Below, piece by piece: positions 1-64,000 of a stretch of DNA of 64,000 nucleotides (positions are counted from its first letter, which is position 1; each line of letters starts with the position of its first letter). A program made the translations under genes and the position numbers. Source of the stretch: Ramlibacter tataouinensis TTB310 (lineage in GTDB: Bacteria; Pseudomonadota; Gammaproteobacteria; Burkholderiales; Burkholderiaceae_C); NCBI RefSeq assembly GCF_000215705.1, contig NC_015677.1, positions 3,980,001-4,044,000 of the forward strand, given 5' to 3'. The notes below the pieces were generated by a model, which did not search any database, was not told where the DNA came from, and saw only the letters and a list, made by a program, of their open reading frames with translations.

Positions 1-294
1 CCCGGGCGCCTCGTTGACGTACTTGATCTTGTACTTGCCGATCTCGACCGTGTCGTTGTTCTGCAGCAACTGCTTCTTGACGGCCTTGCCGTTCACATAG
101 CTTCCGTTGGTGCTGTTGAGGTCCTCAAGATAGACGTCGCTGCCGGTCATCTGCAGCACGGCGTGCTCGCCGCTGACCGCGAGGTTGTCGATCACGATGT
201 CGTTGTACGGCCGGCGACCGAGCGTCGTGCGGTCCTTGGTGAGCTGTACTTCCTTGATGACGACACCGTCGATCGAAACGATCATCTTCGGCAT
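1..294 (-). CDS. FHA-domain protein, partial (C-terminus beyond left edge)
   Basis: Forkhead-associated domains bind phosphothreonine peptides, usually on partners of Ser/Thr kinases. About 98 residues are visible and the frame is still open at base 1. The FHA signature is complete: LGRRPYNDI (about 25-33), SGEHA (41-45) and NSTNGSYVNG (60-69), then the last beta strands. The ATG at 294 follows a CAGGAG ribosome site. It lies 42 nt downstream of the PP2C phosphatase and on the same strand as the CHASE2 kinase, so it is probably the phospho-reader of this kinase/phosphatase system. Whether another domain follows cannot be seen. Confidence 0.85.
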   Translation of the reverse strand, partial: MPKMIVSIDGVVIKEVQLTKDRTTLGRRPYNDIVIDNLAVSGEHAVLQMTGSDVYLEDLNSTNGSYVNGKAVKKQLLQNNDTVEIGKYKIKYVNEAPG

Positions 295-336
295 GGTCGA
301 CTCCTGTATGGCTTTCGTTCGAATGGGTGCTTCGGG

Positions 337-1122
337 CTATTTTCCCAGCAATCGGGAGATCAGCCCTCTTTTCGCGCTGCCGGTGTTGGCGCGAGCAAGC
401 AGGACGGAGATGTTGTCCCTGCCCCCATTCGCATTCGCCGCGTCGATCAACTGGTTGGCCTTTTCCTGGAGAGAGGCGTCGGCGGCCAGGATGCGCGCGA
501 TCGCGAAGTCGTCCAGCATGTCGGACAGACCGTCCGAGCACATCAGGTACAGGTCGCCCGCTTCCACCCGGTGTTCACCGACGTCCAGCAGCACCGCATC
601 CTCCACGCCCAGCGCGCGGGTGACCAGGTTCTTGTTGGATGAGGTGGCGGCCTGTTCGGGCGTGATCAGGCCCGCGTCCATCTGCTCCTGGAGCAGCGAG
701 TGGTCCTTGGTGATCTGGGCGAACTCGCCGGCCCGCATCCGGTAGCAGCGCGAGTCGCCGATGTGGCCCAGCATCAGCCGCGCGTCCTGGAACACGCCCA
801 CCACCAGGGTGGTGCCCATGCCGCTGTACTGCGGATTGGAGTTGGCGGCATTGAAGATGGACCGGTTGGCGTTGTCCACGCAGATCTCCATCGCCCGCCG
901 CACCTCGCGCGCGTTGGCATGGCGACCGGCCTGCGCGAGCCAGCGACCGAGCTCCGACTTGATGAAGGTGGTGGCCATGCCGCTGGCGATCTCGCCCGCG
1001 TTGTAGCCGCCCATCCCATCGGCCAGCACGGCCAGGCGCGTCGGCTCGTCGACGGCAACGGAGTCCTCGTTGTTCTCTCGGGCCAGACCAGGATCGGTTT
1101 TGAGGCAAAACTCGTAGTTCAT
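337..1122 (-). CDS. PP2C-family protein serine/threonine phosphatase
   Basis: This 261-residue protein is a metal-dependent phosphatase of the PPM/PP2C family (Stp/PrpC type), expected to reverse phosphorylation by the adjacent kinase. The family motifs are present in order: ARENNED at about 14-20, ADGMGG at 34-39 (metal-binding Asp35), GDSR near 117, CSDGLSD, and GGRDNIS near the end. Length is normal for a free-standing bacterial PP2C. It has no membrane segment and should be cytoplasmic. It starts 11 nt after the kinase stop codon, so the two are almost certainly cotranscribed, and it is followed by the FHA gene. Confidence 0.93.
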   Translation of the reverse strand: MNYEFCLKTDPGLARENNEDSVAVDEPTRLAVLADGMGGYNAGEIASGMATTFIKSELGRWLAQAGRHANAREVRRAMEICVDNANRSIFNAANSNPQYSGMGTTLVVGVFQDARLMLGHIGDSRCYRMRAGEFAQITKDHSLLQEQMDAGLITPEQAATSSNKNLVTRALGVEDAVLLDVGEHRVEAGDLYLMCSDGLSDMLDDFAIARILAADASLQEKANQLIDAANANGGRDNISVLLARANTGSAKRGLISRLLGK

Positions 1123-1133
1123 AGATCACCCGG

Positions 1134-3839
<2,706 letters not shown>

Positions 3840-3882
3840 TGACCCGCCTCACCATGATGGGCTGCAGGACTTTCGCGGACCA

Positions 3883-3911
3883 AAGTTAACAGAGCGCACT
3901 GGCGCGGACAA
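3883..3911 (-). promoter_or_regulatory. Candidate sigma70 promoter for the kinase-phosphatase-FHA operon
   Basis: On the minus strand TTGTCC (3911-3906) and TAACTT (3888-3883) are separated by exactly 17 nt. They lie in the 113-nt gap after terC and about 40 nt upstream of the longest kinase start. The matches to consensus are only moderate (4/6 and 3/6), so this rests mainly on spacing and location. Confidence 0.33.
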
Positions 3912-3952
3912 GGGAGTTTGTCACGCGGCCAGTACGTTTGGTTGCAGACGAC

Positions 3953-4666
3953 TCAGTTGCCGGTGGCCGGTGTGGCGGCCCGTCCCCGCCGCTGCATCAG
4001 CTTGCCGATGATCAGCACCAGCAGGGCGCCCACGACCGCCGCCGCGTACTCCCAGGTCTTGGCCGCCGGAACATAGGGTGCGACGCCCGGATCGGTGTAG
4101 ATCATCTGGCCGGCGATCCACCCCAGCAGCATCGCGCCCAGCGTGATGATGATGGGGAAACGATCCATCAGCTTGAGCACGATCTGGCTGCCCGCCACGA
4201 TGATGGGGATGCTCACCACCAGGCCGAAGATGACCAGGAACAGCTGGTGGTCGCCGGCGCCCTGGGCGGCGCCCGCGATGGCCAGCACGTTGTCGATGCT
4301 CATCACCAGATCGGCCACGATCACGGTCTTCACCGCACCCCAGAGCTTGTCCGTCGGGTTGATGTTGGCGTGGTCGTCTTCGTCGTGCGGCACCAGCAGC
4401 TTGACGCCGATCCACACCAGCAGCGCGCCGCCGACCAGCTTGAGGTAGGGGATGGCCAGCAGGGCCAGCGCGAAGGCGATCAGGATGACGCGCAGGATGA
4501 TCGCGCCGGCCGTGCCATAGATGATGCCCATCTTGCGCTGCTTCGGCGGCAGGCCGCGGCAGGCCAGGGCGATGACGACGGCGTTGTCGCCGCCGAGCAG
4601 GATGTCGATCAGGATGATCTGGCCGACGGCAACCCAGAACGACGGGTTGGACAGTGCTTCCATCAT
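3953..4666 (-). CDS. TerC/YjbE-family integral membrane protein
   Basis: A 237-residue protein with about seven hydrophobic helices. The two TerC-family acidic motifs lie in membrane segments: GGDNAV at 25-30 and SIDN at 123-126. A short acidic/His loop (HDEDDH, 94-99) lies between the halves. TerC proteins are implicated in metal (Mn, Te) efflux or in metal loading of exported proteins; the substrate here is unknown. The ATG at 4666 has an AGGAG site that overlaps the sucD stop, so it is the third gene of a sucC-sucD-terC operon. I recall the same order in other Comamonadaceae. Confidence 0.9.
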   Translation of the reverse strand: MMEALSNPSFWVAVGQIILIDILLGGDNAVVIALACRGLPPKQRKMGIIYGTAGAIILRVILIAFALALLAIPYLKLVGGALLVWIGVKLLVPHDEDDHANINPTDKLWGAVKTVIVADLVMSIDNVLAIAGAAQGAGDHQLFLVIFGLVVSIPIIVAGSQIVLKLMDRFPIIITLGAMLLGWIAGQMIYTDPGVAPYVPAAKTWEYAAAVVGALLVLIIGKLMQRRGRAATPATGN

Positions 4667-4679
4667 GTTCGGCTTCTCC

Positions 4680-5573
4680 TCAGAGCAGCGACTTGAGCAG
4701 CTTGGCCATTTCGGACGGGTTGCGCGTCACCTTGAACCCGCTCTCCTCCATCACCGCCAGCTTCGCATCGGCCGTGTCGGCTCCGCCGGAGATCAGCGCC
4801 CCGGCGTGGCCCATGCGCTTGCCGGGAGGCGCCGTCACGCCGGCGATGAAGCCGACCACCGGCTTCTTCATGTTCTGCTTGCACCAGCGGGCGGCGTCCG
4901 CCTCGTCGGGGCCGCCGATCTCGCCGATCATGATCACGGCGTCCGTTTCCGGATCGTCGTTGAAGGCCTTCATCACGTCGATGTGCTTCAGGCCGTTGAT
5001 CGGGTCGCCGCCGATGCCGACCGCGCTGGACTGCCCCAGGCCGATCTCGGTGAGCTGCGCCACCGCTTCATAGGTGAGCGTGCCGGAGCGCGAGACCACG
5101 CCGATGCGGCCCTTGCGGTGGATGTGGCCGGGCATGATGCCGATCTTGATCTCGTCTGGCGTGATCAGGCCGGGGCAGTTGGGGCCCAGCAGCAGCGTCT
5201 TCTTGCCGCCCTTGGCTTCCTTGGCCTTCATCCTGCTGCGCACTTCCAGCATGTCGCGCACCGGGATGCCCTCGGTGATGCAGATGGCCATGTCCAGGTC
5301 GGCCTCGACCGCCTCCCAGATGGCGGCGGCGGCGCCGGCGGGCGGCACGTAGATCACCGAGACGGTGGCGCCGGTCTGCTGCTTGGCTTCCTTGACCGAG
5401 GCGTAGATCGGGATGTTGAAGATCTTCTCGCCGGCCTTCTTGGGGTTCACGCCGGCGACGAAGCAGTTCTTGCCGTTCGCGTATTCCTGGCACTTCTCGG
5501 TGTGGAACTGGCCGGTCTTGCCCGTGATGCCCTGGGTGATGACCTTGGTGTCCTTGCTGATGTAGATCGACAT
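4680..5573 (-). CDS. sucD: Succinyl-CoA synthetase alpha subunit
   Basis: With SucC this 297-residue subunit interconverts succinyl-CoA and succinate with substrate-level phosphorylation in the TCA cycle. It has the N-terminal CoA-binding Rossmann domain (TGKTGQFHT, 17-25), the GPNCPG turn (130-135) and the phosphorylated histidine His256 in GKRMGHAGA. Length is normal for the family. It begins 10 nt after the sucC stop and is translationally close to it. There are no missing residues. Confidence 0.98.
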
Positions 5574-5583
5574 GTCTTGTCCC

Positions 5584-6750
<1,167 letters not shown>

Positions 6751-6907
6751 TGAGGTGTCTCTTGAGGAACTTTGAGGGTGGCCCGGCGCGGGACTGCAAG
6801 GCCGGGCCCGCGGGAGCGGAAAAGAGCCTTGAACTGTATCATGCTGCAACGCAACAAAGGCCTGCGCTGGCTTACAGTGGCCATACGCAGTTTCCACAGG
6901 ACAGACC

Positions 6908-7825
6908 ATGCCCAAAGTCTTCATCGACGGTGAGGCCGGCACCACCGGCCTGCAGATCCGTGAGCGGCTGGAAAGGATGCCGGCGATCGAGCTGGTCAGC
7001 ATCGCGCCGGAGCGCCGCAAGGACCCGGCGGCCAAGCGCGAGCTGATGAGCGGCGTGGACCTGGTCATCCTGTGCCTGCACGACGACGCGGCGCGGGAGT
7101 CGGTGGCCATGGTCGACCAGATCGGCCGCAGCGGCCGGGCCCCGCGCGTCATCGACGCCTCGACGGCGCACCGCACGGCCGAGGGCTGGGTGTTCGGGTT
7201 TCCTGAACTGCAGGCCGGCCAGCGCGAGGCCGTCGCCGCGGCGCCGCGGGTCAGCAATCCCGGCTGCTATGCCACCGGGGCCATCGCGCTCATCCGCCCG
7301 CTGGTCGATGCCGGCATCGTGCCTCCGGACTTCCCGCTGGCGCTGCCGTCGGTCAGCGGCTACAGCGGCGGCGGCCGCAGCATGATCGAGGCCTACGAAT
7401 CCGGCCACGCGCCGGCCTACGAGGTCTATGCCCTGGGGCTCAAGCACAAGCACCTGCCCGAGATCATGAAGTACACCGGCCTGACGCGGCGGCCGATCTT
7501 CATTCCTTCGGTGGGCAATTTCGCCCAAGGCATGCTGGTGCAGCTGCCGCTGCACCTGGACACGCTCCCCGGGCACCCCCGGCCGGCCGACCTGCACGAG
7601 GCACTGGCCGCCCACTACCGCGGCAGCGAATGGGTAGCGGTGGAGCCGCCGACGGAAGACGGCAAGCTCGACCCCCTGGCGCTGAACGGCACGAACAAGA
7701 TGGAGTTGCGGGTCTACGCCAACATGGACCACCACCATGCCGTGCTGGTGGCCCGGCTGGACAACCTGGGCAAGGGCGCCAGCGGCGCGGCGGTGCAGAA
7801 CCTCAAGCTGATGCTGGGGTTGTAA
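6908..7825 (+). CDS. argC: N-acetyl-gamma-glutamyl-phosphate reductase, short (type 2) form
   Basis: This 305-residue enzyme reduces N-acetyl-gamma-glutamyl phosphate to the semialdehyde with NADPH in arginine synthesis. It shows the nucleotide-binding GEAGTTG (8-14) and the catalytic Cys120 in [10 protein letters not shown], plus the late HxH-rich [10 protein letters not shown] segment. The length fits the type 2 family (about 305-315) rather than the longer 345-residue type 1. It stands alone, transcribed divergently from sucC and convergently with recX, whose stop lies 9 nt away. No other arg gene is in the window. Confidence 0.94.
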
Positions 7826-7833
7826 GCGCCGCC

Positions 7834-8298
7834 TTATCCAGCGGCATCGTCCTCGTAGCCACCGGCCAGCACCCGGTGGATGACCTCGCCGCCGAAGCCC
7901 CGGGCCGCCAGGAACCGCGCCTGCCTGCCGCGTTCGGCGGCGTCGCGCGGCGGGCCGTCGAACTTGCGGCGCCATACCTCGCGCGCGCGCTGCAGCTCGG
8001 TGCCCTTGAGCTGGGCCAGGGCCTGCTGCACCAGCTCGCCGTCCAGCCCCTTGGCCTGCAGCTCCTGGCGGATGCGCCCGGCGCCCAGCCGGGGGGCACG
8101 GCGGTTCAGGACCGACTCGGCCACCCGCTGGTCGCTGATGAAACCCTTGCCTTGCAGCTCGTCCAGGATACGGCGCAGCTGGCCCGGCGCTTCCTCGTGC
8201 GGGGCCAGCTTGCGCTCCAGCTCGGCACGGGAGTGCTCCCGGCCGCTGAGCAGGCGCAGGGCCCGCCCCTTGAGCGACGGCGGGCCCCCCAGCGGCAT
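7834..8298 (-). CDS. recX: RecA regulatory protein RecX
   Basis: A 154-residue helical protein that binds RecA filaments and limits their extension. It is recognised by RecX-type three-helix repeats ([19 protein letters not shown], then [14 protein letters not shown]) and by its location 6 nt downstream of recA on the same strand, the usual arrangement. Translation is probably coupled to recA. Its end nearly abuts argC, with no terminator visible in the 8-nt gap. Confidence 0.95.
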
Positions 8299-8304
8299 GG
8301 AGGA

Positions 8305-9357
<1,053 letters not shown>

Positions 9358-9417
9358 GGAAAGCTCCTTGTGAATCAATGAGTTGCGTCAGTTCATCCCG
9401 GTGGTCATATCCACAGC

Positions 9418-9433
9418 CTGGATGCTTGACCAG
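9418..9433 (-). promoter_or_regulatory. Possible LexA (SOS) box upstream of recA
   Basis: The sequence reads CTG, ten bases, CAG, inside a perfect CTGG-N8-CCAG inverted repeat, about 60 nt upstream of the recA ATG. A weak promoter (TGGTCA, 17 nt, TATGAC on the minus strand) overlaps it, as expected for SOS repression. The preferred CTGT/ACAG ends are not matched exactly, so this is tentative. Confidence 0.35.
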
Positions 9434-9498
9434 TACTCTAACGGTCGGCAAACGGCGAAGCAATCGATTTTTTGGTCAGTTTGCCTTACGATCCGGCC

Positions 9499-9969
9499 AT
9501 GACCGATGACCGCTGGCGCGAGACCCACCTGGGCCGCCTGCTGGGCCATGCTTCGCGGCGCTTCGACGAGCGCGTGCTCCACCTCATGGCGCACAACGTG
9601 GAGGTACCGCTGGCCCTGTCCAACCTGGCGGCGCGCGCCCAGGTAGGCGCCGCCCACATCCACATCACCCGCCACCTGGCGCTGGAAGGCTCGCGCCTGA
9701 CCGATCTCGCGGCCCAGGCCGGCATGACCAAGCAGGCCATGGGCGACCTGGTGACGCAGTGCGAGGCCTGGGGCCTGGTGGTGCGCGAGAGCGACCCGCA
9801 CGATGCCCGCGCCCGCCGGGTGCGCTTCACCGCGGTCGGCCTGGCCTGGCTGCAGGCCTTCAAGGACGCGGTCGCGCAGGCCGAGGCCGAGTTCCGGGCC
9901 GAGGTGGGCGAGGCCGTGGCCACCGTGGTCGGCATGGGCCTGGAAGCCTACGCCGGCCCGGCCGCCTAG
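9499..9969 (+). CDS. MarR-family winged-helix transcriptional regulator
   Basis: A 156-residue DNA-binding protein. The winged helix-turn-helix (about 50-110) contains HLALEGSRLTDLAAQAGMTK and the wing ESDPHDARARRVRFTAVG, both typical of MarR. The start is the ATG at 9499; an upstream in-frame TTG at 9472 is less likely. There is no clear ribosome site, and a TACGAT hexamer ends only 6 nt before the ATG, so a leaderless transcript is possible. It precedes a response regulator by 52 nt. The ligand is unknown. Confidence 0.85.
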   Translation: MTDDRWRETHLGRLLGHASRRFDERVLHLMAHNVEVPLALSNLAARAQVGAAHIHITRHLALEGSRLTDLAAQAGMTKQAMGDLVTQCEAWGLVVRESDPHDARARRVRFTAVGLAWLQAFKDAVAQAEAEFRAEVGEAVATVVGMGLEAYAGPAA

Positions 9970-10021
9970 AATTTTCCCCAGGGCGCCCGGCAGACGGCGT
10001 TGCATCAACAGGAGACAAGCC

Positions 10022-10696
<675 letters not shown>

Positions 10697-10701
10697 GCCA
10701 A

Positions 10702-12201
10702 GTGAAACTGTTCCAGCGCGAGCAGCGCTCCCTTTTCGGCGAGATCCTGGACTGGATGCTCACGCCGCTGCTGCTGCTGTGGCCGGTGAGCCTGGCGCTG
10801 ACCTGGCTGGTGGCCCAGGGCATCGCCGGCAAGCCGTTCGACCGCGCGCTGGAATACAACGTGCAGGTGCTTTCGCAGCTGGTCACGGTGCAGCAGCAGC
10901 GGGTGGCGTTCAACCTGCCGCAACCGGCCCGCCAGATCCTGCGGGCCGACGACACCGACCACCTGTACTACCAGGTGCTGGGCACGCGCGGCGAGCTGCT
11001 GGGCGGCGAGCGCGACCTGCCGCTGCCACCGCCCGACGAGGCGCCGGTCTCCGGCGAGGTGCGCCTGCGCGACGCCGAGCTGCGCGGCGCCGAGGTGCGG
11101 GTGGCCTACACCTGGGTGCGCACGGATTTGCCCGGCGCGCCGCCGGTGCTGGTGCAGGTGGCGGAGACGCGCGAGAAGCGCTCGGTGCTGGCCACCGAGA
11201 TCATCAAGGGCGTGATGCTGCCGCAGTTCGTCACCCTGCCGCTGGCGGTGCTGCTGGTGTGGCTGGCGCTGGTGCGCGGCATCAAGCCGCTGTCGCAGCT
11301 GGAGGAGCGCATCCGCGCGCGCCGGCCCGACGACATGTCGCCGCTGGACGAGAAGGCCGTGCCGCTGGAGGTGGCGCCGCTGGTGTCCTCGGTCAACGAC
11401 CTGCTGACGCGGCTGAAGGACTCCATCGCCACGCAGAAGCGCTTCCTGGCCGACGCCGCCCACCAGCTCAAGACGCCGCTGGCCGGCCTGCGCATGCAGG
11501 CCGACCTGGCCCAGCGCGAGGGCTTCAGCGCCGACGACCTCAAGCAGTCGCTCAAGCAGATCGGCCGCTCCAGCATGCGCGCCACCCACACCGTCAACCA
11601 GCTGCTGGCGCTGGCGCGCGCCGAAGGCAGCGGCCGGCCGCTGGCGCTGCAGGCCTGCGACATCGCCGAACTCACCACCGAGGCGGTGCAGGACTTCCTG
11701 CCGCGCGCGCTGGACCGTCGCATCGACCTGGGCTACGACGGGCCGCGGGCCGGCAGCGCCGGCCTGGCGGTGGAGGGCAACCGCACGCTGCTCAAGGAGA
11801 TGATCAGCAACCTGCTGGACAACGCCCTGAACTACACGCCGTCCAGCGCCGAGCACCCGGGCGTGGTCACCGCCCGCGTCCTGCCTGACCCGTTCGGCCA
11901 GGGGCTGGTGCTGCAGGTGGAAGACTCCGGTCCCGGCATCCCCGTTGCCGAGCGCGAGCTGGTGTTCCAGCCTTTCTACCGGGTGCTGGGCAGCAACGTG
12001 GACGGCAGCGGGCTGGGCCTGTCCATCGTGCGCGAGATCGCGCGCCAGCACGGCGCCGAGATCGAGATCGACGACGCCCACCCCGGCGCCACGCCGCCCG
12101 GCACGCGCGTGAGCCTGCGCTTCGTGCGCCAGCGCGCCATCACCCGCCAGCCGCCGGCGCCGGTACCGGCACCGGCACCGGCCGATCAGCCTGCCTTGTA
12201 G
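10702..12201 (+). CDS. Sensor histidine kinase (TctE/QseC-like)
   Basis: A 499-residue membrane kinase starting at a GTG 5 nt after the response-regulator stop. Two membrane helices (about 19-39 and 171-192) flank a periplasmic sensor of about 130 residues. A HAMP-like region follows, then the phospho-accepting His254 in DAAHQLKTPL, the N box NLLDNALNYTP, the G1 box DSGPGIP and the G2 box GSGLGLSIV. The last residues are a Pro/Ala repeat encoded by tandem GGCACC-like units. Its 3' end overlaps the convergent GST gene by 16 nt. No tctCBA transporter lies next to it. Confidence 0.94.
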   Translation: MKLFQREQRSLFGEILDWMLTPLLLLWPVSLALTWLVAQGIAGKPFDRALEYNVQVLSQLVTVQQQRVAFNLPQPARQILRADDTDHLYYQVLGTRGELLGGERDLPLPPPDEAPVSGEVRLRDAELRGAEVRVAYTWVRTDLPGAPPVLVQVAETREKRSVLATEIIKGVMLPQFVTLPLAVLLVWLALVRGIKPLSQLEERIRARRPDDMSPLDEKAVPLEVAPLVSSVNDLLTRLKDSIATQKRFLADAAHQLKTPLAGLRMQADLAQREGFSADDLKQSLKQIGRSSMRATHTVNQLLALARAEGSGRPLALQACDIAELTTEAVQDFLPRALDRRIDLGYDGPRAGSAGLAVEGNRTLLKEMISNLLDNALNYTPSSAEHPGVVTARVLPDPFGQGLVLQVEDSGPGIPVAERELVFQPFYRVLGSNVDGSGLGLSIVREIARQHGAEIEIDDAHPGATPPGTRVSLRFVRQRAITRQPPAPVPAPAPADQPAL

Positions 12202-12845
12202 ACGTTCAGCTGCAGCCGCTCGCGCTCGATGACGCGCGCCACCGCCGGCAACTGCGCCACCTTCTGCACATGGGCCCACAGCGCCGGAAAGCCCGTGGGA
12301 TCGATGCCGGCGAAGCCGCCCCAGCGCAGCAGGGTGAGCGCATAGGCGTCCAGCGGGCCGAACTGCGCGCCACCCAGCCAGGCCTGGCCGCGGCCGGCCG
12401 CCGCCTGCGCCAGCGCCTCGATCTCGCCCAGCATGGGCCGGTACAGGCCGGTGTTGTAGGCCTTGATCGCCGCCTGCGCCTCGGGCTGGTCGGTGAACTT
12501 GAACGGCATGAACACGTGGGTGAAGGTGGGATGCACCGTGTTGTTCATCCAGGCCAGGGTTTCCATCACCTTGGCGCGCGCCAGCGGCTCGGCCGGCAGG
12601 AAGCCGTGCCGCGGGAAGCGCTCGTGCAGCCAGCCCACGATGGCCACGATCTGGGTGATCACCTGGCCGTCGGCCACCAGCACCGGCACCTGGCCGCGCG
12701 GGTTGACGGCCTTGTACTCGGGGCTTTGCTGCTCGTTCTTGTGCAGCTTGACCAGCACCGGTTCGAACGGCTCGCCGGTGGTCTCCAGCAAGGCATGCGG
12801 CACGAACGAGCAGGCGCCGGGCGAGAAGTAGAGCTTGAGGGTCAT
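12186..12845 (-). CDS. Glutathione S-transferase family protein
   Basis: A 219-residue soluble protein with an N-terminal thioredoxin-like domain starting MTLKLYFSPGACSF, where the Ser/Cys near residues 8-13 resembles the beta/theta active-site region, and PRGQVPVL with the cis-Pro turn near 50-56. The C-terminal half is all helical (DAYALTLLRW). GSTs conjugate glutathione to electrophiles or reduce them; the substrate is unknown. It is the last gene of the SET-birA-SPOR-GST operon, 25 nt after the SPOR gene. Confidence 0.88.
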   Translation of the reverse strand: MTLKLYFSPGACSFVPHALLETTGEPFEPVLVKLHKNEQQSPEYKAVNPRGQVPVLVADGQVITQIVAIVGWLHERFPRHGFLPAEPLARAKVMETLAWMNNTVHPTFTHVFMPFKFTDQPEAQAAIKAYNTGLYRPMLGEIEALAQAAAGRGQAWLGGAQFGPLDAYALTLLRWGGFAGIDPTGFPALWAHVQKVAQLPAVARVIERERLQLNVYKAG

Positions 12846-12870
12846 GGCCGTCCAGTCTCCTTGATGAGAT

Positions 12871-13524
12871 TCAGCGGCAGGGCCGCAGGGTCGCGCCGCC
12901 CAGGGTGGTGCGCAGTTCGTCCAGACGCGGTCGCAGCAGCTCGTCCACGGCCGGCAGCCGCAGCGCCACCCCGTTCAGCTCGGGCCGCTCCTGCACCACC
13001 CGGGCAGTGCGCACGCCGCGCCGGGCCAGCAGGTCCAGCGCGCGCTCGGCGGCCGCCTGCGTTCCATAGCCGCCCAGGGACAGCCCTGGCTCCAGCGCTT
13101 GGTTGGCCAGCGGCTCGAAGCTCACACCCAGCTGGCGCAGTTCGGCCTTCTTGCGTTCCACGCCATCGGGCGCCGGGTACCTGCCCATGTAGACGATCCA
13201 GCGGCCCGGCTCGATCGCGGGGTCCAGGCTCCAGCTGCCGGCGGGCCAGGCGGCCAGCGCGGGGCGCAGCGTGCCGGCCAGCGCGTCGTCCAGCGGGCCG
13301 GCCTGCAGGCACTCGCTGGGCCGGGCGATCACCACCACGGTCTCCAGCCGCGCCAGGTCCTCGGCCGACACGATGCGCACGGCATCGGGCCGGATCTGCT
13401 GCTCCAGCCGCTGCGGTTCGGACTGCTGGGCCGGCGCCAGGCCCCAGGACTGCAGCCGGCCCTCCGACCAGGCGTAGTAGGCGACATTGGCCAGCAACAG
13501 GAGCAGGACGACGAAGCGCAACAT
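12871..13524 (-). CDS. Membrane-anchored SPOR-domain-like protein
   Basis: A 217-residue protein with one N-terminal signal anchor (residues 1-20, LRFVVLLLLLANVAYYAW) and a periplasmic remainder. Residues about 107-180 look like a SPOR fold: WIVYMGRY, then KKAELRQLGV, LGGYGTQAAAERALDLL and a final ARVVQ strand. SPOR domains bind glycan strands stripped of side peptides at division sites. Two cysteines lie outside the anchor (SECLQ and the last residues, LRPCR). It begins 15 nt after birA. SPOR assignment is from pattern, not a search. Confidence 0.72.
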   Translation of the reverse strand: MLRFVVLLLLLANVAYYAWSEGRLQSWGLAPAQQSEPQRLEQQIRPDAVRIVSAEDLARLETVVVIARPSECLQAGPLDDALAGTLRPALAAWPAGSWSLDPAIEPGRWIVYMGRYPAPDGVERKKAELRQLGVSFEPLANQALEPGLSLGGYGTQAAAERALDLLARRGVRTARVVQERPELNGVALRLPAVDELLRPRLDELRTTLGGATLRPCR

Positions 13525-13539
13525 GGCCGGGCCGGGCGT

Positions 13540-14322
13540 TCAGTCCGCCACCGACCCGGGCGGCACGGGCCTGACGCTGACTTCGGAACTGGTAACGCTT
13601 TTCATGCCGGCCGCAGTATGCACCAGCAGGGCGCCGTCGTCGCCTACGCCATGGGCCGTGCCGGCCGTGCCGTCGCTGAGCGCCACGGCGCGTTCGCGCA
13701 GCGCGTCGCGCGCGGCGTAACGGGCCTGGAAGGGCGCGAAACCGTGCTGCTCGAAGCCCTGCAAGGCCTGCACCAGCGGCAGCGCGATGCGGTCCAGGGC
13801 GGCGGCCGCGTCGGCTTCGGGCCACAGCTCGCGCAGGCTGGCCGGCGGCGTGGACAGCCCCTCGGCCGGCCGAGGCGCGATGTTGATGCCGATGCCGACC
13901 ACCGCGTAGCGCCCGGCGCCGGGCGCCGCGCCGGCGGCCGACGCCGTCTCGACCAGGATGCCGGCCAGCTTGCGGCCGTCCAGCCACAGGTCGTTGGGCC
14001 ATTTGAGCGCGATGCGCGGATGCAGGGCCTCGGCCACCGCCACGCCCACCGCCAGCGACAGCCCCGACCAGCCGGCCGGCGCATAGGGCAGGCCCAGCGA
14101 GAACGTCAATGAGTCGCCCGGGGCGCTGGCCCAGGCGCGCCCCAGCCGGCCGCGGCCCGCGGTCTGCCGCTGCGCCACCAGCAGCACGGGCTCGGCGCGG
14201 CCGGCGCGCGCCCGGCGCATCAGCTCGGTGTTGGTGGAGTCCAGCTCGGGCAGGATCTCCACGGTGAAGCCGGGCAGCCGGGGCGCCACCCGCTCCCACA
14301 CCGCTTCGGCCGGCCAGCGCAT
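13540..14322 (-). CDS. birA: Biotin--[acetyl-CoA-carboxylase] ligase
   Basis: This 260-residue enzyme activates biotin as biotinyl-AMP and transfers it to the carrier protein of acetyl-CoA carboxylase. It shows STNTELMRR, the biotinyl-AMP loop GRGRLGRAW and KWPNDLWLDGRKLAGILVE. There is no N-terminal helix-turn-helix of the E. coli kind, so it should be a ligase only and not a repressor. It lies 10 nt downstream of the SET gene and 15 nt upstream of the SPOR gene. Confidence 0.95.
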   Translation of the reverse strand: MRWPAEAVWERVAPRLPGFTVEILPELDSTNTELMRRARAGRAEPVLLVAQRQTAGRGRLGRAWASAPGDSLTFSLGLPYAPAGWSGLSLAVGVAVAEALHPRIALKWPNDLWLDGRKLAGILVETASAAGAAPGAGRYAVVGIGINIAPRPAEGLSTPPASLRELWPEADAAAALDRIALPLVQALQGFEQHGFAPFQARYAARDALRERAVALSDGTAGTAHGVGDDGALLVHTAAGMKSVTSSEVSVRPVPPGSVAD

Positions 14323-14332
14323 CCCGCCGCCC

Positions 14333-14818
14333 TCAGCGCCGGCGCTTGGGCGCCAGCAGCGTCCCGCGGCAGCCCCTGGCGCCGCACCAGCAGGGGTACT
14401 CGGCCTTGAGCTTCTTGGTGTAGGGCTCGTCGATGATCAGCCCGTAGTCGTAGTTGAGCTCCTCGCCAACGCGGATGTTGCGCAGCGCCTTGATGAAGAC
14501 GCGGCCGTCCTCCTCGTCGGCCTCGCAGTTCGGGTCGCAGGAATGGTTGATCCAGCGCGAGGAATTGCCGCCGTACAGGGCGTCGATCACCCGGTCCTCG
14601 TCGACATGGAAGTAGAAGGTGTGGTTGGGGTCGCCGGGGTCGTGCGGGTGGCGGCGCTGCGCCTCCTTCCAGCTGATGATCTCGCCCACGTATTCGATGA
14701 TGGTCTCGCCTTCGGCGATGTCCTGGACGGCGAACACGCCCTTGCCATGGATGCCCGACCGCCGGACCTGGATTTTCCGGCCGGCGCCGGCGCCGCCCCC
14801 TGCTGCTGTTGCTGGCAT
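14333..14818 (-). CDS. SET-domain protein lysine methyltransferase
   Basis: A 161-residue protein from ATG 14818; the frame is open upstream but the upstream part is not conserved-looking. It is essentially one complete SET domain: GIHGKGVFA (22-30), EYVGEIISW (42-50), RWINHSCDPNCE (88-99, the pseudoknot core), GEELNYDYG (118-126, with catalytic-type Tyr) and a post-SET CWCGARGC (143-150) whose cysteines would bind zinc. Known SET enzymes methylate lysines of proteins, classically histones. It heads the birA operon and is divergent from topB, 76 nt away. The substrate is unknown; the Lys/Ala-rich tail of the neighbouring topoisomerase is a candidate by context only. Confidence 0.93.
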   Translation of the reverse strand: MPATAAGGGAGAGRKIQVRRSGIHGKGVFAVQDIAEGETIIEYVGEIISWKEAQRRHPHDPGDPNHTFYFHVDEDRVIDALYGGNSSRWINHSCDPNCEADEEDGRVFIKALRNIRVGEELNYDYGLIIDEPYTKKLKAEYPCWCGARGCRGTLLAPKRRR

Positions 14819-14852
14819 TCGCGAAACTCTGATAAGTTGAGATGTGCACATG

Positions 14853-14876
14853 CGCGCGTACGCGTACGTACGCGCG
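14853..14876. promoter_or_regulatory. Perfect inverted repeat in the SET/topB divergent promoter region
   Basis: Two 10-bp arms, CGCGCGTACG and CGTACGCGCG, flank CGTA. It sits 34 nt upstream of the SET start and 18 nt upstream of the topB ATG, so a bound protein could control both genes. The alternating CG/TA steps could alternatively favour Z-DNA. The binding protein is unknown. Confidence 0.5.
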
Positions 14877-14894
14877 AGAGCCGAGATTGTAGAA

Positions 14895-17864
14895 ATGTCC
14901 AAGACACTCATCATTGCCGAGAAGCCTTCCGTCGCGCAGGACATCGTGCGCGCCCTCACGCCCGTGGCCGGCAAGTTCGACAAGCACGACGAGCACTTCG
15001 AGAACGACCGCTACGTGGTCACCAGCGCCGTCGGCCACCTGGTGGAGATCCAGGCGCCCGAGGAGTTCGACGTCAAGCGCGGCAAGTGGAGCTTCGCCCA
15101 CCTGCCGGTCATCCCGCCGTACTTCGACTTGAAGCCGGTGGACAAGACCAAGGGCCGGCTCAACGCCGTGGTCAAGCTGGCCAAGCGCAAGGACGTGACC
15201 GAACTGGTCAACGCCTGCGACGCGGGCCGCGAGGGCGAGCTCATCTTCCGGTTGATCGAGCAGTTCGCCGGCGGCGGCAATCCGCTGGGCAAGCCGGTGC
15301 GGCGGCTGTGGCTGCAGTCCATGACCCCCCAGGCCATCCGCGACGGCTTCGAGCAGCTGCGCACCGACCGCCAGATGGAGGGCCTGGCCTCGGCCGCGCG
15401 CTCGCGCTCCGAGGCCGACTGGCTGGTGGGCATCAACGGCACGCGCGCCATGACGGCCTTCAACTCGCGCGACGGCGGCTTCTTCCTGACCACCGTGGGC
15501 CGGGTGCAGACGCCCACGCTGGCCGTGGTGGTCGAGCGCGAGGAGCAGATCCGCAGGTTCGTCAGCCGCGACTACTGGGAGATCCACGCCAGCTTCCTGG
15601 CCGAGGCCGGCGAGTACCCGGGCAAGTGGTTCGACCCCAAGTGGAAAAAGAACCCCGACGACGCCGAGCAGAAGGCCGACCGGGTCTGGACGCTGCAGGA
15701 GGCGCAGGCCATCGCCGACGCGGTGCGCGGCAAAGCCGCCACCGTCACCGAGGAATCCAAGCCCACCACCCAGGCTTCGCCGCTGCTGTTCGACCTGACC
15801 TCGCTGCAGCGCGAGGCCAACGGCCGCTTCGGCTACTCGGCCAAGACCACGCTGGCACTGGCGCAGTCGCTGTACGAGCGCCACAAGGCGCTGACCTACC
15901 CGCGGACCGACTCGCGCGCCCTGCCCGAGGACTACCTGGGCACCGTCAAGCAGACCATGCAGATGCTGGCCGCCAGCGGCATGCGCCACCTGGCCCCGTT
16001 CGCCCAGCAGGCCATCGACGGCAACTACGTCAAGCCCACCAGGCGCGTCTTCGACAACAGCAAGGTCAGCGACCACTTCGCCATCATCCCCACGCTGCAG
16101 GCGCCCAGCGGGCTGTCGGATGCCGAGCAGAAGCTGTACGACCTGGTGGTGCGGCGCTTCCTGTCCATCTTCTTCCCCAGCGCCGAGCACCTGGTGACCA
16201 CCCGCATCAACCAGGTGGTGGGCCACCACTTCAAGACCGAGGGCAAGGTGCTGGTCAAGCCGGGCTGGCTGGCCATCTGGGGCAAGGAAGCCGACGTGGA
16301 GGGCGACGAGAACAGCAAGACGCTGGTGCCGGTGAAGCCCGGCGAGATGGTCCGCACCGAGTCGGTGGAGGCCAGGGGCCTGAAGACCCGGCCGCCCGCG
16401 CGCTACTCGGAAGCCACGCTGCTGGGCGCGATGGAGGGAGCCGGCAAGCTGGTGGAGGACGACGAGCTGCGCGAGGCCATGCAGGACAAGGGCCTGGGCA
16501 CGCCGGCCACCCGGGCCGCCATCATCGAGGGCCTGATCAACGAGAGGTACATGTTCCGCGAGGGCCGCGAGCTGATCCCCACGGCCAAGGCCTTCCAGCT
16601 GATGACGCTGCTGCGCGGGCTGGGCGTGGAGGAGCTCTCCCGCCCCGAGCTGACCGGCGAGTGGGAGTACAAGCTGGCGCAGATGGAGCGCGGCCAGTTG
16701 AGCCGCGACGCCTTCATGCAGGAGATCGCCGAGATGACGAAGCACATCGTCAAGAAGGCCAAGGAGTACGACCGCGACACCGTCCCGGGCGATTACGCCA
16801 CGCTGAAGACGCCCTGCCCCAACTGCGGCGGCGTCGTCAAGGAGAACTACCGGCGCTACAGCTGCGTCGGCCGCAAGGGCGACGGCAGCGACGCCTGCGG
16901 CTTCTCGTTCACCAAGATCCCGGCCGGCCGGGCTTTCGAGCTGCACGAGGTCGAGCAGTTCCTGCGCGACAAGCGCATCGGCCCGCTGGAGGGCTTCCGC
17001 TCCAAGGCGGGCTGGCCGTTCACCGCCGAGATCGCGCTCAAGTACGGCGAGGAAGAGAAGAACTGGAAGCTGGAGTTCGACTTCGGCGACGAGCAGGACC
17101 CGAGCGAGACCGGCGAGCTGGTGGACTTCGGCGCGCAGCAGCCGCTGGGCCCCTGCCCCAAATGCGCCGCCCGGGTGTTCGAGTTCGGCAAGAACTACGT
17201 CTGCGAGCGGTCCGTGCCCACGCCGCAGCAGCCCACCCCCAGCTGCGACTTCAAGACCGGCCAGATCATCCTGCAGCAGCCCGTCGAGCGCGAGCAGATG
17301 CAAAAGCTGCTGGCCACCGGCCGGACCGACCTGCTGGACAAGTTCGTCTCCATGCGCACGCGCCGCCCCTTCAAGGCGCGCCTGGCCTGGGACGCCGAAG
17401 CCGGCAAGGTGAATTTCGAGTTCGAGCCGCGCGAGAGCAAGTTCCCCCCGCGCAAGGGCGCGGGCGCGGCGCGGCCGGCAACGGGCAAGACCGCGCCGCG
17501 CAAAGCAGCTGTCGGCAGGAAGGCAGGCGCGGCCATTCCTGCCGACAAGGGCACTGCTGCCGCCAAGAAGGCCGCCGGCGCGAAGCCTGTGGCTGCCGCC
17601 AAGAAAGCCGCGGCACCCAAGGCACCCCGCAAGACCGGTCCCGGCCTCACGCCCAGCCCGCAGCTGGCCGCCGTGGTGGGCGCCGAGCCGGTGGCCCGCA
17701 CCGAGGTCATCAAGAAGCTGTGGGACTACATCAAGGCCAACGGCCTGCAGGATGCCGCCAACAAGCGCGCCATCAACGCCGACGCCAAGCTGGCCGCGGT
17801 GTTCGGCAAGCCACAGGTGACCATGTTCGAGCTGGCGGGCATCGTCGGCAAGCACCTGTCGTAG
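14895..17864 (+). CDS. topB: DNA topoisomerase III with H1-like tail and C-terminal SWIB domain
   Basis: A 989-residue type IA topoisomerase that passes single strands through a transient break and decatenates DNA. TOPRIM motifs are AEKPS (8-12) and DAGREGE (109-115); the catalytic tyrosine is Tyr335 in TYPRTDSR. After the core there are zinc-ribbon-like segments (CPNCGG...C...C and CPKCAA...C...C, about 640-800). Residues about 853-914 are a low-complexity Lys/Ala/Pro tail like bacterial H1-type histones, and about 915-989 form a SWIB/MDM2-type domain (LWDYIKANGLQD, ANKRAINADAKL, FGKPQVTMFEL). E. coli TopB is about 650 residues, so about 330 are extra. The start is MSKTLIIAEKPS. Confidence 0.95.
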   Translation: MSKTLIIAEKPSVAQDIVRALTPVAGKFDKHDEHFENDRYVVTSAVGHLVEIQAPEEFDVKRGKWSFAHLPVIPPYFDLKPVDKTKGRLNAVVKLAKRKDVTELVNACDAGREGELIFRLIEQFAGGGNPLGKPVRRLWLQSMTPQAIRDGFEQLRTDRQMEGLASAARSRSEADWLVGINGTRAMTAFNSRDGGFFLTTVGRVQTPTLAVVVEREEQIRRFVSRDYWEIHASFLAEAGEYPGKWFDPKWKKNPDDAEQKADRVWTLQEAQAIADAVRGKAATVTEESKPTTQASPLLFDLTSLQREANGRFGYSAKTTLALAQSLYERHKALTYPRTDSRALPEDYLGTVKQTMQMLAASGMRHLAPFAQQAIDGNYVKPTRRVFDNSKVSDHFAIIPTLQAPSGLSDAEQKLYDLVVRRFLSIFFPSAEHLVTTRINQVVGHHFKTEGKVLVKPGWLAIWGKEADVEGDENSKTLVPVKPGEMVRTESVEARGLKTRPPARYSEATLLGAMEGAGKLVEDDELREAMQDKGLGTPATRAAIIEGLINERYMFREGRELIPTAKAFQLMTLLRGLGVEELSRPELTGEWEYKLAQMERGQLSRDAFMQEIAEMTKHIVKKAKEYDRDTVPGDYATLKTPCPNCGGVVKENYRRYSCVGRKGDGSDACGFSFTKIPAGRAFELHEVEQFLRDKRIGPLEGFRSKAGWPFTAEIALKYGEEEKNWKLEFDFGDEQDPSETGELVDFGAQQPLGPCPKCAARVFEFGKNYVCERSVPTPQQPTPSCDFKTGQIILQQPVEREQMQKLLATGRTDLLDKFVSMRTRRPFKARLAWDAEAGKVNFEFEPRESKFPPRKGAGAARPATGKTAPRKAAVGRKAGAAIPADKGTAAAKKAAGAKPVAAAKKAAAPKAPRKTGPGLTPSPQLAAVVGAEPVARTEVIKKLWDYIKANGLQDAANKRAINADAKLAAVFGKPQVTMFELAGIVGKHLS

Positions 17865-17958
17865 GCACGGCCGTTCACGGCATCGTGCGCCGCGGACGGC
17901 ATGCCTGCCTACAGGAGCGGCGGCGGTCCGGCGCTAGATTGCGGCCGGGGGTATCGAC

Positions 17959-18570
17959 ATGCTCAAGGCTCTGGCGCTCAACTGCACGCTGAAGAAATCC
18001 GGCGCGCCGTCTTCCACCGACCGGCTGCTGTCCGAGCTGCGGGACGCCTTCGCCGGCCAGGGCGTGGAGACCGAGGCCCTGCGCGTGGTGGACCTGAACA
18101 TCCTGCCGGGCGTCAGCTCGGACGAAGGCCCCGGCGACGACTGGCCGCGGGTGCGGCAGAAGATCGTGCAGTCGGACATCCTGGTGCTGGGCACGCCGAT
18201 CTGGCTGGGCCAGCCCTCCAGCGTGGTCAAGCGCGTGCTGGAGCGGCTGGATGCCTTCCTGGGCGAAACGGACGAGCGCGGCCACATGCCCAGCTACGGC
18301 AAGGTGGCGGTGGTGGCCGTGGTGGGCAACGAGGACGGCGCGCACCATGTGGCGGCCGAATTGTTCCAGGCGCTCAATGACGTGGGCTTCACCATCGCGG
18401 CCAGCGCCAGCACCTACTGGGTGGGCGAAGCCATGGGAAAGACCGACTACCAGGACCTGCCGCAGCGGCCCTCCAACACGGCCCAGACCACCGGCATCGC
18501 CGCGGTCACCGCGGCGCATCTGGCGCGGCTGCTGAAGACGGGCGCCTACCCGCCCATCCCCAAGGGCTGA
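17959..18570 (+). CDS. NAD(P)H-dependent FMN reductase / flavodoxin-fold protein
   Basis: A 203-residue flavodoxin-like fold: beta strand MLKALALNCTLK followed by a phosphate-binding loop (SGAPSSTDRL), then VLGTPIWLGQPSSVVKRVLERLDAF, the hallmark of NADPH-dependent FMN reductases. It probably reduces flavin or quinones in the cytosol. It stands alone, 94 nt after topB, with a TAGATT -10-like hexamer at 17935 just before the start. The substrate is unknown. Confidence 0.85.
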   Translation: MLKALALNCTLKKSGAPSSTDRLLSELRDAFAGQGVETEALRVVDLNILPGVSSDEGPGDDWPRVRQKIVQSDILVLGTPIWLGQPSSVVKRVLERLDAFLGETDERGHMPSYGKVAVVAVVGNEDGAHHVAAELFQALNDVGFTIAASASTYWVGEAMGKTDYQDLPQRPSNTAQTTGIAAVTAAHLARLLKTGAYPPIPKG

Positions 18571-18580
18571 GCGGCCGGGC

Positions 18581-18898
18581 TCAGGCCTTGGCGCGCGCGG
18601 CCGCGTTGCGCTTGCGCGTGGCCGCCGCCTTCCTGGCCGAGGCGGAGCGTTCTTCCGGCGAGCGTGCCGCCGAAGCGCGGCCGCCCGCCTTGCCGCCCTT
18701 CTTCGACGGGTCGGTGTTCATGGGCTTGCCGCGGCCGGAGCCGCTTTTCTTGCCACCGCCGGTCTCCTTGTTGACGGTGGCCCAGGCGCGGCGCTCGGCC
18801 TCGTCCTTACCGAGGCCGCGGCTTTCGTAGCTCTCCTCGATGTGCTCGGCCTGGCGTTTCTGCTTGTCGGTGTACGCCGATTTATCTCCACGTGGCAT
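18581..18898 (-). CDS. Small basic KGG-motif protein (annotated elsewhere as plasmid-stabilisation-like)
   Basis: A 105-residue very basic protein with a strong GGAGG ribosome site before ATG 18898. The N-terminal half (SAYTDKQKRQAEHIEESYES, then AERRAWATVNKETGGGKKSG) matches a small family common in soil proteobacteria. The C-terminal half holds PSKKGGKAGGRA and an Ala/Lys/Arg-rich end resembling histone H1-like tails. Nucleic-acid binding or a stress role is plausible but not shown. It is convergent with the flavin reductase, 10 nt away. Confidence 0.75.
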   Translation of the reverse strand: MPRGDKSAYTDKQKRQAEHIEESYESRGLGKDEAERRAWATVNKETGGGKKSGSGRGKPMNTDPSKKGGKAGGRASAARSPEERSASARKAAATRKRNAAARAKA

Positions 18899-19096
18899 GG
18901 GAACCTCCGGTGCTTGCTGCCATCGCAAAGAGTAGGGCCGCGCGCCGGCGCCGCCGCGTCGGTGGGCGGCGTTACGGCTTGTCGGCCACGTCAGGGACGC
19001 TGTCGGCGCCCTGTCCGACACGCCGGGCGCCGCGTCGCCGCGTACCCCGTTCACGGCCTTCGTTAGTGGGGCCGGATCTTCACGGAGAAAAGCACC

Positions 19097-19294
19097 ATGT
19101 TCAGACTTCTTCTTTCTACCGGCCTGGCCGTTTTGCTGGCAGCCTGCTCAAGCATGTCGGGTGGTGGTGGCGGCTCCAGCGCCGGTTCAGCAAGCGACAC
19201 CCGCACCATGGGCGGCTCGGACGGTTCCATGCGGACTCGCAGCCCGCATGGCACCGGCGGCCCCGTGGGCGCCAGCGGCGGCGGGCCGAGCTGA
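19097..19294 (+). CDS. Small Gly/Ser-rich lipoprotein
   Basis: A 65-residue protein with a lipoprotein signal (LLLSTGLAVLLAAC, lipobox Cys17). After the Cys come SSMSGGGGGSSAGS and a Gly-, Ser- and Pro-rich stretch with no fold signature. It lies alone between divergent and convergent neighbours; the ribosome site is weak. The function is not recognised. Confidence 0.6.
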   Translation: MFRLLLSTGLAVLLAACSSMSGGGGGSSAGSASDTRTMGGSDGSMRTRSPHGTGGPVGASGGGPS

Positions 19295-19307
19295 GCGGCA
19301 AAGCTGC

Positions 19308-20687
19308 TCAGGCGGGGCGCCGCAGGTGCCAGGCCTTGGGCCGGGCAAAGGCCTGGATGCCGTAGCGCGACAGCGTGAGCCCCACGCCGGAGTCGCCGAC
19401 CCCGCTCCACGGCAGGCGTGGGCTGACGCGGTCGCAGCAGTTCCAGTACACGCTGCCGGCGTGGACCTGCGCCAGCAGCTGCCGCGCGCGCCGCTCGTCC
19501 GGCGTGTAGACGCCGGCCGTCAGGCCGTAGCGCGTGTCGTTCATCAGGCGCACCGCCTCGGCGTCGTCCCGCACCTTCTGGATGCCGATCACCGGCCCGA
19601 AGCTTTCCTCGCGCATCAGCTGCATGCCATGGTCCACGCCGCTCAGCACGGCCGGCGCGAACCAGTGGCCCGGCCCGGGCAGGCGCCGGGCGCTGCCGGT
19701 GTGCAGCAGCGCACCCTTGTCCACCGCCTGCGCCACCTGCGCCTCCAGCACCGCCAGCTGGGCGCCGCGCGTGAGCGGGCCGATGTAGGTCTCCTCGCTC
19801 ATGGGCGGCCCGAGCCTGAAGCCCTGCACCGTGCGCACGAAGGCCGCGACGAAGGCGTCGTGCACCTGCTCGTGCACGTAGATGCGCTCGACCGAGCAGC
19901 AGCTCTGGCCGGTGTTGTACATGGCGCCGTCGGCCAGCGCCTGGGCGGCCGCCTCGGGGTCGGCGTCCTCGCAGACGTAGGTCGGGTCCTTGCCGCCCAG
20001 CTCCAGCTGCAGCTTGACCAGCCGGGGACCCAGCGCCTGCGCGATGCGCTGGCCGGTGGCATGCGAACCGGTGAAGAACAGGCCGTCGATGGGCTGCGCC
20101 AGCAGCGCGCCGCCGACCTCGCCCGTACCCACCAGGGTGCGGAACACGCCCGGCGGCACGCCGGACTGGTGCAGCAGGCGCTGGATCTCCAGGCCGGTCA
20201 TGCTCGCGTACTCGGACGGCTTGTACAGCACGGCATTGCCGGCCAGCAGCGCTGGCACGATCACGTTGCAGCCGACGAACCAGGGGTAGTTCCAGGCCGA
20301 GATGTTGGCCACCACGCCCAGCGGCACCTGCTCGATCTGCTCGGTCATGGCGCCGTCGGCCCAGACGGTTTCGCTGGCCAGGGCGCGGGGCGTCTCCTCC
20401 AGGAAGAAGTCGAGGCGCGCCATGAGGCCGTTCAGCTCGTTGCGGGACATGCGGACGGGCTTGCCCGTCTCGCGCGTCATGACGGCGGCCAGCGATTCCA
20501 GCTCGCCGCGCACCGCCTCCCGGAAACGGCCCAGGCAGGCCAGCCGCTGGTCCAGCGGCTGCATCGCCCAGGCCGGCTGGGCGGCACGCGCCGCGATGGC
20601 CGCCGCCTGCACCGATGCCGCGTCGTCGCAGGCCAGCTCGGCGATGCGCTGGCCGTCGGCCGGGTTGATCACCTGCAGCGTGCTCAC
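19308..20687 (-). CDS. NAD(P)-dependent aldehyde dehydrogenase (gamma-glutamyl aldehyde step)
   Basis: A 459-residue aldehyde dehydrogenase starting at a GTG that overlaps the preceding stop (GTGA). NAD-binding ISAWNYPWF, the general-base region LELGGKDP and the nucleophile motif GQSCCSVERI are present. It is the last gene of a four-gene gamma-glutamylation operon, where it would oxidise a gamma-glutamyl-amino aldehyde to the acid, like PuuC. The Cys-Cys pair at the active site is slightly unusual. The frame is open upstream through the neighbouring gene, but that part is a shadow. Confidence 0.9.
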   Translation of the reverse strand: MSTLQVINPADGQRIAELACDDAASVQAAAIAARAAQPAWAMQPLDQRLACLGRFREAVRGELESLAAVMTRETGKPVRMSRNELNGLMARLDFFLEETPRALASETVWADGAMTEQIEQVPLGVVANISAWNYPWFVGCNVIVPALLAGNAVLYKPSEYASMTGLEIQRLLHQSGVPPGVFRTLVGTGEVGGALLAQPIDGLFFTGSHATGQRIAQALGPRLVKLQLELGGKDPTYVCEDADPEAAAQALADGAMYNTGQSCCSVERIYVHEQVHDAFVAAFVRTVQGFRLGPPMSEETYIGPLTRGAQLAVLEAQVAQAVDKGALLHTGSARRLPGPGHWFAPAVLSGVDHGMQLMREESFGPVIGIQKVRDDAEAVRLMNDTRYGLTAGVYTPDERRARQLLAQVHAGSVYWNCCDRVSPRLPWSGVGDSGVGLTLSRYGIQAFARPKAWHLRRPA

Positions 20688-21487
20688 TGCCGCAGGCTCC
20701 CGCGTTCCTTGGCCGCGGACACCGCGGCCAGGAAGTCCTGCAGCAGCGCCGCGTCGTCGATGGTGGCCATGTCCGGCTGGTGGAACTCGGGGTGCCACTG
20801 CACGGCGGCGATGTACGGCTTGTCCGGGTCCTTGCGGCGGATGGCCTCGACCACGCCGTCCTCGTGGCTCACCGCCTCGGCCACGAACTCGTCGGACAGG
20901 CGCTTGATGCCCTGGTGGTGGATGCTGTTGACCCGCGCCCGCTCCACGCCGGGGTAGAGCTGCGACAGCCGGCTGCCGGGGAGGATCTCGATGCTGTGGT
21001 GGTTCAGGTCGTAGATGTCGGGGTCGCGGTGCCGCAGCGAATCCGGGATCTGGGTGTTGATGTCCTGCCACAGCGTGCCGCCGAAGGCCACGTTGAGCAG
21101 CTGCAGGCCGCGGCACACGCCGAACACCGGCTTGCCGTGCGACTCGAACGCGGCCACTAGGGCCTTGTCGTACTCGTCGCGGATGCGGTCGCCGCTCCAG
21201 CGCTCCTCCAGCGGGACCTCGCCGTAGCTGCCGGGCCAGACGTCGGCGCCGCCGTGCAGCACCAGCCCGTCCAGCCACTGCGCGTAGTGCTCGTAGGTCA
21301 CGTCGCCGCGCGCCGTGCTGCCGGTCGGGCAGGGCACCATCACGACCATGGCGCCGGAGGACATGATCCAGTGCGCGATCGACTGCTCCACGTACTGCAG
21401 CGTCTTGTTGGTGAAGAGCGAGCGCGTGGGGTCGGCGTGGGAGAAACAGGCGGACAGGCCGATCTTCAGGCGGCTGGCGGCGATCAT
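20684..21487 (-). CDS. Gamma-glutamyl-GABA hydrolase family class I glutamine amidotransferase (PuuD-like)
   Basis: A 267-residue hydrolase that cleaves the gamma-glutamyl amide and releases glutamate plus an amino acid. The nucleophile is Cys125 in FGVCRGLQ and the catalytic His-Glu lies in QWHPEFH near 236. The strand order and VLHGGADVWP are typical of peptidase C26. It starts 25 nt after the alcohol dehydrogenase gene and its stop overlaps the aldehyde dehydrogenase start by 4 nt, so the two are coupled. The product depends on the operon's true amine substrate. Confidence 0.92.
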   Translation of the reverse strand: MIAASRLKIGLSACFSHADPTRSLFTNKTLQYVEQSIAHWIMSSGAMVVMVPCPTGSTARGDVTYEHYAQWLDGLVLHGGADVWPGSYGEVPLEERWSGDRIRDEYDKALVAAFESHGKPVFGVCRGLQLLNVAFGGTLWQDINTQIPDSLRHRDPDIYDLNHHSIEILPGSRLSQLYPGVERARVNSIHHQGIKRLSDEFVAEAVSHEDGVVEAIRRKDPDKPYIAAVQWHPEFHQPDMATIDDAALLQDFLAAVSAAKERGSLRQ

Positions 21488-21512
21488 GGACGCTTCCTGG
21501 GCTCCTTGCGGT

Positions 21513-22646
21513 CTACAGCGCGGTCTCGAACAGCCGCCGCAGGTCGGCGGGCGTGACGGGCCGCGGGTTGGTGTGGTGGCAGATGTCGGCCGCGGCGATC
21601 TCGACCAGCTGCGGCAGCTGCCGCGCCTGCACGCCGTGCGCCGACAGCCGGCCGGTGATGCCGACGCGGGCCTTGAGCTGCTGCAGCCAGGGCACGAAGG
21701 CCGCGCCGCCGCCCGCGACCTTGCAGGCGTGCGCCAGTTCGTCGAACTTCTCCGGCACGGCCTCGTGGTTCCAGGCCAGCACGGTGTCGATCATCAGCGC
21801 ATTGGCCAGGCCGTGGTGCAGGTCGCAGACCGCGCCCAGCGCATGGGCGCAGGCATGCACCGCGCCCAGGTCCTTCTGGAAGGCGATGGCGCCCATCATC
21901 GACGCCATCATCATGTCGGCGCGGGCCTGCAGCCGGGAGGGCTCATGCACGGCGATGGGCAGGGAGCGCGCCGCGATGCGCGCGCCTTCCAGCGCGATGC
22001 CGTCGCACAGCGGGTGGTAGGCCGGCGAGAGGTAGCTCTCGATGTTGTGGGTGAGCGCGTCCATGCCGGTGGCCGCCGTGACATGGGGCGGCAGCCCCAG
22101 CGTCAGCTCGGGGTCGGCGAACACGCAGCGCGCCAGCACCCGCGGGCTGAAGATGACGCGCTTGAGGTGGGTGGCGTCCTCGCTGATCACCGCCGAGCGG
22201 CCCACCTCCGAGCCGGTGCCGGCGGTGGTCGGCAGCGCCACGAAGTACGGCAGCTCGCCCGCGATCGGCCGCACCTGCGGGTGGTCCCAGGCGTATTCCA
22301 GGATGTCGCCCTCGTGGGTGGCGGCCAGGCCCACCACCTTGGCCACGTCCAGCGCCGCGCCGCCGCCGAAGCCGATCACGCAGTCGGCGCCATGGGCCCG
22401 GTAAGCCGCGGCGCCGTCCATCACCTGCCTGGCGGTCGGGTTGCCCGCCACGCCGGCGTAGAGCGCTACGTCCAGGCCCTGCAGGTGGGTGCGGAACTCC
22501 GCCAGTACCGGCAGCGCGGCCAGCGCCTTGTCCGTCACCAGCAGCGGGCGTTGCAGGCCCTGCTCACGCAGGTGGGGCGCCACTGCCTTGCGGGCGCCGG
22601 CGCCGAAGCGGATGTCGGTGGGGAATGCGAAGCGGCTCAGCTCCAT
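21513..22646 (-). CDS. Iron-containing (group III) alcohol dehydrogenase
   Basis: A 377-residue enzyme of the Fe-ADH family. It has the NAD-binding GFGGGAALDVAK, TTAGTGSEV, and the metal ligand histidines in HNIESYLSPAYH and CAHALGAVCDLHHGLANA. It lies 10 nt downstream of the glutamine-synthetase-like gene. In the canonical puu pathway this position belongs to an FAD amine oxidase (PuuB); here an alcohol dehydrogenase takes its place, suggesting that the glutamylated intermediate carries a hydroxyl group. Confidence 0.93.
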   Translation of the reverse strand: MELSRFAFPTDIRFGAGARKAVAPHLREQGLQRPLLVTDKALAALPVLAEFRTHLQGLDVALYAGVAGNPTARQVMDGAAAYRAHGADCVIGFGGGAALDVAKVVGLAATHEGDILEYAWDHPQVRPIAGELPYFVALPTTAGTGSEVGRSAVISEDATHLKRVIFSPRVLARCVFADPELTLGLPPHVTAATGMDALTHNIESYLSPAYHPLCDGIALEGARIAARSLPIAVHEPSRLQARADMMMASMMGAIAFQKDLGAVHACAHALGAVCDLHHGLANALMIDTVLAWNHEAVPEKFDELAHACKVAGGGAAFVPWLQQLKARVGITGRLSAHGVQARQLPQLVEIAAADICHHTNPRPVTPADLRRLFETAL

Positions 22647-22656
22647 CGCGGCCTTC

Positions 22657-24024
22657 TCAGATGATCTCGAAGTAGCGGCGGCGCTCCCAGTCGGTCACGC
22701 CGTCCAGCCATTGGCGCCACTCCCAGTCGCGCGTGGCGGCGAAGTGCTCGACGAAGGTGTCACCCAGCCAGTCGCGCGCCACCTCGGAGCGCTCGAAGAT
22801 GCGGGTGGTCTCGATCAGCGTGCGCGGCGCGCGCGGCACGTTCTCGGCGCCCTGGTTGGTGCCGGTGATGGGCGGCGCCGTGAGCTTGAGCCCCTTCTCC
22901 ACGCCGTGCAGTCCGGCCGCGATCACCGCCGCCATGGCCAGGTAGGGGTTGACGTCGGCGCCCGGGCAGCGCGTCTCCAGCCGCGTGCTCTTGGGCCCGC
23001 CCGCGATGACGCGGAAGCTTGCCGTGCGGTTGTCCACGCCCCAGGTCGGCTTGACCGGCGCCCAGAAGCCGTCGACCAGGCGCTTGTAGCTGTTGATGGT
23101 GGGCCAGAACAGGGGCGCGAACTCCATCAGGCAGGCCACCTGGCCGGCCAGGTAGCTCTCGAACACCGGGCTCATCCCGCGCTGGCTGCCCTTGCCGTAG
23201 AAGACGTTGGCCTGGCCGTCCGACAGGCTCTGGTGGATGTGGCCCGAGCAGCCCGGGTAGTGCTCGCTCCACTTGGCCATGAAGCTGGGCATGATGCCGA
23301 AGCGCGCGCCTATCTCCTTGGCGCCGGTCTTGAACAGGATGGCGCGGTCGGCCTGCTCCAGCGCCTGCGAGAATCCCAGCGCCGCCTCGTACACGCCGGG
23401 GCCGGTCTCGGTGTGCAGCCCCTCGATCGGCACCTTGAAGGCCAGCATCTCGTCCATCAGCGCGTTGAAGTACTCGCGGTGCTGGTTCATCCGCAGCAGC
23501 GAGTAGCCGAACATGCCCGGGGTGATCGGCTCCGGCGCCACCCCCTGCTTGGCGGCCCAGCCCTGCGGCGTCTCGCGGAAATTGAACCACTCGTATTCCA
23601 TGCCGGTGAAGACCTGGAAGCCGAGCTTCTCGGCGCGCGCCAGCACGCGCTTGAGCGTCTGGCGCGGACAGACCGCGTAGGGGCTGCCGTCCGGGTTGAT
23701 GAACTCGCCCAGGAAGAAGTCGATGCCGCCGTCCCAGGGCACGTTGCGGTGCGTGCCCAGGTCCAGCCGCGCCAGCGCGTCGGGGAAGCCGTGCTGCCAG
23801 CCGGTGACCCGGGTGTTGTCGTAGGGGTTGTCGTTGCAGTCCCAGCCGAACACCACGTCGCAGAAGCCGAAGCCGCCGTCCGCCGCGCCCTCGAACTTGC
23901 TGGCCTGCAGGACCTTGCCGCGCAGCACGCCGTCGATGTCGCTGCACGCCACCTTGACCTTGGCCACGCCGCGCTGGCGGATGCCCGTCACGGCGGGGTG
24001 GATGGGATGTTCGCTGGCGTCCAT
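22657..24024 (-). CDS. Glutamine-synthetase-family gamma-glutamyl-amine ligase (PuuA-like)
   Basis: A 455-residue member of the glutamine synthetase fold, close to PuuA/IpuC-type enzymes that join glutamate to an amine with ATP. Visible are the N-terminal beta-grasp (KVACSDIDGVLRGK), EYEWFNFRE, the SGHIHQSL ATP site and NPYLAMAAVIAAGLHG near the end. It lacks the adenylylation-loop tyrosine context of GlnA as far as I can see. It is the first gene of the operon puuA-like, Fe-ADH, puuD-like, ALDH. The amine is not certain: putrescine, ethanolamine or another amino alcohol. Confidence 0.9.
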   Translation of the reverse strand: MDASEHPIHPAVTGIRQRGVAKVKVACSDIDGVLRGKVLQASKFEGAADGGFGFCDVVFGWDCNDNPYDNTRVTGWQHGFPDALARLDLGTHRNVPWDGGIDFFLGEFINPDGSPYAVCPRQTLKRVLARAEKLGFQVFTGMEYEWFNFRETPQGWAAKQGVAPEPITPGMFGYSLLRMNQHREYFNALMDEMLAFKVPIEGLHTETGPGVYEAALGFSQALEQADRAILFKTGAKEIGARFGIMPSFMAKWSEHYPGCSGHIHQSLSDGQANVFYGKGSQRGMSPVFESYLAGQVACLMEFAPLFWPTINSYKRLVDGFWAPVKPTWGVDNRTASFRVIAGGPKSTRLETRCPGADVNPYLAMAAVIAAGLHGVEKGLKLTAPPITGTNQGAENVPRAPRTLIETTRIFERSEVARDWLGDTFVEHFAATRDWEWRQWLDGVTDWERRRYFEII

Positions 24025-24137
24025 GGAAACGCTCCGGGCTGTCGTCGTGCGGACAGCCTACGCCAGATGGGCCGGCCCGTGGGGCCGGCGCTTGCAGGAC
24101 AAAGCCGCGTTCGCGTGCCGCCTGCTGCGCGCTGACC

Positions 24138-24377
24138 TCAGCCGGCGCGGTCGTCCCAGGTGCGGTTCTTCGAGGGCACGGGCGTCAGGTCCTCCTGGTG
24201 CGCCGCCTCGATGCTGCCGCCTGCCGGGTCGCGGTTCAGCCGGGCCAGCTGCGACTGCAGCATCCTGCGCTGCAGCGGCCGTCCCAGTTCCTTGGTGTAG
24301 TAGGCCACCTCGAACTCCTGTCGGGTGGCGGATGGGCGGCCCTTGGGCTCGCCCTTGTCCTTGCGCGAACTGTCCAT
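24138..24377 (-). CDS. Small hypothetical protein
   Basis: A 79-residue charged, soluble protein. It starts with SSRKDKGEPKGRPSA, has a short helical middle (EFEVAYYTKELGRPLQRRMLQSQLARL) and ends in a flexible tail. I do not recognise it. It sits alone between the gamma-glutamyl operon and PhoX and has no obvious ribosome site. The coding assignment rests on length and amino-acid balance. Confidence 0.45.
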   Translation of the reverse strand: MDSSRKDKGEPKGRPSATRQEFEVAYYTKELGRPLQRRMLQSQLARLNRDPAGGSIEAAHQEDLTPVPSKNRTWDDRAG

Positions 24378-24531
24378 CCCTCAACGGTAGCGAGCGGGCA
24401 CTCACGCCCTGTAGGACCCCGCCGATGGGACGCTACGGACAGGAAGCCGGTGCCATGCAGGGCGTTCGGCAACGCTATCGCATTGATAGCTGCGCACGCG
24501 CGGCATGGCGCGAGCGGGGCTCATCAGGAAC

Positions 24532-26433
24532 TCAGGTACCGATGAGCCCGCCGTCCAGGCGGCGGATCACCACCGTGGCCGACCGCGGCCGGCCGCCGGG
24601 ACGGTGGTCCGGCCAGGTGGAGCGCCCCGTGCCGCCGCGCTCGGACGGGTTTTCGCCGGGATGCTGGATATTGACGAACATCGTGCGGCCGTCCGGCGCC
24701 ATGGTGGCGCCGGTGACCTCGCAGCCGGGCGGACCCACCAGGAAGCGGCGGACCTCGCCGGTGCGCGGGTCGGCCGCCAGCATGGCGTTGTGGCCCAGCC
24801 GGGCGAATTCGCCGCGCCCCATGACGGCGGCGGACATGTCGGTCTGGATCCACAGCACGCCGCGCGCGTCGGCCCACAGCCCGTCCGGGCAGGCGAAGGC
24901 GTCGCCGCGCACGTTGCCGCGGGCCTCGGCCCGCGGGTTGGCCGGGTCGCCCGCCAGCACGAAATGGTTCCACCGGAAGCGCAGCCCGTCGAAGTCGCCT
25001 GCCTCCTGCCAGCGCAGGATGTGCCCCATGGCATTGCCGGCGCGCGGGTTGGCGGCGTCCGCCGGCGGCTGCCCCACGCTGCCGCGCGCGCTGTTGTTGG
25101 TCAGCGTGCAGTACACCCAGCCGTCCGCCGCGACCGCGATCCATTCGGGCCGGTCCATGCGCGTGGCGCCCAGCCGGTCGCTGGCCTGGCGGGTCTTGAC
25201 CAGCACCTCGCCTTGGTCGGCGAAGCCGTTGGCGGCGGTGAGCGGCCCCTGGCCATGCACCAGCGGCAGCCAGCGCCCGCTGCCGTCAGCGCCGAAGCGG
25301 GCGGCGTACAGCGTGCCGTGGTCCAGCAGGCCGGCGTTCCCGCGCCGGCCGCCGGGGCGGATGCGATCCCGCGAGACGAACTTGTAGAGGTACTCGAAGC
25401 GCGCGTCCTCGCCCGAGTAGACGACGGCGCGGCCGTCGCGCGTGACCGCCACCGTCGCGCCCTCGTGCGCGGCGCGGCCCAGGGCGGTGCGCTTGACCGG
25501 CGTGGAGGCGGGGTCGAACGGGTCGATCTCGACCACCCAGCCGAAGCGGTTCGGCTCGTTCGGGTGCCGGCGCGCGTCGAAGCGCTCGTCGTGCTCGTGC
25601 CAGCGGAACCAGCCGCCGGTGGGGCCGATGCCCCAGCGCGCCTCGTGCCCGCCGGGCCGGTCGGGCCCGCGGAAGTAGAAGGCGAAGTTCTCCTCGCAAG
25701 TCAGGTAGGTGCCCCAGGGCGTGCGGCCGCTGCCGCAGTTGTTCAGCGTGCCCAGCGGGCGCAGGCCGGCCGGGTCGGCCGCGGTGCGCAGCAGGGCATG
25801 GCCGGCGGCCGGCCCGCCGAAGGCCATGGGCGTGCGCGCCGTGATGCGCCGAGCCCAGCGCGAGGGCCGCACCACCTGCCAGCCGCCGTCCGGCTGCTGG
25901 CGGACCTCGATCACCGAGACGCCATGCGCGGCCTGCGACTTGCGGACCTTCTCGGCGTTCCAGGTGCGAAAGCCGTCCGGGTGCAGCAGGCCGTCGTCGG
26001 TGTACTCGTGGTTCATCGCGAGCAGGCCGCCTCGGCCGCCTTCCAGGGCAAAGAAGTGCATGCCGTCGTGGTGCATGCCCAGCTGGGCCTCCTGTTCGGC
26101 CGCGGTGTTGGAAGCGTCCGGCCGGAACGGCGGAAGCCGGCCGGGCAGGCCGACCGGCTCGCCCCAGGCGGCCAGGGCCTGGGCAACATAACCCTGCGGC
26201 ACGGTGACCCGGTCTTCGGTGCTCACCGCCACGCTTCGAAAGCCCAGCAAGGGGCCGGTGCCGGCCGGCGCCGGGCCGGCGGCCGGCTGCGGCGCGGCGC
26301 CGGCAGCCAGCGGCGCCAGCAGGCCGCCCAGGCCGCCCCGCAGCACCGTGCGCCGGGAAGGCAAAGAGACCTCGTGGATGCTGGGGTTGGAGGACCGGTT
26401 GCTGTCCTCCATCGAGTCGTGATCCTTGGCCAT
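24532..26433 (-). CDS. PhoX family protein (Tat-exported DUF839 phosphatase-like)
   Basis: A 633-residue exported protein. It starts MAKDHDSMEDSNRSSNPSI, the typical PhoX-family N-terminus, followed by a Tat signal SRRTVLRGGLGG. Later come LLAMNHEYTD, TCEENFAFYF, YSGEDARFEYLYKFVS and DGLWADARGVLWIQTD, all characteristic. PhoX enzymes are Ca/Fe-dependent periplasmic alkaline phosphatases, but many homologues have no proven activity. The frame stays open upstream across the P450 gene; that part is not coding. It is the third gene after hemerythrin and CYP152, 53 nt from the latter. Confidence 0.9.
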   Translation of the reverse strand: MAKDHDSMEDSNRSSNPSIHEVSLPSRRTVLRGGLGGLLAPLAAGAAPQPAAGPAPAGTGPLLGFRSVAVSTEDRVTVPQGYVAQALAAWGEPVGLPGRLPPFRPDASNTAAEQEAQLGMHHDGMHFFALEGGRGGLLAMNHEYTDDGLLHPDGFRTWNAEKVRKSQAAHGVSVIEVRQQPDGGWQVVRPSRWARRITARTPMAFGGPAAGHALLRTAADPAGLRPLGTLNNCGSGRTPWGTYLTCEENFAFYFRGPDRPGGHEARWGIGPTGGWFRWHEHDERFDARRHPNEPNRFGWVVEIDPFDPASTPVKRTALGRAAHEGATVAVTRDGRAVVYSGEDARFEYLYKFVSRDRIRPGGRRGNAGLLDHGTLYAARFGADGSGRWLPLVHGQGPLTAANGFADQGEVLVKTRQASDRLGATRMDRPEWIAVAADGWVYCTLTNNSARGSVGQPPADAANPRAGNAMGHILRWQEAGDFDGLRFRWNHFVLAGDPANPRAEARGNVRGDAFACPDGLWADARGVLWIQTDMSAAVMGRGEFARLGHNAMLAADPRTGEVRRFLVGPPGCEVTGATMAPDGRTMFVNIQHPGENPSERGGTGRSTWPDHRPGGRPRSATVVIRRLDGGLIGT

Positions 26434-26486
26434 GGCCGCCGATTGTGGGCGCGAACCGCCCGGCGGCCCAGCCGCCTGGCCGCGCG

Positions 26487-27764
26487 CTACACCGGCTGGA
26501 AGTCGGCGATCACGAAACGATCGCGCGGCAGCGCCGGCAGCCGGCGCATGTCGATGGCCAGGTTCTGCGGCGGCAGGCGGTAGCGCGAGCGCTGCACCAG
26601 CAGGCGCAGGGCCAGTTTCATCAGCGCCAGGGTCACCCCTTCGCCCGGGCAGCGGTGCTGGTCGTCGGCGCGGCCGCCGCCCTGCGGCACCAGCTCGAAC
26701 AGGCCGGGGATGCGGCCCATGAAGCGCTCGGGCCGGAACTCGCCCGGGTGCGGCCACAGCCGGCCGTCGTGGTTGGTGCCGTACAGGTCCAGCAGCACGC
26801 GCCGGCCCTGCGGGAAGTGGTAGCCCTCCCAGACGAAGTCGCGCCGCACGCGCGCGGCGATGGCGGGGAAGAACGGGTAGAAGCGCCGCACCTCCTGCAC
26901 GAAGGCGTCGGCGCCCAGGTCGCCACCGGCGGCCAGGGTGGGCGCCCAGCCGGGATGGTGGTGCAGCGCGTGCGCGGCGAACACCACGAACACCGACACC
27001 GCCACGGTGGGCCGCAGCACGTTGAGCAGCTCGACGGCGGCGATGCGCGCGGGCAGCGGCTCGCCGCGCTCGTCGGTCAGCTCGGCCGCCGCCTGCAGCA
27101 GGGTGCGCCCGGCCACGCGCCGGCGCCCGTCGCGGATCTCCTGGACCAGGCCGGCCAGCCAGGTTTCGGCCTGCCTGCGCGCCCGCCGCGCGCGCAGGTG
27201 CGCGCCCAGGCCCGACGCGGCGCTGTCGAACAGCGCGGCGAGCTGGCCGGTGCGCAGCTGCACCTCGTGCTCGGGCAGGGGCACGCCGGCCCAGGCGCAG
27301 ACCGAGCGCGTCAGCCATTCCTGCGCCGAGGTGTAGAGCACCAGCTGGGGCTGACTGCGCCAGTGCGAGGCCATGGTCAGCCAGGTGACCTCGGCCTGGC
27401 GCACCAGCGCGGCCACGCGCGCGGGCGCCGTGGCCTCCAGGAAGAAGGCCTTGCGCCGCAGGTGGGCCGACCCGTCCAGCGTCTGCACCGCGCCCTTGCC
27501 GAAAAGGGTGGCGCGCAGCGGCTCGGGCGCGGCGCCGGCGCGCACGAAGCGCTCCTTGTCGTAGAACAGCTGGGCCGCCGGCGCGCCGGTCAGGAACAGG
27601 GTGGGCGCCAGCAGCAGCCGGCCCTGCGCCACGTCGGTGTGGCGGGCGGCGCATTCCCGGCCGATGAAGCGGTAGGGATCGGCCGCGAACGCCAGCGTGT
27701 GGTCCGGGCCGGCCAGCACCGGGATGGGACGGGCGGGTTTGGGCGCCGTGAAGAAACGGTTCAT
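26487..27764 (-). CDS. CYP152-family cytochrome P450 (fatty-acid peroxygenase type)
   Basis: A 425-residue P450. The I-helix carries Arg251-Pro252 (LNVLRPTVAV) instead of the acid-alcohol pair of monooxygenases, which is the mark of CYP152 peroxygenases that use hydrogen peroxide and the substrate carboxylate. The K-helix ExxR is EVRR (291-294), followed by FYPFFP, and the heme ligand is Cys372 in QHRCPGEG. CYP152 enzymes hydroxylate fatty acids at alpha/beta or decarboxylate them to alkenes. No redox partner is nearby, consistent with peroxide use. It begins 22 nt after the hemerythrin stop. Confidence 0.92.
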   Translation of the reverse strand: MNRFFTAPKPARPIPVLAGPDHTLAFAADPYRFIGRECAARHTDVAQGRLLLAPTLFLTGAPAAQLFYDKERFVRAGAAPEPLRATLFGKGAVQTLDGSAHLRRKAFFLEATAPARVAALVRQAEVTWLTMASHWRSQPQLVLYTSAQEWLTRSVCAWAGVPLPEHEVQLRTGQLAALFDSAASGLGAHLRARRARRQAETWLAGLVQEIRDGRRRVAGRTLLQAAAELTDERGEPLPARIAAVELLNVLRPTVAVSVFVVFAAHALHHHPGWAPTLAAGGDLGADAFVQEVRRFYPFFPAIAARVRRDFVWEGYHFPQGRRVLLDLYGTNHDGRLWPHPGEFRPERFMGRIPGLFELVPQGGGRADDQHRCPGEGVTLALMKLALRLLVQRSRYRLPPQNLAIDMRRLPALPRDRFVIADFQPV

Positions 27765-27786
27765 CGCAAGCCTTCGCGTGCAGCCA

Positions 27787-28362
27787 TCACACGCGGCGTG
27801 CCAGCCGGTTGCCCAGCAGCAGGCCCCCGGCCACCACGCCGGCGACCAGCGCCATGGAGCTGGCCGGCATGGCGCGCGCCATGTCGGCAGCCAGCCGGCC
27901 GCTGCGCGGCGCCAGCAGCGCCAGGCGCCGCTGGGTCATCTTGCGGCCCAGCTCCCCCAGACGGTCCTGCAGCAGGCGCTCGGCCTCGGGCAGGATGGTG
28001 GTCTCCTCGTCGGCCACGTGGTGCATCACATCGCGCATCAGCTCCATCAGCGTGTCGTCGTAGCGCGCGTCGGTGGGCTGCATGGCGCGCAGCTGGGCGA
28101 TCAGGCGCTTCATCTCGTTGTGTTCGGGCACGGCCTTGCGCAGCGCCTCGTTGTCGGTGACGGCGCGCAGCGCGGGGTAGAAGATCTCCTCCTCCAGCTG
28201 GGCGTGGATCTCCAGCGCCAGGCAGATGGTGCCCGCCAGGCCCTGCTTGACGCGCGGCGCGCTGGTGGTCTTGTACTGGTGGAAGGTGGCCAGCACATGG
28301 GTGTGGTCCATGCGGATCATGTTGGTGGCATACGGCGACAGCCGGTCGAGGACGGTGGTCAT
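27787..28362 (-). CDS. Hemerythrin-domain protein with C-terminal membrane segment
   Basis: A 191-residue protein. The four-helix hemerythrin/HHE domain covers about 15-130 with iron-ligand histidines in DHTHVLATFHQY, EIHAQLEEEIFYPAL, EHNEMKRL and MHHVADEETTILP. The end has a hydrophobic helix (SSMALVAGVVAGGLLLG), so it may be membrane-anchored. The start at 28362 is chosen because AAGGAGACGCC precedes it. Such proteins bind O2, NO or peroxide at a di-iron site. It heads the operon with the peroxygenase and PhoX. Confidence 0.9.
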   Translation of the reverse strand: MTTVLDRLSPYATNMIRMDHTHVLATFHQYKTTSAPRVKQGLAGTICLALEIHAQLEEEIFYPALRAVTDNEALRKAVPEHNEMKRLIAQLRAMQPTDARYDDTLMELMRDVMHHVADEETTILPEAERLLQDRLGELGRKMTQRRLALLAPRSGRLAADMARAMPASSMALVAGVVAGGLLLGNRLARRV

Positions 28363-28522
28363 GGCGTCTCCTTGGGGATTGCAGCGGGGGATGCCACGTT
28401 CTAGCCGCGGCGCGGGCCCGGCCGTGTAGGCAAGGGGCTCGTTCACCTCCCGTTTTTGGCGAACACCCCGCTAAGATCACGCTCTGCTCAACCGTGGAGG
28501 AGCGGCCCTCCGGCCGGCGCCC

Positions 28523-29722
28523 GTGACCGTCACCGAAATCTTCCTGATCGCCATGGCGATCATCTTCACCCTGCCCTACCTGATCTGGCGGCTGGGACGC
28601 ACCGAGTACTTCGCGCCGCTGGTGGTGGTGCAGATCCTGGCCGGGCTGCTGCTGGGGCCGGGCATCCTGGGCAAGCTCTACCCCGACTACTACCAGTTCG
28701 TCTTCAGCGCGCCGGTGGTGCAATCCCTCAACGGCGTGGCCTGGTGGGGCGTGACGCTGTTCATCTTCATCGCCGGCGTCGAGCTGGACCTGCGCAAGGC
28801 CTGGCAGCACCGGCGCGAGAGCGGCATCACGGCGGCGCTGTGCCTGGGCACGCCGCTGGTGCTGGGCTGCGGCGCGGCGCTGGTGCTCCTGGGCATGGGC
28901 GGCTGGATGGGCGCGGCGGCCCGGCCCTGGCAGTTCGTGGCCGGCGTGGGCATGGGATGCGCGGTGACGGCGCTGCCCATCCTGATCCTGCTGATGGAGA
29001 AGATGGGCATCCTGCGCTTGGCCCTAGGCCAGCGCATCCTGCGCTATGCCAGCCTGGACGACATCGCCATCTGGGGCGTGCTGGCCCTCATCCTGATGGA
29101 CTGGCAACGAATGGGCAAGCAGGCCGCGTTCATCGCCGCCTTCGCCGCGCTGGCCTGGGGGCTGCGCGTGCTGATGCGGCGCCTGCCGGCCGCGGACCGC
29201 TGGTTCGTGGCCCTGATCTGGCTGATCCTGTGCTCGCTGGGCGCCGACTGGGCCGGCCTGCACTACATGGTGGGCGCCTTCCTGGCCGGCGCGGTGATGG
29301 ACAGCGAGTGGTTCGAGCAGGCGCAGATGGACCTGCTGCGGCATCACGTGCTGCTGGTGCTGATGCCGGTGTTCTTCCTGTCCACCGGCCTGCGCACCGA
29401 ATGGGACGTGGGCGGCACGGCCGTGTTCTTCGCTGCCGGCCTGCTGCTGGCGGCCTCGGTGGCGGGCAAGCTGCTGGCCGCGCAGCTGGCCGGCCGCGTG
29501 CTGGGCTGGGCGCCGGGCGAGGCCTCCATCATCGGCTGGCTGCTGCAGACCAAGGGGCTGATCGAGATCATCTTCGCCAACATCCTGCTGGACAAGAGGA
29601 TCATCACCGGCGACACCTTCACCGCGCTGCTGCTGATGGCGGTGGCCAGCACCATGCTCACGGTGCCGATGGTGGCGCCCAGGCTGGCGAGCACCCGGGA
29701 GCTGGTGGCCCGCGCCAGCTGA
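28523..29722 (+). CDS. Cation:proton antiporter (CPA2/Kef-type membrane domain)
   Basis: A 399-residue polytopic membrane protein with about 12 hydrophobic helices and a GTG start. It carries the GLLLGPGILG loop, FIAGVELDLR and MVGAFLAGAVM typical of the Na/H exchanger superfamily. It has no C-terminal TrkA-N domain, so it resembles the membrane part of KefB/KefC or a GerN/NapA type. The exchanged ion cannot be read from the sequence. TAAGAT at 28472 is a possible -10. Confidence 0.85.
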   Translation: MTVTEIFLIAMAIIFTLPYLIWRLGRTEYFAPLVVVQILAGLLLGPGILGKLYPDYYQFVFSAPVVQSLNGVAWWGVTLFIFIAGVELDLRKAWQHRRESGITAALCLGTPLVLGCGAALVLLGMGGWMGAAARPWQFVAGVGMGCAVTALPILILLMEKMGILRLALGQRILRYASLDDIAIWGVLALILMDWQRMGKQAAFIAAFAALAWGLRVLMRRLPAADRWFVALIWLILCSLGADWAGLHYMVGAFLAGAVMDSEWFEQAQMDLLRHHVLLVLMPVFFLSTGLRTEWDVGGTAVFFAAGLLLAASVAGKLLAAQLAGRVLGWAPGEASIIGWLLQTKGLIEIIFANILLDKRIITGDTFTALLLMAVASTMLTVPMVAPRLASTRELVARAS

Positions 29723-29836
29723 GCGAGGCGCCGCGCAGGGCGCCCAGACCACCCGCAGGCCCACGCTACATTGGCGACACACGCCGCCAGACAGGGCCGG
29801 TGGCGCAGCTGGATCGTCAACCAGGGAGGCAAGGCC

Positions 29837-30691
29837 ATGAGGAATCTGCAAGGGAGGGTCGCCGCGGTCACGGGAGCCGGCAGCGGCCTGGGCCGCGCGC
29901 TGGCCCACGAGCTGGCGCGCCGGGGTGCGCACCTGGCGCTCGGCGACGTCGACGATGCGGGGCTGCGCGAGACGGCCGCACAGCTGCGCGACTGCGGGGT
30001 GCGTGTCACTGCCGCCGCGGTGGACGTGGCGCAGCGCAAGGCGGTGTTCGCCTGGGCCGACGCCTGCGTGCGCGAGCATGGCCGCGTCAACCTGGTCTTC
30101 AACAACGCGGGCGTCGCCCTGTCCGCGCCCGCCGACGCGGTGCACCCGGTGGACTTCGAATGGATCATGGGCATCAACTTCTGGGGCGTGGTGCACGGCA
30201 CGCAGGCCTTCCTGCCGCACCTGCGCGCCAGCGGCGAAGGCCACGTGGTGAACATCTCCAGCCTGTTCGGCCTGATGGCCATGCCGACCCAGGCGGCCTA
30301 CAACGCCAGCAAGTTCGCGGTGCGCGGCTACACCGAGGCGCTGCGCATGGAGCTGGACATGGAAGGCGGCCGCGTCAGCGCCAGCTGCGTGCACCCGGGC
30401 GGGGTGGCCACCAACATCGCGCGGGCCCAGCGCATCGACGAGGAGCTGGTCCGCCGCACCGGCGTCGCCGCGCAGGCCCAGCGCGAGCGCGGCGACGCGC
30501 TGATCAGGGTCACGCCGCCCGACGCGGCCGCGCGGCAGATCCTGGATGGCGTGCAGCGCAACGCCCGCCGCATCCTGGTCGGGCCGGACGCGCGCCGGCT
30601 GGACCGGCTGGTGCGCCTGCTGGGGTCGGCCTACCAGCCGCTGGTGGTGCGGCAGGCGCGCAAGCTGCTGCGGGGGCGCCATGCCGGCTGA
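29837..30691 (+). CDS. Short-chain dehydrogenase/reductase
   Basis: A 284-residue classical SDR. Cofactor loop TGAGSGLGR (about 13-21), NNAG, catalytic Ser in NISSLFG, and the catalytic pair in YNASK are all intact. The start MRNLQGR is preceded by GGGAGGC. It overlaps the following Baeyer-Villiger monooxygenase by 11 nt, so the two are cotranscribed, fitting oxidation of an alcohol to a ketone followed by oxygen insertion. The substrate is unknown. Confidence 0.92.
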   Translation: MRNLQGRVAAVTGAGSGLGRALAHELARRGAHLALGDVDDAGLRETAAQLRDCGVRVTAAAVDVAQRKAVFAWADACVREHGRVNLVFNNAGVALSAPADAVHPVDFEWIMGINFWGVVHGTQAFLPHLRASGEGHVVNISSLFGLMAMPTQAAYNASKFAVRGYTEALRMELDMEGGRVSASCVHPGGVATNIARAQRIDEELVRRTGVAAQAQRERGDALIRVTPPDAAARQILDGVQRNARRILVGPDARRLDRLVRLLGSAYQPLVVRQARKLLRGRHAG

Positions 30692-32156
30692 ACCGGTTTT
30701 CTTCGACGTGGTCGTGGTGGGCGCGGGCCTGTCGGGCATCGCCGCCGGCTACCACCTGCAGGCGCGCTGCCCGGGCCTGCGCTACGCCATCCTGGAGGCG
30801 CGCGAGGCGATCGGCGGCACCTGGGACCTGTTCCGCTATCCGGGCGTGCGCTCGGATTCGGACATGTACACCCTGGGCTACAGCTTCCGGCCCTGGCCCA
30901 GCGACGCCTCGTTCGCCTGCGGCCCCGACATCCGCGAGTACGTGGCCGGCACGGCGCGCGAGCACGGCATCGACCGGCACATCCGCTTCGGCCAGCGCGT
31001 CACCGCGGCCAGCTGGGACTCGGCGCAGGCGCGCTGGACGGTGAGCACCACCTCCCCGTCCGGCCAGGAGGCGCGCTTCGAATGCCGCTTCCTGTTCTTC
31101 TGCAGCGGCTACTACGACTACGAGCGCGGCCACGAGCCGCAGTGGGCGGGCACGGCGGACTTCCGCGGCCGCATCGTGCACCCCCAGCACTGGCCGCAGG
31201 CGCTGGACGTCAGCGGCCGCCGGGTGGTCGTCGTCGGCAGCGGCGCCACCGCCGTGACCCTGGTGCCCGAGCTGGCGACCGCCGCCGGGCACGTCACCAT
31301 GCTGCAGCGCTCGCCCAGCTACATCGCGGCGCTGCCGGCGCGCGACCGCATCGGCGCGGCCTGGCGGCGCTGGCTGCCGGCCGGCGCGGCGCACCGGCTG
31401 ATCCGCTGGAAGAACATCGCCCTGTCCATGGCCCTGTTCCAGTTCGCGCGGCGCAGGCCCGAGGCGACGGCCCGCTGGCTGCTGCGGTCCGCCGCCAGCC
31501 TGCTCGGCCCGGGCTTCGACGTGGAACGCCACCTCAAGCCGGCGTACAAGCCCTGGGACCAGCGGCTGTGCATCGCGCCCGACGGCGACCTGTTCCGGGC
31601 GGTGCGCAGCGGCAAGGCGTCCATCGTGACCGACCGCATCGAGCGCTTCACCGAACGCGGCATCCTGCTGGCCTCGGGCCAGGCGCTGGAAGCCGACATC
31701 GTGGTGGCGGCCACCGGGCTGAAGCTGAAGCTGCTGGGCGGCGCCAGGCTGACCGTGGACGGGCGGCCGGTGGACCTGGCGCAGACCGTGTCGTACCGGG
31801 GCCTGATGTACGGCGGCATCCCCAACCTGGCCACGGCGATGGGCTACACCAATGCCTCGTGGACGCTCAAGTGCGAGCTGATCGCGCGCTACGTGTGCCG
31901 CCTGCTGAACCACATGCAGGCACGGGGCTGGGACATCTGCGTGCCTTCGGCGGACGGGCCGGCCGCGATGGCCACGCGTCCCGCCATCGACCTGAGCTCG
32001 GGCTATGTGCAGCGCGCCGCGGACCTGCTGCCGCGGCAGGGCGAGCGCCGGCCCTGGCGCATCCACCAGAACTACCTGCAGGACCTGCTGTCGCTGAGGT
32101 TCAGCCCGCTGCGCGACGGCGCCATGCGCTTCGCCCGGCGCACCGGCGGCACCTAA
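30681..32156 (+). CDS. Flavin-containing Baeyer-Villiger-type monooxygenase
   Basis: A 491-residue FAD/NADPH monooxygenase. FAD loop VVGAGLSGIAAG is at about 11-22 and the second Rossmann motif is VVVGSGATAV. Between them the Baeyer-Villiger fingerprint F-x-G-x-x-x-H-x-x-x-W is exact (Phe161, Gly163, His167, Trp171). It should insert oxygen into a ketone to give an ester or lactone, or oxidise a heteroatom. It overlaps the SDR at its start and the convergent proQ by 4 nt at its end. Confidence 0.93.
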   Translation: MPAEPVFFDVVVVGAGLSGIAAGYHLQARCPGLRYAILEAREAIGGTWDLFRYPGVRSDSDMYTLGYSFRPWPSDASFACGPDIREYVAGTAREHGIDRHIRFGQRVTAASWDSAQARWTVSTTSPSGQEARFECRFLFFCSGYYDYERGHEPQWAGTADFRGRIVHPQHWPQALDVSGRRVVVVGSGATAVTLVPELATAAGHVTMLQRSPSYIAALPARDRIGAAWRRWLPAGAAHRLIRWKNIALSMALFQFARRRPEATARWLLRSAASLLGPGFDVERHLKPAYKPWDQRLCIAPDGDLFRAVRSGKASIVTDRIERFTERGILLASGQALEADIVVAATGLKLKLLGGARLTVDGRPVDLAQTVSYRGLMYGGIPNLATAMGYTNASWTLKCELIARYVCRLLNHMQARGWDICVPSADGPAAMATRPAIDLSSGYVQRAADLLPRQGERRPWRIHQNYLQDLLSLRFSPLRDGAMRFARRTGGT

Positions 32157-32785
32157 GCGGCGGGCAGCATCGCCCGCACCGCGTCCGGTTCCAGGCCGTA
32201 CATCTCGGCGAAGGACTCGACGTCCTGGCCGCTGGCGCGGAAGGCGCGCAGCAGCGCCTCGCGCCGCGCCGCCTGCTCGGCCACCAGGGCGAACGCCTCG
32301 TCCAGCAGCGCGAGCGCGGTGTCGTCGCCGGTGCGCACGCGTTCCAGGTAGTCCTCGCGCGACAGCCCGCTGGCCTGGATCGCCTGCGCCAGCCGGTGCA
32401 CGGCCCAGGTGCGCGCCTTCTGCGCGTCGCGTGCCTGCCGGCGGCGGAACACCTCCAGGATGGCGTGCTGCACGTGCTCGGGCGCCACATCGTCCACCGG
32501 GTTGCCGTCCAGGTCGTGGCGGCGGTCGCCCTCGGCCACGGCCTCCAGGTAGCGGGTGGAGCGCACGTGCTGGCCCAGCGCCTGCTTGAGCTCTTCCTTC
32601 TGGAACTGTCCGGGGTGCCTCGCCATCAGGTCCTCGAACACGCCCAGCTTGAGCGGGCGGAAACGGGCACCGAACAGCCGCGGGTGCAGCTGCCACAGGC
32701 GCTGCAGCAGCGGGTGCACCTCGCGCGGGGGCCGGGGCTTTTTCTTGTCCTGCTTCTGCGGGACGGAGGACGCGGTATCACTCAT
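32153..32785 (-). CDS. proQ: ProQ/FinO-domain RNA chaperone
   Basis: A 210-residue protein with a basic N-terminal tail (KQDKKKPRPPREV) and the FinO/ProQ domain at about 25-130: LWQLHPRLFGARFRPLKLG, then LKQALGQHVRSTRYLEAV and DLDGNPV. ProQ proteins bind structured RNAs and sRNA 3' ends. The C-terminal half is helical and unlike the Tudor-like end of E. coli ProQ. Start ATG 32785. It is divergent from the FKBP gene, 41 nt away. Confidence 0.85.
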   Translation of the reverse strand: MSDTASSVPQKQDKKKPRPPREVHPLLQRLWQLHPRLFGARFRPLKLGVFEDLMARHPGQFQKEELKQALGQHVRSTRYLEAVAEGDRRHDLDGNPVDDVAPEHVQHAILEVFRRRQARDAQKARTWAVHRLAQAIQASGLSREDYLERVRTGDDTALALLDEAFALVAEQAARREALLRAFRASGQDVESFAEMYGLEPDAVRAMLPAA

Positions 32786-32826
32786 GAGCCCGCCACTGTA
32801 GCCCGGCACGGGCGACAATCGCCGCC

Positions 32827-33303
32827 ATGAAGATCGAAAAAGACACGGTGGTGACCCTGCGCTGCCGCATCGCCGACGACCAGGGCCGCCTGGTGCAGGA
32901 CGGCAAGCAGCCCATGGTCTACCTGCACGGCGGCTACGACAACACCTTCCCCAAGATCGAAGCGGCACTGGAAGGCCGGGCCAGCGGCGACGAGCTGACC
33001 CTGGTGCTGGCGCCGGCCGACGCCTTCGGCGAGCGCGACGAGGCGCTGCTGCGCACCATCCCCAAGCGCGAGTTCCCGCCCGGCGTCAAGGTGGGCGGCC
33101 AGCTGGAGCTGCCCGGCCCCCAAGGCGCGCCGCAGGCCTTTACCGTGAGCAAGATCAAGGGCGACGCCGTGCACCTGGACGGCAACCACCCGCTGGCGGG
33201 CCGCACGCTCAAGCTCGCCATCAAGGTCATCGGCGTACGCGCCGCCAGCGCCGAGGAGATCGCGCACCGCCACGTGCACGGCGAGCACGGGCACCACCAC
33301 TGA
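32827..33303 (+). CDS. FKBP-type (SlyD-like) peptidyl-prolyl isomerase
   Basis: A 158-residue protein of SlyD architecture: an FKBP half-domain starting MKIEKDTVVTLRCRIAD, an inserted chaperone flap (about 65-125, including DAFGERDEALLRTIPKREF), the return of FKBP with NHPLAGRTL, then a His-rich tail HRHVHGEHGHHH that should bind nickel or other metals. It catalyses prolyl cis/trans isomerisation and assists folding, in the cytoplasm. The methyltransferase follows 8 nt later on the same strand. Confidence 0.9.
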   Translation: MKIEKDTVVTLRCRIADDQGRLVQDGKQPMVYLHGGYDNTFPKIEAALEGRASGDELTLVLAPADAFGERDEALLRTIPKREFPPGVKVGGQLELPGPQGAPQAFTVSKIKGDAVHLDGNHPLAGRTLKLAIKVIGVRAASAEEIAHRHVHGEHGHHH

Positions 33304-33311
33304 GGCTGGCA

Positions 33312-34061
33312 ATGAGCCCGCTCCCGCAGTTGAACCGGCGTGCCACGCTGCAATGCTTGGGCCTGGCGCTGGCCGGTCTGCCGCTGGCCGTGATCGCGCA
33401 GGAAGCGCCGCAGCGCTACCGCCGCGTTGCGCCTAGCCCCGACGGCATCGGCAAGGTCTACATGGGCCGCGAGATCTCGGGCGTGATGGGCTGGCAGGGC
33501 GCCGCCTGGCTGGAACGCGGCGAGCGCGAGCGCGAGGAGCGCACCGACCTGCTGCTGCGCGAGCTGGCGCTGCGGCCGGGTCAGCAGGTGGCCGACGTGG
33601 GCGCGGGCTCGGGCTACCTCACCCGCCGCATGGCGCCGCAGGTGGCGCCCGGCGGCACCGTGTGGGCGACCGACGTGCAGCCCGAGATGGTGCGGCTGCT
33701 GCGCCAGGATGCGGCGCGCGCCGGCCTGGGGAACGTGCGCCCGGTGCTGGGCACGCCGACCGACGTGAACCTGCCGCCCGCGACGCTGGACCTGGCCGTG
33801 CTGGTGGACGTCTACCACGAGCTGGAGTTTCCGTTCGAGGCGATGGACAGCCTGGTGCGCGCCCTCAAGCCCGGCGGCCGCGTGGTGCTGGTGGAGTACC
33901 GCGCCGAGGACCCGAAGGTGCCCATCAAGCCCTTGCACAAGATGAGCCAGGACCAGGTGCGGCGCGAGATGGCGCCGCACGCGCTGGCGTGGGAACGCAC
34001 GGCGGACGTGCTGCCCTGGCAGCACCTGATGGTTTTCAGGAAGACGGCCCGGCCGTCCTAA
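33312..34061 (+). CDS. Exported class I SAM-dependent methyltransferase
   Basis: A 249-residue Rossmann methyltransferase: motif I VADVGAGSGYLT (about 95-106), then ATDVQPEMV, and the C-terminal PGGRVVLVEY. The first 30 residues look like an export signal, with twin Arg (LNRRATLQ), a hydrophobic stretch and a possible cleavage site at VIAQ. That would put a SAM-dependent enzyme in the periplasm, which is unusual because SAM is cytoplasmic. It is probably cotranscribed with the FKBP gene. The substrate is unknown. Confidence 0.85.
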   Translation: MSPLPQLNRRATLQCLGLALAGLPLAVIAQEAPQRYRRVAPSPDGIGKVYMGREISGVMGWQGAAWLERGEREREERTDLLLRELALRPGQQVADVGAGSGYLTRRMAPQVAPGGTVWATDVQPEMVRLLRQDAARAGLGNVRPVLGTPTDVNLPPATLDLAVLVDVYHELEFPFEAMDSLVRALKPGGRVVLVEYRAEDPKVPIKPLHKMSQDQVRREMAPHALAWERTADVLPWQHLMVFRKTARPS

Positions 34062-34073
34062 CCGGCGCCGGCC

Positions 34074-34874
34074 TCAGACCACCATGGGCCGGGCCGCGCC
34101 GTCCATGGACACCTGGGCGCCGGTGACGTAGCTGGCGCAAGGCGAGGCCAGGAACAGCACCACGTTGGCGACCTCCTCGGGCTGGGCCAGTCGGCCCAGC
34201 GGCACGTCCTGCGAGGCGCGCCGCAGCGCCTCCTCCACCGGGATCCGGCCCATGCGCGCGGCCACTTCCAGGCCCGACTTCAGGCGGTCGGTGACGGTGG
34301 CGCCCGGGTTGACCGCATTGACCCGCACGCCGCGCGGCCCGTAGGCGGCGGCCAGCCCAGCGCTGACCAGCATCAGCGCGGCATTGGCGGCGCCGCCGGG
34401 CAGGTGGTGGGCGCTGGGCGTCTTGCCGCCGGCGCCGATCACGTTGACGATGGCGCCCGCGCCGCGGGCGCCCATGCGCTTGGCCACGGGGTCGGTCATG
34501 TGGATGTAGGTGAAGAACTTGGCGTCCATGGCGTCGTGCCAGGCCTGCGCATCGAGTTCGTCCGGCACCGTGCGCTGCGCCGCGCCGGCGGAGTTCACCA
34601 GCACGTCGACCGCGCCGTGGGCGGCTTCGGCCTGCTCCAGCGCCTGCAGCGCCTGCTCGGGCCGGCGCAGGTCGGCCGCCACCAGGGCCACACGCCCGGC
34701 CGATGCGGGCTGCTGCGCCTTCAGCAGGGACAGGGCCGCGTCCAGGTGGGCGCTGTTGCGCGAGACCAGGCTCACCGTGGCGCCTTCGCGCAGGAAGCCC
34801 TGGGCGCAGGCCAGCCCGATGCCCTTGCTGCCGCCGGTGATCAGCACATGCTTGCCGCCGAGCTGGAGGTCCAT
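34074..34874 (-). CDS. SDR-fold protein with altered active site
   Basis: A 266-residue short-chain dehydrogenase fold: cofactor loop ITGGSKGIGLA (about 13-23), VNSAGAAQ and a C-terminal TGAQVSMDG. Where the YxxxK pair should be, the sequence is PGGAANAALM, so the Tyr aligns with Gly and the Lys with Asn. It may use a different mechanism or only bind substrate. It is the third gene of the lyase-Bug-SDR operon, 23 nt after the Bug gene. Confidence 0.85.
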   Translation of the reverse strand: MDLQLGGKHVLITGGSKGIGLACAQGFLREGATVSLVSRNSAHLDAALSLLKAQQPASAGRVALVAADLRRPEQALQALEQAEAAHGAVDVLVNSAGAAQRTVPDELDAQAWHDAMDAKFFTYIHMTDPVAKRMGARGAGAIVNVIGAGGKTPSAHHLPGGAANAALMLVSAGLAAAYGPRGVRVNAVNPGATVTDRLKSGLEVAARMGRIPVEEALRRASQDVPLGRLAQPEEVANVVLFLASPCASYVTGAQVSMDGAARPMVV

Positions 34875-34897
34875 GGATGCAATCTCCGCCGCGGGAT

Positions 34898-35911
34898 TCA
34901 GTCGATCTTGATGCCGGCCGCCTTGACGACCTCGGCATAGCGCGCCAGGTCGCGCCGCATCTCATCGCGGAACTGCTCGGCGCTGCCCGGCGCCGCCTCG
35001 ATTCCCAGCACGCGCAGCTTGTCGCGGGCCTCCGGGTCGTTCAGCACCGCGTTGAGCGCGGTGTTCAGGCGGGCGGCGATGGCCGGCGGCAGGCCGGCGG
35101 GCGCCAGCAGGCCGACCCAGGAGTTGACGACGAAATCCGGCACGCCCGCCTCGATGAAGGTGGGCACGTCCGGCAGCGCCGGCGTGCGCTGCGCGCTGGA
35201 GACGGCCAGCGCGCGCAGCTTGCCGTTCTTGACGAAGCCGTGCGCGCCGGCGACGGCGGTATAGACCAGCGGGATGGTGCCGCCCACCACGTCGGTCAGG
35301 GCCTGGCCGCCGCCCTTGTAGAGGACGTGGGTCAGGTTGGCGCCGGTGCGCATCTTCAGCAGCTCGCCCGCGATGTGCGGCGTGCCGCCGGTGCCCGAGG
35401 TGCCGAACGACAGCCCGCCGGGGCGGCTCTTGGACACCGAGACGACGTCGGCCACCGTCTTCAGCGGCGCCTCGGGATGCGCCACCAGGATCAGCGTGGC
35501 GTCGCCGATCTTGCCGATGGGCGTGAAGTCCTTGAGCGTGTCGAACGGCAGCTTGCTGAACACGTGCGGGTTGATCACCATGGTGCCGTCGAAGCCCAGC
35601 ACCAGCGTGTAGCCGTCCGGCGCCGCATCCTTGACCAGGGCGCTGCCGATGTTGCCGGAGGCGCCCGGCTTGTTGTCCACGATCACCTGCTGGCCGAGCC
35701 GGCGCCCCAGGTACTCCGCGACCAGGCGGCCGCTGGTGTCGGTGACGCCGCCGGGCGTGAACGGCACCACCAGGCGGATCGGCCGGGTCGGCCAGGCGTC
35801 CTGCGCCAGGGCGGGCAGGGCGCCGGCGCCCAGCGCCAGCGCGCCGGCGGCCACGGCCATCCAGCGGCGCCGGCGCAGGCCCGTCGGGGCGAAAAGGTGC
35901 TGGGGGGTCAT
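34898..35911 (-). CDS. Bug-family tripartite tricarboxylate transporter substrate-binding protein
   Basis: A 337-residue periplasmic receptor of the TctC/Bug family. The signal peptide (RRRRWMAVAAGALALG to ALAQ) is followed by WPTRPIRLVVPFTPGG, the Bug signature, and DNKPGASGNIG at the ligand-binding site. Bug proteins bind small carboxylates for TctAB transporters; no tctAB genes are adjacent, as is common for orphan Bug receptors. It lies 52 nt after the lyase and shares its promoter. Confidence 0.94.
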   Translation of the reverse strand: MTPQHLFAPTGLRRRRWMAVAAGALALGAGALPALAQDAWPTRPIRLVVPFTPGGVTDTSGRLVAEYLGRRLGQQVIVDNKPGASGNIGSALVKDAAPDGYTLVLGFDGTMVINPHVFSKLPFDTLKDFTPIGKIGDATLILVAHPEAPLKTVADVVSVSKSRPGGLSFGTSGTGGTPHIAGELLKMRTGANLTHVLYKGGGQALTDVVGGTIPLVYTAVAGAHGFVKNGKLRALAVSSAQRTPALPDVPTFIEAGVPDFVVNSWVGLLAPAGLPPAIAARLNTALNAVLNDPEARDKLRVLGIEAAPGSAEQFRDEMRRDLARYAEVVKAAGIKID

Positions 35912-35963
35912 GTCTGTCTCCTTTGTCGGTGTTGGATCGGAAGGATAGGCGCGGCCGCGCGGC

Positions 35964-36851
35964 TCAGGGGATCTCGGCGTGGCGCCGGTCGAAGGCCCAG
36001 ACCTCCTCGAAGCCCATCAGCTTGGTCAGGTCGCTGAAGGGCATCAGCGGCATCGCCAGGCCGGCCGAGGAGCCCTGCTCCTTGAGCTGGGCGTACACCC
36101 CGCGCATGGCCTCGGTGGCGGCCAGCAGCGCCGTCACGGGGAAGATGGCGATCTTGTAGCGCAGCGCCTCCAGCTGGGCGCGGTCCAGCACCGGCGTGCG
36201 GCCGCCTTCCACCATGTTGGCCACCAGCGGCAGGTCGGTGCTGCGGCCGATGCGCTCCATCTCCTGCACCGATTCGGGCGACTCGACGAACAGGACGTCC
36301 GCGCCGGCCCGGGCATAGGCCTCGGCGCGCCGCAGGGCCTCGTCCAGGCCCAGCGTGGTGCGCGCGTCGGTGCGAGCGATGACGAGGAAGTCGCGGCTGG
36401 CGCGCGCCTCGCAGGCGACCTTGATCTTGCGCACCATGTCGGCCATCGGGATCACCCGGCGGCCCGGCGTGTGGCCGCATTTCTTGGGGAATTCCTGGTC
36501 CTCCAGCTGGATGGCCGCCGCGCCCGCCGCCTCGTAGCCGCGCACCGTGTGGCTCACGTTCAGCAGGCCGCCGTAGCCGGTGTCGCCGTCGGCGATCAGC
36601 GGGGCGCGCGCCATGGAGGCCATGGCTTTGACGCGATGGACCATGTCGGTGTAGGTGGCGATGCCGGCATCCGGCAGGCCCAGGTAGCTGGCCACGGTGC
36701 CGAAACCGGTCATGTACAGGGCCTCGAAGCCGAAGGTGTCCGCCAGCCGCAGGGACACCATCTCGTGCACACCGGGCGCCACGACCAGCCCCGGCTGCCT
36801 GAGCCGTTGCGCCAGCGTGGAGGAAGAGGGGGAGTGAACGGGTGGGGCCAT
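35964..36851 (-). CDS. Isocitrate lyase/PEP mutase superfamily enzyme (PrpB-like)
   Basis: A 295-residue TIM barrel. The metal-binding DGDTGYG (88-94) and the active-site loop FPKKCGHTPG with Cys125 place it with methylisocitrate lyases and carboxyphosphonoenolpyruvate mutases/oxaloacetate decarboxylases; KKCGH differs from the KRCGH of PrpB. It should cleave or rearrange a C-C bond next to a carboxylate. It is first in the operon with Bug and SDR genes, downstream of a -24/-12 promoter and divergent from a PrpR-like activator. The exact substrate is undecided. Confidence 0.88.
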   Translation of the reverse strand: MAPPVHSPSSSTLAQRLRQPGLVVAPGVHEMVSLRLADTFGFEALYMTGFGTVASYLGLPDAGIATYTDMVHRVKAMASMARAPLIADGDTGYGGLLNVSHTVRGYEAAGAAAIQLEDQEFPKKCGHTPGRRVIPMADMVRKIKVACEARASRDFLVIARTDARTTLGLDEALRRAEAYARAGADVLFVESPESVQEMERIGRSTDLPLVANMVEGGRTPVLDRAQLEALRYKIAIFPVTALLAATEAMRGVYAQLKEQGSSAGLAMPLMPFSDLTKLMGFEEVWAFDRRHAEIP

Positions 36852-36891
36852 GGGATCGTGCCTGCGGTACAGCTGTCTCGAAGCCACCTGC

Positions 36892-36909
36892 TTTGCACGA
36901 GGCGTGCCT
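36892..36909 (-). promoter_or_regulatory. Sigma54 (-24/-12) promoter of the lyase-Bug-SDR operon
   Basis: On the minus strand the sequence reads AGGCACGCCTCGTGCA, with GG and GC separated by exactly 10 nt, close to the consensus TGGCACG-N4-TTGCA. It lies about 41 nt upstream of the lyase ATG, giving a leader of roughly 30 nt. The adjacent divergent gene encodes a sigma54 activator, which strengthens the call. Confidence 0.75.
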
Positions 36910-36968
36910 GCGCACCAGGCCCTTGAATTTGCTGGGGAAACGGACGGTGGCGACCGCCCGCATGCGAC

Positions 36969-37001
36969 ATGTTGCGACACGACCCTGTTTCATTGCAACA
37001 T
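36969..37001. promoter_or_regulatory. Inverted repeat, likely activator (UAS) site for the PrpR-like protein
   Basis: ATGTTGC (36969-36975) and GCAACAT (36995-37001) are perfect 7-bp arms separated by 19 nt. The site is centred about 100 nt upstream of the predicted start of the lyase operon and just before the activator's own ATG, the usual place for an enhancer-type site that also autoregulates. Confidence 0.55.
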
Positions 37002-37015
37002 AGCGCCTTCCCCCC

Positions 37016-38953
37016 ATGGACACCTTGCACCACCCTCCTGCCCGTCGGCCCCGGCTGTGCTTCCTCAGCTACCGGCAGATCCGCGCCTTCGCCATGCCCA
37101 TCGTGGCGGAGTACGCCGGCCGCGCCGACATCGAGGTGGTGGACGGCAGCTTCGACGCGGCGCTGGGGCTGGCCCAGGAGCGCATCGACAAGGGCCTGGT
37201 GGACGTGTTCGTCAGCGCCGGCTCCAACGCCAGCCTGCTGCGCGCGGGGCTGAACGTGCCGGTGGCCACCATCAAGCTCGGCGGCTTCGACCTGCTGCAG
37301 GCGCTGATCCGGGCGCGCGAGGTCTCGCCCCGCGTGGGCATCGTGACCTACGGCCAGACCATCCCGGAGCTCGACGCCGTCAAGGCGCTGCTGAACGTCG
37401 ACATCCGCCAGTACGCCTACACCACGCCCGAGGTGGCGCGGCGGTGCGTGGCCGCCCTGCGCGCCGATGGCGTGGCGGTGGTCGTGGGCTCCAGCGTGGT
37501 GGTGGAGCTGGCGCAGAACGCCGGCCTGCACGGCCTGCTGGCCTACTCGCTGGCCAGCGTCCGCCAGGGCTTCGAGGATGCGCTCGAGCTGGCCCGCGTG
37601 GCCCGCCTGGAAGCCGGCCGCTACGAGCAGCTGAGCAGCGTGGTGCACCACCTGCGCCAAGCCGTGCTCGCGGTCAACACCGAAGCCCGGGTGATCGCCG
37701 CCAATCCGGCGATGCAGGCCATCCTGGGCCTGCAGCCGCTGGTGGGCCGGCCGCTCGCGGAACTGCCGCCCGAGCTGGCCCTGCAGCCCACGCTGGCGAC
37801 CGGGCAGGGCGAACACGACACCGTGCTGCGGCTGGCCGGCCGCGACTGGCTGGCGCGCCGCACGCCCATCCTCGAGCAGGGGCTGGTCGCCGGCGCGGCG
37901 CTCACCCTGGACGATCCGCGCCAGATCCACGAGGCGGACAACCTGCTGCGCATCCAGCGGCGGCGCCAGCAGGCTACCACCCGCTACAGCTTCGGCAGCC
38001 TGCTGGGCCAGGCGCCCGCCTTCCTGGCGGCGGTGCAGACGGCGCGGCGCTACGCGCGCAGCGGCCAGGGCATCCTCATCACTGGCGAGAGCGGCGTGGG
38101 CAAGGAGCTGTTCGCCCAGGCCATCCACGACGCCGGGCCGCAGGCCAAGCGGCCGTTCGTCGCGGTGAACTGCGCCGCCTTCCCCGAGAGCCTGCTGGAG
38201 AGCGAGCTGTTCGGCCACGAGGAGGGCGCCTTCACCGGCGCGCGGCGCGGCGGCCGGCGCGGGCTGTTCGAGGCGGCCCACACCGGCACGCTGTTCCTGG
38301 ACGAGATCGGCGACATGCCGCTGGCGCTGCAGTCGCGCCTGCTGCGGGTGCTGCAGGAGCGGGAGGTCACCCGCCTGGGCGGCACCGCCGCCATCCCGGT
38401 GGATGTCTGCGTCATCGCGGCGACCCACCGCGACCTGGCCGCGCTGGTGGCCGAAGGCCGCTTCCGCCAGGACCTGTATTACCGTATCAACACCCTGCCG
38501 CTGGCGCTGCCGGCGCTGCGCGAGCGCCGCCAGGACATCCTGCCGCTGGCCGAGGCCCTGCTGCGCCGCGGCCTGGGCCGGCTCGGCTCGACGGTGGAGC
38601 CGCGGCAGGTGCTGGCGCCGCTGCGCGGCGCGCTGGAGTCGCACCCCTGGCCGGGCAATATCCGCGAACTGGAGAACGCGATGGAGCGGCTGGCCGTGCA
38701 CCTGCTGCAATGGTCCTCGGCCGGCGCCATCGATGCCGCGCGGCTGCGTGCCGACTTCGCCGCGCTGCTCGATGGCGTGCCGGTCCCGGCCGCGGGGACG
38801 CCACCGGGGCCGCTCTCAGGCACCCGCAGCGCGCGCGCCCGGCAGGCCCTGGCCCGCAGCAGCGGCCGGCACGGCGAGGCCGCCCGCGCGCTGGGCGTGA
38901 GCCGCTCCACCCTGTGGCGCTGGCTGCGCGAGGGCGGGGACGCGCCCGCCTAG
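37016..38953 (+). CDS. Sigma54-dependent PrpR-like transcriptional activator
   Basis: A 645-residue bacterial enhancer-binding protein. The N-terminal PrpR_N-type sensor (about 10-190, starting RPRLCFLSYRQIRAFAMPI) binds a small carboxylate in PrpR. A PAS-like segment follows (205-300). The AAA+ domain has Walker A GESGVGKE near 357, the sigma54-contact GAFTGA loop near 404, and FLDEIGDMP. A Fis-type helix-turn-helix (HGEAARALGVSRSTLWRWL) ends the protein. Start: ATG 37016; no strong ribosome site. It probably controls the divergent lyase operon. Confidence 0.92.
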   Translation: MDTLHHPPARRPRLCFLSYRQIRAFAMPIVAEYAGRADIEVVDGSFDAALGLAQERIDKGLVDVFVSAGSNASLLRAGLNVPVATIKLGGFDLLQALIRAREVSPRVGIVTYGQTIPELDAVKALLNVDIRQYAYTTPEVARRCVAALRADGVAVVVGSSVVVELAQNAGLHGLLAYSLASVRQGFEDALELARVARLEAGRYEQLSSVVHHLRQAVLAVNTEARVIAANPAMQAILGLQPLVGRPLAELPPELALQPTLATGQGEHDTVLRLAGRDWLARRTPILEQGLVAGAALTLDDPRQIHEADNLLRIQRRRQQATTRYSFGSLLGQAPAFLAAVQTARRYARSGQGILITGESGVGKELFAQAIHDAGPQAKRPFVAVNCAAFPESLLESELFGHEEGAFTGARRGGRRGLFEAAHTGTLFLDEIGDMPLALQSRLLRVLQEREVTRLGGTAAIPVDVCVIAATHRDLAALVAEGRFRQDLYYRINTLPLALPALRERRQDILPLAEALLRRGLGRLGSTVEPRQVLAPLRGALESHPWPGNIRELENAMERLAVHLLQWSSAGAIDAARLRADFAALLDGVPVPAAGTPPGPLSGTRSARARQALARSSGRHGEAARALGVSRSTLWRWLREGGDAPA

Positions 38954-39292
38954 CACACCCCGGCGGTCCCGCTGCCCACAGTGTTCGTGGAGAAGGTTGT
39001 GGACAAACCTGTGGAACCCGGCGCGCAGCGGCTCCTGCACTGGCCTGGCGCCGGGTGATGCTTTCCTGGGCAGTCGCTTGCAGAAGCTTGACGCCTGAGC
39101 GGTGGCGTGGCGCGTCGGTGACGGGGCGAGGACGAATTGCTAAATGCGCTCATCGAGGGCGAGCACGACCTTTGCTGCGCGCGCCCTTACAGCGTGGCTT
39201 CCGACACACACCTGGACTTCATCCGAGGAACTCATGCGCTTGGAAACGAATTGATACGTGCTACGCTCATGCATAAAAGAGGAGAGGTGGTC
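38954..39292. other. 339-nt non-coding interval between the activator and a lipoprotein gene
   Basis: I see no gene here. Near 38995-39016 there are two TGTGGA motifs about 16 nt apart inside a short AGGTT/AACCT inverted repeat. The 3' part becomes less GC-rich and contains the weak promoter for the lipoprotein pair. No clear terminator for the activator gene was found. Confidence 0.6.
39240..39267 (+). promoter_or_regulatory. Weak sigma70-like promoter before the lipoprotein pair
   Basis: TTGGAA (39240-39245) and TACGCT (39262-39267) are 16 nt apart, about 25 nt upstream of the first lipoprotein ATG. Matches are 4/6 and 3/6, so the call rests mostly on position. Confidence 0.28.
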
Positions 39293-39862
39293 ATGGCTAC
39301 CAACCACGTCCGTCTATGGGCGCTCGGCGCGTTTGCCGCGCTTGCAACCGGCTGCGCTCAGTTCAAGGCTGGCCCGTACGGCAGCGACTACCAGGCACTG
39401 GACCGGCTCAAGGCGTCCAAACCGGCGACAGTCGCCATCGGTGCCGTCCAGCCCACCGACCCGCAGCACAAGGTCAACAACCTGTCGCTGCGCGGCGCGG
39501 CCCTTGTCTCGCCGAGCGGCACTTTCTCCAAGTACCTGGAGGACGCACTGGCCAGCGATCTCAAGGAAATCTCCGTGCTGGATCCTGCTTCGAAGACCCG
39601 GCTGGACGCGACCATCGCCCACAACGAGATCAATGTGGCGGGTTTCACGGTCGGCACCGGCGCCATGGAAGTCGAACTGACCGTGGCGCGCGACGGCCGC
39701 CAGCGGCTGCGCAAGAAGTACCAGGCCAACACCACCTTCGAGTCCAGCTTCGCCGGCAATGTCGCCATCCCGGCAGGCCAGGCGGCCTACGGTGGCCTGG
39801 TGCGAGAACTGCTGAAGACCGTGTATTCAGACCCGCAGTTCATCGCCGCCATCGGCAAATAA
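39293..39862 (+). CDS. Putative lipoprotein, first of a tandem pair
   Basis: A 189-residue lipoprotein: LWALGAFAALATGC gives a lipobox with Cys21. A strong GAGGAGAGG ribosome site fixes the start at 39293; the frame is open 52 codons further up. The mature part is a mixed alpha/beta sequence with TVAIGAVQPTD, TFSKYLEDALASDLKEI and a strand-rich centre (INVAGFTVGTGAMEVELTV). The family is not recognised; the layout resembles small outer-membrane-associated lipoproteins. It is followed 25 nt later by a second lipoprotein. Confidence 0.75.
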   Translation: MATNHVRLWALGAFAALATGCAQFKAGPYGSDYQALDRLKASKPATVAIGAVQPTDPQHKVNNLSLRGAALVSPSGTFSKYLEDALASDLKEISVLDPASKTRLDATIAHNEINVAGFTVGTGAMEVELTVARDGRQRLRKKYQANTTFESSFAGNVAIPAGQAAYGGLVRELLKTVYSDPQFIAAIGK

Positions 39863-39887
39863 GCAATCAACAGCACAGGAGCGCCCC

Positions 39888-40469
39888 ATGAGAGTCTTGA
39901 AAACGGCAGCTGCATTGGTGATGGCCGCCTTGGTGGGTGCCTGCGCGCACCCCATCTCGATGAGCACCCAGAACGTGCCCGAGCGTGTCGAATCCCGCCT
40001 GGTGCAGAAGAAGGTGGCTTACGTGATGAGCGATGCTGACCGCGCCAAGCAGGTCACCACGCCCGGCGGCGGCGGTGACAAGGTCAGCTACTTCCCCTAC
40101 CGCGACTTGGAAAAGTCGATCCGTGACGTCCTGCGGTCGGTCTACCAGGAGGTGGTGGTGCTGAATTCGGCAGCCGACGCAAACGCGGTGAAGGAATCCG
40201 GCGCCTCTTTCGTCTTCACGCCGGAGATCAAGACGACCTCGAGTTCACCGTCCCCATTCACCTGGCCGCCTACCGTCTTCACCACGGACCTGTCATGCGT
40301 CGTGACGAATGGCAGCGGCGTCGAGGTGACGAAGCTGCGCGCGTCCGGCAACGGCGCAGCTGAGTTCAATGAATTCAAGAGCGACTTCAGCCTCGCTGCA
40401 CGGCGCGCGACCGATGACCTGGCCAAGAAGCTGGCACAGGAAATCCGCAGCAACGGGCAGCTGCGATAA
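39888..40469 (+). CDS. Putative lipoprotein, second of a tandem pair
   Basis: A 193-residue lipoprotein with VMAALVGAC (Cys19) after ribosome site CAGGAG. Residues 40-100 (KKVAYVMSDADRAKQVTT, YFPYRDLEKSIRDVLRSVY) suggest a small alpha/beta fold, and the C-terminal DDLAKKLAQEIRS is helical. It is not recognised. Like the previous gene it appears somewhat less GC-rich than its neighbours. A perfect terminator follows. Confidence 0.75.
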   Translation: MRVLKTAAALVMAALVGACAHPISMSTQNVPERVESRLVQKKVAYVMSDADRAKQVTTPGGGGDKVSYFPYRDLEKSIRDVLRSVYQEVVVLNSAADANAVKESGASFVFTPEIKTTSSSPSPFTWPPTVFTTDLSCVVTNGSGVEVTKLRASGNGAAEFNEFKSDFSLAARRATDDLAKKLAQEIRSNGQLR

Positions 40470-40486
40470 GAACGCCGAGTCACGGC

Positions 40487-40520
40487 AAAGAAAAAGCGCG
40501 CCGCGGCGCGCTTTTTCTTT
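40487..40520. terminator. Bidirectional Rho-independent terminator (perfect palindrome)
   Basis: A 34-nt perfect palindrome: an AAAGAAAAA flank, a GC-only centre (GCGCGCCGCGGCGCGC) and a TTTTTCTTT flank. It lies between the lipoprotein pair and the convergent gap gene and can stop transcription from both sides. Confidence 0.9.
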
Positions 40521-40533
40521 GGTCAGGCCCGGC

Positions 40534-43600
<3,067 letters not shown>

Positions 43601-43742
43601 CGAGGGCTGCTCCGGGAAAGAAAGAGAGGGGACCTAAAAAGGCGAGGGAAACCCCGGATTTTAGCGACCGTGCCCGCCGCGGCCGCGCCGGCTGGCCCCA
43701 TCGGGCCATGGAAGGGTGTGGTGATGGTCTACAGTGCACCGC

Positions 43743-44117
43743 ATGCAAGGGCTCCACCTGACCGCCGACCTCTACCGCTGCCGCTGCGACGCGGCCTGGC
43801 TGACCGACCCGCAACGTCTGGCCCCGTGGTGCGTCGAGGCCACCCGGGCCGCCGGGCTCCACCCCGTCGATCAACTCTTCCATGTCCTGCCGGCCGACGG
43901 TCCCGGCGCCGGCGGCGTCACCGCCACCGTGCTGCTGGCCGAATCGCACGTGTGCCTGCACACCTGGCCGCTCGAGCGCGCCGCCACGCTGGACGTCTAC
44001 GTGTCCGATGCGGCCGCCCACGCCGCCCAGGCACGGGCGCTGATGGATGCGCTGGTGCAGCGCTTCGCCCCGGAATGGACCGAGCAGCGCTCGCTGGACC
44101 GGGGGGACGGGGAATGA
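43743..44117 (+). CDS. SpeD-family pyruvoyl decarboxylase lacking the catalytic cysteine
   Basis: A 124-residue homologue of bacterial S-adenosylmethionine decarboxylase. The self-cleavage site is intact: LAESHVCLHTWP with Ser68 (future pyruvoyl) and His73. Aligned without gaps to the classic enzyme, however, the proton-donor Cys (position 83 of the Thermotoga enzyme) is Ser88, and the Glu of HTWPE is Leu77. It may have a different substrate or reduced activity. Its stop overlaps the murU start (ATGA). No spermidine synthase gene is nearby. Confidence 0.82.
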   Translation: MQGLHLTADLYRCRCDAAWLTDPQRLAPWCVEATRAAGLHPVDQLFHVLPADGPGAGGVTATVLLAESHVCLHTWPLERAATLDVYVSDAAAHAAQARALMDALVQRFAPEWTEQRSLDRGDGE

Positions 44118-44815
44118 GCTTCCAGGGACAGGCCATGGTGCTGGCCGCCGGCCGCGGCGAACGCATGCGGCCGCTGACCGACACCTGCCCCAAGCCGCTG
44201 CTGGCCGTGCAGGGCAAGCCGCTGATGCAGCACCACCTGGAGGCGCTGGACCGCGCGGGTTGCCGCCGGGTGGTGGTCAACACCGCCTGGCTGGGCGAGC
44301 AGATCGAGGACCGTTTTGGCACCGGACAGGAGCACCTGCGGATCGCCTACTCGCACGAAGGCCGCGATTTCGGCGGCGCGCTGGAGACCGCGGGCGGCAT
44401 CGCGCGCGCGCTGCCCCTGCTTCAGGAGGTATTCTGGGTGGTGGCAGGCGACGTGTACGTGCCCGGCTTCGAGTTCAGCCGCGCGGCCAGCGAGCGCTTC
44501 GCCGCCGGCGGCGCGCTGGCCCACCTGTGGCTGGTGCCGAACCCGCCGCACAACCCCGCAGGCGACTTCGGCCTGGCGCCCGACGGCCGCGCGCTGAACG
44601 TGGCGGCCACGCGCTATACCTACTCCACCATCGGCCTGTACCGCAAGGCCCTGTTCGACGGCCTGCCGGCCGGCAACCCGCAAGGCCTGAAGGCCCCGCT
44701 GGCGCCGCTGCTGCGCGCCGCGATGGACAATGGCCAGGTTACCGCCGAGATCCATACCGGGCCGTGGACGGACGTCGGCACGCCGGAACGCCTGGCCCAA
44801 CTGAACGCACCATGA
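44114..44815 (+). CDS. murU: N-acetylmuramate-1-phosphate uridylyltransferase-like nucleotidyltransferase
   Basis: A 233-residue sugar-1-phosphate nucleotidyltransferase with the signature LAAGRGERMRPLT and CPKPLL, and later AGDVYVPGF for metal binding. It resembles MurU, which makes UDP-MurNAc in the peptidoglycan recycling bypass with AmgK. The assignment is supported by an amgK-like gene in the same window, although 14 kb away. It overlaps the SpeD-like gene and pepP by 4 nt each, forming a three-gene operon. Confidence 0.85.
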   Translation: MSFQGQAMVLAAGRGERMRPLTDTCPKPLLAVQGKPLMQHHLEALDRAGCRRVVVNTAWLGEQIEDRFGTGQEHLRIAYSHEGRDFGGALETAGGIARALPLLQEVFWVVAGDVYVPGFEFSRAASERFAAGGALAHLWLVPNPPHNPAGDFGLAPDGRALNVAATRYTYSTIGLYRKALFDGLPAGNPQGLKAPLAPLLRAAMDNGQVTAEIHTGPWTDVGTPERLAQLNAP

Positions 44816-46197
44816 GCAACACCCTGTACGCCCAGCGCCGCGCCCGCGTCGCCCAGCAGATCGGCCCCAACGGCATCGCGCTGATCCCCACCGCGCCGGA
44901 GCGGCCGCGCAACCGCGACACCGACTACATCTACCGGCACGACAGCTACTTCTACTACCTCACCGGCTTCGCCGAGCCGAACGCCTGGCTGGTGGTCGCC
45001 GGCGACGGCACCAGCACCCTGTTCTGCGCGCCCAAGGACCTGGAACGCGAGATCTGGGACGGCTTTCGCCTGGGCCCGGAGGCCGCGCCGGCGGCGCTGG
45101 AGGTGGATGCCGCGGTGTCGGTGGGCGAGCTGGAGGCGCAGCTGCCGCGCCTGCTGGAGAACCGCGACGCGGTCTGGTACCCGTTCGCCATCCACGAGGG
45201 GCTGGAGGCGCGCGTGGGCGGCTGGCTGAACAAGGTGCGCGCGCGCGTGCGCTACGGCGCGCTGTGCCCGCAGCAGCAGCGCGACCTGTGCGCCGTGCTG
45301 GACGAGATGCGCCTGGTCAAGGACGTGCACGAGCAGGACATCATGCGCCGCGCCGCGGCCATCAGCGCCCGCGCCCACGTGCGCGCCATGCAGACCAGCG
45401 CCCGCATGCTGCGCGAGGGCCGCGACGTGCGCGAGTACCACCTGGACGCCGAGCTGCTGCACGAGTTCCGCCTGGGCGGCTCGCAGTACCCGGCCTACGG
45501 CTCCATCGTCGCGGCGGGCCCCAACGCCTGCGTGCTGCACTACCGCGCCGACGCCGCCCCGGTGAAGGCCGGCGAGCTGGTGCTGATCGACGCCGGCTGC
45601 GAACTGGACGGCTATGCCAGCGACATCACCCGCACCTTCCCGGCCGACGGCCGCTTCAGCGGGCCGCAGCGCGCGCTGTACGACCTGGTGCTGGCCTCGC
45701 AGGATGCGGCCGTGGCGGCCACCCGCGCCGGCGCGCGCTTCAACGACCCGCACGACGCCACCGTGAAGGTGCTGGCCCAGGGCATGCTGGACCTGGGCCT
45801 GCTGGACCGCGACAAGGTCGGCGGCGTCGACGACGTGATCGAATCGCGCGCCTATTTCCAGTTCTACATGCACCGCACCGGCCACTGGCTGGGCATGGAC
45901 GTGCACGACTGCGGCAGCTACGTGGAGCCCGGCGAGGTCGGCAGCGTCAGCGAGCGCAGGGACCCGCTGTCGGGCGAGACCATCAAGAACCGCCCCAGCC
46001 GCCTGCTGCAGCCGGGCATGGTGCTGACCATCGAGCCGGGCCTGTACGTGCGCCCGGCCGAGGGCGTGCCGGAGCGCTTCCACCACATCGGCATCCGCAT
46101 CGAGGACGACGCCATCGTCACCGCCACCGGCTGCGAGCTGATCACCCGCGGCGTGCCGGTCAAGGCCGACGAGATCGAAGCGCTGATGCGCGGGTGA
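44812..46197 (+). CDS. pepP: Xaa-Pro aminopeptidase
   Basis: A 461-residue M24 metallopeptidase that removes N-terminal residues before proline. The di-manganese ligands are in IDAGCELDGYASDITRTF, HRTGHWLGMDVHD, TIEPGLYV and the final IRIEDD. The N-terminal non-catalytic domain (about 1-170) is present, as in E. coli PepP. It begins within the murU stop (ATGA). Confidence 0.96.
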   Translation: MSNTLYAQRRARVAQQIGPNGIALIPTAPERPRNRDTDYIYRHDSYFYYLTGFAEPNAWLVVAGDGTSTLFCAPKDLEREIWDGFRLGPEAAPAALEVDAAVSVGELEAQLPRLLENRDAVWYPFAIHEGLEARVGGWLNKVRARVRYGALCPQQQRDLCAVLDEMRLVKDVHEQDIMRRAAAISARAHVRAMQTSARMLREGRDVREYHLDAELLHEFRLGGSQYPAYGSIVAAGPNACVLHYRADAAPVKAGELVLIDAGCELDGYASDITRTFPADGRFSGPQRALYDLVLASQDAAVAATRAGARFNDPHDATVKVLAQGMLDLGLLDRDKVGGVDDVIESRAYFQFYMHRTGHWLGMDVHDCGSYVEPGEVGSVSERRDPLSGETIKNRPSRLLQPGMVLTIEPGLYVRPAEGVPERFHHIGIRIEDDAIVTATGCELITRGVPVKADEIEALMRG

Positions 46198-46204
46198 GCC
46201 GGCT

Positions 46205-46798
46205 TCAGTTTTCCGCGAAGCCCAGCACCTTCTCGGCCCAGCGCGGCCGCAGCACGGTGTGCAGCTGCATCTGGCCGGAGGTGAGGGTCGCCACCAGGCG
46301 CGGCCCGCCGTCGGCCGCGTCGCAGGCATCCAGCAAAAAGGCCAGGTCGGCCAGGAACACGGCCTGGCGCAGGTTCTCCAGGCAGCGGGCGTAGCGCTCC
46401 AGCACCTTGTGCGTGGGCACGGCGTGGCCGCCCTCGCGCACGCGCTGGCTGACGCGCTGCAGCAGGCGCCGCGGCTCGTCCAGCGCCAGGGCGTACAGCA
46501 CCACCTCGAAGCCCAGGGTGCGCGCCTGCGCCATGAGGGCCAGGCGGGACGGGTGGGAGAACACGGTCTCGGTGGCGAAGGAGCGGCCCTGGCGCAGCAG
46601 CGCCTGGCGCTGCTCCTCGGCCCAGGCCCGGGCCGCCTGCGCCTGCGCCACCGGGTCCGTCACATGCTGCAGGTGGGCCGCCGCGTGGGCCTGCGCGTCG
46701 ATGAAGGGCAGGCCGGGATGGCGCGGCGCGATCAGCACCTGGTGCAGCGTGGTCTTGCCCGCGCCGTTGGGCCCGGCGATCAGGTGCAGGACCGGCAT
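46205..46798 (-). CDS. Zeta-toxin-like P-loop kinase
   Basis: A 197-residue protein starting MPVLHLIAGPNGAGKTT, with Walker A at 9-16, the FATETVFSH segment that is typical of zeta-type kinases, and a long helical C-terminus. Zeta toxins phosphorylate UDP-N-acetyl sugars and block wall synthesis. It lies 58 nt downstream of a ParD-like antitoxin gene, so the pair probably works as a toxin-antitoxin module. It may instead be a harmless kinase of the same fold. Confidence 0.8.
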   Translation of the reverse strand: MPVLHLIAGPNGAGKTTLHQVLIAPRHPGLPFIDAQAHAAAHLQHVTDPVAQAQAARAWAEEQRQALLRQGRSFATETVFSHPSRLALMAQARTLGFEVVLYALALDEPRRLLQRVSQRVREGGHAVPTHKVLERYARCLENLRQAVFLADLAFLLDACDAADGGPRLVATLTSGQMQLHTVLRPRWAEKVLGFAEN

Positions 46799-46856
46799 GC
46801 GGCGCCGCGCGGCGTGACGGGATCCCGGTGCCGCGCACCTCGGGAGCGGCCGCCCT

Positions 46857-47222
46857 TCATGCGGCCTTGCGGGTCTTGCTGCGCGTGCCCTTGGCCTTGC
46901 CGGCCGCCACCGCGTCCTGGGTGCGGGCGGACAGGGCACCGGACTTGGCAAGCGCCAGGACATGCGCCTGCAGCTCGTCCAGCTCGGGCGACAAGGCCTG
47001 CGGCGCCGGCGGCGTGACGCGGTAGGCGGCCCGCTCTTGGCGCGCGATCAGGGCCTGGCTGTCCTGCGTGGTCAGGCCGGCCTGCTCCAGCGCCTTGCCC
47101 AGCGTGGCCCAGTACTCGATCTGGCTGGCGACCGAACGGCGCATGGTCTGGGCCGACTCGCGGGCCTGGTTCACCAGGGCGGCGGGCAGCTTGACGGAAA
47201 CGAAGGGTGGGGCGTCGGACAT
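46857..47222 (-). CDS. ParD-like antitoxin of the zeta-like toxin
   Basis: A 121-residue protein. The N-terminal part (PFVSVKLPAALVNQARESA, RRSVASQIEYWATLGKAL) looks like a ribbon-helix-helix-type domain of the ParD-like family that I recall next to zeta toxins. The C-terminal tail is Lys-rich (AAGKAKGTRSKTRKAA). The start is ATG 47222; an in-frame ATG 8 codons upstream is less likely. It is upstream of the toxin gene, the usual antitoxin-first order. Confidence 0.75.
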   Translation of the reverse strand: MSDAPPFVSVKLPAALVNQARESAQTMRRSVASQIEYWATLGKALEQAGLTTQDSQALIARQERAAYRVTPPAPQALSPELDELQAHVLALAKSGALSARTQDAVAAGKAKGTRSKTRKAA

Positions 47223-47321
47223 GGCGGCGGCCTCCTGGTGACGCATTTTGCGCCATGGGGCGCCATTCGGTCAAACACGGCGGCAGCCGCCGTCGTCGGC
47301 CGGTGCCGCCGCGGCCGTCCT

Positions 47322-48902
47322 ATGATGCGCGGCTCCGCCCGGGCTCATCCGCGCCGTCCAACCTCCCGATCACCTGCTTTGCCTGCCGCCGTGCCCGAGG
47401 CCTCCCTTCCGCCGCCCAGCGGCCGCTTTGCTACCACCCTCTGGCCGCCGGCCCTGTTCGGGCTGCTGATCGTCGTTCCCTGGCTCTGGCCCTGGGCGCC
47501 GGGCCCTTCGGTCCATGCCGTGCCGCTGATGGCCTCGGGGGCCTGCATGGCGGCGGCCGGCACGCTGTGGCTGCTGTCGGGCCGTGTGCGTGGCACCCTG
47601 GCGCCCACGGCCGCCGGGGCCTGGCTGGCGGCGGCGGCAGCCAGCAGCGTCATCGCCCTGCTGCAGTGGTTCGGCTGGGCCGACGGCCTGCCGGGCGTGC
47701 CGCCCTCGCGCCTGGGCGAGGCCTATGCCAACCTGCGCCAGCGCAACCTGTTCGCCAGCCTGACCAGCATCGGCCTGGTCGCCGCGCTGTGGCTGCACGC
47801 GCGCATTGGCGCAGCGGGCCGCCCCGCCGCCCTTTTCCATGCGATGGGGCTGCTGCTGGGGCTGGGCTGCGCGGCCTCGCTCTCGCGCACCGGCGCGCTG
47901 CAGTGGTGGCTGATCTGCGGCATCGCCTGGATGCGGCCGGGCTCGCGGCGGCTGGCCGGCGTGGCCCTGGGCAGCTACCTGGCCGCCCTGGCGGTGCTGC
48001 CCTGGGCCCTGTCCGCGCTGCAGGGCATGGACGCGCCCAGCCTGCTCGGCCGCCTGCAGGACGGCCCGGCCTGCGGCAGTCGCCGGGTGCTGTGGTCCAA
48101 CGTGCTGCATCTGATCAGCCTGAAGCCCTGGCTGGGCTGGGGCCTGGGCGAGCTGGACTATGCCCATTACGCCACCCTCTACCCCGGTGCCAGGTTCTGC
48201 GACATCCTCGACAACGCCCACAACCTGCCCCTGCACCTGGCGGTGGAGACCGGCCTGCCGCTGGCCTTGGCAGCCTGCGGCCTGCTGGCCGGATGGGTGT
48301 GGCGGCGGCGGCCCTGGCGCGAGCGCGAGCCGGCGCGGGTGCTGGCCTGGGGCGTGCTGGGCGTGATCGCGCTGCACAGCCTGCTGGAATACCCGCTGTG
48401 GTACGGCCCGTTCCAGTTCGCGACGTTGCTGGCCCTGGTGCTGCTGGGCCGGCCGGAGGCCGCGGGCGCACAGACGCCCCCGCAGGCCCGCGTGGTCGCG
48501 CTGGTTCTGGCCGCCGGCATGGCGGCAGGCTTGGCCTGGGCCGGCGCCGCCTATGGCCGGGTCAGCCAGGCCTACCTGACGCCGGAGGCACGGCGGCCGG
48601 CGTACCGCGCCGACCCGCTGCGGGACGTGCGGCCCGGGCCTTTCGGCGGGCATGCGGCATTCGCCCGGTTGTCCCTGACGCCGCTCGGCCGGGCCTCGGC
48701 GGTACAGGTCTACGGCCTGGCCTTGCGGCTGCTGCATTTCTCGCCCGAGCCCAAGGTGATCGAGGCTGCCATCGAAAGCGCCGTGCTGCTGGGCCAGGAC
48801 GAGGAGGCGATGTGGCACCTGGCGCGCTATCGGGCGGCTTTCCCGGCCGAGCACGCCGCCTGGGCCCGGCGCAACGCCGCGCCCATGCCGCAACGGCCTT
48901 GA
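47322..48902 (+). CDS. O-antigen ligase / PglL-type Wzy_C membrane protein
   Basis: Up to 526 residues with about 11 membrane helices. The central Wzy_C region has the periplasmic loop with LWSNVLHLISLKPWLGWG and DNAHNLPLHLAVETG, where the His-rich turn is typical of O-antigen ligases and pilin oligosaccharyltransferases, and HSLLEYPLWYGPF follows. It transfers a lipid-linked glycan to lipid A or pilin. The start is uncertain: ATG 47322 or GTG 47391, the latter leaving a shorter tail. No pilin gene is adjacent, so the acceptor is unknown. Confidence 0.85.
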   Translation: MMRGSARAHPRRPTSRSPALPAAVPEASLPPPSGRFATTLWPPALFGLLIVVPWLWPWAPGPSVHAVPLMASGACMAAAGTLWLLSGRVRGTLAPTAAGAWLAAAAASSVIALLQWFGWADGLPGVPPSRLGEAYANLRQRNLFASLTSIGLVAALWLHARIGAAGRPAALFHAMGLLLGLGCAASLSRTGALQWWLICGIAWMRPGSRRLAGVALGSYLAALAVLPWALSALQGMDAPSLLGRLQDGPACGSRRVLWSNVLHLISLKPWLGWGLGELDYAHYATLYPGARFCDILDNAHNLPLHLAVETGLPLALAACGLLAGWVWRRRPWREREPARVLAWGVLGVIALHSLLEYPLWYGPFQFATLLALVLLGRPEAAGAQTPPQARVVALVLAAGMAAGLAWAGAAYGRVSQAYLTPEARRPAYRADPLRDVRPGPFGGHAAFARLSLTPLGRASAVQVYGLALRLLHFSPEPKVIEAAIESAVLLGQDEEAMWHLARYRAAFPAEHAAWARRNAAPMPQRP

Positions 48903-48951
48903 CGGCGCCGCGCTATCCATTGAGTAGATAAATCCAATTAGCGAACTCGAT

Positions 48952-48966
48952 TGAGAATCACTATCA
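48952..48966. promoter_or_regulatory. Fur-box-like 7-1-7 inverted repeat
   Basis: TGAGAATCACTATCA matches the Fur core TGATAATnATTATCA at all but two of the scored positions. It sits 30 nt upstream of the DUF2061 start in an AT-rich stretch, the expected place for iron-responsive repression. Confidence 0.6.
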
Positions 48967-48995
48967 TTTCTCCCATCGCTTGAAGGAGCTACGAC

Positions 48996-49268
48996 ATGGC
49001 CAACATCGCCCGCGCCCACCTGCCCACGCTGAAGAAGACCGCCAGCTACTACGTCATGCACGTTGCCGTGGCCGCCCTGGTGGCCTACGCCGTGACGGGC
49101 AGCCTGATGATGTCCCTCACGCTCAGCCTGCTGGAGCCCACCATCCAGGCCGTGGCCTTCTTCTTCCACGAGAAAGCCTGGGACCGCATCGGCCGGCGCA
49201 ACGCCGCCGCGGCCGTCCCCGCGCTTGCCGTCGCCACGCCTCAGGTGGCCAGCAGCAGCGCCGCGTAG
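48996..49268 (+). CDS. DUF2061 small membrane protein
   Basis: A 90-residue protein with two hydrophobic segments (SYYVMHVAVAALVAYAVTGS and MMSLTLSLLEPTIQAVAFFF) and then HEKAWDRIG, a combination characteristic of DUF2061. The function of the family is unknown. AAGGAG precedes the ATG. A Fur-like box upstream suggests iron-dependent expression. Its 3' end overlaps a convergent membrane-protein gene by 28 nt. Confidence 0.85.
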   Translation: MANIARAHLPTLKKTASYYVMHVAVAALVAYAVTGSLMMSLTLSLLEPTIQAVAFFFHEKAWDRIGRRNAAAAVPALAVATPQVASSSAA

Positions 49269-49900
49269 GCCGCCGCCCCCAGCGCGAAGGCACTGAAGCG
49301 GCTCTCGCGCTGCTCCGGCAGTTCCTCCTTCATCACGTTCAGGACCACCCCGCCGGCGAGCAGCGAGGCGGCCAGCAGCCAGCGGCCCACCCGGTCGTAG
49401 CGGGCCTTGTGGTGCTCGCGCAGGCCATGGTCGTTGACCAGGAAGTGCAGGCCCATGGCCAGACCGTAGGTCAGCAGCGGGCGCAGACCCGCGCCTTCGC
49501 GCTCGGTCAGCAGGTAGCCGATGAGGAAGTTGTAGGCCGCGAACGAGGCGATGTGCAGGGTGAACACGCCGCCGCCGGTCGCGTCGGCCTGCACCGCCCG
49601 CCGCCGCTGGTGGCGCGAGCGCAGGGCCAGGCGCTCCAGGCCGTAGAAGACGGCCAGTCCCAGCAGCGCCAGCATCCAGACGTGGTGCTCCAGGGAGGGC
49701 AGCACGCCTTCCACGCTGCGCTCCAGCAGCGCCTGTCCCTCGGCCAGCTCGGGCAGCAGGTGCATGAACACGTAGGCCACCGACACGCCGCCGGCCACCG
49801 ACAGCCAGGTGCTGCGCGGGGTGACCGCGAGGAACGTCAGCCGCCGCCCCAGCAGATGCGCCAGGGCCAGGACCACCACCACGATCGCCGTCCGCCACAT
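49241..49900 (-). CDS. Multi-spanning membrane protein, possibly ZIP-like
   Basis: A 219-residue protein with about six to seven hydrophobic helices. Conserved-looking His-rich segments lie in or near helices: AYVFMHLLPELAEG, LEHHVWMLALLG, FTLHIASFAAYNFLIGY and HFLVNDHGLREHHK. This resembles ZIP-type metal permeases, but the family is not certain. ATG 49900 is used because upstream codons look non-coding. It faces the DUF2061 gene. Confidence 0.7.
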   Translation of the reverse strand: MWRTAIVVVVLALAHLLGRRLTFLAVTPRSTWLSVAGGVSVAYVFMHLLPELAEGQALLERSVEGVLPSLEHHVWMLALLGLAVFYGLERLALRSRHQRRRAVQADATGGGVFTLHIASFAAYNFLIGYLLTEREGAGLRPLLTYGLAMGLHFLVNDHGLREHHKARYDRVGRWLLAASLLAGGVVLNVMKEELPEQRESRFSAFALGAAAYAALLLAT

Positions 49901-50096
49901 GCCTGAAAGTTCCTTCCCGAGAGCCTGCCGGGCCGGCCTGCCCGGCCACCGGATGATGGGCCTGAGCCACACCCCGGGCCTGTAGTCCGCCACCCAAGCC
50001 GGGGGTTTTGGAGGGCCAGGTCTACAATCGCCTCCCCGCAGAACCGAGCAGGGCCGGCCCGTCGGCCGCAGCCGTGCTCCCCGGAGACTTCCACCC

Positions 50097-52412
50097 ATGC
50101 CCACCGTTCCCCCGAAGGCCAACCCGGAAGAAAAACGCGCCCAGCTGCGCCAGGCCGCGCTGGAGTACCACGAGTTCCCCACCCCCGGCAAGGTGGCCAT
50201 CGCCGCCACCAAGCAGCTGATCAACCAGCACGACCTGGCCCTGGCCTACTCGCCCGGCGTCGCCGCGCCGTGCGAGGAGATCGTCAAGGACCCGAACAAC
50301 GCCTTCCGCTACACCAGCCGCGGCAACCTGGTGGCGGTGATCACCAACGGCACGGCGGTGCTGGGCCTGGGCGACATCGGCCCGCTGGCCGCCAAGCCGG
50401 TAATGGAAGGCAAGGGCGTGCTGTTCAAGAAGTTCGCCGGCATCGACGTGTTCGACATCGAGATCAACGAGAAGGACAACCTCGACAAGCTGGTCGACGT
50501 GATCGCCGCGCTGGAGCCCACCTTCGGCGGCATCAACCTGGAGGACATCAAGGCGCCCGACTGCTTCTACGTGGAGCGCAAGCTGCGCGAACGCATGAAG
50601 ATCCCGGTCTTTCACGACGACCAGCACGGCACGGCCATCGTGGTGGGCGCGGCCATCATCAACGGCCTGAAGGTGGTGGGCAAGGAGCTGTCCAAGGTCA
50701 AGCTGGTGACCTCGGGCGCCGGCGCCGCGGCGCTGGCCTGCCTGAACCTGCTGCTCAAGCTGGGCCTGCCGCGCGAGAACATCTTCGCCACCGACCTGGC
50801 CGGCGTGGTCTACAAGGGCCGCCAGGAGCTGATGGACGAGGACAAGATCCAGTTCGCGCAGGACACGCCGGCGCGCACGCTGTCCGAGGTGATCGAGGGC
50901 GCGGACATCTTCCTGGGCCTGTCGGCCGGCGGGGTGCTCAAGCCCGAGATGGTCAAGAAGATGGGCAAGAAGCCGCTGATCCTGGCGCTGGCCAACCCGA
51001 ACCCGGAGATCGTGCCCGACGAGGCCAAGGCGGTGCGGCCCGACTGCGTGATCGCCACCGGCCGCACCGACTACCCGAACCAGGTCAACAACGTCCTGTG
51101 CTTCCCCTACATCTTCCGCGGCGCGCTGGACTCCGGCGCGACCACCATCACGGTGGAGATGGAGATCGCGGCGGTGCACGCCATCGCCGACCTGGCGCAG
51201 GCCGAGCAGAGCGAGGTGGTGGCCGCGGCCTACGCGGGCCAGCACCTGGCCTTCGGGCCCGAGTACCTGATCCCCAAGCCCTTCGATCCGCGGCTGATGA
51301 TGAAGATCGCGCCGGCCGTGGCCCAGGCCGCGGTCGACAGCGGCGTGGCCCTGCGTCCCATCAAGGACATGGACGCCTACCGCGAGAAGCTGCAGACCTT
51401 CGTCTATGCCTCGGGCACCACGATGAAGCCCATCATCGCGGCGGCCAAGGTGGCGCCCAAGAAGCGGGTGGCCTACTGCGAAGGCGAGGAGGAGCGGGTG
51501 CTGCGCGCCGCGCAGATCGTGGTGGACGAGGGCATCGCCCGGCCTACGCTGATCGGCCGGCCGGCCATCATCGCCCAGCGCATCGAGAAGTTCGGCCTGC
51601 GCCTGCGCAGCGACATGGACTACGACGTGGTCAACGTCGAACAGGACCTGCGCTACCGCGACTTCTGGCAGACCTACCACCGCATGACCGACCGCAAGGG
51701 CGTCACGGCGCAGATGGCCAAGATCGAGATGCGCCGGCGCCTGACCCTGATCGGCGCCATGCTGCTGTACAAGGACGAGGTCGACGGCATGATCTGCGGC
51801 ACATGGGGCACGACCGACATCCATCTGCGCTACCTGGACCAGGTGATCGGCCGGCGCGAGGGCGTCAACACCTACGCCTGCATGAACGGCCTGGTGCTGC
51901 CGAACCGCCAGGTGTTCCTGGTCGACACCCACGTCAACTACGATCCCACGGCCGAACAGCTGGCCGAGATCACCGTGATGGCGGCCGAGGAGATGATGCG
52001 CTTCGGCTTCAAGCCCAAAGCGGCCCTGCTGTCGCATTCCAACTTCGGCTCCAGCAACCAGGCCAGCGCCGTCAAGATGCGCCAGACGCTGGAACTGCTG
52101 CGGGCGCAGGCGCCCTGGCTGGAAGTGGACGGCGAAATGCACGGCGACGTGGCGCTGGACGGCGCCGCCCGCGCCCAGCTCATGCCCCACAGCACGCTGT
52201 CCGGCGACGCCAACCTGCTGGTGCTGCCCAACATCGACGCCGCCAACATTTCCTACAACCTGCTCAAGACGGCCGCCGGCGGCAACATCGCCATCGGGCC
52301 GGTGCTGCTGGGAGCGGCCAAACCGGTGCATATCCTGACAGCCAGCACGACCGTCCGCCGCATCGTGAACATGACGGCCTTGACGGTGGCCGATGCGAAC
52401 GCTGCCCGGTAA
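50097..52412 (+). CDS. maeB: NADP-dependent malic enzyme with phosphotransacetylase-like C-terminus
   Basis: A 771-residue MaeB-type enzyme that decarboxylates malate to pyruvate, making NADPH. The malic domain occupies about 1-430 (catalytic-region [35 protein letters not shown]) and the PTA-like domain about 440-771 ([16 protein letters not shown] at the end), which regulates the enzyme. TACAAT at 50023 is a likely -10, with a poor -35. A terminator-like hairpin follows at 52474. Confidence 0.97.
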
Positions 52413-52473
52413 GCGCCGGGCGACATAGCTGGCACTAACTTAGCCGGCTGTCAAACCGGCCGGCAATCCCCTT

Positions 52474-52500
52474 GCGGCTGCCCAAAAATTGGGCAGCCGC
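52474..52500. terminator. Stem-loop terminator after maeB
   Basis: A 12-bp perfect stem (GCGGCTGCCCAA with TTGGGCAGCCGC) around a 3-nt AAA loop lies 61 nt after the maeB stop. The downstream T-run is weak (TTGCGTTT), so it may act partly as an RNA-stabilising hairpin. Confidence 0.7.
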
Positions 52501-52599
52501 TTGCGTTTACGGGGTGGATCGTTCACACTAGCGGCCTTGAACTTTCCGGGTTTTCCCGGAAAGTGGCGTCCCCAAGGTCACCCCAGAAGGTCCGTTTTC

Positions 52600-52995
52600 A
52601 TGGCGCGCATGGCAGCCATCAAGCTTGCACTCACCAGCTTCTTGTTGGCAGCCGCGCTCGGTGGTCCGGCGCAAGCCAGGACCCCGGCGGACCCGGCGCC
52701 CGGCGGTTCGGCGGCGATTTCGCTGGCCGAGCTGCCACGGCAGGGTCGTGACACCTACGAGCTGATCCGCCAGGGCGGACCGTTCCCGTATGACAAGGAC
52801 GGCACGGTTTTCGGCAACCGGGAAAGGCTGCTGCCGCTGAACAAGCGCGGCTACTACCGGGAGTACACCGTCAAGACGCCGGGAGCGCGCAACCGTGGCG
52901 CCCGGCGCATCGTATGCGGCGGTCCGGTTCGGGCACCCAGTGCCTGCTACTACACCGCCGACCACTACGCCAGTTTTCGCAAGATTGTGGAGTGA
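52600..52995 (+). CDS. Secreted guanyl-specific ribonuclease (RNase Sa/barnase family)
   Basis: A 131-residue protein with a Sec signal peptide (IKLALTSFLLAAALGGPAQA) and a microbial RNase fold. Likely catalytic residues are Glu88 (YYREYTV), Arg103 (ARRIVCGG) and His122 (TADHYASF), and Cys106-Cys116 may form a disulfide. Known relatives cleave single-stranded RNA after G. The barstar gene follows 8 nt later and should protect the cell. It could be a nutritional or interbacterial enzyme. Confidence 0.88.
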   Translation: MARMAAIKLALTSFLLAAALGGPAQARTPADPAPGGSAAISLAELPRQGRDTYELIRQGGPFPYDKDGTVFGNRERLLPLNKRGYYREYTVKTPGARNRGARRIVCGGPVRAPSACYYTADHYASFRKIVE

Positions 52996-53003
52996 GCCCT
53001 GAA

Positions 53004-53480
53004 ATGAAGCGGGACCTGTTTTTGAACATGGAAAGACCAGCGGAGATGGACACATCCCTTCGCCCTGAAATCAACATCAACGACACGTCGCTCAAGGGCG
53101 TGCGCAGCAACATCGTGCAGTCCATCCGCGCCCACCGGGTGCAGGACCTGCAGGACGCCGCGCGCGGCCTGGGGCACCACTTCCTGTACGCCAACCTGGC
53201 CAATGCCCAGAGCAAGCAGGACGTGCTGGAGATGATCGCGCAGCAGTTCATCCTGCCGACGCATTTCGGCAAGAACTTCGACGCGCTGTACGACTGCATG
53301 ACCGACCCGGTGCACAAATCGGGCCCGCAGCCGGGCTTCGTGGTGGTGCTGGAGCAGATCCCGGCCCATGCCAAGTTCGACAAGGAGGCGCGCGAGCAGC
53401 TGCTCGACATCTTCCGCGACACGGCCGACTACTGGGCCGACCGGAAGATACCGTTCCGGTGCTTCTATTCTTTTCTGTAG
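53004..53480 (+). CDS. Barstar-family ribonuclease inhibitor
   Basis: A cytoplasmic inhibitor of 158 residues from ATG 53004; ATGs at 53028 and 53046 are alternatives. The barstar domain at about 55-150 has SKQDVLEMIAQQFILPTHFG, KNFDALYDCMTD and the final strand FRCFYSFL. The N-terminal segment, about 45 residues, is longer than in the Bacillus protein. It neutralises the secreted RNase encoded just upstream and is probably cotranscribed. A hairpin begins at its stop codon. Confidence 0.92.
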   Translation: MKRDLFLNMERPAEMDTSLRPEININDTSLKGVRSNIVQSIRAHRVQDLQDAARGLGHHFLYANLANAQSKQDVLEMIAQQFILPTHFGKNFDALYDCMTDPVHKSGPQPGFVVVLEQIPAHAKFDKEAREQLLDIFRDTADYWADRKIPFRCFYSFL

Positions 53481-53514
53481 CCCGTTCTGCACAAGCCAGC
53501 CAAGCAGAACGGGC
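53480..53514. repeat. Inverted repeat directly after the barstar stop codon
   Basis: GCCCGTTCTGC (53480-53490) and GCAGAACGGGC (53504-53514) form an 11-bp stem with a 13-nt loop. There is no T-run, so it is more likely an mRNA 3' stabiliser or a Rho-related end than an intrinsic terminator. Confidence 0.6.
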
Positions 53515-53681
53515 GAACGAGGCTACCCCGGGCACCGTCGAGGAAGGCGCCCCCACCACCGGCGCCGCGGCGCTGACCGAATCCGGCGAGAAGATGCCCA
53601 CCGACAAGCTGGTGGACGTGTCGCCGCTGGCGCTGCGAATGAGCAGCCCTTTCAACGCCGGCTACTGGCTCGCTGCCGCGT

Positions 53682-53712
53682 AACTCACAAAACACGGCGT
53701 GTTTTGTGAGTT
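53682..53712. repeat. 31-nt perfect inverted repeat
   Basis: Two 15-nt arms beginning AACTCACAAAACACG are exact reverse complements around a single G. The AT-rich arms differ from the local composition. It sits 12 nt before a strong terminator and 200 nt after barstar. It could be an operator, an attachment-like site or a remnant of a mobile element. Confidence 0.7.
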
Positions 53713-53724
53713 GTTCAGCCAGGT

Positions 53725-53753
53725 AAAAAAGCCCGGGAAACCCGGGCTTTTTT
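53725..53753. terminator. Bidirectional Rho-independent terminator
   Basis: AAAAAA-GCCCGGG, loop AAA, CCCGGGC-TTTTTT: a 13-bp perfect stem counting the A/T tracts. It separates the RNase/barstar operon from the convergent ksgA gene and ends transcripts from both sides. Confidence 0.92.
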
Positions 53754-53772
53754 GTTGGTGGCGCCCTGCATG

Positions 53773-54636
53773 TTATTCCGGGCGAGGGGACGGGGTCCGC
53801 TCCCCCTCCTTCTGGGAGAGGGCTGGGGTGAGGGCCAGCGCCAGGTACTCGTCCACCGGCACTTCCTCCGCGCGGCGCTGCAGATCGAACGAGCCTGCGA
53901 ACCCGCGCTGCTCCAGCCACTTGCCCAGCGTGTGCCGCAGCAGCTTGCGGCGCTGGCTGAAGGCGACCTGCACGATCTCCGACAGCAGGGCCGGGTCGAC
54001 GGCCGCCGGCGCGGCGCGCGGGGCCATGCGCACCACGGCGCTGTCCACCCGCGGCGGTGGCTCGAAGGCTTCGGGCGGTACGAACAGGATGTCCTCCATC
54101 TCGTAGCGCCACTGCAGCATCACCGACAGGCGTCCGTAGTCCGACGTGGCCGGCGCAGCCACCATGCGGTCGATCACCTCCTTTTGCAGCATGAAGTGCT
54201 GGTCCTCGATCCGCTGCGCGAACGGCAGCAGATGGAACAGGATGGGGCTGGAGATGTTGTAGGGCAGGTTGCCCACCACCCGCAGCTTCCCCGCGCCCGG
54301 CGCGGGCGCCAGGCCGGCGAAGTCCACCTTCAGCACGTCGGCTTCGATCACCTCCAGCTGCGGATGGCGGCGCAGCCGGGCCGCCAGGTCGCGGTCCAGC
54401 TCGATCACCGTCAGGCGGCCCAGCCGCTCGGCCAGCGGCTGCGTCAGTGCCGCCAGGCCGGGGCCGATCTCCACCATCGCCTGCCCCGGGCGCGGATCGA
54501 TGGCCCGCACGATGGCGTCGATGACGGACACGTCGGCCAGGAAATGCTGGCCGAAGCGCTTGCGCGGTACATGGGTGCCCCCACGCTCCCCGCTGCGCGT
54601 GGTGGTTCGCGGCCCGTCAGAGCTGCGGTGGCTCAC
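53773..54636 (-). CDS. ksgA: 16S rRNA (adenine1518/1519-N6)-dimethyltransferase
   Basis: A 287-residue enzyme that dimethylates two adenines in the 3' end of 16S rRNA. SAM-binding FGQHFLAD and [11 protein letters not shown], and the catalytic [10 protein letters not shown], are intact. The ATG at 54636 is inside the surA gene (20-nt overlap), so translation is coupled. The last residues, [19 protein letters not shown], are encoded by a dispersed repeat, so the normal C-terminus has been extended. Unlike E. coli, no pdxA gene lies between surA and ksgA. Confidence 0.96.
53781..53835. repeat. Dispersed G-rich repeat at the 3' end of ksgA
   Basis: The sequence GGGAGAGGGCTGGGGTGAGG and its flanks match a repeat I recall as common in Burkholderiales intergenic regions, whose reading gives [12 protein letters not shown]. 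Here it lies inside the last codons of ksgA. It has partial dyad symmetry, as in REP-like elements. Confidence 0.6.
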
Positions 54637-56023
54637 GGTATTCGACGAAGGCGCGGCCCCGCACGTCCTGGGCCCAGCGGGTGTACGCCTCCTCCAGCTT
54701 CTTCTCGCGCAGCACGTTGCGCGCGACGTCGCGCTGCTCGCGCTGGCTCAGCTGCGCCTGGCGGCGTTCGACCAGCTGGATCAGGTGCACGCCGAAGCGC
54801 GAGACGATGGGCTCGGCGATCTGGCCGGGCGCCAGGGTGTTCATGGTTTCCTCGAACTCGGGCACGAACATGCCGGGGTTGGCCCAGCCGAGGTCGCCGC
54901 CGTTGCGGGCGCTGCCGTCCTGCGAATGCTGGCGCGCCAGCTGGGCGAACTCGGCCTGGCCGGCCTCGACCCGCCGCTTGAACTCGGCCAGCTGCGCCCG
55001 CGCCGCGCCTTCGCTCAGCTGAGGGCCGGGACGCAGCAGGATGTGCCGGGCGCGGCTTTGCACCACCGTCGCGCCGGGCAATCCGCCCTGGCGCTTTTCC
55101 ACCACCTTGATGACGTGGAAGCCGGCACCCGAGCGCACCACCTCGCTGATGCCGCCCACCGGCAGGCGCTGCGTGGCCTGCACGAACAGGGGCGGGTAGC
55201 GGTCGGCGGTGCGCAGGCCCACCAGGCCGCCGTTGGTGCCGGCGCCGGGCGCGTCCGACAGCTCGCGCGCCAGCGCGGCGAAGTCGGCCCCGCTGCGCGC
55301 GCGCTCCTGCACGGCCAGCGCCTTGGCGCGCAGCTGCTGCACCTGGGCGTCGCCGGCGTTCTCGGGCACGGCCACCAGGATGTGCGCCAGGTTGAGCTCC
55401 AGCGACGACGGGTCGGCGCTGTTCTGCTGCTGTTCGCGGATGAACTGGTCCACGTCCAGGTCGGACAGGCGGACCTTGGGCTCGATCTCGCGATCCCGCA
55501 GGCGGCCCAGCAGCAGCTGGTTGCGCAGGTCCTCGCGGAACGCGGCCCGGCTGATGCCGTCCGCCTCCAGCTGGCGACGCAGCTCGGCCACGGTGAGCTG
55601 GTTCTGCCGCGCCACGTTCTGTTCGGCCTGGTCGATGATGGCCTCGTCGATGCGGATGCCCAGCTCGCGCGCCAGCTGCAGCTGGGCGCGCTCGCTGATC
55701 AGCCGCTCGAGCACCTGGCGCGCCAGCTCGGCGCGCGGCGGCATGGCCACGCCCTGCTGTGCCAGCTGCTGCTCCACGCGCGCCAGGCGGGCGCGCACCT
55801 CGTTGTTGGTGATGGGCTCGGAGTTGACCACCGCGACGATGAAGTCGGCCGCGCGCGGCGACGAGGAGGCGGCCGGCGCGGAGCCCGCAGCCGGGCCGCC
55901 GGCGCCCGGCTGCGGCGGGACGCGCAGGCCCTGGGCCGCCGCCGGCGCGGCCAGGCCCAGGGCCAGCAGGGCCAGGCCCAGCACCCGGGCGGCGGGCGAA
56001 AGGAGGTCGCTTTCGAGGGACAT
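54617..56023 (-). CDS. surA: Periplasmic chaperone / peptidyl-prolyl isomerase SurA
   Basis: A 468-residue protein that carries unfolded outer-membrane proteins across the periplasm. The Sec signal ends near AAPAAAQ. A SurA N-terminal helical domain follows (about 55-190, [20 protein letters not shown]). Two parvulin domains follow: [11 protein letters not shown] to VVEKR, and [12 protein letters not shown] to LVERR. The ATG at 56023 lies 11 nt after the lptD stop; it overlaps ksgA at the 3' end. LptD is a known SurA client in E. coli, and here the genes are adjacent. Confidence 0.96.
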
Positions 56024-56034
56024 GTGCGTGCGCT

Positions 56035-58407
56035 CTAGTCGTAGTTCGTGAAGCGGCTGGGCGGGTCGACCTGCTCGCGCAGGAACTGGTAGCGCGGGAT
56101 ATTGTCCCTGAGCGTTCCCAGCGCATTGGTGCCCAGCCGGGTGAAGCCTATGAATTCGATCTGGAACAGGATGCGTTTGTTCGAGCTGTTCGGGCTGTAC
56201 TGCAGCCGCTCCAGCAGCACGCGGCCGATCCAGCAGCAGGCGTCGTATTCCACGCCGATGATGGTGTCCACCACGCGGCGCTCGCGCAGGCTCACGTTGA
56301 CGCGGCCCACGCTGTACCAGCGCCCGCCGCCCTGGCCGCGGCCGGGCCCGAGGTCGCGGCCCCGGTCGCCCCACAGGTCGTTGATCGGCCACTGCCAGCC
56401 GATGTCGACCTGCTCGCTGAAGCCGCGCTGCAGGCGGTAGGCGGCGCTGACCACGCGGTAGTTGCCGGGGTTGTAGCGCGCGCCGATGGTCGAGCGGATC
56501 GAACGGCTGGTCTTGGGGTTGTACTGCACCGTCGAATCGAACGCCCAGCGCGGGTCCCAGTTGAGGGACGCGCCCAGCAGCACGTCGGACAGCCGCTCGG
56601 TCACGGGCGGGGTGCCGGGCAGCACCACGCGCTGGTCCTTGAAGCGCAGCCGCTGGGCGATGCCGAAGCGCGCCAGCTCGGCGCCGGTCTCCTGCGCCAG
56701 GAAACGGGTGCTCACGCCCAGGGTGAGCAGGTTGTTGTCCGCGATGCGGTCGTTGCCGCCGAACGCGTTTTCCGTGTAGATGGTCGCGAAGTTGAAGTCG
56801 TTGTAGGCCGAGTCGTAGTTGGGCAGGAAGTTCTGCTCGCGAAACGGCGTGTACACGTAGAAGGCGCGCGGCTCCAGCGTCTGGATCAGGTTGCGTCCCA
56901 GCAGGGCGGTGTCGCGCTCGAACACCAGGCCGCCGTCCAGGCTGGCCGTGGGCACGCTGCGGTCGGCCGAGGTGCGGCCATTGGCCAGCAGCGGCGCGTC
57001 GAACTCGTACTGCGTGGCATGCAGCTGCAGCTTGGGGATGACGAACCAGCCCGGCGCCTGCCAGGGCCTGGACAGCTGGGCCAGGGTGTAGGCGCGCTGG
57101 GCATTGGGCTGGTTGTTGAGGACCCGGTCGGAGCGGAAATGCGTGTAGTCGGTCTCCGCATAGGCCGCGAAGCCCCCCGGCAGCTCCTGCCGCGTGTAGC
57201 GGCCCACCAGCTGCGGCAGCCGGTCGTACGGCGGCACGATCAGCGCCTGCGGATCCTGCAGGGTCTGCCACTTCAGGGCCCGCGCCGTCATGGAGAACCG
57301 TCCCGCGCCCCAGGACAGCACGCCGTCGCTGGCCAGCAGGCGCTCGGTCAGCGAGCCGGCGGTGGTGGTGCGCGAGGTGAAGTCGCGCCAGTAGTTGTCG
57401 TCGCTGACGCGGTTGAGGTTGAGGTTCAGCCCCAGGCCGGGCACGCCGGCCACGCCTGCCTGGTCGTGCCGCAGGTGGTACGACCAGCGGTCACGGTCGC
57501 GCAGCTGGTCGTCCGGCAGGTAGTTCGCATCCAGCTGGCCGCTGTAGCTGTTCTCCAGGTAGCGGAACTGGCCGCCCAGGTCCAGGCCGCGCTTGCTCAT
57601 CACCGTGGGCGAGAAGGTGGCGTCGCGGTTGGGCGCGATGTTCCAGTAGTAGGGGACGGTGACCTCGGCGCCGCTGACGCTGTCCACGCCGATGGTGGGC
57701 GGCAGGAATCCGGACTTGCGCTTGTCGGTCAAAGGAAAGCTCAGCACCGGGATCGGCAGGATGGGCACGCCGAAGAAGCGCAGCGCCGCGTTGTAGGCCA
57801 CCCCGGTCTCGCTCTCGTTGTCCAGGTTGAGGCGCTCCGCCGTCAGGATCCAGGCCGGGCTCCAGCCGGACTCTGGCTCGCGCTGGCAGGTGGTGTAGGT
57901 AGCGTTGCGCACCACCGACCGGTCGTTGTCGATGAAGTCGACGCGGTCGGCCTGGCCGTAGGCGCCGTTGCGCAGGAAGCGGTAGCGCGGCTGGTCGAAG
58001 AAGCCCTGGAAGGCGTCCACCTTCATCTCCAGCAGCGGCCCTTCGTAGGTGTTGCCGGCCTTGTTGATGCGCACGTTGCCGCGCGCGCGCGCCAGGTCCT
58101 CGGGCTGGTGGTACTCCAGCCGGTCGCCGCGGATGATGGTGTCGCCCCGGCGCAGCACCGCGTCGCCCTCGATGACGGTCTCCAGCCCGGTGCGCCCGCT
58201 CACGTTGCCGCCCTCGACGAAGGTGGGCAGGTCGCCGCGCACCTCGGGCGGGAAGGTCTCGCGCAGCCGCGGACTGGGCTGCAGCGCCAGCTCCGCCGGC
58301 GCCTGCTGCGCCCAGACCTGCGCCGCGGGCCCCAGGGCGCACGCGACCAGGGCCACCGGTGTCAGGGCAAAGCGGGCGCGGCGTGCCCGGGAACGAGGCG
58401 AAAGCAT
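56035..58407 (-). CDS. lptD: LPS-assembly outer-membrane protein LptD
   Basis: A 790-residue protein: signal peptide, N-terminal periplasmic OstA-type domain (about 60-200, VIEGDAVLRRGDTIIRGDRLEY), and a large C-terminal beta-barrel. It delivers lipopolysaccharide to the outer leaflet with LptE. Cys174 (YTTCQRE) and the adjacent Cys724-Cys725 (DACCW) match the positions that form disulfides in E. coli, but the first cysteine near the mature N-terminus is absent. It heads lptD-surA-ksgA and is divergent from amgK, 66 nt away. Confidence 0.95.
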   Translation of the reverse strand: MLSPRSRARRARFALTPVALVACALGPAAQVWAQQAPAELALQPSPRLRETFPPEVRGDLPTFVEGGNVSGRTGLETVIEGDAVLRRGDTIIRGDRLEYHQPEDLARARGNVRINKAGNTYEGPLLEMKVDAFQGFFDQPRYRFLRNGAYGQADRVDFIDNDRSVVRNATYTTCQREPESGWSPAWILTAERLNLDNESETGVAYNAALRFFGVPILPIPVLSFPLTDKRKSGFLPPTIGVDSVSGAEVTVPYYWNIAPNRDATFSPTVMSKRGLDLGGQFRYLENSYSGQLDANYLPDDQLRDRDRWSYHLRHDQAGVAGVPGLGLNLNLNRVSDDNYWRDFTSRTTTAGSLTERLLASDGVLSWGAGRFSMTARALKWQTLQDPQALIVPPYDRLPQLVGRYTRQELPGGFAAYAETDYTHFRSDRVLNNQPNAQRAYTLAQLSRPWQAPGWFVIPKLQLHATQYEFDAPLLANGRTSADRSVPTASLDGGLVFERDTALLGRNLIQTLEPRAFYVYTPFREQNFLPNYDSAYNDFNFATIYTENAFGGNDRIADNNLLTLGVSTRFLAQETGAELARFGIAQRLRFKDQRVVLPGTPPVTERLSDVLLGASLNWDPRWAFDSTVQYNPKTSRSIRSTIGARYNPGNYRVVSAAYRLQRGFSEQVDIGWQWPINDLWGDRGRDLGPGRGQGGGRWYSVGRVNVSLRERRVVDTIIGVEYDACCWIGRVLLERLQYSPNSSNKRILFQIEFIGFTRLGTNALGTLRDNIPRYQFLREQVDPPSRFTNYD

Positions 58408-58473
58408 CAGGCGGGGGGATGGAGGCGGGCGTACGGCTGGGAAGCCTGGTTGCGTTTGTAGAATCGATTATCC

Positions 58474-59595
58474 ATGAGCGACCGCGCGCCCTCCCCCTCG
58501 TCCACGCCCGCCTGGCCTGCGGTCAGCTGGGCCGATCCGCGGCGTGAAGCCGCCTTTGCCCAGTGGCTGGCGCAGGCGGCTCCGGCCCATGGGCTGCGGC
58601 CGGACAGCCTGCGGCCGGCCTCGGCCGATGCCAGCTTCCGCCGCTACCTGCGTCTGGACACCGGTGCCGGCGCCAGCCTGATCGTGATGGACGCGCCGCC
58701 CGACAAGGAGGACTGCCGGCCCTTCGTGAAGGTGGCGCGGCTGATGGACGAGGCCGGCCTGCTGGTGCCGCGCGTGCTGGAGTGGGACGAGGCGCAGGGC
58801 TTCATGCTGCTGCAGGACCTGGGCACGCAGACCATGATCGAGGTGGTGGACCCGGCCAATGCCGCGGCCAACCAGCCGCTGTACCTGCGCGCGATCGACG
58901 CACTGATCGCCTGGCAGCTCGCGTCCCGGCCCGGCGTGCTGCCGCCCTACGACCAGGCGCTGCTGGCGCGCGAGCTGCAGCTGTTCCCCGACTGGTACCT
59001 GGCCCGCCACAAGGGCGTGCAGGTCGAGGGCGCCGTGCGCGAGACGCTGGAGCCGGTATTCAAGCTGATCATCGAGCGCAACCTGGCAGCGCCGGCGGTC
59101 TACGTGCACCGCGACTTCATGCCGCGCAACCTGATGATGCCGGCCGACCACATCGAGCCGCGCCTGGGCGAGAAACAGGAAACACGCTTGGGCGTGTTGG
59201 ATTTCCAGGACGCGGTGCACGGCCCCATCACCTACGACATCGCCAGCCTGATGCGCGATGCCTTCCTCAGCTGGGACGAGGAGTTCGTGCTCGACATCAC
59301 GGTGCGCTACTGGCAGAAGGCCCGCAAGGCCGGGCTGCCGGTGCCGGCGGACTTCGGCGAGTTCTGGCGCGAGGTCGAATGGATGGGGCTGCAGCGGCAC
59401 CTGAAGGTGGCGGGCATCTTCGCGCGCCTGACGCTGCGCGACGGCAAGCCCAAGTACCTGGCCGACGCGCCGCGCTTCATCGGCTACATCCGCGCCACCG
59501 CCGCGCGCTACCGCGAGCTGGCACCGCTGCTCAAGCTGGTCGACCAGGTCGAGGGCACGCAGAACGCCACCGGCTATGCCTTCGGCCGCGTCTGA
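58474..59595 (+). CDS. amgK: Sugar kinase of the aminoglycoside-phosphotransferase fold (AmgK-like)
   Basis: A 373-residue kinase with the Brenner motif VHRDFMPRN (His212, Asp214) and the metal-binding LDFQDAVHGPITYDI (Asp243). AmgK phosphorylates MurNAc and GlcNAc at the anomeric position for peptidoglycan recycling; the identity here rests on its divergence from lptD, as in Pseudomonas, and on the presence of murU in the window. TAGAAT at 58459 ends only 9 nt before ATG 58474, so the transcript may be almost leaderless. Confidence 0.85.
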   Translation: MSDRAPSPSSTPAWPAVSWADPRREAAFAQWLAQAAPAHGLRPDSLRPASADASFRRYLRLDTGAGASLIVMDAPPDKEDCRPFVKVARLMDEAGLLVPRVLEWDEAQGFMLLQDLGTQTMIEVVDPANAAANQPLYLRAIDALIAWQLASRPGVLPPYDQALLARELQLFPDWYLARHKGVQVEGAVRETLEPVFKLIIERNLAAPAVYVHRDFMPRNLMMPADHIEPRLGEKQETRLGVLDFQDAVHGPITYDIASLMRDAFLSWDEEFVLDITVRYWQKARKAGLPVPADFGEFWREVEWMGLQRHLKVAGIFARLTLRDGKPKYLADAPRFIGYIRATAARYRELAPLLKLVDQVEGTQNATGYAFGRV

Positions 59596-59640
59596 GCGAT
59601 CGGCGCGCGGCGGCCGCAGGCCTCCCCGTTGCTAGCTGGC

Positions 59641-60351
59641 ATGCCGCGCTTCCACTGCCCCGAGCCGCTGGCGGCCGGGCCGCTGCTGCTGCCGCCGGGC
59701 GCGGCGCGCCATGCGCAGGTGCTCAGGCTGCAGCCCGGCGATGCGATCACGCTGTTCGACGGCCGGGGCGGCCAGTGGCAGGCGGTGATCGAACGCATGG
59801 GCCGCAGCGAGGTGGCGGTCCTGGTGGGCGCCCATCAAGCCGTCGAGCGCGAGGCGCCGCGCGAGGTGCACCTGGCGGTCGGCATCCCCGCCAACGAGCG
59901 CATGGACTGGCTGGTGGAAAAAGCCAGCGAGCTGGGGGCGGCCAGCGTGCAGCCCCTGCTGGCCGAGCGCAGCGTGCTCAAGCCCAACGGCGAGCGCGCG
60001 GCGAAGAAGCAGGCGCACTGGCAGGCCGTCGCGGTGGCGGCCTGCGAGCAGTGCGGCCGCAACCGCGTACCGGTGGTCCATGCGCCGGCGGCCCTGGAAG
60101 ATTGGCAGCCCGCGGCCGGCGGCCGGCGCTGGCTGCTGTCACTGGCGGACGGCGCGCCGGGTGCCGCGACTGCCCTTTCGGCACCCGGGCCGGCCTGGGT
60201 GCTGTCGGGTCCCGAGGGCGGCCTGACCGCGCAGGAGGAGGCCCTCGCCCTGGCGCGCGGCTTCGAGCGCGTCTCGCTGGGCCAGCGGGTGCTGCGCGCC
60301 GAAACCGCGCCCCTGGCGATGCTGGCGCTGCTCACAATGGGGACAGCATGA
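59641..60351 (+). CDS. rsmE: 16S rRNA (uracil1498-N3)-methyltransferase
   Basis: A 236-residue SPOUT-class enzyme. The N-terminal PUA-like part (MPRFHCPEPL, ARHAQVLRLQPGD) precedes the knot domain (EKASELGAASVQPLLAERS, VLSGPEGGLTAQEEA, LGQRVLRAETAPLA). It methylates U1498 of 16S rRNA. It starts 45 nt after amgK and its stop overlaps the MFS start (ATGA). Confidence 0.95.
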   Translation: MPRFHCPEPLAAGPLLLPPGAARHAQVLRLQPGDAITLFDGRGGQWQAVIERMGRSEVAVLVGAHQAVEREAPREVHLAVGIPANERMDWLVEKASELGAASVQPLLAERSVLKPNGERAAKKQAHWQAVAVAACEQCGRNRVPVVHAPAALEDWQPAAGGRRWLLSLADGAPGAATALSAPGPAWVLSGPEGGLTAQEEALALARGFERVSLGQRVLRAETAPLAMLALLTMGTA

Positions 60352-61523
60352 ACCGCAACCTGACCCTGCTGGCCATGTGCCAGGGCCTGTTCCTCACCAA
60401 CAACGTCACCTTCATCGCCATCAACGGCCTGGTCGGCCTGGCGCTGGCGCCGCGCGGCTGGATGGCCACCCTGCCGGTGATGGGCTATGTGGTGGGCGGC
60501 GCCCTGTCCACCGGCCTCGTGGCGCGCAGCCAGCAGCGGCTGGGCCGGCAGCGCTCGTTCCAGGCCGGGCTGCTGGTGGCGCTGCTGTCGGCCCTGCTGT
60601 GCGCCTATGCGGCGGTCTCGCGCAACTTCTGGCTGCTGGTGGCGGCGACGGTGGTCGCCGGCTACTACAACGCCAACGCCGGCCTGTACCGCTTCGCCGC
60701 CGCCGAGCTCAGCGGACCGCAGGGCCGCGAGAAGGCGGTGTCGCTGGTGATGGCCGGGGGCCTGATCGGCGCCGTGCTGGGCCCCAACCTGGCGGCGCGC
60801 ACGCGCGATGCGCTGGACGTGCCGTTCGCCGGCGCCTACCTGGCGTTGGCCGTCGTGGCAGCCCTGGGCATGGTGCTGATGGCCTTCCTGCGCTTTCCGC
60901 CCGTGCCGCCGCGCAGCGCCCAGGCCAGCGGCCGGCCGCTGGCGCAGATCATGCGTCAGCCGGTGTTCATCGTCGCCGCGGCGGCGGGCGCGCTCAGCTA
61001 TGGCGTGATGAACCTGTTGATGGCCGCCACGCCGCTGGCCATGCAGCAGTGCGGCCTGCCCTTCTCGGACGCCGCCTTCGTGCTGGAGTGGCACGTGATC
61101 GGCATGTTCGCGCCGGGTTTCTTCACCGGCCACCTGATCAAACGCTTCGGGCCGCTGCGCATCATGGGCGCGGGCGTGCTGCTCAATGCGGGCTGCATCG
61201 CCATCGCGCTGTCGGGCGTGGCGCTGCACCAGTTCCTGGTCGCGCTGTTCCTGCTGGGAGTTGGCTGGAACTTCCTGTTCACCGGCAGCACCACGCTGTC
61301 CTTGTCGGCCTATGCGCCGGAAGAAAAGGACCGGGCCCAGGCCGCGCTCAACTTCTTCGTCTTCGCCACCCTGGCCCTGAGCTCGCTGGCTTCGGGGGTG
61401 CTGGTCACCACCCAGGGCTGGACGCTGCTGAACTGGGGTTCGCTGCTGCCGGTGGCGGCCTGCGGCGGCGCCTTGCTGTGGCTGGCGCTCAGGCGGGAAA
61501 GCGCTCGTCCAGCCACACCTTGA
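60348..61523 (+). CDS. Major facilitator superfamily transporter
   Basis: A 391-residue protein with about 12 hydrophobic helices and a cytoplasmic loop around residue 190 (PPVPPRSAQASGRPLAQIM). The loop between helices 2 and 3 is RSQQRLGRQRSF, an MFS motif A variant. The substrate is unknown. It overlaps rsmE by 4 nt at its start and the convergent hydrolase by 35 nt at its end. Confidence 0.88.
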   Translation: MNRNLTLLAMCQGLFLTNNVTFIAINGLVGLALAPRGWMATLPVMGYVVGGALSTGLVARSQQRLGRQRSFQAGLLVALLSALLCAYAAVSRNFWLLVAATVVAGYYNANAGLYRFAAAELSGPQGREKAVSLVMAGGLIGAVLGPNLAARTRDALDVPFAGAYLALAVVAALGMVLMAFLRFPPVPPRSAQASGRPLAQIMRQPVFIVAAAAGALSYGVMNLLMAATPLAMQQCGLPFSDAAFVLEWHVIGMFAPGFFTGHLIKRFGPLRIMGAGVLLNAGCIAIALSGVALHQFLVALFLLGVGWNFLFTGSTTLSLSAYAPEEKDRAQAALNFFVFATLALSSLASGVLVTTQGWTLLNWGSLLPVAACGGALLWLALRRESARPATP

Positions 61524-62349
61524 GCGTGGCGTAGACAGGCTCGGCCTCGCGCTCGTTGAAGATCTCGTGGTAGAGCGCGTCGAAGCGGCGCGCCGTCACA
61601 ACCTCGGGGGGCGCGGTCTCGGCAAAGCGCCGGCTGCCCGTGGCGTTGACCAGCCGGTCGTCGCCGGCGTACACCAGCAGGGTCGGCAGCTTCCACTGCG
61701 GCGCGCGGGCCACCACCTGGGGACCGGCCTCGGCGACGAAACGGGCCAGGCGGCCGGAGATGCGGTCGTGCACGCGCGGGTCGGCCCGGTAGGCGGCCAC
61801 CACCGCCGGGTCGTGCGACAGGAAACGGGGGTCCAGCCCATTGCCCACCGTGAGGTTGGGCGCGACGCGCGGCAGCACGGCCAGCAGCAGCTTCTGCCAG
61901 CGGGTCAGTCCGGGATCCAGCGCCGGGGAGGACAGCACCAGGCCGTCGATGGGCGGGCGGCCGCGCCGCAGCGCGAAGCAGGCGGCCACCAGCCCGCCCA
62001 GGCTGTGGCCGAACACGATCAGCGGCAGCCGCTCGGGCAGGCGGCCGCGCACGCTGCCGACGATGTCGGCCAGGTCGTCCACCAGCCGGGTGGGCGTGGG
62101 CAGGCAGCCGCGCGTGCCGCCCGACTCGCCGTGGCCGCACTGGTCGTAGCCGCGCACCGCAAAGCCCCAGGCATTGAGCCGGCGCGCCAGGCGCTCGTAG
62201 CGGCCGGCATGCTCGCCCAGGCCATGCACCAGCACCACCAGGCCGCGCACCCGCCGGCTCTCGGGCGCGGGCCAGTCCTGCACGGCCAGGTTGTCGCCGT
62301 CGGCGGCCGTGTAGGTGGACAGGGTGGAATCGCCCGGCTCGGAGCTCAT
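61489..62349 (-). CDS. Alpha/beta hydrolase (monoacylglycerol-lipase-like)
   Basis: A 286-residue serine hydrolase with the oxyanion loop VLVHGLGEHAGRY, nucleophile GHSLGG, Asp in YAGDDRLVN and His in LYHEIFNE. The HGxGEHxxRY pattern is typical of monoglyceride lipases and lysophospholipases. It lacks a signal peptide. It is convergent with the MFS gene and 60 nt downstream of the M20 peptidase gene. Confidence 0.92.
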   Translation of the reverse strand: MSSEPGDSTLSTYTAADGDNLAVQDWPAPESRRVRGLVVLVHGLGEHAGRYERLARRLNAWGFAVRGYDQCGHGESGGTRGCLPTPTRLVDDLADIVGSVRGRLPERLPLIVFGHSLGGLVAACFALRRGRPPIDGLVLSSPALDPGLTRWQKLLLAVLPRVAPNLTVGNGLDPRFLSHDPAVVAAYRADPRVHDRISGRLARFVAEAGPQVVARAPQWKLPTLLVYAGDDRLVNATGSRRFAETAPPEVVTARRFDALYHEIFNEREAEPVYATLKVWLDERFPA

Positions 62350-62409
62350 GCGGCCATCATCCGTCCCGGCGCCGGGCTGCGCAAGCCCGTTGGGGACGGT
62401 GCGCCTTTT

Positions 62410-63882
62410 TCAGGGCATGCCGGCGATCACTTCGGCCACCGCGGCCGTCAGCCGCTTGGCGTAGGGCACGTGCAGGAACTCGTTGGGGCCGTGGGCGTTG
62501 CTGCGGGGCCCCAGCACGCCGCACACCATCATCTGCGCGGTGGGAAAGCCGCTGCTGAGCATGTTCATCAGCGGGATGGTTCCGCCCTGGCCGATGTAGC
62601 CGCAGGGCGCGCCGAAGTGCGCCTGGGAGGCACTGTTGAGCGCCTGCTCGAACCAGGGCGCCGTGGAAGGCGCATTCCAGCCGGTCGCGCCGCCGCTGCT
62701 CTCGAAGGTCACCCGGGCCTGGTAGGGGGCGTTGTCCTCCAGCAGGGCCTTGAGTTCCTGCACCGCCGCGGCCGCATCCACCAGGGGCGGCAGGCGCAGC
62801 GAGAGCTTGAAGGCGGTGTAGGGCCGCAGCACGTTGCCGGCATCCTGCAGCGCGGGAAAGCCCTCGGCGCCGGTCACCGACAGCGTGGGCGTCCACGTGC
62901 GGTTGAGCAGCGCCTGCACCGGGTCGGTGGTGGTGGGCAGGGCAAAGGCGGTGGAGCCGCCGCAGTCGTAGTGCGCCCAGGGAAAGCGCTTGTACACCTC
63001 TTCGCCCAGGATGGCGGCGGTGGCCCTGGCCTGCCCGACGCGCTCGGCCGGGATTTCGCAGTGGAAGCTTTGCGGCAGCAGGCGGCCGGTCTTGCTGTCC
63101 TCCAGCCGGTCCAGCACCTGGCGCATGATGCGGAAGCTCGAGGGCACCAGGCCGGAGGCGTCGCCCGAGTGCACGCCCTCGGTCAGGATCTGCACCTTCA
63201 GCGTGCCCGAGGCCATGCCGCGCAGCGAGGTGGTCAGCCACAGCTGGTCGTAGTTGCCGGCACCCGAATCCAGGCAGATCACCAGGCCCACTTGCCCCAG
63301 GCGCGGGCGCAGGGCGTCCACGTAGGGCAGCAGGTCGTAGGAGCCCGATTCCTCGCAGGTTTCCACCAGGCCCACGATGCGCGGGTGCGGCACCTTCTGC
63401 GCCTTGAGCGCCTGCACCGCGGCGATGCTGGCGTACACCGCGTAGCCGTCGTCGGCGCCGCCGCGGCCATACAGCTTGCCGTCCTCGTACTTGGGCGTCC
63501 AGGGACCCAGGTCGTTGCGCCAGCCGCTGAACTCGGGCTGCTTGTCCAGGTGGCCGTACATCAGGACGGTCTGCGTGCTGTCCGGCCGGGTGGCGGGCAC
63601 CTCGAAGAACAGCACCGGCGTGCGGCCTTCCAGGCGCACGATCTCGAGCTTGAGGCCCTCCACCTTCTGCGCCTCCACCCACGCGGCGGCGTTGCGCAGC
63701 ACGGTCTCGATGTGGCCGTGCGCCACCCAGTCCTTGTCGAAGCCGGGCGACTTGGCCGGGATGGCGATGTAGTCGGAGATCTGGCGCACGATGTCGCCGT
63801 CCCACTGGCGGCTGACCTGTTGCAGGGCCAGGGCCGCGTCCAGCGTGCCGGCGGGGAGTTCACGGTGCAGGGGAGCGTTCAT
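62410..63882 (-). CDS. M20-family metallopeptidase (dipeptidase-like)
   Basis: A 490-residue zinc peptidase of the CNDP/DapE type. Metal ligands are in MYGHLDKQPEF, GRGGADDGY, ETCEESGS and LDSGAGNYD; the dimerisation insert (about 200-370) carries EGVHSGDASG. It would cleave dipeptides or deacylate amino acids. The start MNAPLHREL at 63882 is chosen over an upstream ATG at 63921. A putative gene begins divergently near 63972. Confidence 0.92.
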   Translation of the reverse strand: MNAPLHRELPAGTLDAALALQQVSRQWDGDIVRQISDYIAIPAKSPGFDKDWVAHGHIETVLRNAAAWVEAQKVEGLKLEIVRLEGRTPVLFFEVPATRPDSTQTVLMYGHLDKQPEFSGWRNDLGPWTPKYEDGKLYGRGGADDGYAVYASIAAVQALKAQKVPHPRIVGLVETCEESGSYDLLPYVDALRPRLGQVGLVICLDSGAGNYDQLWLTTSLRGMASGTLKVQILTEGVHSGDASGLVPSSFRIMRQVLDRLEDSKTGRLLPQSFHCEIPAERVGQARATAAILGEEVYKRFPWAHYDCGGSTAFALPTTTDPVQALLNRTWTPTLSVTGAEGFPALQDAGNVLRPYTAFKLSLRLPPLVDAAAAVQELKALLEDNAPYQARVTFESSGGATGWNAPSTAPWFEQALNSASQAHFGAPCGYIGQGGTIPLMNMLSSGFPTAQMMVCGVLGPRSNAHGPNEFLHVPYAKRLTAAVAEVIAGMP

Positions 63883-63971
63883 GGAAGGACTTCTTTCGGG
63901 TACGCGGAGAGAGCGCCACACTTTACGCCCACGCCGATGGCCGCGCTAGAGTGGGGCATGGAGGCCGCACC

Positions 63972-64000
63972 ATGAACCCTGCAGAAACCGCTTCCGGCGG
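63972..64000 (+). CDS. Start of an unidentified gene, cut by the right edge
   Basis: ATG 63972 is preceded by GGAGG at about the right distance and reads MNPAETASG before the edge. It is too short to identify. The divergent position relative to the M20 gene supports a real start. Confidence 0.4.

What the first reader, a model, noticed from the sequence alone, without database searches (positions are those of the whole stretch)
14333..17864. Chromatin-like divergon: SET methyltransferase facing a topoisomerase III with H1-like tail and SWIB domain
Two adjacent, divergent genes carry eukaryote-style chromatin domains: a complete SET + post-SET enzyme and a topoisomerase III ending in a Lys/Ala histone-like tail plus SWIB. 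Chlamydiae are known to have a SET enzyme and SWIB-topoisomerase I fusions, but a SET/topo III-SWIB pair sharing one promoter region suggests a functional link: the SET protein may methylate lysines in the topoisomerase tail or in other H1-like proteins. The link is inferred from position only.
Basis: partly seen in the sequence, partly recalled or inferred. Interest (0 to 1): 0.75.

Follow-up and report, generated by a model that had tools for sequence, protein, structure and literature searches.

The report
Topoisomerase–methyltransferase promoter with alternating DNA tract
Two neighbouring bacterial genes, a protein-methylating enzyme and a DNA-untangling enzyme, stay back to back across a bacterial family, and the short promoter between them carries an unusual zig-zag DNA stretch, the longest of its kind in this genome, that may let the cell sense DNA twisting.

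Summary
A complete SET enzyme (14333-14818, -) and a topoisomerase III with Lys/Ala tail and SWIB domain (14895-17864, +) face away from each other across 76 bp. The proposed reason is weakened: 59 of 63 full-length TopBs without SWIB still have SET beside them, and in three of four genomes where SET is gone TopB keeps a Lys/Ala tail (the fourth tail has no lysine). SET is also tied to birA (125 of 127).
Runs of 20 bp or more occur in 85 of 127 SET-topB gaps, 0 of 466 other gaps from the same loci and 0 of 40 topB starts outside the family. I read it as a Z-prone, supercoiling-responsive element in a topoisomerase promoter; inferred, not shown. Whether SET methylates TopB is untested.

The parts
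14333..14818 (-). SET-domain protein lysine methyltransferase with post-SET motif (161 aa, P0001)
14895..17864 (+). topB: DNA topoisomerase III, 989 aa (P0002)
17446..17646 (+). Lys/Ala-rich H1-like linker of TopB (approximate bounds, read from the translation)
17649..17858 (+). SWIB domain of TopB (residues 919-988)
14842..14876 (.). 35-bp perfect alternating purine-pyrimidine (Z-prone) tract in the shared promoter region
14830..14838 (+). TGATAAGTT, extended -10-like box (TGnTAnnnT), candidate topB promoter reading into the tract (consensus only)
14886..14891 (-). TACAAT, -10-like box, candidate SET-birA promoter reading into the tract from the other side (consensus only)
13540..14322 (-). 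birA-type biotin protein ligase, 10 bp downstream of SET, probable operon partner
12871..13524 (-). SPOR-like protein (Pfam SPOR E=9.5e-4, 19.9 bits, below the 21-bit cut-off), next gene of the block

Best explanation
A family-wide divergon: (SPOR-like-)birA-SET on one strand, topB (sometimes behind a redoxin-like gene) on the other, held together by a shared promoter region. That region consists of two face-to-face -10-like boxes with an alternating purine-pyrimidine tract between them. Proposed working: negative supercoiling, raised further by divergent transcription, drives the tract from B-form towards Z-form (or otherwise changes its twist). This changes the initially transcribed region of both promoters, so that topoisomerase III, and with it SET-birA, is expressed according to local DNA twist: a topological feedback on a topoisomerase gene. 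SET itself is an active, endogenous protein-lysine methyltransferase whose likeliest substrates are the cell's Lys/Ala-rich H1-like proteins (HC2-like protein, stand-alone Lys/Ala-SWIB protein, the TopB tail). Shown: gene order, conservation of catalytic residues, the tract and its near-uniqueness. Inferred: promoter positions, Z-transition, feedback, SET activity and all SET substrates.
For: Adjacency in 127 of 128 family pieces with both genes; birA beside SET in 125 of 127; first ORF beyond topB not conserved (largest cluster 15 of 116). Tract: only >=25-bp RY run of 4.07 Mb; >=20 bp in 85 of 127 SET-topB gaps against 0 of 466 control gaps and 0.35 expected from dinucleotide shuffles. In 135 family genomes with readable topB start, 517 of 946 genome-wide 24-bp RY windows lie within 400 bp upstream of topB; in 40 of the 59 genomes with such a tract there it is the only one. 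The tract stays at the SET/divergent side when a redoxin-like gene precedes topB (L116, L153, L160, L165, L173) and persists in two of four SET-less genomes (L244 21 bp, L247 17 bp). Flanking boxes: TTGTA in 70 of 85 (shuffle expectation 1.0), TGnTAnnnT in 39 of 85 (4.0). Simplified B-Z energetics: critical superhelix density above -0.045 in 125 of 135 topB regions against 130 of 840 random tiles of the same loci. SET: closest solved relative by sequence KMT2A (E=5.6e-27); catalytic residues conserved.
Against: 42 of 127 gaps have no RY run of 20 bp, 26 none of 16 bp. The window's own tract contains TA/AT steps, and in my B-Z model an 18-bp site at 45235 ranks above it (-0.0377 against -0.0386). 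The tract has strand-biased steps (TG/GT over CA/AC: 327 to 200 and 418 to 113), which a purely strand-symmetric DNA property would not predict. SET-less L245 and L246 lack a long tract (6 and 11 bp). 24 of 135 genomes have a 24-bp RY tract only elsewhere than the 400 bp before topB, five of them in the redoxin-insert type. The genera are related, and neither shuffles nor control gaps correct for that. Promoter boxes rest on consensus only; no transcript or expression data. No substrate evidence for SET; the chlamydial NUE SET enzyme did not methylate Hc1 (passage of PMC3980110).
Confidence: 0.42

Rival explanations
1. The tract is the operator of a sequence-specific regulator (or an array of half-sites such as GTGCGCG / CGCGAGA) that controls both genes; the alternation is incidental.
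For: Shared words (either strand) in the 140 bases before topB: CGCGCAC in 152, CGCGAGA in 94 of 202 gaps; similar tract sequences among relatives.
Against: Base sequence and run length (up to 56 bp) vary while unbroken alternation is kept; a binding site would not need that.
Confidence: 0.28
2. One reading: SET is a dedicated methyltransferase of the TopB Lys/Ala tail (or of TopB-SWIB), and the pair is an enzyme-substrate module.
For: Very tight linkage; precedent that cpnSET methylates the H1-like Hc1 (passage of PMC3980110); basic tails on TopB with and without SWIB; SET-less L244 has a tail without lysine.
Against: SWIB not required: 59 of 63 SWIB-less full-length TopBs have SET beside them; three of four SET-less genomes keep 9-12 lysines in the tail; other H1-like proteins are available as substrates; NUE did not methylate Hc1.
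Confidence: 0.2
3. Old gene order without functional meaning: SET is simply a gene of the birA block and happens to abut topB; the promoter serves each gene separately.
For: birA-SET is kept in 125 of 127; birA abuts topB in four genomes that lost SET; in the outgroup stretches read, SET is usually kilobases from topB or elsewhere.
Against: The far side of topB is scrambled over the same genera, so order is not frozen in general; the shared gap carries a conserved unusual element.
Confidence: 0.25
4. The tract acts as an RNA hairpin or DNA cruciform in the 5' leader.
For: Alternating sequences are partly self-complementary; slightly lower folding energy than alternation-keeping shuffles (median z -0.3 on the topB strand, p=0.003; -0.46 on the SET strand, p=0.017).
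Against: The effect is small, and the longest inverted repeat is slightly shorter than in shuffles (median z -0.32).
Confidence: 0.08
5. SET is a secreted effector that methylates host histones.
For: Hit to the AnkI/LegAS4 effector model through its SET domain, far below that model's cut-off (42 bits, cut-off 550).
Against: Below the cut-off; present in 131 of 140 family genomes, among whose named relatives are genera that I recall as water and soil bacteria; fixed beside birA. Presence of an injection system in this genome was not tested.
Confidence: 0.03

Closest known systems
PRK14724 / NF011313 DNA topoisomerase III (full-length model reaching over the SWIB end)
   Same: Match 1-989 to 1-988 of the model, 1957 bits.
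   Different: Nothing in the protein; the fusion is already covered by a named family. New here: among 300 order genomes the fusion was seen only in the window's family (8 of its 9 genomes), and there in one of two main clades, with SWIB-less rows inside it.
Chlamydial TopA-SWIB (CtTopA)
   Same: Type IA topoisomerase ending in lysine repeats and a SWIB domain (passages of PMC12445093).
   Different: Topo I rather than topo III. [quoted passage not shown] here SWIB occurs in 112 of 300 order genomes.
cpnSET-Hc1 (Chlamydia pneumoniae) and Go1-SET-MC1-alpha (Methanosarcina mazei)
   Same: Prokaryotic SET enzymes reported to methylate their own chromosomal proteins (passages of PMC3980110).
   Different: No substrate known here; different organisms; SET sits in a birA/topB divergon.
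BtSET / LegAS4 / RomA effectors
   Same: SET catalytic core.
   Different: Below the AnkI/LegAS4 model's cut-off; found in 131 of 140 genomes of the family.
Supercoiling-sensitive promoters and Z-DNA-forming promoter elements
   Same: Alternating purine-pyrimidine tract in a promoter region, with a predicted transition near superhelix density -0.04 (energies from PMC3024258 Table 1).
   Different: A tract conserved by alternation rather than by sequence, near-unique in its genome, before a topoisomerase gene; not met among the papers listed.

Membership tests
SET-domain protein lysine methyltransferase | SET domain with SAM loop, NHxC, ELxYDY | tested here: met
   Pfam E=1.9e-25; residue counts in 132 relatives
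SET-domain protein lysine methyltransferase | Post-SET CxCx4C zinc motif | tested here: met
   C143, C145, C150 each in 131 of 132
SET-domain protein lysine methyltransferase | Methyl transfer to lysine | not testable with these tools
   needs enzyme assay or mass spectrometry
DNA topoisomerase III (PRK14724) | Score over the curated cut-off along full length | tested here: met
   1957 bits vs 1088
SWIB domain | Pfam PF02201 over gathering score | tested here: met
   88.7 bits vs 25
Dot/Icm effector AnkI/LegAS4 | Score over the equivalog cut-off | tested here: not met
   42.1 bits vs 550
HC2 histone H1-like protein (TopB tail) | PF07382 over the cut-off | tested here: not met
   TopB has no HC2 row at E<=0.001; stand-alone Lys/Ala-SWIB 30.8 bits vs 40; a separate H1-like gene at 63 bits is over the cut-off
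Z-DNA-forming element | Long alternating purine-pyrimidine tract with low B-Z cost | tested here: met
   35 bp; predicted critical superhelix density about -0.039 in a simplified model, second in the window
Z-DNA-forming element | Z-conformation formed in vivo | not testable with these tools
   needs chemical probing or Z-specific binding
Supercoiling-sensitive promoter | Transcription changes with gyrase inhibition | not testable with these tools
   no expression data at hand

The most novel reading that the evidence does not exclude
A conserved B-to-Z DNA switch built into the promoter of a topoisomerase gene: the tract between topB and SET-birA senses negative supercoiling directly, without a protein sensor. 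It sets topoisomerase III output and, in the same act, a chromatin-type methyltransferase that tunes the cell's H1-like proteins, so that DNA twist and nucleoid protein modification are controlled by one piece of DNA.
Probability: 0.25. Interest if true: 0.82.

Novelty: new variant of a known kind. Interest (0 to 1): 0.62.

Why it matters
What Z-DNA does in bacteria is a long-standing open question (general knowledge). Here is a natural, easily cloned candidate where the gene under control (a topoisomerase) acts on the variable that would be sensed (supercoiling). It recurs over one family (16 bp or more in 101 of 127 gaps) and is so rare elsewhere that it is the only tract of its size in the window's chromosome. 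It points to a housekeeping SET enzyme whose own substrate is unknown.

Tried and rejected
SET-to-SWIB link as the cause of adjacency: rejected, because 59 of 63 full-length TopBs without SWIB have SET beside them. TopB tail depends on SET: not supported in three of four SET-less genomes, but L244's tail has no lysine. At order level SET and SWIB co-occur (63 genomes with both, 18 SET only, 49 SWIB only, 170 neither; Fisher 2.7e-18), but this is uncorrected for phylogeny and I did not use it. Hairpin or cruciform reading of the tract: little support. My transition/transversion count inside against outside the tract is conditioned on the definition of the tract and I do not use it. The tract as a SET-bound feature: rejected, because it persists upstream of topB in SET-less L244 and L247, and upstream of 13 SET genes of other families the longest run is 12 bp. 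The tract as a general topB feature of the order: not supported, because 40 topB starts outside the family have none of 16 bp and the 9 outgroup topB upstreams have at most 11 bp; the other topB genes were not read. Conservation of the gene after topB: little. Paper searches listed 10 of 10, 20 of 58, 20 of 604, 15 of 813, 15 of 182, 15 of 202, 10 of 209 and 12 of 77 papers. By title and abstract start none of those listed is about SET beside topB or such a tract before topB; unlisted papers and subscription journals were not seen.
Full report
OBSERVATION. SET is 14333-14818 on the - strand (161 aa) and topB is 14895-17864 on the + strand (989 aa); the gap is 14819-14894, 76 bp. Pfam finds SET over its whole profile, and in TopB Toprim, Topoisom_bac, Toprim_Crpt and SWIB. 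NCBIfam has a full-length model that covers this topoisomerase III to its end (NF011313/PRK14724), so the fusion as such is known. The nearest solved structures to SET by sequence are KMT2A (MLL1) SET domains (best E=5.6e-27). In 132 relatives the catalytic N, H and C are invariant, and the final tyrosine and each post-SET cysteine are present in 131. The chromosome (one contig, 4,070,193 bases) has one SET and two SWIB domains. The second SWIB is in a 146-aa stand-alone protein with a Lys/Ala H1-like front half, the same build as the end of TopB. A separate 152-aa HC2-type H1-like protein is also encoded (63 bits, cut-off 40).

SURVEY OF LINKAGE. A scan of GTDB contigs with SET kept the best 80 loci. 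Titles name Ramlibacter, Limnohabitans, Rhodoferax, Curvibacter, Variovorax, Polaromonas and Pseudorhodoferax or broader Burkholderiales and proteobacterial groups, and one reads Akkermansia. topB is divergently next to SET in 76 of 80 (in a few only its first bases are on the contig), and in the other 4 SET lies within 250 bp of a contig end. For a sample not chosen by SET I took 140 genomes of the window's family (139 genera). SET is in 131 and topB in 134. I fetched the SET regions of the 130 others besides the window, seven SET-less topB regions and three extra pieces. 128 pieces carry both genes; in 127 they are divergent with 42-822 bp between the aligned starts (median 160), and in one (L144) they are 8 kb apart. 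Of the SET pieces without topB, two end at a contig edge (L118, L205), one is a different, 36%-identical SET (L243), and one genome (G316) has its SET matches split between two places (L233, L251). birA follows SET on the same strand in 125 of 127 pieces with room, and the SPOR-like gene in 106 of 120. The first ORF after topB, called crudely, falls into many families (largest cluster 15 of 116, 55 singletons). So the birA-SET-topB block is held together while its topB side is not.

WHAT THE LINK IS NOT. Of 131 TopBs read to a stop, 65 carry SWIB. 66 do not, of which 3 are short pieces. SET is beside topB in 62 of the 65 and in 59 of the 63 full-length SWIB-less ones. On a TopB tree of 128 rows, 49 SWIB-less rows form one supported clade; the 65 SWIB rows lie in a second supported group with 11 SWIB-less rows inside it (6 changes in all, shuffled mean 43; quick tree, root at the midpoint only). 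So the pair is older than, or independent of, the SWIB fusion. The Lys/Ala tail is in both groups (21-23% Lys). Four genomes have birA directly against topB with SET gone (L244-L247). L245-L247 keep 12, 10 and 9 lysines in the tail, L245 also SWIB; L244 has a 21-residue Arg/Ala tail without lysine. L244, L246 and L247 sit in one small clade that also lost SWIB. That, with L244's tail, is the only sign in favour of a SET-tail dependence. Outside the family, among 300 genomes of the order, SET is in 81, SWIB in 112 and topB in 154, counts that include 9 family genomes. No topB-SWIB fusion was seen outside the family: the SWIB hits there lie in open frames of 44-354 aa. In the 20 outgroup stretches that I read, SET lies tail to tail with topB in L260, about 4-10 kb from it in six (L254-L259), 16 kb in L266, and directly after gyrB in three small genomes of family f32 (L261, L262, L264; Pfam-confirmed for L262, placed from the SET coordinates in the other two).

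THE ELEMENT BETWEEN THE GENES. The gap holds 35 bp of unbroken purine-pyrimidine alternation (14842-14876). The next longest such runs in the window are 18 and 14 bp. A pattern search for 24 alternating bases in the whole chromosome finds this tract alone; the count for the other phase is also accounted for by it. In the 127 family gaps the longest run has a median of 24 bp: at least 16 bp in 101, at least 20 in 85, at least 24 in 64. In 466 other gaps of 60-450 bp from the same loci the numbers are 1, 0 and 0. Dinucleotide shuffles of the SET-topB gaps give 2.7, 0.35 and 0.05 of 127. The genera are related, and neither control corrects for that. Over 140 family genomes 79 have a 24-bp match somewhere. 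In the 135 with a readable topB start, 59 have one within 400 bp upstream of topB (40 of those have it nowhere else), 24 have one elsewhere only, and 52 have none; 517 of 946 windows lie in those 400 bp. Of the 24 'elsewhere' genomes, five (L116, L153, L160, L165, L173) are cases where a redoxin-like gene precedes topB, and the tract stays at the SET side, about 550-580 bp from topB. The motif WASWCPFC is read in L116, L148, L160, L165 and L173 and by eye in the printed sequence of L153; no family search was made. SET-less genomes: 21, 6, 11 and 17 bp (L244-L247). Outside the family: at most 11 bp upstream of 9 topB genes and 12 bp upstream of 13 SET genes, and at most 14 bp in 40 more topB starts.

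FLANKS AND ENERGETICS. In the 85 gaps with a tract of 20 bp or more, TTGTA (TACAA on the SET strand) follows it in 70 (1.0 expected after shuffling), and TGnTAnnnT precedes it in 39 (4.0 expected). Read as -10 boxes these face each other, with the tract in the first transcribed bases of both. That is consensus reading only. With the B-Z energies of Table 1 of PMC3024258 (passages read) and a one-run model in a 5-kb domain (stiffness and junction twist recalled), topB regions flip at a median superhelix density of -0.039, random tiles of the same loci at -0.049. 125 of 135 against 130 of 840 lie above -0.045 (Fisher 4e-72). The eight gaps over 400 bp were scanned whole, the others over 260 bp or less. 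Against this reading: in the window itself an 18-bp site at 45235 is predicted to flip slightly earlier, and the tract's steps are strand-biased. Folding of either transcript strand is only slightly better than in alternation-keeping shuffles.

READING. I commit to a topology-coupled divergent promoter for topB and SET-birA, with SET an endogenous lysine methyltransferase of H1-like proteins. The first part rests on strong sequence statistics but no experiment. The second rests on precedent (cpnSET-Hc1, Go1-SET-MC1-alpha; but NUE did not methylate Hc1; passages of PMC3980110) and on the presence of three kinds of Lys/Ala-rich proteins. Papers: of PMC3980110, PMC12445093 and PMC3024258 I saw passages returned by 'find'; all others only in search listings. 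That f1 is the Comamonadaceae in a broad sense is my inference.

Noticed in passing
L002:1282-1722 (G000 2522297): Stand-alone 146-aa protein with H1-like Lys/Ala front and SWIB end, the likely kind of source for the TopB tail-SWIB fusion (not tested by a tree).
   Followed up: partly
L274:1495-1953 (G000 3679904-3680329): HC2-type histone H1-like protein over the Pfam cut-off, just downstream of a gene that I read by eye as a ribonucleotide reductase small subunit.
   Followed up: partly
L262:2620-5614; L261; L264: In three small genomes of family f32 SET lies directly after gyrB (1 bp between in L262): a second, separate pairing of SET with a topoisomerase gene.
   Followed up: partly
L271:6777-7403: A SET protein with its own Lys/Ala H1-like N-terminal tail (HC2 E=6e-5, below cut-off) in family f13: enzyme and possible substrate in one chain.
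   Followed up: no
L165, L160, L173, L148, L116, L153 between SET and topB: A redoxin-like gene (WASWCPFC motif; by eye in L153) sits in front of topB in the same direction; the alternating tract stays at the SET side.
   Followed up: partly
window 45235-45252: 18-bp alternating GTGCGCGCGCGCGTGCGC, the best predicted Z-forming site of the window by my simple model.
   Followed up: no
window 18581-18928 (-): Small basic protein with a Lys/Ala-rich end (MPRGDKSAYTDKQ...), no Pfam match, two genes beyond topB.
   Followed up: no
L233 and L251 (G316): One genome has two partial SET matches, one beside birA and one beside topB, as if a rearrangement or misassembly broke the block inside SET.
   Followed up: no
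one search list: Many family genomes have one to three further, more distant SET genes elsewhere in the genome.
   Followed up: no
L244 TopB end: A SET-less genome whose TopB tail has seven arginines and no lysine; single case, but the kind expected if SET acted on tail lysines.
   Followed up: no
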